A DNA stretch of 34,395 nt from Bacteroidota bacterium (GTDB taxonomy: Bacteria > Bacteroidota > Bacteroidia > UKL13-3): contig CANHVU010000030.1 of assembly GCA_947464275.1 (NCBI GenBank), positions 1 to 34,395 of the forward strand. The letters run 5' to 3'. The notes under the pieces were generated by a model. That model searched no databases. It saw only the letters and a list, made by a program, of their open reading frames with translations, and had not been told where the DNA came from. The position numbers were made by a program, and so were the translations under genes. Numbering within the stretch: the first letter of the stretch is position 1; the number at the start of each line of letters is the position of its first letter. Shown here piece after piece: positions 1 to 34,395 of this stretch.

Positions 1-371
1 GCAAATTTGTAGAGCATAATCAATTTGATAGATTAGGAATTTTTACTTACAGTCACGAAGATGGAACACATGCCGGAACTATGGTGGACGATGTGCCTCA
101 AGAAGTGAAAGAAGAACGTGCAGCTATTGTAATGGAAATTCAACAAGGTATTTCTGCAAAAATTAACCAACAAAAAATTGGCAATACCTACAAAGTGCTT
201 TTTGATAGAAAAGAAAATGGCATGTGGGTTGGTCGTACTGAGTTTGATAGCCCTGAGGTTGATAACGAAGTGTTGATTGATGCTAAAAAATACTATGCTA
301 AAATTGGTGATTTTGCCAATGTACAAATTGAAAGTGCCGAAGATTTTGACTTATACGGTAAAATTGTTTAA
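1..371 (+). CDS. rimO: RimO, ribosomal protein uS12 methylthiotransferase (3' part)
   Basis: The reading frame is already open at the window edge (codons begin at base 3), so only the last 122 residues are present. RimO is a radical-SAM enzyme that methylthiolates an aspartate of ribosomal protein S12. The visible part contains the RimO end-of-radical-SAM motif FDRLGIFTYSHEDGT, followed by VPQEVKEERAAIVMEIQQ, the usual helix before the TRAM domain. The remaining ~65 residues form the C-terminal TRAM RNA-binding domain and end in YGKIV. The [4Fe-4S] cysteines and SAM site lie upstream of the window. MiaB is the nearest paralogue, but the FTYSHEDGT and VPQEVKEER wording is RimO-like. Confidence 0.9.
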   Translation, partial: KFVEHNQFDRLGIFTYSHEDGTHAGTMVDDVPQEVKEERAAIVMEIQQGISAKINQQKIGNTYKVLFDRKENGMWVGRTEFDSPEVDNEVLIDAKKYYAKIGDFANVQIESAEDFDLYGKIV

Positions 372-379
372 AAATATTT

Positions 380-468
380 CCCGCAGATTACACAGATTTA
401 CGCAGACTCACTGAATACTTTCAGTTTTATTTGTTTAATCAGTGTTTTTCAACGAAATCTGTGGGGGT
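380..468. repeat. Intergenic inverted-repeat element 1
   Basis: Outer arms CCCGCAGATT (380-389) and AATCTGTGGG (456-465) pair at 9 of 10 positions. An inner pair CACTGA (409-414) / TCAGTG (439-444) nests inside. CCCGCAGATTACACAGATTT-type sequences are, from memory, frequent intergenic repeats in Bacteroidota genomes. It starts 8 bases after rimO and could act as a 3' hairpin, but there is no clean T-tract. Confidence 0.5.
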
Positions 469-487
469 AAAAATAACAAAACGAGTT

Positions 488-578
488 AGTCATGCTGAAA
501 GCATCTTCCTTGCTTTAAAAATTTGCTAGCCATTAGCTAACAGCCTAAAAGTATTAAGAAGATTCCTGCGGAATGACT
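488..578. repeat. Intergenic inverted-repeat element 2 (REP/MITE-like)
   Basis: Two 22-nt imperfect arms, 488-509 (AGTCATGCTGAAAGCATCTT...) and 557-578 (...GATTCCTGCGGAATGACT), match at 16 of 22 positions when one is reverse-complemented. A further weak pair, TGCTAGC/GCTAACA, lies in the loop. Motifs of the type GTCATNCTGAA/CGCAGGAATCTTCT are, from memory, dispersed palindromes in Bacteroidota genomes. It encodes nothing. The stretch 372-635 otherwise holds only the start region of bshC. Confidence 0.5.
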
Positions 579-635
579 TTATGTTATTTCTTTTTCTTAA
601 AATTGGACTTAGCTTTCGAATAACAAAAAACATCA

Positions 636-2231
636 ATGTCAACAAATATTCCAATGGCCAATACTGGCCTTATTCCTGCCATCACTAAAGATTATTTAGA
701 GCAAAAAGCGTCTTTAAATCCATTTTATAAATATGAGCCAACTATTGACTCATTTGAAGAAGTAATTAAAAATAAGCGCTTTACAGAAGAAAGCAGAAAT
801 ATTTTAGTAGAAGCATTATTGAAGCAATATAAAAATGCGGAAATAGCTTTAGGTGAAAATGAAGCAACTTACTTAAACACTTTATCGCTCAAAAATACGA
901 ATACGTTTACAGTAACTACTGGTCATCAATTGGCGTTATTTACTGGGCCTTTGTACTTTATTTACAAAATTGCTACTATCATTAATTTAGCCAATAAGTT
1001 AAAGGCAAAATACCCACAACAAAATTTTGTGCCTGTATTTTGGATGGCAAGCGAGGACCACGATTTTGAAGAAATCAGTAGTATTTATTTGTTTGGTAAA
1101 GAAATTAAATGGCAAAAGCAAAGTAATTCAAAACCTGTTGGACATTTAGATAATGAAGGAATTGACGCATTAATTGAACAATTAATTCCAATTTTAGGCG
1201 AAAAGGATAAAGCAAAGAAATGGATTCAATTATTGCAGGAAAGTTTTTTAACCAACAATAATTTTAGCATTGGAACCAGGAAATTGGTTCATGAATTATT
1301 TAAAAACCAAGGTTTGGTAATAATTGATGCTGATGATAAAGCTTTAAAAACGCTGTTAAAACCAGTAATGGTAAGCGATATCTTTGAACAAAAAAGTTTC
1401 AATGCCATTCAAAATACCAATAAAGCGTTAAGCGAAAACTATAAATTACAAATAAATGGGAGGGAAGTAAACTTTTTTTACTTGCATCCTGAATTTGGCC
1501 GTAGGTTAATTAAAGCAGAAAATAATCAGTTTAAATTAAACGATACTTCGGTAGTTTTTACTGCTGATGAGTTAAAAGCTGAAGTGGAAAATTATCCAGA
1601 ACGATTCAGTCCAAATGTAGTTTTACGCCCTGTATATCAGGAGTTAATACTGCCTAATTTGGCTTATATTGGTGGTCCGGCTGAGGTAGCATATTGGTTG
1701 CAATTACAACAAGTTTTTGAAGCACATCAAGTTCCTTTTCCTGTAATTATGCAGCGCAATTCTTATTTATTACTAGGTAAATCTACCAAAGAAAAAATAG
1801 AAAAAATGGGTTTAACCATAGCCGATATGTTATTGGCTGATGCTGATTTAACCGATAAATATTTACAAAAACAGTCAGCCACTAGCTTTATGGAAAATGC
1901 CAATCAGGTGGATGCTTTGTTGCAACAAATGATTGACGAAGTAAAAAACATTGACCCAAATACCTTAAAAGAATTGCTGCAATATAAATTAGAAGCTAAA
2001 AAAACATTGATTACGCATTTTAAAACCTACAAAAAAGCGCGCGAGCAAAAGCAAGAAGACAATATTACTAAGTTGTTAAAATTAAAAGAACGCGTGTTTC
2101 CAAATGGCACTTTTCAGGAACGAATTGAAAATGTAATGATGCACGATATCAATATGTTTGACGATTTGATAACCAAAGTACTTGAAAATGCAAATGCCTT
2201 TAGTAATGATTTGATTGTATTGGAATCTTAA
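636..2231 (+). CDS. bshC: BshC, putative cysteine-adding enzyme of bacillithiol biosynthesis
   Basis: A 531-residue protein starting at ATG, close to the usual family length of ~530-540. BshC adds cysteine to GlcN-malate in the last step of bacillithiol synthesis, a low-molecular-weight thiol of Firmicutes and many Bacteroidota. Family hallmarks are visible: the TTGHQLALFTGPLYFIYK block (about residues 93-110), FVPVFWMASEDHDFEEI (about 130-146), and the central LPNLAYIGGPAEVAYWLQL block. A charged, coiled-coil-like C-terminal third follows (VDALLQQMIDEVKN, LLKLKERVFPNG). bshA and bshB are not in the window. Its 3' end overlaps the convergent polysaccharide gene by 4 bases, so no room for a terminator exists between them. 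Confidence 0.93.
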   Translation: MSTNIPMANTGLIPAITKDYLEQKASLNPFYKYEPTIDSFEEVIKNKRFTEESRNILVEALLKQYKNAEIALGENEATYLNTLSLKNTNTFTVTTGHQLALFTGPLYFIYKIATIINLANKLKAKYPQQNFVPVFWMASEDHDFEEISSIYLFGKEIKWQKQSNSKPVGHLDNEGIDALIEQLIPILGEKDKAKKWIQLLQESFLTNNNFSIGTRKLVHELFKNQGLVIIDADDKALKTLLKPVMVSDIFEQKSFNAIQNTNKALSENYKLQINGREVNFFYLHPEFGRRLIKAENNQFKLNDTSVVFTADELKAEVENYPERFSPNVVLRPVYQELILPNLAYIGGPAEVAYWLQLQQVFEAHQVPFPVIMQRNSYLLLGKSTKEKIEKMGLTIADMLLADADLTDKYLQKQSATSFMENANQVDALLQQMIDEVKNIDPNTLKELLQYKLEAKKTLITHFKTYKKAREQKQEDNITKLLKLKERVFPNGTFQERIENVMMHDINMFDDLITKVLENANAFSNDLIVLES

Positions 2232-3667
2232 TTTTCTTCTGGAATAATGTTAGAATGATATTGCCTTAATGCAGTGATGATAGCAAAACTACCCCAAAGG
2301 ATAATGGCAATTTTATCTGTTTCGCTGTAATTGTTTAACAGGCCATGAATTAGAAAAGTGCTTAAGCCAACTAGGGTTGATGTGGCCAATATTTTTACTT
2401 CTATATTGTTTGTATTGAAAATCAATTTGTAACCATTACTGTATGCAACTGCTATAATAGCCAAAAAGGTAAGTAATCCTAGCCAACCACTTTCAGCTAA
2501 AGGTCCTAAATATTCACTATGACATGTTCCATTATCGCCAAAATAAGTTGTAATTGGAGTTTCAAATTCAGGCTCTTGGTATACGCCATATTGAAATGAA
2601 TAAGTTCCGGGGCCAAAACCAAAAAATGGTTTTACTTTGTTCATGTTTATAGCTGCCACATAACGGTTAACACGTTCAAGATTTGATACATCGTTATTAA
2701 TATTACTTACTGATTCTAGGTGCCTATCAAAGCCTTCAGCGCTATTTTGTTTATTAAATGAAAGTTGATAAATGATATCATTACTGTTAACAATAATAAA
2801 TAAGGTAAAAACTGATAAAGCAATTATTAGCGTACGGAATTTAATTTTTAACCAAATTAAAATAAGTAAACCAAAAGCACCGGCTAAACTTATCCAAGCT
2901 GCTCTGGTATAACTAAATATTACCCCTAATAAAAAAATTAAGAGTGTTATTATTGTTACAGCGAGCAACCAAGAGGGTATTTTTAACCTAAAGGCATAAA
3001 TTATATTAAGTAGTAAATAGGGGATAAAAAAGGCTAATGCAGCTGCGTAAACGCCATGTCCTACATAAAAAGGCTGCATAATAGTAAATGATACAATTTG
3101 AGCAAAATCGTACTGACTATGCCTTACAAAAGTATATAAAACAACAATTACTAACCCAATGATATGAAGCCATAAAAAGGCATGTATATTTTTTATATTT
3201 TTAAATAGTACTACTGTTAAAAAATAGAAGGTAGTAATATACCAAATACGCGCAATTACAAATTTAACTGATACCAAAACCATTTGACTGAAAAAGGTAT
3301 CAAAAATGAGCCATGCCAAGTTTATAAAAATAGCAATGGTTATAGGTTGTTTGAAAATCCTATAATCATAATTACCATCAATAATAAATTTGAATAATAC
3401 AGTTGCAGTAAGTAATATCAGTAAGGGTTCATCCGGTAAACTAATACCAAGTCCCCCTCCAATATCTTCATATTCAATTGATAATGGAATAATGAAAGAA
3501 AGTAATAAAATTAGTAAATCGGAGCGGTAAATGGCGGTGATTAAAACCAAAATTACCAATGGAAAAACACCAAGCCAATTAAATCCAAGTGTTAAAGCAA
3601 TAGCATTAAGTATAATAAAACCAATACTAATACCATAAAACCAATTCTTACTTTGATTTAGTTCCAA
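2228..3667 (-). CDS. O-antigen ligase/polymerase family membrane protein (Wzy/WaaL type)
   Basis: About 479 residues with roughly 11-12 hydrophobic segments. The Wzy_C signature is clear: FSYTRAAWISLAGAFGLLIL followed by a long periplasmic loop containing FFGFGPGTYSFQYGVYQ and ending at CHSEYLGPLAESGWLGLL. Such enzymes polymerise or transfer undecaprenyl-linked polysaccharide on the periplasmic face of the inner membrane. Start choice: no ATG or GTG occurs before the first membrane segment, so I use TTG at 3667-3665. It lies 3 bases after the stop of the Wzz-like gene and in the same frame, which suggests translational coupling. Last gene of the flippase-Wzz-ligase set. Polymerase and ligase roles cannot be separated from sequence alone. 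Confidence 0.82.
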   Translation of the reverse strand: MELNQSKNWFYGISIGFIILNAIALTLGFNWLGVFPLVILVLITAIYRSDLLILLLSFIIPLSIEYEDIGGGLGISLPDEPLLILLTATVLFKFIIDGNYDYRIFKQPITIAIFINLAWLIFDTFFSQMVLVSVKFVIARIWYITTFYFLTVVLFKNIKNIHAFLWLHIIGLVIVVLYTFVRHSQYDFAQIVSFTIMQPFYVGHGVYAAALAFFIPYLLLNIIYAFRLKIPSWLLAVTIITLLIFLLGVIFSYTRAAWISLAGAFGLLILIWLKIKFRTLIIALSVFTLFIIVNSNDIIYQLSFNKQNSAEGFDRHLESVSNINNDVSNLERVNRYVAAINMNKVKPFFGFGPGTYSFQYGVYQEPEFETPITTYFGDNGTCHSEYLGPLAESGWLGLLTFLAIIAVAYSNGYKLIFNTNNIEVKILATSTLVGLSTFLIHGLLNNYSETDKIAIILWGSFAIITALRQYHSNIIPEEN

Positions 3668-3670
3668 AAC

Positions 3671-4675
3671 TTAAGCATTAATGTTAATTTGACGAATTTT
3701 TTCGTTAAATAATAAAATAACACAACCTAACATAAATGATCCAAACATGGAAACTGCAACAATTAACCATCTGATAGGGTATTCTTTTTTTTCTGCTGGA
3801 GTAGCTTGTTGAAGTAAAAATACGTTACTTAAATTAGCATTTACATCCACATTTGCTTGTTCTAATTTTTTTCTTAATTCGCTTAATTTATCAAGTTCTA
3901 AAACCAATGTTTCTTGCGATGAAAGTGCTTCGGAACCATATAATGCTAAACTACTTTGCTGTTTGGTAATATATGCTTGGTTACCTCCTTTACCAGCTAA
4001 TTCGGTTATGGCTTTTGACTGTTCTTCAAAACTATAAACTCCTTTTGCACCTAAGTCGCGCATAGTTTGTTTTATGCTATTAACCTCTGCTTCTTTGTTT
4101 TTATATTGCTGCTCAATAATGGCTAGAGCTTGCAAAGCCACACGTCTTTGAACATCTGTTTTTACACTATCTAAAATTAATACAATTCCATTGGCAATTT
4201 CTGCTGCTTTTTCAGGAACTTCATCCAAAACATTTACTTCAATTGAGGCAAAAGGTGTTTTACGAACACTTATATGTCGGGTAAATAGTTTACCCATTTT
4301 GTAATTTTTTTCTGTATCCGATTCTTTTATGTGATAATGCTCACGCAATCCGTAATTATTGATAACCCTATTTTTCAAATTATCACTTTCAAGCATTTGA
4401 ATGAATTGTTGGGCTGTGGCTTGTTCACCAAACTCTAGTGGATCTTTTGATTTGATACGTGTATCCGACAATAAGGCACTTGAAATGGAGTTATTGGTAG
4501 AAGGATAAAAAATAGCAGTTGATTTGTACAAAGGTTTTATAAACCAAGGACTTGAAAAAATGATGGCTGCAATTCCAGCACCTATAGAAATTATACTGAG
4601 AGGCTTTTTATACTTTATTAAAAATTTTACTACATCAACTAATTCAAAGTAGTACGTTCTTTTATCTTGACTCAT
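3671..4675 (-). CDS. Wzz-like chain-length determinant (polysaccharide co-polymerase)
   Basis: A 334-residue protein with the architecture of polysaccharide co-polymerases: an N-terminal cytoplasmic stretch, a first membrane helix (about residues 26-47), a periplasmic domain rich in coiled coil (about 180-285, e.g. QQYKNKEAEVNSIKQTMRDL), and a second membrane helix near residues 303-325 (WLIVAVSMFGSFMLGCVILL) with a short cytoplasmic tail. No Walker-type tyrosine kinase domain follows, so it resembles Wzz rather than Wzc. It would set polymer length together with the adjacent Wzy/WaaL-like protein. The gene lies 50 bases after the flippase and is followed after 3 bases by the ligase. Confidence 0.8.
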   Translation of the reverse strand: MSQDKRTYYFELVDVVKFLIKYKKPLSIISIGAGIAAIIFSSPWFIKPLYKSTAIFYPSTNNSISSALLSDTRIKSKDPLEFGEQATAQQFIQMLESDNLKNRVINNYGLREHYHIKESDTEKNYKMGKLFTRHISVRKTPFASIEVNVLDEVPEKAAEIANGIVLILDSVKTDVQRRVALQALAIIEQQYKNKEAEVNSIKQTMRDLGAKGVYSFEEQSKAITELAGKGGNQAYITKQQSSLALYGSEALSSQETLVLELDKLSELRKKLEQANVDVNANLSNVFLLQQATPAEKKEYPIRWLIVAVSMFGSFMLGCVILLFNEKIRQININA

Positions 4676-4725
4676 TTCTTAAATATGTTAGTTCAAAAAT
4701 ATAAAAATATATTTAGGTGTAAAAT

Positions 4726-6165
4726 TTAATTGAATTTGCTTTTAGCTAAATTAGCTAGCTGCTTTATATCCAACAGTTTAAAAACAAAAATTGATACCCC
4801 ACCAATTAAGCACAATATGGTTAACGACACAAGCAGAGAAATAGTATATGTTTTACATAAAAGAGCAACTATGCATAACATAACAAAAACCATCAACAAT
4901 TTTCCGAAAATTGCTTTATTGAATTCTAGTTTAAGTACTTTGTAGGCAAAATAACAATTGGTAATGCCAATAAAGGTTTGGGTAATTATGGCCGCATAAG
5001 CCGCGCCAAGTGCCTGATATTTGGGTATAAGTACAAGGTTTAAGCCGAAATTAGTTATTAAGGCAATGAGGGCTAAAATATTTAAAATTTTAAGCGATGC
5101 ATTTGCCGTTAGCAATGTTCCAAAAATGTACATAAAGCATAATGGAATAAAGCATAAAATTACCAAACCAAAAACTTGAGTTGCGTAATCATTGGCTTTA
5201 GGAGATAGCATAACCAAAATTTCGCTTTGAAAGAAAAAACAAGCAATGCCAAATATAAAACTGGGTGCAATTAGCAACCCCAAGGCGGTATTTACCAAAG
5301 GTTCTAATTTTTGTTTTTCGGCAATCATTTTTGAAAAAATGGGAAGCAAAAGCATTGCAACTAAAGCTGCAATCATATTAGCTGCTTCTAATAATCGGTA
5401 GCCAAGGGCATAAATTCCATCGTGGTAATCGCCATCTGGTAATAGTTTGCCTATCAAAATATTATCTACACGTGTGTAAAGTGTCATTAACAAAGCTAGC
5501 AAGGCATAAGGAGCTGTTTTTTTGTAAATATCCCAAAGAATAGCTTTATCAAAAACCATAGTAATCTTACTTATTTTTTTACTAATAAAAGTAAATGAAA
5601 TGGCAGCACTTATGCCATAAGCCAAAGTTTGTGCGTAAATAAAATTGGTAATATTTAATTCGAAAATGCTGGTAAACAGTAAAATAGAACAAAATATAAT
5701 CATCAAAAGTCTATCTAAAACCGAAAAAATAGAATCTGTTTTAAAAAGCTGCAAACCACTTACATTGCTTCTGAAATAAATATGAAAAAATGATAACACT
5801 TGGTTAAACGATAACATAAAAATTAAAAACCAAATGCTTCTATCGTAATTTAAAATGGCAGCTAAAATTAATGTAGTTATTATGTAAAGTGCTGAAAATA
5901 AAATTTTTATGGTGAGCAGTGCAGAAAACTGTTTTTCTAATAAATTGGGGTTTTTGGCTAAGTTAGAAGTGGTGTAATTGCCAATTCCAAAATCTAATAA
6001 AACCGAAAGCAGCAATACAAAATTGAATAAAATATAGTATTGGCCATAAGCTTCAAAACCCAAACGGTTTTGTACTGCCCTATCAATTCCTAAAATCCAA
6101 AATGGTTTGATAAGGAGGTTAACTCCCATCATAATAATTAGATTTAGTACAAAGGTTTTTCTCAT
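4726..6165 (-). CDS. Polysaccharide flippase, MOP/Wzx superfamily
   Basis: A 479-residue polytopic protein with about 14 predicted membrane helices spread evenly, typical of Wzx/MATE-like MOP exporters. Recognisable stretches are FEAYGQYYILFNFVLLLSVL, LDFGIGNYTTSNLAK (the conserved fast-turn region after helix 2) and RVDNILIGKLL. It should flip undecaprenyl-linked repeat units across the inner membrane for the Wzz and ligase proteins encoded next. Start: an upstream in-frame TTG at 6195 would add 10 residues, but the ATG at 6165 is preferred. A TATATTTG -7 element ends 8 bases before it, and that TTG would lie upstream of the transcription start. Confidence 0.85.
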   Translation of the reverse strand: MRKTFVLNLIIMMGVNLLIKPFWILGIDRAVQNRLGFEAYGQYYILFNFVLLLSVLLDFGIGNYTTSNLAKNPNLLEKQFSALLTIKILFSALYIITTLILAAILNYDRSIWFLIFMLSFNQVLSFFHIYFRSNVSGLQLFKTDSIFSVLDRLLMIIFCSILLFTSIFELNITNFIYAQTLAYGISAAISFTFISKKISKITMVFDKAILWDIYKKTAPYALLALLMTLYTRVDNILIGKLLPDGDYHDGIYALGYRLLEAANMIAALVAMLLLPIFSKMIAEKQKLEPLVNTALGLLIAPSFIFGIACFFFQSEILVMLSPKANDYATQVFGLVILCFIPLCFMYIFGTLLTANASLKILNILALIALITNFGLNLVLIPKYQALGAAYAAIITQTFIGITNCYFAYKVLKLEFNKAIFGKLLMVFVMLCIVALLCKTYTISLLVSLTILCLIGGVSIFVFKLLDIKQLANLAKSKFN

Positions 6166-6173
6166 TGGCTGCG

Positions 6174-6181
6174 CAAATATA
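6174..6181 (-). promoter_or_regulatory. -7 element TATATTTG before the flippase gene
   Basis: Reads TATATTTG on the minus strand, an exact match to the Bacteroidota -7 consensus TAnnTTTG. It ends 8 bases before the ATG, which predicts a very short or absent leader. I found no convincing -33 element at the usual 18-21-base spacing. Confidence 0.45.
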
Positions 6182-6219
6182 GATTTATTCAGCAAAAAGA
6201 AGTTTGCGTATTATGTTTT

Positions 6220-7065
6220 CTACAAATTTCCAGAAACCCAATTTGACCAATGGTTATTTGCTTTTAAAGTTGGTTGCCATTTAGCAATGTTTCTACTAGC
6301 TAAAATTTTAGCAATTAGTAAAAATGTTTCTTGTTTGCTTGGAGGTAACTCCTTATTGTAAAAACTAGCATAATGATATTCATTTATAGTGGTTAAGTAT
6401 GGAATATTTTTAGGAATATTTGCTTTCAATTCCTTTTGTGTGGCATTTAAAATAGCAGGGTTAGTTTCTTGTAAATAGCGAATAAATTCACCTAAACTAA
6501 TTTTTGCAGTATAGTTACTATCGTTAATTTTTATGCCTAGTTTCTCATACTTTTTATAATCATTTTCAAACCTAACTTTTTTATTTCTTATGTTTATAAA
6601 TTTATTGTTTGTTTGGTTCTCCATTGCTTTTTCGAATTCTAATTCATCAATAATTGGTAAAAAATTTATGTTAGAAATATATTCTAAGTTGGAGTTTTTT
6701 TCTTTGTTGTATTTAATACAATTTCCTATGTAAATTTGTTGGATTTGAGCCTGATTAAGGCGGTTATTGTAACCATTTACTTCAAATATTATTGCCCATC
6801 TTTTTGAATCTGCAAATAAATGAATCTTATTACCAGCAGTTAAAAAATAACCATGTTCTAAGTCTATGAAAAAATTATATAAAACATTGCTATCAGTTTT
6901 CTTAGGATAAAATTTACCGGCAACACCTAAAAATGATGCATCTAATTCAGCTAAAATCTCTTTTTCCAATTCCTCATTTAAAGCAGTTTTGTGATTTGTC
7001 TGAAACGAAAGAATTACGATGGAACTAACAATCAGAAATTTTATTAATAGTCTATTTTTGGACAT
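6220..7065 (-). CDS. Hypothetical protein with N-terminal membrane/signal segment
   Basis: A 281-residue protein that I do not firmly recognise. It has an uncleaved-looking N-terminal hydrophobic segment (LLIKFLIVSSIVILSF, residues 6-21) without a lipobox. The body is mixed alpha/beta, with a block DLEHGYFLTAGNKIHLFADS followed by KRWAIIFEVNGYNNR (about 68-103). That block faintly recalls Bacteroidota proteins annotated as DUF7003, which is memory only and unverified. The C-terminal half is rich in Lys, Asn and Tyr. The ATG lies 18 bases after the toxin stop codon, so it may be read from the toxin-antitoxin promoter. The flippase gene downstream has its own -7 element. Confidence 0.6.
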   Translation of the reverse strand: MSKNRLLIKFLIVSSIVILSFQTNHKTALNEELEKEILAELDASFLGVAGKFYPKKTDSNVLYNFFIDLEHGYFLTAGNKIHLFADSKRWAIIFEVNGYNNRLNQAQIQQIYIGNCIKYNKEKNSNLEYISNINFLPIIDELEFEKAMENQTNNKFINIRNKKVRFENDYKKYEKLGIKINDSNYTAKISLGEFIRYLQETNPAILNATQKELKANIPKNIPYLTTINEYHYASFYNKELPPSKQETFLLIAKILASRNIAKWQPTLKANNHWSNWVSGNL

Positions 7066-7083
7066 AATTGAATTGGGAGTTAT

Positions 7084-7401
7084 CTATTCGCTAAAAAGTA
7101 TTTCTATTTTTTGCCTGAACCTTTTTAATGGATGGCGTTTTGCATGTATAAAACGTAAAATAATTACTTCAAATTCTATTACTTCGAAAATTATAAGATA
7201 AGGGAATCTATCTAATTGGGCTTGTTTATAATTAGCATGCTTACTCTCAAATGCCTTAGGATTATTTTGAATATTATTTAGCGTATTTTCCCATTCATCA
7301 AGTAAGGAAATACCTAAGCCAGTTTGTCTTTGTTCGTAATAAAAAACAGATTCATTGACCTCTTCATAAACCTGTTCTAAGACAATAATCTCAAATTTCA
7401 T
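7084..7401 (-). CDS. Type II toxin, RelE/ParE superfamily
   Basis: A 105-residue protein with the RelE/ParE pattern: an N-terminal strand (FEIIVLEQVYEEV), two helices (ESVFYYEQRQTGLGISLLDEW, then LNNIQNNP), and a C-terminal sheet RFPYLIIFEV...VIILRFIHAKRHP with the usual Arg/His/Pro ending. Members inhibit translation by ribosome-dependent mRNA cleavage (RelE) or inhibit DNA gyrase (ParE); the FPYLIIFE and HAKRHP wording is closer to ParE-type annotations. The start is the ATG at 7401, which overlaps the antitoxin gene by 11 bases. An in-frame TTG two codons upstream (7407) is less likely. Activity is inferred from family and context only. Confidence 0.8.
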   Translation of the reverse strand: MKFEIIVLEQVYEEVNESVFYYEQRQTGLGISLLDEWENTLNNIQNNPKAFESKHANYKQAQLDRFPYLIIFEVIEFEVIILRFIHAKRHPLKRFRQKIEILFSE

Positions 7402-7636
7402 TGCCAATATTTTTCAATATTTTTTCACGAACTTCTTGCACACTATACGTATTAGCTTTACCACTTTCGTAAAGTTCTTTTCGCTCATTAAATAATTGAA
7501 TTTCGTCCTCATTTAACTCGTAAGTTAGACCGTTGATATGTTTATTGATTATAACATAAATTGCTTCTAAAAATGATTCATCATCAATTTCATTAACAGC
7601 TTTGGTTATTTTGCTTTTTAAAAGAATTGTATCCAT
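7391..7636 (-). CDS. Antitoxin of the RelE/ParE-type pair
   Basis: An 81-residue acidic protein placed directly before and overlapping the toxin. An N-terminal helical region (LLKSKITKAVNEIDDESFLE) is followed by an acidic helix and a C-terminal segment ELYESGKANTYSVQEVREKI, a pattern common in Bacteroidota ParE partners in which the C-terminal tail wraps the toxin. I see no clear ribbon-helix-helix or HTH DNA-binding domain, so autoregulation is not evident from sequence. Start is ATG at 7636, with a strong TTTG/TACATTTG promoter just upstream. Confidence 0.72.
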   Translation of the reverse strand: MDTILLKSKITKAVNEIDDESFLEAIYVIINKHINGLTYELNEDEIQLFNERKELYESGKANTYSVQEVREKILKNIGNEI

Positions 7637-7655
7637 ATGAACACTTATTTTTTAT

Positions 7656-7687
7656 CAAATGTAATTGAAAACTAAGACTTATACAAA
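7656..7687 (-). promoter_or_regulatory. Promoter of the toxin-antitoxin operon
   Basis: On the minus strand, TTTG (7687-7684) and TACATTTG (7663-7656) are separated by 20 bases, an excellent fit to the Bacteroidota TTTG-N(19-21)-TAnnTTTG promoter. The predicted start of transcription, near 7650, gives a leader of about 15 bases before the antitoxin ATG. Confidence 0.6.
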
Positions 7688-7756
7688 ATTGCATATTATG
7701 CTTTCACGCCATCAATTTAACAAAAAATTGAATGCCCACCAATCCACTTTTGTCTT

Positions 7757-7791
7757 AAATAAAGAAATTTTAAATGAATAAAATGTATCAA
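7757..7791 (+). repeat. 35-bp direct repeat, copy A
   Basis: Begins AAATAAAGAAATTTTAAATG. It is identical at 31 of 35 positions to copy B at 8252-8286. The two copies bracket the small membrane-protein gene 7903-8223. The gap 7637-7902 otherwise contains only the toxin-antitoxin promoter. Confidence 0.6.
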
Positions 7792-7902
7792 ATATTAGTG
7801 CGTATAACTTGTAAAGAGTTTAACTGCTTAAGTAAATCATTTAACTGAAGAATGTTATTTAATGAAGGAAATTTTTTATCGTTTATCATTAAATTATTTT
7901 CA

Positions 7903-8223
7903 CTAAAAAAATAAGTAAAGAAAAATATCAAATAGTAACAAAAACAATAGAACTACTAAAGTGATATAAAAAATAAATTTATTAACTGAAGATTTAGAAA
8001 ATAACAGAAATGAAAGGGATATAAATTCTAAAATAAGGTTTAAATGAGGGTAATTTCCAACCATAAGAAGAAAATAGTATTTTTTTCTAAATTCATCATT
8101 AAATAAGAAAGGATCAAAAACTTGATGGCTTACGAATATGATTAAATAGTCTATAAGTGGTAAATAAAGAAATAAAATTGACACAACAAATGATATAACA
8201 CCTAAATGCTTATTCGAGTTCAT
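7903..8223 (-). CDS. Small hypothetical membrane protein
   Basis: A 106-residue protein of unknown family. Three hydrophobic segments are visible: residues ~8-30 (GVISFVVSILFLYLPLIDYL...), ~62-77 (NLILEFISLSFLLFSK) and ~82-106 (KFIFYITLVVLLFLLLFDIF...). A short polar stretch NDEFRKKY lies between the first and second. It starts at ATG 8223 and has no close neighbours. Composition is extremely AT-rich (Phe, Leu, Ile), so it could be a real short orphan or a decayed remnant. It sits between two 35-bp direct repeats. Confidence 0.45.
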   Translation of the reverse strand: MNSNKHLGVISFVVSILFLYLPLIDYLIIFVSHQVFDPFLFNDEFRKKYYFLLMVGNYPHLNLILEFISLSFLLFSKSSVNKFIFYITLVVLLFLLLFDIFLYLFF

Positions 8224-8251
8224 AATTTACTTTAATTATATTTTTAGTTTC

Positions 8252-8286
8252 AAATAAACGAATTTTAAATGAATAAATTTTATCAA
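8252..8286 (+). repeat. 35-bp direct repeat, copy B
   Basis: Begins AAATAAACGAATTTTAAATG. It matches copy A (7757-7791) at 31 of 35 positions in the same orientation, about 460 bases away and just upstream of the ATG of the small membrane protein. Confidence 0.6.
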
Positions 8287-8353
8287 GTAGTAGATAGTAT
8301 GGATATAGCACGAATTTGTTTTTTAGCTCTCTAATCAAACATAAATAAAACAA

Positions 8354-8386
8354 AAAAAATCCGTTACAAACTGCAACGGATTTTTT
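8354..8386. terminator. Bidirectional intrinsic terminator after htrA
   Basis: A perfect 12-bp stem, AAAAAATCCGTT (8354-8365) with AACGGATTTTTT (8375-8386) and a 9-base loop. Runs of A and T flank both sides, so it can end transcripts from htrA (minus strand) and from the plus strand. Confidence 0.85.
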
Positions 8387-8410
8387 CAATATTCAATTCA
8401 AAAATTTTCC

Positions 8411-8442
8411 AATCTTTTAATCTTCTAATCTTTCAATCTTTA
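8411..8442. repeat. 8-nt tandem repeat
   Basis: Four consecutive 8-base units: AATCTTTT, AATCTTCT, AATCTTTC, AATCTTTA, then a partial fifth. Located between the terminator and the htrA stop codon. No coding role is apparent. Confidence 0.7.
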
Positions 8443-8450
8443 TAATCTAC

Positions 8451-9899
8451 CTAATAAACATAAGTACTAAACACCATTCGGCCTCCGTTTGGCATTATTC
8501 CTTCCATTACCACTTGGCCTCTTATTTGTTCAAAATCGGCTATCAATTCTTCTGGTTTTTCGTATTGTTTTTTGTTTAATGCTATTAATATAAAACCTTC
8601 ACTCAAGCCAATATTGGCAATTTTTCCGTTCCTGATATTGTAAATTTTGATACCGTTTTTAATTCCTAATTTGTCTTTTTCTAACTTAGGTAATGCTTGA
8701 AAATCGGCACCTAAACTTTCTGAACTAACAGTTCCTTTGCGTAAAATAGCAGTATTGCCTTCTTTGTTAATTAAACTAAATGATGCTTCTGTTTCTTTTC
8801 CATTTCTTAAAAAAGTAAACTTGGCTTTATCACCCGGACGCATATAAGCCATGTATTCATCAAAAATAGCTTTGCTGTCAATTTCTTTATCGTTAATTTT
8901 TACTATTACATCACCTGTTCTTATGCCGGCTTTATCTGCAGGACTTTCGGCCAATACTGAACTTACATATACCCCCAAATTATTACTGATATTTAATTTT
9001 TGAGCTAAGCGCGAATCTATATCCGCAATGTCCATTCCAGTATAACCACGTTGCACTTCTTTGAAATCAATCAAATCTTTGATAATTTTTGAAACAATAT
9101 TAGAAGGAATAGCAAATCCATAACCAATATAACTACCTGTTTGACTAGATATAGCGGTATTAATTCCCACCAAACGGCCTTCTAAATCAACCAAAGCACC
9201 ACCACTATTTCCTGGGTTAATAGCAGCATCGGTTTGAATAAACGATTCAATTGGAAATTGATTGTTTACAATATTGATATTACGCCCTTTTGCGCTTACA
9301 ATTCCCGCTGTAACAGTTGAGGTAAGGTTAAACGGATTTCCTACAGCTAAAACCCATTCGCCAATTTGAACATTATCGCTATTGCCAAAAACTATATGTG
9401 GCAATTGTTTGGCTTCAATTTTTAAAACAGCAATATCTGTTGATGGGTCGCTACCAACCAATTTAGCCTGATACGATTGTTTTTTATTATTTAAAATAAC
9501 TTCAATGGTATTGGCATCTTTAATTACATGGTAATTAGTAACTATATAACCATTTTCAGAAACTATTACACCGCTACCCGAACTTGCAACTGGCCCACGT
9601 TGACCAAAAAAATCGAAGCTGTTAAAAAAGTCGAAACTTGGGTCAATATAATTACGCTGATTACTTAAAGTTTTTATAAAAACCACACTTGGTGTACTGC
9701 TAGCCGAAGCTTTAATAAAATCGGTATTGTTTATAGCGGCACCTTTGTAATTTACTGCTTCTACATTGTTTCCATTTGACGAATTTCGTTCGGTAAAATC
9801 TTGTACTAATACAGTAGGGGAGTGCATTTTATAAAACACATACGAACCTACAATTCCACTAAAAAAACTAACTGCTACAAATGCTACTTTTTTTAACAT
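8451..9899 (-). CDS. HtrA/DegP-family periplasmic serine protease
   Basis: A 482-residue trypsin-fold protease with an N-terminal membrane anchor/signal (residues ~5-23). The catalytic triad is complete: His124 (GYIVTNYHVI), Asp155 (STDIAVLKI) and Ser232 in INPGNSGGAL. A first PDZ domain covers ~280-370 (LGVYVSSVLAESPADKAGI, RTGDVIVKINDKEI). A degenerate second PDZ covers ~390-482 and includes EGFILIALNKKQYEKPEEL. HtrA proteases degrade or refold damaged envelope proteins. The gene follows the DUF1573 gene after 14 bases, probably as one transcript, and ends before a strong terminator. Length and domain order are those of the DegQ/DegP (Do) group. Confidence 0.93.
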   Translation of the reverse strand: MLKKVAFVAVSFFSGIVGSYVFYKMHSPTVLVQDFTERNSSNGNNVEAVNYKGAAINNTDFIKASASSTPSVVFIKTLSNQRNYIDPSFDFFNSFDFFGQRGPVASSGSGVIVSENGYIVTNYHVIKDANTIEVILNNKKQSYQAKLVGSDPSTDIAVLKIEAKQLPHIVFGNSDNVQIGEWVLAVGNPFNLTSTVTAGIVSAKGRNINIVNNQFPIESFIQTDAAINPGNSGGALVDLEGRLVGINTAISSQTGSYIGYGFAIPSNIVSKIIKDLIDFKEVQRGYTGMDIADIDSRLAQKLNISNNLGVYVSSVLAESPADKAGIRTGDVIVKINDKEIDSKAIFDEYMAYMRPGDKAKFTFLRNGKETEASFSLINKEGNTAILRKGTVSSESLGADFQALPKLEKDKLGIKNGIKIYNIRNGKIANIGLSEGFILIALNKKQYEKPEELIADFEQIRGQVVMEGIMPNGGRMVFSTYVY

Positions 9900-9913
9900 A
9901 TATTTTATTAATT

Positions 9914-11050
9914 TTATCTCACAATATTTGCTCTAATAGTAATATTAACCTCTGGTTTTTCAGGGTCATTGGTAATAAGGGTAATTCCCCTAATGTCAAG
10001 CCCAACAACATTAAATGAGGTATAATCAACCTTCATTTTTATTTTTTGTTTAGGCTTTATCACCATGCTTTCAAGTTCTAAATTAACGCAATTACAAGAA
10101 GGTTTTGCCTTTCTAATAATCAAGTCACTTTTACCTTTGTTGGTTAAAATAAATTCTGTTATTGAGCGATCTTCGTGACCAATATCTCCAAAATCATGCA
10201 AAATTCTATCTACGGTAAATTTTGGCGCTTTTTTAAGTTCTTTTGGCGTTAATAATGAAAAATCTTCAGTTATGGTTGAGTTAACATAAATGATTTTAAC
10301 AGGGATGGAGTCATCGTTAGTATATATTTTTATTTGTTGACTAAAATCTCCAAAATCGTCTTTGTTTCTTGGCCAGTATTTGATTAATAAATCTGCATCT
10401 GTGTTGGGAATTAATTCGAAAATTTTTCCAGAAACCAAAATATTGGGAGGTGTTTCTATCCTTCTAATTTGCATTTTTTTGTTACTAAGGTTATAAATTT
10501 TCAAATAAGTACTATCTGATTTACCTTGTTTAACATTGAATTTAAAAGTGTTATTATTTACCGCTAAAAAACCATACTGATAGGTATAAGTAGAGCTAAA
10601 TTCATACTTAGCAGGAGCCACATTTCCTTTTAAATGTAATACAGTTTTAACCAGTTCAGTATTGGTAAAAATAGTGATGTTTTTTCTGAAATAACCTGGT
10701 CGTCCTGCAGGGTTATAAACGGCTTTAATATTCCCAATTGAACCAGGTGCAATTGGTTGTGTAGTCCATTCGGTTTTGGTACATCCACATTCAGGCTGAA
10801 CATCTTGAATTATTAAAGGAATATTACCGATATTTTTGATTGAAAAATTGTAAATTGCTAAACCCCCATTTTCATTTATTACGCCAAAATCATGTTCTGT
10901 TTCTTCTAACATGAATTTTGCATATTTGTCTGTTGCAATAACTTCGTTAGCAGGTGCTTTTAAGGTGTTTTTTTTATTCTTATTTTTTTGTGCAAATGCA
11001 CTGTTGCCAAGTATTAAAAGGCAAACAAATACTAAAATTATTTTATTCAT
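9914..11050 (-). CDS. Secreted DUF1573 protein (two domains)
   Basis: A 378-residue protein with a signal peptide (residues 1-20, ending SAFAQ). It has two copies of the DUF1573 Ig-like domain, a family largely confined to Bacteroidota and Planctomycetes-type genomes. Copy 1 (~48-140) contains HDFGVINENGGLAIYNFSIK and PECGCTKTEW. Copy 2 (~280-376) contains LHDFGDIGHEDRSITEFIL and PSCNCVNLEL. The hallmark HDFG...Cx(G/N)C pattern is intact in both, and a divergent beta-rich segment joins them. The molecular role of the family is unknown; a periplasmic or surface structural role is inferred. It is encoded just upstream of htrA. Confidence 0.85.
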   Translation of the reverse strand: MNKIILVFVCLLILGNSAFAQKNKNKKNTLKAPANEVIATDKYAKFMLEETEHDFGVINENGGLAIYNFSIKNIGNIPLIIQDVQPECGCTKTEWTTQPIAPGSIGNIKAVYNPAGRPGYFRKNITIFTNTELVKTVLHLKGNVAPAKYEFSSTYTYQYGFLAVNNNTFKFNVKQGKSDSTYLKIYNLSNKKMQIRRIETPPNILVSGKIFELIPNTDADLLIKYWPRNKDDFGDFSQQIKIYTNDDSIPVKIIYVNSTITEDFSLLTPKELKKAPKFTVDRILHDFGDIGHEDRSITEFILTNKGKSDLIIRKAKPSCNCVNLELESMVIKPKQKIKMKVDYTSFNVVGLDIRGITLITNDPEKPEVNITIRANIVR

Positions 11051-11168
11051 TTTTTATTTTATATGCTGTATTGATTAATTAAACAGGGTTTAAGTTGCTT
11101 ATTTAAATTGGATAAATAATTTAAAAAAAATACTACAAACCAATATGCTGATTTGAAGTTAAAAAAAG

Positions 11169-11960
11169 CTAATTTTTTATTTCAAAATTATCATCATCTA
11201 ACCATACTGGAAATGCTTTTCTATAAGTTTTTAACTCAGGCAAATGTATGGTAAAAGTGGTTTCATATTCCTCGTGAGTTAACTCATTTAGTAATTTTCC
11301 TTGGGGATTGTATAATGCTGATTGTCCGTTATAATTTATTTGATTTCCATCTTCACCAACTCTGTTTACTGTGGCTACATAGCATTGGTTTTCAATTGCC
11401 CTTGCTTGGTTAAGTACCTGCCAATGTGTAATTCGTTTTTCTGGCCAACTAGCTACTACAATCATTAAATCATAATCAAATTGTTCGGTACGTTTTAGCC
11501 AGATAGGAAATCTTAAATCATAGCAAATAAAAGGTGCTATTTTCCATCCTTTATATTCAATACAAATTCTCCTATTTCCTGAGGTATAGTGTTTGTTTTC
11601 TTCACCCATTCTAAATAAGTGTGCCTTATTGTAAAATTGAACATTACCATCAGGTGTCACAAATAAAAATCTATTATAGTATTGGCTATTTTCTACAATA
11701 ATTAAACTTCCACATACAGCGGTATTTTTAACCAATGCTACCTCCTTCATCCAATTTACGGTAAATCCATCCATTGGTTCGGCTAGTTTGCTACTATTCA
11801 TGGTGAAACCAGTAGAAAACATTTCAGGCAAAATAATTAAATCTGTTGGTTCTGTAATTTCAAAAATTCTATTGGTAAATTGTTGAATATTGGTCCGTTT
11901 ATCTTCCCAAAAAAGATTGCTTTGAATGAGCGTAATTCTTAACGAGTCTACTGTTGTCAT
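11169..11960 (-). CDS. Omega-amidase, nitrilase superfamily (YafV/NIT2-like)
   Basis: A 263-residue carbon-nitrogen hydrolase with the nitrilase triad Glu46 (ILPEMFST), Lys112 (YNKAHLFRMGEE) and Cys146 (FICYDLRFP). The CYDLRFP and NKAHLFRM wording and the ASWP...W..L..ARAIENQ block match the YafV/NIT2 omega-amidase subgroup, which hydrolyses alpha-ketoglutaramate to 2-oxoglutarate and ammonia. The next gene upstream in the transcript is a KAT/YbdL-like aminotransferase 28 bases away. Such enzymes, when they use glutamine, make exactly this substrate, so the pair makes biochemical sense as a metabolite-repair/methionine-salvage unit. The 118-base gap to the DUF1573 gene shows no obvious hairpin. 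Confidence 0.85.
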   Translation of the reverse strand: MTTVDSLRITLIQSNLFWEDKRTNIQQFTNRIFEITEPTDLIILPEMFSTGFTMNSSKLAEPMDGFTVNWMKEVALVKNTAVCGSLIIVENSQYYNRFLFVTPDGNVQFYNKAHLFRMGEENKHYTSGNRRICIEYKGWKIAPFICYDLRFPIWLKRTEQFDYDLMIVVASWPEKRITHWQVLNQARAIENQCYVATVNRVGEDGNQINYNGQSALYNPQGKLLNELTHEEYETTFTIHLPELKTYRKAFPVWLDDDNFEIKN

Positions 11961-11988
11961 TTTGGGTTAAATTTTATAATAAGTTAAA

Positions 11989-13143
11989 TTATATTTTCAT
12001 GAGTTTTTCTGCAGCTTTTTCAAGTGTTTCATTTTGTTTTGCAAAACAAAAACGCAGCAATTGATTATCAGTTTGCTTATGATAAAATACCGACACAGGA
12101 ATACTTGCAATTTTATGTTCTTTGGTTAATCTAACAGCAAAATCTGTATCTTTTTCTTGTGTTATTTTTCCATAATTCAATAGCTGAAAATAGCTTCCTT
12201 GGCAAGGCATTAATTTAAAGTTGGAGCCTTTAATTAGTTTTCTAAAATAATCGCGTTTTTCTTGGTAAAAGTCAGATAGTTCAAGGTAAACACTTTTATC
12301 ATCAAAAAAATCGGCCATTGCATATTGAATAGGAGTATTGGTGCTAAATGCCATAAATTGATGCACTTTTCGCAACTCTACAGTTAAATTAGCTGGTGCT
12401 AAAATATACCCCATTTTCCATCCAGTGGTGCTGTATGTTTTTCCAAACGATGATATGATAAAGCTACGCTCTGCCAATGCAGGAAAACGAGCCACACTTT
12501 GGTGTTCTACTTTGTCAAAAACCATGTGTTCGTATACTTCATCGCTGCAAATAATTACATCCGTACCACGTACTATTTTTTCTAATTTTTGTAAATCTTG
12601 TGCGCTTAAAATACTACCAGTGGGATTATGTGGCGTATTTATCAAAATCATTTTGGTTTTGAAATTAACCAGTTTTTTTACCTCGTTCCAATCAATTTTA
12701 AACTCAGGAAGTTTTAACTCTACAAACACTGCCCTGCCTCCATTTAACTCAATGGCTGGCACATAACTATCATAACAAGGCTCAATAACTATTACTTCAT
12801 CTCCTTCTCTAATCATGGCACTCATTACCGCATATATGCCATGAGTAGCGCCAGGTATAATAGTTACTTCGGTATTGGCATCGTATTGGGCTGAATATAG
12901 TTCATAGGTTTTTTGAGCAATTTTTTCGCGCAGACTAAGTAAACCAGGCATTGGCGCATATTGGTTCATGCCAGCTTTCATGTATTTATTAACTAACTCA
13001 ATTAGCTTTGGCGATACTTCAAAGTCAGGAAAACCTTGTGCTAAATTGATAGCTTGATGTTCGTTTGCTAATGCTGTCATTACAGCAAAAATACTTGTAT
13101 TGGCTTTTGGAAGTTTTGATTTTATGGAACCATTAAATTGCAT
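11989..13143 (-). CDS. PLP-dependent aminotransferase (YbdL/KAT/glutamine transaminase K-like)
   Basis: A 384-residue fold-type I class I/II aminotransferase. The PLP-binding lysine is K235 in SSFGKTYSTTGWKMGY. Other family residues visible are N173 (NTPHNPTG), D201 (SDEVYEH) and the AQGFPDFEVSP entry. The FGKTYSTTGWKMGY and QFMAFSTNTPIQ wording is characteristic of the methionine aminotransferase YbdL and the kynurenine aminotransferase/glutamine transaminase K group. These transaminate methionine, aromatic amino acids and the keto acid KMTB. Co-transcription with the omega-amidase supports glutamine as amino donor. Starts at ATG 13143; an AATATTTG sequence, one base off the -7 consensus, lies about 12 bases upstream. 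Confidence 0.86.
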   Translation of the reverse strand: MQFNGSIKSKLPKANTSIFAVMTALANEHQAINLAQGFPDFEVSPKLIELVNKYMKAGMNQYAPMPGLLSLREKIAQKTYELYSAQYDANTEVTIIPGATHGIYAVMSAMIREGDEVIVIEPCYDSYVPAIELNGGRAVFVELKLPEFKIDWNEVKKLVNFKTKMILINTPHNPTGSILSAQDLQKLEKIVRGTDVIICSDEVYEHMVFDKVEHQSVARFPALAERSFIISSFGKTYSTTGWKMGYILAPANLTVELRKVHQFMAFSTNTPIQYAMADFFDDKSVYLELSDFYQEKRDYFRKLIKGSNFKLMPCQGSYFQLLNYGKITQEKDTDFAVRLTKEHKIASIPVSVFYHKQTDNQLLRFCFAKQNETLEKAAEKLMKI

Positions 13144-13523
13144 AGTGCAATATGCAAATATTGCTTTTACATCTCCAAACCTTTAAAAACATTGTGAATA
13201 AATTGTTTTTTAATTCGTTGTTATTGGCATTCAAACCTTTTTTTAAAAGGCTAATTTTTAACTTTTTGTTTTATTTAAGAGTTTTATAAATTTAATGTAT
13301 CTTTTCACCCATTACAATGTTTGACTACTTTTTGGTTTAGCTATATATTAAAAAATTTCTTCAGCCATATGCCATATTTGACTTGGAATGAAAATTTAAG
13401 TATAAAGCAAATAATGTTTTTACCTAAGATATTGTGATTATAAATAAAATAAGTAAAATTTAAGTTTAGCAGTCAAATTTTAATAAACAAACGCTTAATT
13501 TTGACCAGATTTTTTATTTAAAA
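13144..13523. other. Divergent intergenic region
   Basis: 380 bases between the minus-strand aminotransferase and the plus-strand DUF1223 gene. It must hold both promoters. I see a near-consensus AATATTTG for the aminotransferase and TAATTTTG (13496-13503) for the plus strand, and nothing else: no ORF or RNA gene, and the only hairpin is a weak A/T-rich one near 13230. Confidence 0.5.
13496..13503 (+). promoter_or_regulatory. Possible -7 element TAATTTTG before the DUF1223 gene
   Basis: Exact match to TAnnTTTG, 20 bases upstream of the ATG. No good -33 partner was found, so this is tentative. Confidence 0.35.
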
Positions 13524-14297
13524 ATGAAATACAAAATATTTAATAAACTAACCTTAACATTTGCCTATCTTTTTGTTTTGAGTAATTTGGGTTATAGCCA
13601 ACTACTTAAACAGCCCGAAAAAAAAGGTTTTATGCCTGTTGTATTAATCGAAAATTTTAGTTCTGAAGGTTGCAGCAGCTGTCCTGAGGCCGATAAGTTT
13701 TTGGGAGAGGTAATACATATAGCCGATAGTGCTGCTAAACCAGTATATGTTATAGATTTTCATGTTGACGTTTGGAACAGGAGTGGTTGGGTTGATAAAT
13801 ACAGCGATTCGCTTTATACGCAAAGGCAAATGAACTATGTGGGCAAAATGGATAGTATTCCTATGTACACCCCACAAAGTTTTTTAAATGGAATTCTATC
13901 TGTACCTGGTTCTGATAAAAAAAGTATCACTAATTTTATTAAACAAACTTTATCTAGGCCAAATGAAAATTTTTTAAAATTGAACGCCTTCCAAACGCAT
14001 CCTGATACACTTATATTGGAGTACGAAATATTTGGAAATACTGATAGTTTACTGATAAACTTCGCCATAACCGATAATAATATTTATTCTAAGGTAACTG
14101 CTGGTGAAAATGCAGGAAAGTTATTGCATCATCACAATGTAGTAAGACTTTTTAAAACCGAAAAAGTGAAGGGAAACAAGGGAAAATCATATTGGATTAT
14201 ACCAAAAGGTTTTAACTTCAAGCAAACACGTGTAACGGCTTATACACAGCATGAAAATACTTGGTTTGTTACTGCAGCCGATCAGCTAACAAATTAA
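13524..14297 (+). CDS. DUF1223 thioredoxin-fold secreted protein
   Basis: A 257-residue protein with an N-terminal signal peptide (hydrophobic residues ~9-24, ending GYSQ). The body matches the DUF1223 family: VLIENFSSEGCSSCPEADKF (Cys50 and Cys53 form a CSSC motif), then VIDFHVDVWNRSGWVDKYS, RQMNYVGKMDSIPMYTPQS and a GSD motif. The CxxC and the fold prediction suggest a thioredoxin-like periplasmic protein, but no reaction has been assigned to the family that I know of. The C-terminal third (LLHHHNVVRLFKTEKVKG) is a beta-rich extension also present in relatives. It is separated from the stress-protein gene by 143 bases without a clear terminator. Confidence 0.82.
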   Translation: MKYKIFNKLTLTFAYLFVLSNLGYSQLLKQPEKKGFMPVVLIENFSSEGCSSCPEADKFLGEVIHIADSAAKPVYVIDFHVDVWNRSGWVDKYSDSLYTQRQMNYVGKMDSIPMYTPQSFLNGILSVPGSDKKSITNFIKQTLSRPNENFLKLNAFQTHPDTLILEYEIFGNTDSLLINFAITDNNIYSKVTAGENAGKLLHHHNVVRLFKTEKVKGNKGKSYWIIPKGFNFKQTRVTAYTQHENTWFVTAADQLTN

Positions 14298-14440
14298 TAA
14301 CTTAATGCAGAATGGCACTTCAAAACTGCTTGTAATCAGTATTAATAAAAAGGATAATCAAAATTAGTAAGCCAAACATCCGTAAAAAACTATTACATTC
14401 GAAGCCTAAAACTATTTAATTTAAATACTTTTAAAATAAT

Positions 14441-15319
14441 ATGACTCAAACAAAAAAGAATGTAATGCTAGTTCCAGTTGATTTTAGTGAAATTAGCCTA
14501 AACGCCCTAGAACATGCAGCACAAACTGCAAAGCATTTCGATAACGATTTAATTATTCTAAGTATAGTTGAAGAAAATTTGTTGACTTCAATTTTTAGCA
14601 ATAACGAAGAGAAGGAAGCACAAGCACGTGAAAAAACCATTCCTGAACTAGAAAAATTGGCAATTTCTATAGAAGAGAAATATGGTGTTAGCTGCAAGCC
14701 TGAAGTAAGAGTAGGCCGAATTTACAAAACAGTAATTGAAACAGCTGTTGAGTTTGGTTGTGATTGTATAATTATGGGAACTCATGGTGCTAGTGGATTT
14801 ACTCGTATAGTAGGTAGTAATGCTGGTAAAGTAATAAACTATAGTACTGTACCTGTAATTGTGGTAAAAAGCAATAAGGTAAATAACGCTTATAAAAATA
14901 TTGTTTTTCCTCTTGATTTATCAGTTGAATCAAAACAAAAAGTAAAAATGGCTATTCATTTAGGAAAAGCATATAAATCAACCATTCATATTTTATACAA
15001 TAAAGTAAGTGATGAATTCTTGAATAATAAAATGATTGCTAACTTACACCAAGTTGAAAATATTTTTATTGAAAATGGAATTGAATTTACGGTTAAGGAA
15101 GTAGATGAATCGAGCAGCGATTTTGCAGAAGAAACTTTAAAATTTGCAGAATATAGCCAAGCTGATTTAATTATGATTATGACGCAATCAGAAGATAAGG
15201 CCTTCACAGAATATTTAATTGATACATACGCCCAACGAATTGTTAATGCCGAAGGTACAGTACCTGTTATGTGTGTTAACCCAAACCGCGATGTATTTAA
15301 ATCTGAATTTGTAATTTAA
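14441..15319 (+). CDS. Universal stress protein, tandem Usp domains
   Basis: A 292-residue cytoplasmic protein made of two UspA domains. Domain 1 (about 5-147) has the VPVDFSE start and the complete nucleotide-binding motif G-2x-G-9x-GS in MGTHGASGFTRIVGSNAGKV (Gly113, Gly116, Gly125, Ser126), so ATP binding is likely. Domain 2 (about 152-285) starts IVFPLDLS but lacks the glycine motif: the equivalent stretch reads MTQSEDKAFTEYL, so it is probably non-binding. Two-domain Usp proteins with a degenerate second half are usual in Bacteroidota. No regulatory partner is adjacent. Confidence 0.88.
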   Translation: MTQTKKNVMLVPVDFSEISLNALEHAAQTAKHFDNDLIILSIVEENLLTSIFSNNEEKEAQAREKTIPELEKLAISIEEKYGVSCKPEVRVGRIYKTVIETAVEFGCDCIIMGTHGASGFTRIVGSNAGKVINYSTVPVIVVKSNKVNNAYKNIVFPLDLSVESKQKVKMAIHLGKAYKSTIHILYNKVSDEFLNNKMIANLHQVENIFIENGIEFTVKEVDESSSDFAEETLKFAEYSQADLIMIMTQSEDKAFTEYLIDTYAQRIVNAEGTVPVMCVNPNRDVFKSEFVI

Positions 15320-15320
15320 G

Positions 15321-15410
15321 TGATAGGTTAATAAAGTTAAATGGGAGATTGGATTTTTGAATGTCAATTTTTTACAAGAAACTAATTAACCTATCAACCT
15401 TATTAACTTA
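15321..15410. repeat. Nonamer-type repeats between usp and mnmA
   Basis: GATAGGTTAA (15322-15331) and its perfect complement TTAACCTATC (15386-15395) frame the gap. Read on the minus strand, 15384-15410 consists of ~9-base units (TTAATAAGG, TTGATAGG, TTAATT). The same family recurs at 16572-16613 after mnmA. Confidence 0.55.
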
Positions 15411-15463
15411 ATAAACCAATAATATCAATCAACAGGGCTATTTACCCTGAAATGTTTTGAAAA

Positions 15464-16564
15464 ATGAGTAAACACGGAAAAATTTTAGTTGCCATGAGTG
15501 GCGGCTTAGACAGTACCGTAGCAGCTGTAATGCTACGAGAAGAAGGTTACGAAGTAATTGGAGTAACCATGAAAACTTGGGATTACCAAAACAGCGGTGG
15601 ATCCAAAAAAGAAACAGGCTGTTGTAGCCTTGATAGTATTAACGATGCAAGAACAATTGCCGTTAAGCACGATATTCATCACATGATATTGGATATTAGG
15701 GATGAATTTGGTGATTTTGTAATCGAAAATTTTATTGAAGAATATTTAGCTGGAAGAACACCAAATCCTTGTGTACTTTGCAATACCCATATCAAATGGG
15801 AAGCTTTATTAAAACGAGCAAATATGCTTGATTGTGAGTTTATAGCTACAGGTCATTATGCACAAGTTCGCCATGAAAATGACCGTTATGTTATTAGTAA
15901 AGGACTTGATGATAATAAAGATCAATCATACGTTTTATGGGGATTAACACAACAAAGTTTGGCTAAAACACGTTTTCCATTAGGTGGATTTAGGAAAACT
16001 GACATCAGACAAATGGCTATTGATATGGGTTACCAAGAATTAGCCAATAAAAGTGAAAGCTACGAAATTTGTTTTGTACCCGATAATGATTACCGAGGCT
16101 TTTTAAAACGCAAAGTTGATGGTTTAGAAGAACGCGTAGAGGGTGGAAATTTTGTTACAGCCGATGGTAAAATATTAGGCAAACACAGAGGTTATCCATT
16201 TTATACAGTAGGTCAACGTAAAGGTTTAGAAATAGCTTTAGGTGAGCCAATGTTTGTGTTAGAAATTATTCCAGAAACTAATACCGTTGTTCTTGGCCGC
16301 GAAAATGAGTTGAGTAAAAAAGGCATGTGGGTGCGTAATGTAAACATGGGCAAATTTGCTTCAATTGATAATCCAATGGAATCGCTTACCAAAATTAGGT
16401 ATAAAGATGCAGGAAGTATTGCCACCATTGAACAAGAAGGTTATAGAATGAAAGTAATTTTTAATAATCATGTAAAGGCAATTGCCCCAGGCCAAAGTGC
16501 TGTTTTCTATGATGGAAACGATGTAATCGGTGGTGGTTGGATTCAAAGTGGTTTTGATATTTAA
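15464..16564 (+). CDS. mnmA: MnmA, tRNA-specific 2-thiouridylase
   Basis: A 366-residue cytoplasmic enzyme that thiolates U34 of tRNA-Lys, -Glu and -Gln. An N-terminal ATP-pyrophosphatase domain carries the P-loop motif SGGLDS (residues 12-17). The catalytic pair is Cys103 in NPCVLCN and Cys203 in SYEICFVPDNDYRGFL. A central domain contains GHYAQV and DQSYVLWGL. The C-terminal beta-barrel ends APGQSAVFYDGNDVIGGGWI, as in the family. Length is typical (about 360-370). Starts at ATG 15464. A small CAGGG/CCCTG hairpin lies at 15433-15449 in the leader. Flanked on both sides by the same nonamer-type repeats. Confidence 0.96.
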   Translation: MSKHGKILVAMSGGLDSTVAAVMLREEGYEVIGVTMKTWDYQNSGGSKKETGCCSLDSINDARTIAVKHDIHHMILDIRDEFGDFVIENFIEEYLAGRTPNPCVLCNTHIKWEALLKRANMLDCEFIATGHYAQVRHENDRYVISKGLDDNKDQSYVLWGLTQQSLAKTRFPLGGFRKTDIRQMAIDMGYQELANKSESYEICFVPDNDYRGFLKRKVDGLEERVEGGNFVTADGKILGKHRGYPFYTVGQRKGLEIALGEPMFVLEIIPETNTVVLGRENELSKKGMWVRNVNMGKFASIDNPMESLTKIRYKDAGSIATIEQEGYRMKVIFNNHVKAIAPGQSAVFYDGNDVIGGGWIQSGFDI

Positions 16565-16571
16565 GTTTTTT

Positions 16572-16613
16572 GTTAATTGAGTTGATAGGTTAATTGAGTT
16601 AATAAAGTTGATT
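16572..16613. repeat. Nonamer-type repeat after mnmA
   Basis: Successive units TTAATTGAG, TTGATAGG, TTAATTGAG, TTAATAAAG, TTGAT. It shares GATAGGTTAAT and TTAATAAAGTT with the repeat at 15321-15340. Confidence 0.55.
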
Positions 16614-16682
16614 TCATACATTATACTTTAACATTTAGACTTCCACTTTAAAATTTAGCATTCAAAATTCAAAATTGATTCC

Positions 16683-16690
16683 TACATTTG
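16683..16690 (+). promoter_or_regulatory. -7 element TACATTTG before the lipoprotein gene
   Basis: Exact TAnnTTTG match ending 5 bases before the ATG at 16696, which predicts a leaderless or nearly leaderless mRNA. No clear -33 element. Confidence 0.45.
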
Positions 16691-16695
16691 TTTAC

Positions 16696-17370
16696 ATGAG
16701 AACCGTTTTAAAAGTTGTGGCTTTTGCTTGGATTTTGGCTTTAATGTCTTGTAGTAAAAATAATACTGATATTGCTGCAATTGATAATGGTTATAGCTAT
16801 TTTCCAATCGATTCTACAAAACAATATTTTTATTCCGTTGATAGCATAGCTTACAATAAAAATTTGAAAAGAATTGATACTTTTCATTACCAACTGAAAA
16901 CAGTCCTATCTAATAGTTTTTTTGATAATTCAGGCATTCAAACATGGCGCATGAGTCGCTATGCTAAATACAGCGATACGCTAGATTATGTTGAAATCCA
17001 AAATCATTTTATTCAATTTTACGGTAATAAATATTTGTATAATGAAAATAATGCAGTTTTGCTAAAAGCAGTATTCCCTTTAAAAAATGAACTAACTTGG
17101 AATGGTAATTTATATAATAACTTAGGATATATTAAATCAAACGTAAATTTCATTAATGAACCTTTTGTAACATCAGATACTACATTTCAAAATACCGTAA
17201 AAATTACGGAATGGGAAAATAAGGATTTCATCTTCGAAAATTATAGATTTTCTGTATATCAAGATAAAGTTGGGTTGGTTTATTTTAGAAACCGATATGT
17301 TGAAACACAATCAGAAAAAAATGAAGTTTCAGGTTTTGATATTAGCCAAAAACTTATTGGTATAAAATAG
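16696..17370 (+). CDS. Hypothetical lipoprotein
   Basis: A 224-residue protein with a lipoprotein signal peptide: basic start MRTVLK, hydrophobic core VVAFAWILAL and lipobox LMSC with Cys19, followed by SKNN. The mature part is beta-rich and soluble, with recurrent aromatic/Asp patterns (YFYSVDSIAYNKNLKRIDTF, WENKDFIFENYRFSVYQDKV). I do not recognise the family; similar short Bacteroidota lipoproteins begin with a PIDSTKQYFYSVDS-like region. A TTG at 16675 would give a longer ORF, but the lipobox distance and the TACATTTG element immediately upstream support the ATG at 16696. Confidence 0.7.
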   Translation: MRTVLKVVAFAWILALMSCSKNNTDIAAIDNGYSYFPIDSTKQYFYSVDSIAYNKNLKRIDTFHYQLKTVLSNSFFDNSGIQTWRMSRYAKYSDTLDYVEIQNHFIQFYGNKYLYNENNAVLLKAVFPLKNELTWNGNLYNNLGYIKSNVNFINEPFVTSDTTFQNTVKITEWENKDFIFENYRFSVYQDKVGLVYFRNRYVETQSEKNEVSGFDISQKLIGIK

Positions 17371-17383
17371 TTATGTTTTTATT

Positions 17384-17404
17384 AAGAGTTTTCCACTCTT
17401 TTAA
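17384..17404 (+). terminator. Weak intrinsic terminator after the lipoprotein gene
   Basis: A 6-bp stem AAGAGT (17384-17389) / ACTCTT (17395-17400) with a 5-base loop, followed by a short T-run. It starts 13 bases after the stop codon. Confidence 0.4.
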
Positions 17405-17591
17405 TCCTTTTTTATACCATATTACTAAAAAACGTACACCATTTTTAACCTCATCATGCCGTTTAAATAAAAAAACTGCCGTTCGTATAAATTTTTGTCC
17501 CAAATTTATAAAATGTAGCCGTTGTTCTACATGAAAATGTATTTTGCATTTAGTAATTTTATTATTAAACCAAAAAATAAATAAAACAAAC

Positions 17592-20500
17592 ATGACAAAA
17601 AAATCTACAAAACGAAGGGCGTGGTCCCTAGTATCCACGGTAGTTTTGCTACTACTGCTTGGATCGAATTGGCTGCATGCGCAAAGCACGGCAAATTACA
17701 CTTTTTCAACGGGCACAACAGGCTCATTAGCCTTAGATGCTAATGGTAACACTGTTGATTTATCAACCGGTGCAACTGCATTAGTGAATTCTGGAATTGA
17801 TGAGGGTGCTTCTACTGTAAATAGTATTGGTTTCAACTTCACTTTGATGGGTGTAACTTATACGCAGTTCTCAGCCTCTTCTAATGGAGTTATTCAGCTT
17901 GGAAATACTGCTGTAGGAACAGCTACTTATATAGCTAGTGGCGGAACAGTTACTTCTCCAAGAATTGCTGCTTGGGGTTCAGATGCAACTACTACCACAA
18001 ATGGAGTGCGTTCTAAAGTTGTTGGAACATCACCAAACCGTTGTCTAGTTATTGAGAACAATGCTTTCTTAAATTACCAATCAACTATTAATCCTTGTCA
18101 ATTTCAAATAAGACTTTATGAATCGACTGGAGTAATTGAATTTGTTTATGGTTCAATGACTGCGGGTACAATTGTAAGTGCTGGTTCTATTGGTTTTTCT
18201 GTTGGAACAGCAACAAATACTTTGGCTTCAATTACCAATAGTACAAATGCTGTAAGTTTAACAACTTTTGCTGCTAATACACCAACTGCGAGTACAGCAG
18301 TACCTAATTTAAATTCTGCATCAAATGGTTCAAGAAGAGTTTATACTTTTACACCACCTGCGGCAACTGCTGCTAGCGGTTTATCTATTTCAAATATAGG
18401 TGCTGGTGGGATGACATTAAATTGGACTGCTGGTGCGACTGCAAATCATTTGGTTTATCGCTCATTAGATAATATTACTTATACACTGGTAGCTACTTTG
18501 CCAATTGCAACTACTACTTATGCTGCTTCTGGTTTAAACCCAAGTACACTTTATTATTGGAATGTAGTAGCAACTTCAGAAGGTGCTGCTTCTGCAGCAA
18601 TAAATGCAAGTGCAAGTACTAATGCCCCAACTTTATCAGGAACAAAAACAGTTTGTCCTTCTGGTTGTGATTACGCAACTTTAACAGCTGCTACAGCTGA
18701 TATTGCTACTCAAGGATTGGCAGGCCCAGTTGTTTTAGAATTACAACCTTCTTATGTTAGTACATCAGAAACTTTCCCAATCACTTTTGGTGTTTATGCC
18801 GGTGGAAGTGCAACTAATAACTTACAAGTAACAGTTAATTCAGGTGCTACAGCGTTAAGTATAGCCAATACTAATACTGCTAGTACTGCTTTATCTATTG
18901 ATATGAATGGTGCTAGTTATGTTACTATTGATGGTCGCCCAGGTGGAGTAGGTACTACTTCAGAATTGAGCATTTCAAATACAAACATTGCAACTCCTGT
19001 TATTAGATTAATTAATAATGCTAATAATAATACTTTAAGATACTTAACCATTAGAGGTGTGAATGTTTCAAACACTGCTGCCACAATGGGTTTAATTAGT
19101 TTACAAGGTTCAACTGGTACTACAAGTACTTCAGGTAATAGAAAAAATACTATATCAAATTGTACAATAGGTGCTGGAGCTACTACTCCACTTAAAGGTA
19201 TTTATTCTATTGGTACTTCTACAACAGTTGTTAATGATAGTAATATTGTTACTAACAATAGTATCTCAGATATTTTTAACCCAACTGCTGCAAGTACTGC
19301 AAATTGTTTAGCTATTGATTTACCTTCAGGTAACTCTGACTGGACAATTACAGGTAACAGTTTCTTCTTGTCTTCTGCAAGAGCTTCTACTGCAGGTTCT
19401 CAAATTAACTATAGCATTTTTATCTCTGGTGGAGATGGATATGTAGTTAATAATAATTTCTTTGGTGGAAGTACAGTTTCTGCAGGTGGTTCTTGGACCG
19501 TTAATGGAACTCCAGTTGCTTACCGCTACAATGCTTTAAGCATTAGTGCTGGTACTACAAGAATTTCAAATGTTCAAGGAAATACATTTAAAGGTTTTAG
19601 TATAGTTAGTACCTCTGGAGGTTCTGCAGCTAATCCTGTTTGGTCAGGTATAACTGTAGCTGGAGGTAATGTAAATGTTGGAACAACTACTCCCAATACA
19701 ATTGGAAGTACTAGTGTGGTTGATAACATCATAGTTTCAAATACTACCTCTTCAATTACAACAAATGGATTGGGTGTTACAGGTATCATTGTTTCATCAA
19801 CAGGTGTTGTGAATGTTGCCAACAATATTATCGGAGGTTTAACCTGTGCTAGTAGTTCTGCTACCATTGCTGGTAATGTTTGTGGAATAAATGTAACAGG
19901 AGGTTCTGGTAAAAAAGTAATATCTGGAAATACAATAGGTGGAAGTTTATCAAATAGCTTAAGAGCTGGAACTAATGGAACAACTACTACAGTTGCAACC
20001 GCAGTTACGGGTATTTTAAGTTCAAGTTCTGCAATTGTGGTAATTTCAGGTAATTCAATTTCTAACGCAGTAGCTTATGCTACTACAGGTGTTACAGCGG
20101 TTAGAGGTATTATAGTTTCTTCAGGTACTGATACCATTGCTAATAATACCATTTCAGCATTAAGTACCAATGGTGCTGGTTCAGTTATGGGTATTGCAAG
20201 TAGTACTACTACTGCTGGTATTGATATCTCTAGAAATAGTATCAATAATTTAACGGTTGTAAATGCAAGTGCATCTGCTAGAGGTATTCAATTATCATCA
20301 GGTGCTAGTACATGTAGAGTTGCTTATAACTTTATTCAAGGTATCACAGCTTCGTCTTCAAATGGTAATGCTATGATTATGGGTATTGATATTGGACATA
20401 CCAATTCTCAAAATATCTACAACAATACTATTGTTTTAGGTACAGCAGCTTCGCCTTTAACCGGTGTTACTAATTTTGGTGTAATTGGTATTAGTTATAA

Positions 20501-23500
20501 TACTGGTACAACTGATATTAGAAATAATATCATTGATATCAATGCTACAGCAATAGGTACCGGTGTTAACATTGCTTTAAGAAGAGTTGCAGGAACAAAT
20601 GGAACTGCTCCAACTAATTTAGCTACAACTTCAAATAGCAATATTTATTTTGTACCATCAGCAGATTTTAATTATTTCTACGCTGAAGGTGCTACTGCAA
20701 ATAGAGCTACTATAGTAAATGCATACCATAATTGTGCTTCTTGTACAAATACCGGTGTTACTACAGCGCCAGTTGTAGATGCAAATGTTAACACAAGTTG
20801 TTCAAGATTTAAATCGTTTATGGGTGCAACAAGTTCACGTGAAGGTTCGTCATTCTATGAGGATGTAATTTTTGCAGGTGGTGCAACTATACCTAATAAT
20901 TTAATTCCTGCTCCAACTGGGTCTACTTTTGTATTAGATGGTGGTCAAATAGTTAGTGGTTTAACAACTGATTATTTTGGAAATGCTGTTAGTACTACTA
21001 TCCCTGATATTGGTGCTTCAGAATTTACTTCAGGTACTAAATCAGATGCAACAGCACCTGCAATTTCATTTACAGCAATTCCTTCAACAGCTTGTAGTTC
21101 AAATCCTACATTTGTAGCTACTATTACTGATGGAAGTGGCATTGATTCAACTACCAATGCTCCTAGAGTTTACTACCGTTACACTACGGATGCTGTAACA
21201 GCTTTAGCTTCGGCTAATAATAATACTGTGGGTGGATGGAAATACACCACAGCAACTGCAAAAAGTGGAAATAATTTTACTTTTACCATTGATTATTCAT
21301 TATTAAACAAATCAATAGTAGCTGCTGATGTAATTCAATATTTTGTGGTAGCTCAAGATTTAGCTGCTACTCCTAATGTTAAATTTGCAACTGTAGGATT
21401 GGCTGCTAATCATTGCCCAACTTCAGTTAACTTAACATCTGCTGCATTTCCTATCGTAGTTTCTCCAACTATCACTACTTTGACAATTGCTAACACACCT
21501 ACAGTTACGGTTTCAACTAATAAAGTTGAAAATTGTACTGGTGGAACAATTTTTACTATTAGTGCCGCTGCTGATGGATTAGCTATTTACGATTGGCAAA
21601 GAGCAAATACCACTACCGCTTGGACTAGTTTTGCTACTCAACCTACCAGATTAACTTCTACTACTTTTAGTGCTGTATTATCAGCTGCTAATACAAATGA
21701 TACCATTCGTGTAGTGGCTACTTGTCCTGGTGCAGTTACTCCATTATTTACTTCTAGTAGAGATACTTTAAGAAATATTGTTGATTGTCAATATACAGTT
21801 GCAAGAAACACTGGTATTACTTACAATTCAATTATGACTACTGGTAGTACCTTCACTACTTTATCAAGTGCTGATGATGGTTTTACTAATAAAGTATCTT
21901 TAGCTGGAACCACTTTTAAATATAGAGGTAAAGTTGTAGGTGGTTTTTATGCTTCAACTAATGGTTGGATGTCATTAGATACCACTGTTCAAACAGGATC
22001 GTTAACAAATGATTTATCTGCAACTGGTCAAAGATCTGTTATCGCTCCTTTCTGGGATGATTTAGTGTTAAAAGGTTTCCCTGGAATTACAGGTACTACC
22101 AATTTAAATTCTTGTATGCGTTACAAAATCAATGGAACTTTAGGAAGTGGTACTGCTGATATTATCATGGAATGGGCAGAAATTGAAGGTTATAACTTCC
22201 CTGCACCAAATTTAAATTTCCAAGTAATTTTGCATGAGTTAGGTAATACCATCGAAATTAATTATGCTAACATGCAATTGTATGATGGTTCTTCAACTGC
22301 TGGCGTATTTACCTATGCTACTGGTATGAATGGTAGTTCTCCTGGAACTGCTAGTTTAGATCAACGTATGATTTTACAAAATACTAATACAGATTACTTT
22401 ACCTCAGCTAGTGTAACAACTTTAAATCAATCTCCTGCTTGTTTTTCAGGATATTTATTTACTCCAGCAGTTAGCTATACCGTTGGAACTGCACCTGTAA
22501 CTACAGCTGCACCTTCAAATAATGATACTGCATCTTCAGTTTTATTAACTGTAAATTCAACTCCATGTACTAGTGTTTGTGGAACTATTTATAGAAGTAC
22601 TAATGGTACAGCTACATCAGGTGTAACTGCTTGTTCAGCCACTACTCCAGGTAATGCTGATGATGATGTTTTCTTTAAATTTACAACTACTACTGCTCCT
22701 CAATACAAAATTGCAGTAACACCTTCATTAGGTTACGATGCAGTATTGCAAGTTTTAAATTCTTCATTTACTCCAGTAGCATGTGTAAATGCTGGTGGTG
22801 TTGGTATTTTAGAACAATTCCAAGCACTTGCTTTAAGTTCAGGAACATACTATGTACGTGTATATGATGCAGCAACTGGTGCATCTGGTTCAGGCGAATT
22901 TGGAATTTGTGTGAGTGAGGTAATCCCTGCTCCTGCAAATGATGAAGCTACCAATGCAGTATCATTAACTGTTGGTAATACATGTAATCCTACAAATAGT
23001 CCATTACCAAATGTATTATCAGCTACTGCTTCTGCGCAAGCATCTTGCTCAGGTACTGCCGATGATGATGTATGGTATAAATTTACAGCTGCAGGCGCTG
23101 GTATTGGTCAAACAGTAAGAGTTACTGGTGTATCTACTTACAACCCTGTATTGCAAATTTTTAGCGATAGTGGTATTACTCAAGTTGCTTGTGTAAATAA
23201 TACAGGTAATGGTGGTGTTGAATCATTCTACAGTACTTCATTAACTCCAGGACAAGTTTATTACGCTAGGGTTTATCACTCAGGTAATGGAGTTGCCAAT
23301 GGTAATTTTAGTATTTGTGTTTTTGCTGATGTACCTACATGTACTTCAAAAATTTCACCTTCAGCTAATGCTTCGTTTATTACTGGAGATTCATTAAAAT
23401 GGAATGCTGCTACCTTTGCAACAGGTTATGATGTTTATTTAGATGTGGTTAATCCTCCTCTTAATTTAGTTTCTTCTAACCAAGCGTCAACTTTTTATCC

Positions 23501-26500
23501 TACAAGTGGACTTAGTAGTAGTACAGTTTATTACTGGCAAATTGTACCTTTAAATAATATAGGTTCAGCTTCAGGTTGTGCTGTTGATTCATTTAATACC
23601 AATCCTCCTAGTTTTATTCCAGCTCCAACTTCACCTGCAGTAGGTTCTACTTCACGTGTTGCTACTAATTTAGTTTTAAGCTGGCCTGCTTCTAGTGGAG
23701 CAACGGGTTATGACGTTTATTATACAGCTGGAAGTACAACTGCTACTTCTCAAGTTTCAGCTAACCAACCAGGTTTAACATACACAGTTGCTTCTGTACC
23801 TGTTGGTGTTCATGCTTGGAAAGTGGTTCCAGTAAATGCAAATGGTGCTGCTACGGGAGCAATTGATTGGATTTTCTATGATTCATTACCTGTACCTGCT
23901 TTAACTCCAATTTCTGTAACAAATGGAGGAACTACTCCTTTAGATTCTAATGTATTATTAAGCTGGACTGCATCAACTGGTGCTACAGGTTATAATGTAT
24001 TTTTAGATGCAGGAACAGGAACCGCAAGTACTATGGTTTCATCAAATCAAGCTGGTACAACCTACAGAACGGGTAATATTGCTGCAGGTGCTTATACTTG
24101 GAGAGTGGAGCCTATCAATGCAAATGGAGGATTAAGTTCAACTGATTGGACATTTACAGTTCAAACTCCTACTTGTATTGCTTCACCAACTTCACCAACT
24201 AATAATTTTGTTGCTTGTTTATCAGCATTACCTACTTTAAGTTGGGCTGCGGTAACAGGTGCTAGAGGTTATGATGTTTATTTAGATGCAGGTACTTCTG
24301 CACCTACTACTTTAATATCATCAAATCAAACAGGAACTACTTACACTTTAACAGGTGCACTCTCGGGAGCATACACTTGGAGAATTGAGCCAAGAAATAA
24401 CAATGGTGCAACATCAAGCTGTACCTTCTGGAATTTCACAGTGAACAATCCAGTTGTGGTTTCTTCTTCAGGAGCAACTCGTTGTGGACCAGGTTCTGTT
24501 ACATTAAATGCAGTAAAAGCCAATGCTACAGATTCTATTATCTGGTATGCTGCTGCTACAGGTGGAAATGCTTTAGCTTATGGCACAAGTTATACACCTA
24601 ATGTAACTGCTGATACAAACTATTATGTTGCTGAAGGAGTTTTCAGTATTCAACAAGGATTAGGATTAGATACTAATTCAGTTCCAACTACTACTGGTGC
24701 TTTTGCTCAACGTGGTATTGTATTTACTGCTAATACTGATTTTGTGTTAAATACTGCACAATACTATTCACCAACATTAAATGTAACAAATACAGCTACG
24801 GTATCCTTGATTAATCACACTACCGGTGCTACTATTTCAACTTTAAGTATTCCTGTAGCTCAAGGTGGAACAGCTGGCTGGTACACTTTAAATATGGACT
24901 TAAATATTACTGCTGGTGTAACTTATAGATTATTAGCTAGCTTTAGCCAATCTGTAAATAGACAAGCTGCTGGTATTGACTATACTATAGCTCCATATAA
25001 TAATTTGGGCTCTTTTGGAACCATTACTAGTGGATATGATGGTGCTGTAAGTGCAACCACTTATAGTTATTTCCATAATATTACGGCTACAAGCGGATGT
25101 ATTGGATCAAGACAACAAGTACAAGTATTTGTAACTACCCCTCCTTCTGTTTCTGCTGGTACTGGGGTTTCTATTTGTCAAGGTACAAATACATCATTAA
25201 GTGCATCATCTGGTAATACTAATTATACCTATTCTTGGTCTCCTGCTACTGGTTTATCAGCTACTAATACTGCTTCAGTAACTGCTACACCTTCGGTTAC
25301 TACTTTATATACTGTAACTGGTTCTGATGCAACTTCTGGTTGTGCGGCAACAGATACTGTAAGAGTTACCGTTAACAGAGCACCAAATACACCTGTATTA
25401 ACACCTAGCACTGCTTCTATTTGCGCTGGTGTTCCTCAAATGCTTGCAGTTACTAATTCTGCAACAGTACAAGTAGGAACAGCTAATACCACTTCTGCAA
25501 ATAATAATACTTCTCCTTATACTAGTAATTGGGAAGGTGCAAGACAGCAGTATTTAATAACAGCAGCTGAATTGAATGCATTAGGATATACTTCAGCTAG
25601 TAACATTAATAGCATTGCATTTAATGTAATTACTTCTGGTGGTTTTAATCAAACCGACTTCTCTATTAAAATTGGTCATACTTTGGCAACAGCGTTAACT
25701 TCATTTGTAACACCTACAGGCGCTGGATTTACAAATGTTTTTGGACCAACATTATTAACAATACCTCCTACAGGTTGGAATAAGTATAATTTTAATACTC
25801 CTTTCGCTTGGGATGGAACATCTAATATTGTAATTGATATTTGCCATGATAATGATATTGCTGGTACTTGTCCTGCATGTTATGGTGCCAACTCTACTAT
25901 TGAGTTTACAGCAACTCCTTTTGTATCTGTATATGGACGTTCTGCTGATAATGTTCAATCATGTGGTGTAGCAGGTACTGGAGGTAATTCAAATAGACCT
26001 AACATTAGATTTGAGTTTGATGCAAATAACAATGCGTTATGGGCACCAACTACAAACTTATTCTTAGACGCTGCTGGTACAATGCCATACACAAGTACAC
26101 TTGAAGATACATTATATGTAATTTCAAATACTTCAATCAATTATGGTGTTACATTCACATCAGTTAATTCTTGTACTTCTACTGATACAGCTCGTGTAAG
26201 TATTACTACTGCTCCTGCTGCACCAACTAGCTTTACTGCTAGCAATGGTACAAATAGCTCGTTTGATTTAACTTGGAATACTTCACCAGGTGCTTTAGGC
26301 TACTTAGTTGATGTTTCTGACAATGCTGGTTTCACTAGTTTTGTTTCTGGTTACAATGGTTTATCAGTTTTAGGTGCAAGTGCATCAATAGCTGGCTTAC
26401 CGGCAGGTAATACTTATTATGCTAGAGTAAGTGCAGTTGGTACTTGTTCAAATTCATCAAATGTAAATACATCTATTTTGTTAAAATCAGATGCTCCAAC

Positions 26501-27338
26501 TGCGTTGAATGCTACAGCAGTTTCAACTTCTGGATTTACTGCAAATTGGACTGGTGCAAATGGTGCTGCTTCATACTTATTAGATGTTTCTACTGTGAGT
26601 AACTTTAGTACATTTGTAAGTGGTTACAATGCTGCATCTGTAAGCGGTACTAGCGAAGTAATAACAGGCTTATCTTTATCTACTAAATATTTCTACAGAT
26701 TACGTTCTGTTAATGCTTCTGGCACTTCAATTAATTCTGTGGTAGATTCAGTTACAACTTCATCTTCTACTTGTACCTTAAACGTAACAGCCTTTTTACA
26801 AGGATTATACTTAGGAGGCGGAGTAATGATTTCATCACCATTCAATGCAGATGGCGTAAGCTCACCAACGGTAGCCGATACAATTACAGTAGAATTACGT
26901 AATCCAGATTACAGCTTAGCATATAGTGTAAGCGATACATTAAGTACAACAGGTCAAGCAAGCATTACCTTCCCAGGAAGTGCAGTAGGCAATAAATACT
27001 ATGTAGTAATCAGACACCGTAACTCAATCGAGACATGGAGTAGCGATAGTATATTGATTGGTAGCACAACAAGCTATGACTTTAGTAGTGGAGTAAGCCA
27101 AGCATTTGGAGACAATATGTTAGATGATGGATCAGGCGTATTTTTAATATACGGTGGAGATATCAACCAAGATGGCTCAGTGGATTTTGGAGATTACCCA
27201 GATTTAGATTTAGGAAGTAGTAATAGTGATGTTGGATATTTTGCAACAGATTTAAATGGTGATAGCTCAGTAGATTTCGGAGATTATCCAATGTTAGATT
27301 TGAATAGTAGTAATTCAATATTCTCATTCCATCCATAA
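17592..27338 (+). CDS. Giant mosaic surface protein with dockerin-like C-terminus (3248 aa)
   Basis: Start is ATG 17592, giving a basic/hydrophobic signal peptide (MTKKSTKRRAW, VVLLLLLG, cleavage near HAQ, ~31). An upstream TTG adds nothing useful. Domains in order: beta-sandwich ~35-260; FN3 ~262-345; right-handed beta-helix ~352-1138, rich in Asn/Thr/Ser turns and closing at PDIGASEF; Ig-like ~1150-1290; second beta-sandwich ~1400-1635 (VIAPFWDDL); two PPC-like domains ~1640-1775 and ~1780-1912 (ADDDVFFKF, ADDDVWYKF); four FN3-like repeats ~1914-2284; Ig/PKD-like units ~2286-2350 and ~2517-2596; a jelly-roll-like domain ~2634-2808; two FN3 ~2874-3059; and a C-terminal module ~3060-3248 with two calcium loops, DINQDGSVDFGD and DLNGDSSVDFGD. 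It is probably exported, plausibly by T9SS, and adhesive or structural. No catalytic domain is seen and no canonical T9SS tail is present. A TATTTTG lies 46 bases upstream, one base short of the -7 consensus. Confidence 0.85.
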   Translation: MTKKSTKRRAWSLVSTVVLLLLLGSNWLHAQSTANYTFSTGTTGSLALDANGNTVDLSTGATALVNSGIDEGASTVNSIGFNFTLMGVTYTQFSASSNGVIQLGNTAVGTATYIASGGTVTSPRIAAWGSDATTTTNGVRSKVVGTSPNRCLVIENNAFLNYQSTINPCQFQIRLYESTGVIEFVYGSMTAGTIVSAGSIGFSVGTATNTLASITNSTNAVSLTTFAANTPTASTAVPNLNSASNGSRRVYTFTPPAATAASGLSISNIGAGGMTLNWTAGATANHLVYRSLDNITYTLVATLPIATTTYAASGLNPSTLYYWNVVATSEGAASAAINASASTNAPTLSGTKTVCPSGCDYATLTAATADIATQGLAGPVVLELQPSYVSTSETFPITFGVYAGGSATNNLQVTVNSGATALSIANTNTASTALSIDMNGASYVTIDGRPGGVGTTSELSISNTNIATPVIRLINNANNNTLRYLTIRGVNVSNTAATMGLISLQGSTGTTSTSGNRKNTISNCTIGAGATTPLKGIYSIGTSTTVVNDSNIVTNNSISDIFNPTAASTANCLAIDLPSGNSDWTITGNSFFLSSARASTAGSQINYSIFISGGDGYVVNNNFFGGSTVSAGGSWTVNGTPVAYRYNALSISAGTTRISNVQGNTFKGFSIVSTSGGSAANPVWSGITVAGGNVNVGTTTPNTIGSTSVVDNIIVSNTTSSITTNGLGVTGIIVSSTGVVNVANNIIGGLTCASSSATIAGNVCGINVTGGSGKKVISGNTIGGSLSNSLRAGTNGTTTTVATAVTGILSSSSAIVVISGNSISNAVAYATTGVTAVRGIIVSSGTDTIANNTISALSTNGAGSVMGIASSTTTAGIDISRNSINNLTVVNASASARGIQLSSGASTCRVAYNFIQGITASSSNGNAMIMGIDIGHTNSQNIYNNTIVLGTAASPLTGVTNFGVIGISYNTGTTDIRNNIIDINATAIGTGVNIALRRVAGTNGTAPTNLATTSNSNIYFVPSADFNYFYAEGATANRATIVNAYHNCASCTNTGVTTAPVVDANVNTSCSRFKSFMGATSSREGSSFYEDVIFAGGATIPNNLIPAPTGSTFVLDGGQIVSGLTTDYFGNAVSTTIPDIGASEFTSGTKSDATAPAISFTAIPSTACSSNPTFVATITDGSGIDSTTNAPRVYYRYTTDAVTALASANNNTVGGWKYTTATAKSGNNFTFTIDYSLLNKSIVAADVIQYFVVAQDLAATPNVKFATVGLAANHCPTSVNLTSAAFPIVVSPTITTLTIANTPTVTVSTNKVENCTGGTIFTISAAADGLAIYDWQRANTTTAWTSFATQPTRLTSTTFSAVLSAANTNDTIRVVATCPGAVTPLFTSSRDTLRNIVDCQYTVARNTGITYNSIMTTGSTFTTLSSADDGFTNKVSLAGTTFKYRGKVVGGFYASTNGWMSLDTTVQTGSLTNDLSATGQRSVIAPFWDDLVLKGFPGITGTTNLNSCMRYKINGTLGSGTADIIMEWAEIEGYNFPAPNLNFQVILHELGNTIEINYANMQLYDGSSTAGVFTYATGMNGSSPGTASLDQRMILQNTNTDYFTSASVTTLNQSPACFSGYLFTPAVSYTVGTAPVTTAAPSNNDTASSVLLTVNSTPCTSVCGTIYRSTNGTATSGVTACSATTPGNADDDVFFKFTTTTAPQYKIAVTPSLGYDAVLQVLNSSFTPVACVNAGGVGILEQFQALALSSGTYYVRVYDAATGASGSGEFGICVSEVIPAPANDEATNAVSLTVGNTCNPTNSPLPNVLSATASAQASCSGTADDDVWYKFTAAGAGIGQTVRVTGVSTYNPVLQIFSDSGITQVACVNNTGNGGVESFYSTSLTPGQVYYARVYHSGNGVANGNFSICVFADVPTCTSKISPSANASFITGDSLKWNAATFATGYDVYLDVVNPPLNLVSSNQASTFYPTSGLSSSTVYYWQIVPLNNIGSASGCAVDSFNTNPPSFIPAPTSPAVGSTSRVATNLVLSWPASSGATGYDVYYTAGSTTATSQVSANQPGLTYTVASVPVGVHAWKVVPVNANGAATGAIDWIFYDSLPVPALTPISVTNGGTTPLDSNVLLSWTASTGATGYNVFLDAGTGTASTMVSSNQAGTTYRTGNIAAGAYTWRVEPINANGGLSSTDWTFTVQTPTCIASPTSPTNNFVACLSALPTLSWAAVTGARGYDVYLDAGTSAPTTLISSNQTGTTYTLTGALSGAYTWRIEPRNNNGATSSCTFWNFTVNNPVVVSSSGATRCGPGSVTLNAVKANATDSIIWYAAATGGNALAYGTSYTPNVTADTNYYVAEGVFSIQQGLGLDTNSVPTTTGAFAQRGIVFTANTDFVLNTAQYYSPTLNVTNTATVSLINHTTGATISTLSIPVAQGGTAGWYTLNMDLNITAGVTYRLLASFSQSVNRQAAGIDYTIAPYNNLGSFGTITSGYDGAVSATTYSYFHNITATSGCIGSRQQVQVFVTTPPSVSAGTGVSICQGTNTSLSASSGNTNYTYSWSPATGLSATNTASVTATPSVTTLYTVTGSDATSGCAATDTVRVTVNRAPNTPVLTPSTASICAGVPQMLAVTNSATVQVGTANTTSANNNTSPYTSNWEGARQQYLITAAELNALGYTSASNINSIAFNVITSGGFNQTDFSIKIGHTLATALTSFVTPTGAGFTNVFGPTLLTIPPTGWNKYNFNTPFAWDGTSNIVIDICHDNDIAGTCPACYGANSTIEFTATPFVSVYGRSADNVQSCGVAGTGGNSNRPNIRFEFDANNNALWAPTTNLFLDAAGTMPYTSTLEDTLYVISNTSINYGVTFTSVNSCTSTDTARVSITTAPAAPTSFTASNGTNSSFDLTWNTSPGALGYLVDVSDNAGFTSFVSGYNGLSVLGASASIAGLPAGNTYYARVSAVGTCSNSSNVNTSILLKSDAPTALNATAVSTSGFTANWTGANGAASYLLDVSTVSNFSTFVSGYNAASVSGTSEVITGLSLSTKYFYRLRSVNASGTSINSVVDSVTTSSSTCTLNVTAFLQGLYLGGGVMISSPFNADGVSSPTVADTITVELRNPDYSLAYSVSDTLSTTGQASITFPGSAVGNKYYVVIRHRNSIETWSSDSILIGSTTSYDFSSGVSQAFGDNMLDDGSGVFLIYGGDINQDGSVDFGDYPDLDLGSSNSDVGYFATDLNGDSSVDFGDYPMLDLNSSNSIFSFHP
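23334..24447 (+). repeat. Four tandem FN3-like repeats inside the giant gene
   Basis: Repeat units of about 92-95 codons begin near 23334, 23610, 23892 and 24170. Each carries an LxW strand (LKWNAA, LVLSWPAS, LLSWTAS, LSWAAV), a GYDV(Y/F)LDAG-type strand, SSNQxGTTY, and a closing W(R/K)(V/I)xPxNxNG. Units 3 and 4 are the most alike (YNVFLDAGTG versus YDVYLDAGTS), suggesting recent duplication. Confidence 0.75.
26766..27338 (+). other. C-terminal module of the giant protein, distinct codon use
   Basis: Encodes residues ~3059-3248: a beta-rich domain (LNVTAFLQGLYLGGGVM, ADTITVELRNPDYSLAYSV, YYVVIRHRNSIETWSSD) followed by two dockerin-like EF-hand loops. Valine is almost always GTA, alanine GCA or GCC and threonine mostly ACA. 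GCT, ACT, TCT and GTT, which dominate the preceding 9 kb, are nearly absent from 26776 to 27170. The module recurs, from memory, at the C-terminus of many large secreted Bacteroidota proteins. Confidence 0.7.
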
Positions 27339-27380
27339 TAGAAAAAAAGAAAGGCAATAAAATTGCCTTTCTTTTCTATT
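27336..27380. terminator. Intrinsic terminator overlapping the giant gene's stop codon
   Basis: An 11-bp perfect stem AGAAAGGCAAT (27348-27358) / ATTGCCTTTCT (27362-27372) with a 3-base loop. It extends by A/T pairs (AATAGAAA versus TTTCTATT) back into the TAA stop codon. It should separate the giant gene from the next gene at least partly. Confidence 0.8.
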
Positions 27381-27418
27381 AATTTGTAAACAGATAACAA
27401 CAAATAAAAAAAACAGAA

Positions 27419-29884
27419 ATGAAAAAAATAACAATAATAATGGCATTTATGTTGACACTAGGGTTGTCATTATATGCACAGTTACCCACTTTTGAGTGGA
27501 GATTAGAAAATGGAACATTGACAAGTTCAACCACTTATACAGTAGATGTATATTTATACAATAAGGGTGGTTCATCATTTGAATTACGTGGAGGTACGAT
27601 AGCATTTTTAACAAATTCAGCATGGCGTAATGGTGGAACTATAACCACATCAAAATTATCAAGTGGATTAGTAGCAGGCCAACAAAGCAGTCCAGTAACA
27701 GCTTATGTAACTACAGCACCAGAATACTGGCGTCAAACCATCACAAGTTTAGGAGCAGGTAGTGGAACTACAGTAGCAGCAGGATCACGCTTATTGGTAT
27801 TTAAAATGCAATTAAGCAATACGGTAGCCTTTTCAACAACAGCGTCACCAAATTTTGCATGGAAATTTAATGCAGCCCCATCAGCAGGATGGAATTACAC
27901 AGATGGAATAGGAAATTCAGCGAGTGTAGTAAGTAATACAGTAAATATCATCAACCAATTAAATTGCCATACACCAACATATTGGAATGGAAGCTCATGG
28001 GTATCAAAATCAGTAAGAAATGGAGCAGATACAGCAGTAATCCCAAGTTCATCAAAAGACGCAGTAGTTTATACTGGTACTTTAGGAGCAGGTGCATTAA
28101 CATGTAGAAACTACGAGTTACTATCAGGCGCAACCCATAATTTGGGCGCTAATACTTTAAGTGTAAACGGAACAAGTATGATAAACAGTGGTACTTTAAA
28201 TGCAAGTACAGGCACATTAAATTTAGAAGGTATTTCAGCAACACAAACAACGAATCAAAGCGTAAGTGGCAATGCATTTAGTGTAGCAAATTTAGGTTTT
28301 GGAGCATCAGGTAATGGAGGAACAAAAACCTTATCAGCAGGTGTATCAGTATCAGGATCAGTAAGCCAATCAGGCACAGCGGTATTGGCATCAGGCGGCA
28401 ACTTAACGTTATTGTCAAGTGCAACAGGTACAGCACGTATCAACCAATTAACCTCAGGAGCAGCAGTAACAGGTAATATCACAGTAGAACGTTATATTCC
28501 AGCAACAGGCAGAAAGTGGAGATTTTTATCATCACCAGTAGTAGGTGGAACAACTTTACAGTGGAGAGATAATGCAGGTACAACAGCAGGTCGTGGTATC
28601 CAAATTACAGGCGGTAACACAACTGATTACGATGTATCAACATCAAACTCACCATCATTATTCCGTTACAACGAAAGTTCAACAACAGGAGGAGCTGATA
28701 TTAACAAAAAATGGACACCAGTAAGTGGTAATACAAGCTTAACAAACGGCTTAGGTTACAGAACATATGTAAGAGGAGACAGAACAATATCGTTAACCAC
28801 TGTAGTAACCACTACCAATGCAACAACAATATGGGTAAATGGAACATATCCAAGTACTCCAGTAAGTATGCCAGTAACGTATAGTGCAGGTTTAGGAAAT
28901 GGATGGAACTTAGTAGGAAATCCATTCCCATGTCAAATTGATTGGAATGCAGCATCAGGATGGGGCAAAACAAATGTATCAGGTACTTTCTGGATATTTA
29001 ACCCAACAACAAACAGCTACGGATCATTTGATGGAACAACAACAATAAATGGCGTAACCCGTTATATTGGAAGTGGTCAAGCATTCTTTATCCAAACTAA
29101 TGGAGCAAGTCCAGTATTAACAGCAGATGAGGCAGTGAAAGTAGGCTCAACCCCACCGGTATTGTTAAAAACAAGCGAGCAAAACTCATTGAGAATCCAA
29201 TTAGTAAAAGATTCAACAGAGCGTGATGAGACTGTAATTAGATTTATGGAAAACAAAAGCGATGAGTTCAATGCTAATGATGATGTATTAAAATATGCAA
29301 TGAATGCTAATGTAAATATCAGCTCATACTATGGAGTAGATAAATACACAATGGTAAACTACTTGAATTCAAGAAATTTGAAAACCAAAGTAGTAGCATT
29401 AGGCGCATGGGTATCAAAAGCAGGAGTTTATACAATGAACTTTAATCAAATCGAAGACTTTGATGCGAATATCAATATTTACTTAAAAGACAATTACAAT
29501 AATACATTAACAGATTTAAGATTAAAAAACACTTATGACTTTAATGTAGAAGAAGGAAATGCAGCAAGTACAGCAGATGGAAGATTAGAAGTAATCTTTG
29601 TAAATACAAGTACATCAATAGAAGACGCCTTAGCCGGCTTAAGCCCAAAGATGGAAGTATATCCAAATCCAGCAGTAGACGTGTTACATGTATCATTAAG
29701 CAATGTAAACTTTAAAGAGTCAACAGTAAGTATTTACAACGTATCAGGCCAAGAAGTGATGAGTACAAATATGATTGGCAAAACAAAGAGCTTAGACATT
29801 GAAAAATTAAGCAATGGAGTTTATATGGTAAAAGTAACGAATAGCGCAACAGGCTATAGCAATACAGTAAAGTTTGTGAAATAA
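27419..29884 (+). CDS. T9SS-sorted secreted protein with N-terminal cohesin-like domain
   Basis: An 821-residue protein with a signal peptide (KKITIIMAFMLTLGLSLYAQ). Residues ~22-175 form a beta-sandwich with cohesin-like wording: YTVDVYLYNKGGSSFELRGG, AAGSRLLVFKMQLSN. Residues ~180-330 are repetitive beta-rich (ANTLSVNGTSMINSGTLNAS). A region common in T9SS substrates follows (VERYIPATGRKWRFLSSPV, then GNGWNLVGNPFPCQIDW). The last ~80 residues are a canonical type-A T9SS sorting domain: MEVYPNPAVDVLHVSLSN, STVSIYNVSGQEV, LSNGVYMVKV, ending TVKFVK. The protein should cross the outer membrane by T9SS and become cell-surface attached. It follows the giant gene after 80 bases and a terminator. 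A TAATTTG sequence between them is one base short of a -7 element. Function unknown. Confidence 0.85.
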   Translation: MKKITIIMAFMLTLGLSLYAQLPTFEWRLENGTLTSSTTYTVDVYLYNKGGSSFELRGGTIAFLTNSAWRNGGTITTSKLSSGLVAGQQSSPVTAYVTTAPEYWRQTITSLGAGSGTTVAAGSRLLVFKMQLSNTVAFSTTASPNFAWKFNAAPSAGWNYTDGIGNSASVVSNTVNIINQLNCHTPTYWNGSSWVSKSVRNGADTAVIPSSSKDAVVYTGTLGAGALTCRNYELLSGATHNLGANTLSVNGTSMINSGTLNASTGTLNLEGISATQTTNQSVSGNAFSVANLGFGASGNGGTKTLSAGVSVSGSVSQSGTAVLASGGNLTLLSSATGTARINQLTSGAAVTGNITVERYIPATGRKWRFLSSPVVGGTTLQWRDNAGTTAGRGIQITGGNTTDYDVSTSNSPSLFRYNESSTTGGADINKKWTPVSGNTSLTNGLGYRTYVRGDRTISLTTVVTTTNATTIWVNGTYPSTPVSMPVTYSAGLGNGWNLVGNPFPCQIDWNAASGWGKTNVSGTFWIFNPTTNSYGSFDGTTTINGVTRYIGSGQAFFIQTNGASPVLTADEAVKVGSTPPVLLKTSEQNSLRIQLVKDSTERDETVIRFMENKSDEFNANDDVLKYAMNANVNISSYYGVDKYTMVNYLNSRNLKTKVVALGAWVSKAGVYTMNFNQIEDFDANINIYLKDNYNNTLTDLRLKNTYDFNVEEGNAASTADGRLEVIFVNTSTSIEDALAGLSPKMEVYPNPAVDVLHVSLSNVNFKESTVSIYNVSGQEVMSTNMIGKTKSLDIEKLSNGVYMVKVTNSATGYSNTVKFVK

Positions 29885-29957
29885 AATAGAAAATTAAATT
29901 AAAACGAAGATTCACAAACCCAATCAAAAAAACTTAAAAATAAAAAAGAAAGATACC

Positions 29958-30155
29958 ATGAAAATAAAAAGAATAATAGCAGCAACATTGGTATTAACGA
30001 TGTTTGCGATAGGCGCTCAAGCCCAACCAGGCAGTACAACAACCTCAGGCGATCCATTTGGAGATGAGCCGGTGGATGTACCAGTAGATGGTGGCATTGC
30101 AATATTGGCAATAGCAGGAGCAGCTTATGGTTTTAAAAGACTAAAAAACAAATAG
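29958..30155 (+). CDS. Small PVDGG-type C-terminal sorting-signal protein (PID-CTERM-like)
   Basis: A 65-residue protein with a signal peptide (residues 1-22, ending GAQAQ) and a short acidic/Pro/Gly spacer (PGSTTTSGDPFGDEPVDV). The C-terminus is tripartite: PVDGG (42-46), a hydrophobic helix (47-59, IAILAIAGAAYGF) and the basic tail KRLKNK. This arrangement is that of CTERM sorting signals. In Bacteroidota, tiny proteins with P(I/V)DGG plus helix plus basic end are, as I recall, annotated as PID-CTERM proteins; this was not verified. The mature secreted part would be only ~20-40 residues. It lies 73 bases after the T9SS gene, shares its codon style, and is followed by a strong terminator. 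The processing enzyme is not in the window. Confidence 0.72.
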   Translation: MKIKRIIAATLVLTMFAIGAQAQPGSTTTSGDPFGDEPVDVPVDGGIAILAIAGAAYGFKRLKNK

Positions 30156-30192
30156 TCCATACTTATTTAAAACCATTTAAGTACATTTTATA

Positions 30193-30223
30193 AAAAAGGC
30201 GGTCCTTTAAAGACCGCCTTTTT
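30193..30223 (+). terminator. Strong intrinsic terminator
   Basis: A 12-bp stem AAAAAGGCGGTC (30193-30204) / GACCGCCTTTTT (30212-30223). The loop CTTTAAA is itself near-palindromic and a T-run follows. It ends the giant/T9SS/PVDGG gene set. The rest of 30156-30391 holds no gene. Confidence 0.9.
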
Positions 30224-30391
30224 GCGTATAATAAATTTATGTAATTGACTATAAAATTTAATGCTAAAAATTTTAAGTAATGGGAGTATATGTACTAGTG
30301 AGAAAACTTATTGAGAAAACTTGAACTAATATTCACCTAAATATTTGCTTTAACTATTTAGTTTAAAAGCTTTAAGAAGGAGAGGAGCTTG

Positions 30392-30928
30392 TTAATTGCT
30401 ACTCATAATGGCAATTCTTATTTTTATCAAACCTTCATCAAACTGCAACTCCGTTTGTTCTGTTTTGGTGGGAATTTGAAACCTATGAAATGGATTATAG
30501 CCCACATCTTTATAATCTTTCCAAGTTAATTTGGTTTTATCTCCACCAATACGCTCAAAGTAAAATGTACTGCTCGAGGTCATTCCTCCATTGTTTATAT
30601 CTAAGGCAGTAGTTAATTTTTCATTTGGAATACACTCTACTATTTTTAAATAGCCTTTTCCTAATAAGTTACCTCTAAAATAATAGCTAGCATTTAATCC
30701 AGAAATATTTTTAGAAAAGAACCAAGCCATTGAAGTGTCTACATTTTTATCCCAAGGGCTCAATTTGGCAATGTTCTGTATGTTATTTAAATAAGCAAAT
30801 GTTTCATAAATAGGTTTATCAATTACTATGCTTCTTTCTACCTTAAATTCGCGAGGGAAAAATAAAGAAGCTAAAAATACACCACCTACAAATAGCCAAA
30901 AGCCTAAAAATACTTTAAATAATTTCAT
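30392..30928 (-). CDS. Membrane-anchored SRPBCC (polyketide cyclase-like) protein
   Basis: A 178-residue protein with an N-terminal membrane helix (LFKVFLGFWLFVGGVFLASL, about 3-22). A START/SRPBCC domain follows, whose entry is FKVERSIVIDKPIYETFAYL followed by NNIQNIAKLSPWD, typical of polyketide_cyc2-type proteins. The later part FYFERIGGDKTKLTWKDYKD is also characteristic. The fold makes a hydrophobic ligand pocket; the ligand is unknown. ATG 30928 is chosen over a TTG at 30955, which lies inside the sucA terminator hairpin. Its leader contains that hairpin, so it is either read through from sucA or has its own promoter, which I do not see. Confidence 0.75.
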   Translation of the reverse strand: MKLFKVFLGFWLFVGGVFLASLFFPREFKVERSIVIDKPIYETFAYLNNIQNIAKLSPWDKNVDTSMAWFFSKNISGLNASYYFRGNLLGKGYLKIVECIPNEKLTTALDINNGGMTSSSTFYFERIGGDKTKLTWKDYKDVGYNPFHRFQIPTKTEQTELQFDEGLIKIRIAIMSSN

Positions 30929-30942
30929 ATAATATAATTTAT

Positions 30943-30975
30943 AAAGCCAACGCAAAATGGTTTTACGTTGGCTTT
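30943..30975 (-). terminator. Terminator-like hairpin after sucA
   Basis: AAAGCCAACG (30943-30952) pairs perfectly with CGTTGGCTTT (30966-30975), and AAAA/TTTT pairs inside the loop. The minus-strand 3' side runs into an AT-rich stretch. It lies 26 bases after the sucA stop codon and 14 bases before the SRPBCC ATG. Confidence 0.7.
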
Positions 30976-31001
30976 GAGTTGTTGTTATTGATTAAATATA
31001 A

Positions 31002-33734
31002 TTAAATAGCAAAAGCTTGATCTATAATAGCAGCTTGTTCTTTTGAATGTACTTTGCTAAATCCTGTAGCTGGCGATGCACTGCTTTCGCGGCTTATGCG
31101 TTTTAAATGCATATTATTATCCCAACGTAATAAGTATAACCAAGCGCCCATATTCTTAGGTTCTTCTTGTACCCAACAGAATTCAGCTCCTTTGTATTTT
31201 TCGTAAATAGCTGCTAACTGAGTTTCTGGCATTGGATACAATTGTTCTACCCTAACTATTGCAATGTCTTTTCTATCATTTTTTTGTTGATATTCAAGTA
31301 GTTCGTAGTAAATTTTACCTGTGCAAAGCAATACGCGTTTAACCGATTTTTTAGTTACAAATGCATCATCAATTACTTCTTGGAAAGTTCCATCAGTAAA
31401 TTCTTCTAATTTACTAACACAAGCAGGGTGACGTAATAAACTTTTTGGAGTCATTACTACCAATGGTAATCTGTAATCGCGTTTCAACTGTCTGCGCAAA
31501 GCATGGAAATAATTAGCCGGACTCGTAATATTACAAACTTGCATATTCCAATTAGCACATAATTGTAAAAAACGCTCTAAACGTGCCGATGAATGCTCTG
31601 GGCCTTGACCTTCGTAACCATGAGGCAACATCAAAGTTAAGCCACTATAGGTTTTCCATTTGGTTTCAGCGCTTGCCAAATATTGGTCTATAACTATTTG
31701 CGCGCCATTGGCAAAATCGCCAAACTGCGCTTCCCAAATCGTTAAATCATTAGGCGTAAACATACTGTAACCGTATTCAAAACCTAATACAGCATACTCG
31801 CTTAATAACGAATTATAGAACTCAACATTTCCTTTTTTATCTTCACCTAAACTATCTATCACATTATGAGCCAATTCGCTATCTTCTTGTTTAATAATAG
31901 CATGTCTATGGCTAAATGTACCGCGTTCACAATCTTGGCCAGTCATTCTTACATTATGCCCTTCGTTACTTAATGTAGCATAAGCCATTAACTCACCCAT
32001 TGCCCAATCGTAATTATCATTTTTTATCATGTTTTTACGATCATTGAACAATTTTTCAATCTTGCTAAATGCTTTAAAACCAGTTGGAATTCCAGTAATT
32101 TTATCTGCTAATCTTAAAAATAATTCTTTGCCAACAGCAGTATTTGTTTTTACTTCAAAATCTTCGCGTTTAGCCGATCTAAATCCTTCCCATTTATCTG
32201 CTAAAAAGTTCTTAGCCTTTGATGGTTCAGATGCTTTTGCACTTTCTAACTTAGCTTGTAACTCTTTTCTAAAATCAGAATCCATTTCTTTAGCCAAATC
32301 AGCTTCTACACTTCCTGCGCTTAACAATTTTTGGTTGTAAATTTCTCTTGGATTTTGGTGCGTTGCAATAGCTTTATATAATAAAGGTTGCGTAAATCTT
32401 GGCTCATCACCTTCGTTATGTCCATATTTTCTGTAACCTAACAAATCAATAAATACATCACTATTAAATTGTTGACGGTATTCCATTGCTAATTTAACAG
32501 TGTAAACCACCGCTTCTACATCATCTGCATTTACATGGAATACAGGGCATAAAGTAGTTTTAGCTACGTCAGTACAGTAAGTTGATGTTCTTGCATCAAT
32601 ATAATTGGTAGTAAATCCAATTTGGTTATTGGTTACTATATGAATACAACCTCCAACTGAATATGCTTTTAACCCTGCCATTTGAAGTACTTCATAAACT
32701 ACTCCTTGGCCAGCTACCGATGCATCTCCATGTATTAATATAGGTGCCACTTTTCCAATATCTCCACTGTGGTTTTTATCTAATTTTGCTCTAGTTAAAC
32801 CTTTTACTACTGGGTTAACAGTTTCTAAGTGCGATGGATTTGGCGATAAACTTAGTTTTACTTGTTTGTTTTTTCTAGTAGTTAAGTGCGATGAAAAACC
32901 TAAATGGTATTTTACATCACCCTCAAATATACCTTCGTCTTCAGCACTTTTGCCTTCAAACTCTTTAAAAATATCCTCGTACGATTTGCCTAAAATATTA
33001 GCCAATACATTTAAACGACCTCTATGCGCCATTCCTAATACAAACTCTTCTACACCAATTTCGGCACCAAATTGAATAACTTCATCTAAAGCCGGTATCA
33101 ATGTTTCAAGACCTTCTAACGAAAATCTTTTTTGACCAACAAACTTGGTATGAATAAAATTTTCAAATACTGTTGCTTGGTTCAATTTCGATAAAATATG
33201 TCTTTTATCCTCAAGGTCTAATTTAGGAGTATTTTTAGTACCCTCCATTTTACCTTGTAACCAGGTTAATTTTTCAGGATTTCTTATATAATCAAACTCA
33301 GCACCTATACTTTGGCAATAAGTTGCCTCTAAATGAGTTATTATATCCTTTAACTTAGCTGCACCAATTCCAATTTCAACTCCTGCATTAAAAGTTTTAT
33401 CTAAATCACCTGCATTTAAGCCAAAGTTTTCAATGGCTAAGTTAGGTGCATATTTTCTTCTCTCTCTTACAGGATTAGTTTTGGTAAATAAATGCCCACG
33501 CGAGCGGTAGCCTTTTATTAAGTTCAAAACATTTATTTCTTTCAATATATCTTCCGATAGTTCAGCACTGCCTGTGCCCACACTTTTACCATTAAATTTT
33601 TGTTGGCCCATTTCAAAGCCTTCAAAGAATTTTTGCCATCCAAAATCCACCGATTCAGTATCAGCCAAGTATTGCTGGTAAATATTGTCAATTGCCGCTA
33701 CATCAGCATTCGATATATAAGAAAATTTATCCAT
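31002..33734 (-). CDS. sucA: 2-oxoglutarate dehydrogenase E1 component
   Basis: A 910-residue thiamine-diphosphate enzyme of the TCA cycle that decarboxylates 2-oxoglutarate and passes succinyl groups to E2. The N-terminal E2-binding segment (FSYISNADVAAIDNIYQQYL...WQKFFEGFE) is present. The ThDP/Mg region reads IHGDASVAGQGVVYEVLQMA and TNNQIGFTTNYIDARTS. The transketolase-like C-terminal part has EAQFGDFANGAQIVIDQYL, MLPHGYEGQGPEHSSARLE and SPANYFHALRRQLKR. Length is typical of SucA/OdhA without a fused E2 domain. The expected partner sucB is not immediately downstream: a terminator-like hairpin and an SRPBCC gene follow instead, though sucB could lie elsewhere in the genome. A consensus TATATTTG promoter element is found upstream. 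Confidence 0.97.
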   Translation of the reverse strand: MDKFSYISNADVAAIDNIYQQYLADTESVDFGWQKFFEGFEMGQQKFNGKSVGTGSAELSEDILKEINVLNLIKGYRSRGHLFTKTNPVRERRKYAPNLAIENFGLNAGDLDKTFNAGVEIGIGAAKLKDIITHLEATYCQSIGAEFDYIRNPEKLTWLQGKMEGTKNTPKLDLEDKRHILSKLNQATVFENFIHTKFVGQKRFSLEGLETLIPALDEVIQFGAEIGVEEFVLGMAHRGRLNVLANILGKSYEDIFKEFEGKSAEDEGIFEGDVKYHLGFSSHLTTRKNKQVKLSLSPNPSHLETVNPVVKGLTRAKLDKNHSGDIGKVAPILIHGDASVAGQGVVYEVLQMAGLKAYSVGGCIHIVTNNQIGFTTNYIDARTSTYCTDVAKTTLCPVFHVNADDVEAVVYTVKLAMEYRQQFNSDVFIDLLGYRKYGHNEGDEPRFTQPLLYKAIATHQNPREIYNQKLLSAGSVEADLAKEMDSDFRKELQAKLESAKASEPSKAKNFLADKWEGFRSAKREDFEVKTNTAVGKELFLRLADKITGIPTGFKAFSKIEKLFNDRKNMIKNDNYDWAMGELMAYATLSNEGHNVRMTGQDCERGTFSHRHAIIKQEDSELAHNVIDSLGEDKKGNVEFYNSLLSEYAVLGFEYGYSMFTPNDLTIWEAQFGDFANGAQIVIDQYLASAETKWKTYSGLTLMLPHGYEGQGPEHSSARLERFLQLCANWNMQVCNITSPANYFHALRRQLKRDYRLPLVVMTPKSLLRHPACVSKLEEFTDGTFQEVIDDAFVTKKSVKRVLLCTGKIYYELLEYQQKNDRKDIAIVRVEQLYPMPETQLAAIYEKYKGAEFCWVQEEPKNMGAWLYLLRWDNNMHLKRISRESSASPATGFSKVHSKEQAAIIDQAFAI

Positions 33735-33763
33735 TGTATATTATATATAGTGTTGTTTTGTTG

Positions 33764-33771
33764 CAAATATA
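33764..33771 (-). promoter_or_regulatory. -7 element TATATTTG of sucA
   Basis: Exact TAnnTTTG match on the minus strand, 29 bases before the ATG, predicting a leader of about 20-25 bases. No convincing -33 partner. Confidence 0.5.
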
Positions 33772-33942
33772 ATAATATAGCCAATAATGCATTTATAAGT
33801 AACAGTATTAAAAACTGATTTTAGGTATAAAATAAATATAGATACACATATATATACATCAAACAAAAATGTATACATGTCCTACATTATATATAAAACA
33901 TACAAACCTATTATTATCCTTACAAGAATTAAATTTTATTTT

Positions 33943-34011
33943 GGAGCTAATCCAGCTATCTGCACTAGTTTTTCCGCTTCACTCCAAAAGCTAGTTGCCT
34001 CTATCTGGGCT
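33943..34011 (+). ncRNA. Structured intergenic element, possible Flavo-1-like RNA
   Basis: A 69-base element starting GGAGCTAATCCAGCTATCTG and ending CCTCTATCTGGGCT, followed by a T-rich ATTTTTATT. An inner hairpin ACTAGTTTTT (33964-33973) / AAAAGCTAGT (33986-33995) pairs at 9 of 10 positions. Outer pairs AGC..CCAG (from 33945) with CTGG..GCT (to 34011) close it, and CTATCTG occurs on both sides. From memory, elements of the form GGAGCTAATTCCCGCT...(variable hairpin)...CCGCTTCAATCGGGGCT occur in many copies in Bacteroidota genomes. The Flavo-1 RNA motif is a candidate name, not verified. Orientation is assigned from the GGAGC end and the T-tract. An ORF across it (33877-34059) is not credible. 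Confidence 0.5.
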
Positions 34012-34054
34012 ATTTTTATTATAATGCTAATAATTAGTATACATATAATACATA

Positions 34055-34093
34055 GATAACATAAGTATAACATGGTTTAATAGATATGTTATC
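34055..34093. repeat. Small inverted repeat
   Basis: GATAACATA (34055-34063) and TATGTTATC (34085-34093) are perfect 9-base complements around a 21-base spacer. It could be an operator-like dyad or chance in very AT-rich DNA; it lies about 90 bases before promoter P1. Confidence 0.35.
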
Positions 34094-34177
34094 ATAACAA
34101 TTTACATCCCAACCTTAGTAAATAAAAAAATAAGTCCTTGAAAATAAGGTATAATGGGGAGATGGTAAATAAATAAG

Positions 34178-34207
34178 TTGCAAAGGAATAAAAAGTACAT
34201 ACATTTG
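34178..34207 (+). promoter_or_regulatory. Strong promoter P1, tandem stable-RNA type
   Basis: TTGC (34178-34181), an 18-base spacer, then TACATTTG (34200-34207), directly followed by CACCCCC. This is a full Bacteroidota promoter with the C-rich start region I associate with rRNA and other highly expressed operons. It reads toward the right edge of the window. Confidence 0.7.
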
Positions 34208-34311
34208 CACCCCCTTGAAAGAGGGAAAGTTCTAAAGAAGAGGGTAAAGAGGAATCGTTGGATTATAAGTAAACACTAGCGAAGACGAGAAAAAATAATT
34301 AAAAATAAATC

Positions 34312-34341
34312 TTGCATAAAGAGAAAAAGTAATTATCTTTG
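34312..34341 (+). promoter_or_regulatory. Strong promoter P2, tandem stable-RNA type
   Basis: TTGC (34312-34315), an 18-base spacer, then TATCTTTG (34334-34341) and CCACCCC. It repeats P1 134 bases downstream with identical spacing and a shared leader containing AAAGTTCTAAA. No gene begins before the window ends; the product lies beyond 34395. Confidence 0.7.
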
Positions 34342-34395
34342 CCACCCCTTAGAAAAGGAAAAAAGTTCTAAACTTAGTGAAGAAAAAAATAAAAA

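Follow-up and report, generated by a model that had tools for sequence, protein, structure and literature searches.

In the window, that is, the whole stretch of 34,395 nucleotides analysed here, a gene for a giant secreted protein is followed by a gene for a protein with a type IX secretion system (T9SS) sorting tail. With a probability of about three in four, we propose that these two proteins are the plug and the socket of a docking system of Bacteroidota that is cohesin/dockerin-like and non-cellulosomal. This reading is supported by the sequences, the predicted folds, the co-occurrence and adjacency of the two modules, their fusions, the near-exclusive use of T9SS tail and docking module, and a homogenisation of the dockerins within genomes. 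It is the model to which a sequence-only reading of the same DNA had come, and at this probability we regard it as the best explanation. Similar gene pairs are found again in other Bacteroidota, where they probably attach enzymes and adhesins to the surface of the cell.

The giant (17592..27338, + strand) comprises 3248 aa from its ATG, in a frame open from a TTG at 17544, and is made up of fn3, Ig-like and galactose-binding-like domains with an XDOC at the C-terminus. By XDOC we mean an X-dockerin-like module composed of an Ig-like X module and two EF-hand loops. The X module, with the motif HRNSIETWS (residues 3063–3188; 26778..27155, +), was recognised by HMM match, alignments and the fold of a relative. 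The dockerin-like module (residues 3189–3248; 27156..27335, +) has Tyr 3187 immediately before it and Pro as its last residue. Together they form a conserved terminal unit of about 190 residues, in which the HRNSIETWS module of about 125 residues is followed by two dockerin-like loops and a short end. The loops had been described from the sequence as EF-hand-type, dockerin-resembling and 30 residues apart, and so they proved: DINQDGSVDFGD (residues 3190–3201; 27159..27194, +) and DLNGDSSVDFGD (residues 3220–3231; 27249..27284, +) both match the strict pattern at a spacing of 30 residues. A six-frame scan of the window found the strict EF-hand/dockerin loop pattern in these two only, and it was present in 0/2000 shuffles of the giant sequence.

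Two EF-hand-type loops about 30 residues apart are a trait of type I dockerins (PF00404) and could be aligned in 19 modules. Dockerin_1 (PF00404) recognised the last 192 aa of the giant at E 0.019, with 15.6 bits vs a gathering cut-off of 22.9, and, at E<=0.1, recognised 11 of the related 19, the best of them at 5.8e-6; one related XDOC protein, L226, reached 25.4 bits, above the Pfam cut-off of 22.9. Searched against the PDB, the XDOC sequence profile retrieved dockerins, among which 8x39 scored best (8.8e-6), as well as X-dockerin chains, for instance 2b59_B from CipA (0.019), and other EF-hand proteins. The fold was assessed on L193, a natural COH-COH-XDOC relative (COH being the cohesin-like domain described below) to whose XDOC that of the window is 56% identical. 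Its modelled XDOC (pLDDT 93–98 except for one ten-residue block at 76) gave the X-dockerin fold, aligning with 2b59_B at Z 9.2 (rmsd 4.5, 145 aligned) and with 4wi0_B at Z 9.0 (rmsd 3.6, 133 aligned); the top row was the CipA chain 3kcp (Z 9.9, rmsd 9.7, 266 aligned). The structure prediction that had been suggested for the C-terminal module was therefore favourable, in this relative. The model of the whole L193 scaffoldin, with a pTM of 0.49, carries no information on a COH-dockerin contact.

The neighbour (27419..29884, +; 821 aa) begins 80 bases after the giant and consists of a signal peptide, assigned by inspection, a cohesin-like domain (COH; residues 25–177; 27491..27949, +), a middle region and a T9SS type A sorting tail (residues 747–821; 29657..29881, +). 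The tail was matched by PF18962 (1.4e-14) and TIGR04183 (8.2e-14), and the presence of SprA indicates that the host genome has a T9SS. In the giant, Pfam and NCBIfam scans returned no model match for a T9SS tail, so the trait of T9SS type A cargo was found in the neighbour and not in the giant, in agreement with the earlier claim. COH itself was recognised by HMM match, a predicted model and fold searches. No cohesin match for the N-terminal domain of the neighbour came from the Pfam or NCBIfam scans, none of 26 COH domains matched the Pfam cohesin family PF00963 at a threshold of E<=0.1, and searching PDB sequences with a COH profile likewise gave no cohesin. The cohesin likeness came from structure prediction only, after sequence searches had failed to show it.

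An AlphaFold2 model of the window COH, built with 26 natural sequences, had a pLDDT of 81.8 and a pTM of 0.78, the final 15 residues being poor. Compared with solved structures, rows 1–17 were all cohesins (Z 10.0–10.8, identity 4–15%), headed by 4uyp_A at Z 10.8 (rmsd 2.9, 130 aligned); CBM3 modules appeared from Z 9.9, which against 10.8 is a tie by the rule of the tool (within 1 Z). In a Foldseek search the first row was 5lxv, a cohesin of Ruminococcus flavefaciens (E 5.4e-4), and CBM3 came next. COH of the window is hence predicted to take a cohesin-type beta-sandwich fold, with CBM3 formally tied, and the cohesin likeness that the sequence-only reading had assigned to this domain was borne out to that extent. 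For the COH domains of L193, whose model is weaker than that of the window domain, CBM3 (Z 7.9) even ranked above single cohesins (Z 6.2). These scores, together with the failure of PF00963 to recognise COH, are what speaks for COH as a CBM3-like glycan-binding domain, with XDOC as an unrelated stabilising end and the two genes adjoining through co-regulated clusters of surface-protein genes. We consider this explanation very improbable, as the direct downstream position of COH genes, the COH-COH-XDOC chains and the genome-wise homogenisation of dockerins, all presented below, are expected of a docking pair.

The position of COH genes was analysed in the window and the best 80 of at least 481 confirmed stretches. 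There, an XDOC gene on the same strand immediately precedes 21 of the 25 COH genes, with gaps of 11–460 bp; this figure favours adjacency because the loci were chosen by XDOC. The chance expectation is 2.4 (69 such slots among 725 genes); the probabilities calculated for these associations treat related genomes as independent and, since few families are involved, overstate independence and with it the significance. Free of this choice, a search of six whole genomes gave 16 COH ORFs: nine follow XDOC directly or are fused to it, two adjoin XDOC in another arrangement, and for five the stretch examined contains no XDOC gene. COH and XDOC share one chain at L116/L184, L170, L173, L193, L220, L237, L245, L264 and L145, and natural COH-COH-XDOC fusions occur.

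The T9SS tail and XDOC are used near-exclusively of each other. Among 20 complete COH ORFs at the XDOC-chosen loci, 11 end in a T9SS tail, five in XDOC and four in neither; a T9SS tail was found in a single one of 106 complete XDOC ORFs from such loci, at an Ignavibacteria locus. Similarly, NCBIfam TIGR04183 matched 6/9 further COH proteins and 0/8 XDOC proteins, these being chosen examples and not all. ORFs whose last 120 residues repeat an earlier ORF were left out of the adjacency, tail and protein-end counts.

The two modules also co-occur across genomes, side by side and sometimes fused, as a check put forward with the docking model had asked. In the host genome we found nine XDOC copies, the giant and eight more (two of them cut by contig ends), vs two detected COH proteins. 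Nine copies rule out a one-off gene pair, and because only two COH proteins were detected beside them, the pairing of XDOC with COH need not be one to one. The sequence-only reading had not pointed out these eight further copies, the X module that precedes the loops or the PID-CTERM gene after that of the neighbour. Within family f1 (18 genomes), G000, G004, G009 and G015 carry both COH and XDOC and the other 14 neither; outside f1, among 30 relatives surveyed, G018 and G025 gave weak XDOC matches and COH was not found in them. Among 395 genomes of the class, a full-length XDOC at E<1e-40 was found in the same six genomes as a good COH match; a seventh COH match, in G173, covers a short stretch at E 3e-4, and XDOC was not found in that genome. 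Wider profiles placed COH in 10 of the 395, XDOC in 57 and both in nine, from families f1, f61, f64 and f76, and COH was not found in 48 of the 57 XDOC genomes. Copy numbers per genome in these class searches are lower bounds, since no more than 8 or 9 candidates were scored in each genome.

Part of this absence of COH is a limit of profile reach. An iterated COH profile matched sequences beside or fused to the more distant XDOCs L145, L149, L150, L152, L155, L156 and L157, which is weaker evidence because the profile was iterated on those same loci. ORFs beside four other distant XDOCs (L146, L147, L153 and L166) look COH-like by eye; they did not join the iterated profile and were not counted. 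Likewise not counted were the ORFs beside L164 and L167, which do not resemble COH.

We then compared the two halves of XDOC within and between genomes, using 113 of 152 XDOC matches (labelled loci with >=150 aligned positions, identical ones taken once per genome). Over these 113 XDOCs from 40 genomes, dockerin identity is 0.683 within vs 0.457 between genomes, and X identity 0.448 vs 0.378. With X identity taken into account, a shared genome raises dockerin identity by 0.19, and 2000 label shuffles gave at most 0.03; in the lowest X-identity bin, with 17 within-genome pairs, the effect is absent (0.43 vs 0.42). Orthologous XDOCs of G000 and G004 illustrate this pattern: their X modules are 84–91% identical and their dockerins 42–49%, and the dockerins inside G000 are alike. 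Judged from such sequence comparison, a shared, genome-specific receptor would produce this likeness; gene conversion confined to the dockerin could produce it as well. Unlabelled loci were left out, namely L186, L197, L200, L201, L207, L210, L212 and L217, which repeat G004, G009 or G015, further L211, L224, L232, L247 and L252, and the region loci L035–L038, L045–L047, L110–L113, L122 and L168–L185. We also considered a correlation between COH and dockerin identities as support for the pairing and dropped it: over 15 genomes it is 0.53 given X, no stronger than that between COH and X given the dockerin (0.55).

The ends of the XDOC proteins bear on a different explanation, in which the secretion machinery would recognise the C-terminal module, chiefly its X half, as a signal for sorting or export; the dockerin would then serve as a structural cap, and the COH protein would be an accessory at most. 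At the XDOC-chosen loci, 103 of 106 XDOC ORFs stop 4–8 residues past the module, as a C-terminal signal would, and proteins with XDOC in place of a T9SS tail still need a way out. The end is otherwise fixed too: the last residue is Pro in 93/108 XDOCs, and Tyr or Phe stands two residues before the first GD in 104/108. An aromatic-proline clasp is described, in the excerpt of PMC5934362 available, as stabilising a dockerin of R. flavefaciens, so that a fixed XDOC end need not be a sorting signal and also suits a dockerin clasp. In G348, a genome in which COH was not found, the protein stops no more than one residue past X at 7 of the 11 X modules; of the remaining four, one is followed by 7 residues before the end, two continue into sequence of another kind and the last retains a degenerate dockerin. 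The lack of most dockerins in a genome in which a socket was not seen fits docking. The persistence of X at the protein end suggests a role of its own, and the X module may act alone. On the sorting-signal question, which the sequence-only reading had itself raised, these lone X modules give the X half some independence. Co-occurrence, adjacency and fusion with a cohesin-fold domain are not predicted by a sorting signal, and we judge that explanation unlikely.

A tentative combination of export signal and docking, doubtful as it stands, would make XDOC a two-part C-terminal address unlike the T9SS tail: X, by itself or jointly with the COH protein, would bring about export, after which the dockerin would clip the protein onto the T9SS-anchored cohesin. 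If true, this would be an undescribed route for the export and assembly of surface proteins in Bacteroidota, used by nine proteins of the host genome.

According to the plug-and-socket reading, the type A tail of the neighbour would direct its export and anchoring by the type IX secretion system, and the neighbour would present its N-terminal cohesin-like domain. The C-terminal X-dockerin module of the giant would dock onto this domain, probably with calcium, and so hold the giant there. The host's eight further XDOC proteins, among them a subtilase and an endonuclease, would be held in the same way, and in some relatives COH-COH-XDOC proteins would serve as adaptor scaffoldins. We infer that COH and XDOC bind each other, that this depends on calcium and that it occurs at the cell surface; how XDOC proteins cross the outer membrane is likewise a matter of deduction. 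Six of the other host XDOC proteins are complete: a subtilase, an endonuclease I, a Vps10/BNR protein with fn3 and PKD, one with Ig domains and two without a Pfam family (E<=0.001). One of the latter two has an NCBIfam choice-of-anchor Q domain before XDOC, which favours the sorting-signal explanation; the name choice-of-anchor refers to domains that precede varied surface anchors. Dockerin-bearing cellulases are a trait of cellulosomes, and no cellulase family was found in a scan of the giant and these six of the eight other host XDOC proteins, the two contig-cut copies lying outside it.

The type II cohesin/X-dockerin system of Clostridium thermocellum CipA (2b59, 3kcp) shares with the present pair an Ig-like X module joined to a dockerin at the C-terminus and a cohesin-type partner on a surface-anchored protein, and its chains gave the top fold matches of the L193 XDOC. 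It differs in that its anchor is of the Gram-positive type, where a T9SS tail is found here, and in that COH lies outside PF00963 and the scanned XDOC proteins have no cellulase family. Among the matches listed, the published system that comes closest is that of Ca. Stygibacter (Cloacimonadota), a T9SS-anchored scaffoldin inferred in PMC8542988. According to the available excerpt, it shares with the present system a protein that combines cohesin with a T9SS-type C-terminal domain, and enzymes, peptidases among them, that bear dockerins. In that system tandem cohesins and CBMs, identified by InterProScan, lie on a single scaffoldin of 3,755 aa; here, unlike there, a single N-terminal COH sits on the anchors, X modules are on the dockerin side and the genes form adjacent pairs. 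With respect to T9SS type A cargo, the neighbour belongs to this class, whereas XDOC proteins without a tail would be held indirectly.

In the excerpts available, the Bacteroidetes treated in PMC5831590 have no cohesins or dockerins and those treated in PMC6247017 no dockerin or scaffoldin proteins; that of PMC10266427 reports Dockerin_1 hits in single-cell genomes of Alistipes and Bacteroides and, for cohesin, hits in a Christensenellales genome only. Titles and abstract openings among the matches listed do not describe a COH/XDOC pair in Bacteroidota, an earlier mention in a 2009 survey of noncellulosomal modules being possible. If the pair binds, it would represent a plug-and-socket surface assembly on the type IX system in a range of Bacteroidota, the sockets belonging to a family unrecognised by Pfam. 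The pair would also account for giant secreted proteins that sit on the surface without T9SS tails, supply a rule for cargo prediction and provide protein engineering with new binding pairs.

We rejected the product of the next gene, a small PID-CTERM protein, as a partner driving the system: it is found in 22 of 30 relatives, mostly without COH or XDOC. A literature search on PID-CTERM found nothing. Placed by position alone, its gene (29958..30155, +) is a genomic neighbour 3′ of the COH gene and encodes 65 aa that match NF046080 with 38.6 bits vs a cut-off of 26.

Two contigs of the host genome, C2 at its end (locus L004) and C33 at its start (locus L003), break off within DNA coding for XDOC, the Ig-like X module plus dockerin-like pair of EF-hand-type loops that forms the C-terminal end of the giant protein, and these XDOC share 92–94% protein identity with the window copy. 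Recent copying of XDOC was probably the cause of the assembly breaks at C2 and C33. In another XDOC protein (L042:8299-10959), a choice-of-anchor Q domain (NF041518) lies N-terminal to XDOC. Eleven X modules were found in G348, a genome of the class sample (loci L292, L295–L305): the protein terminates at most one residue past X in seven of them, one X-module protein keeps a degenerate dockerin, and profile searches of the class sample found no COH, the predicted cohesin-like domain of the giant's neighbour, in this genome.

The small PID-CTERM gene (window 29958-30155) starts 73 bp past the COH gene, and each of the four COH genes found in the genus (window, G000:C18, G004:C17 and G009:C2) has a PID-CTERM gene at most about 140 bp away. 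PID-CTERM is carried by 22 of 30 relatives, the majority of these without COH.

On the minus strand, two mutually overlapping small ORFs of 107 and 81 aa (window 7084-7636) resemble, by sequence alone, a putative RelE/ParE-type toxin-antitoxin pair.
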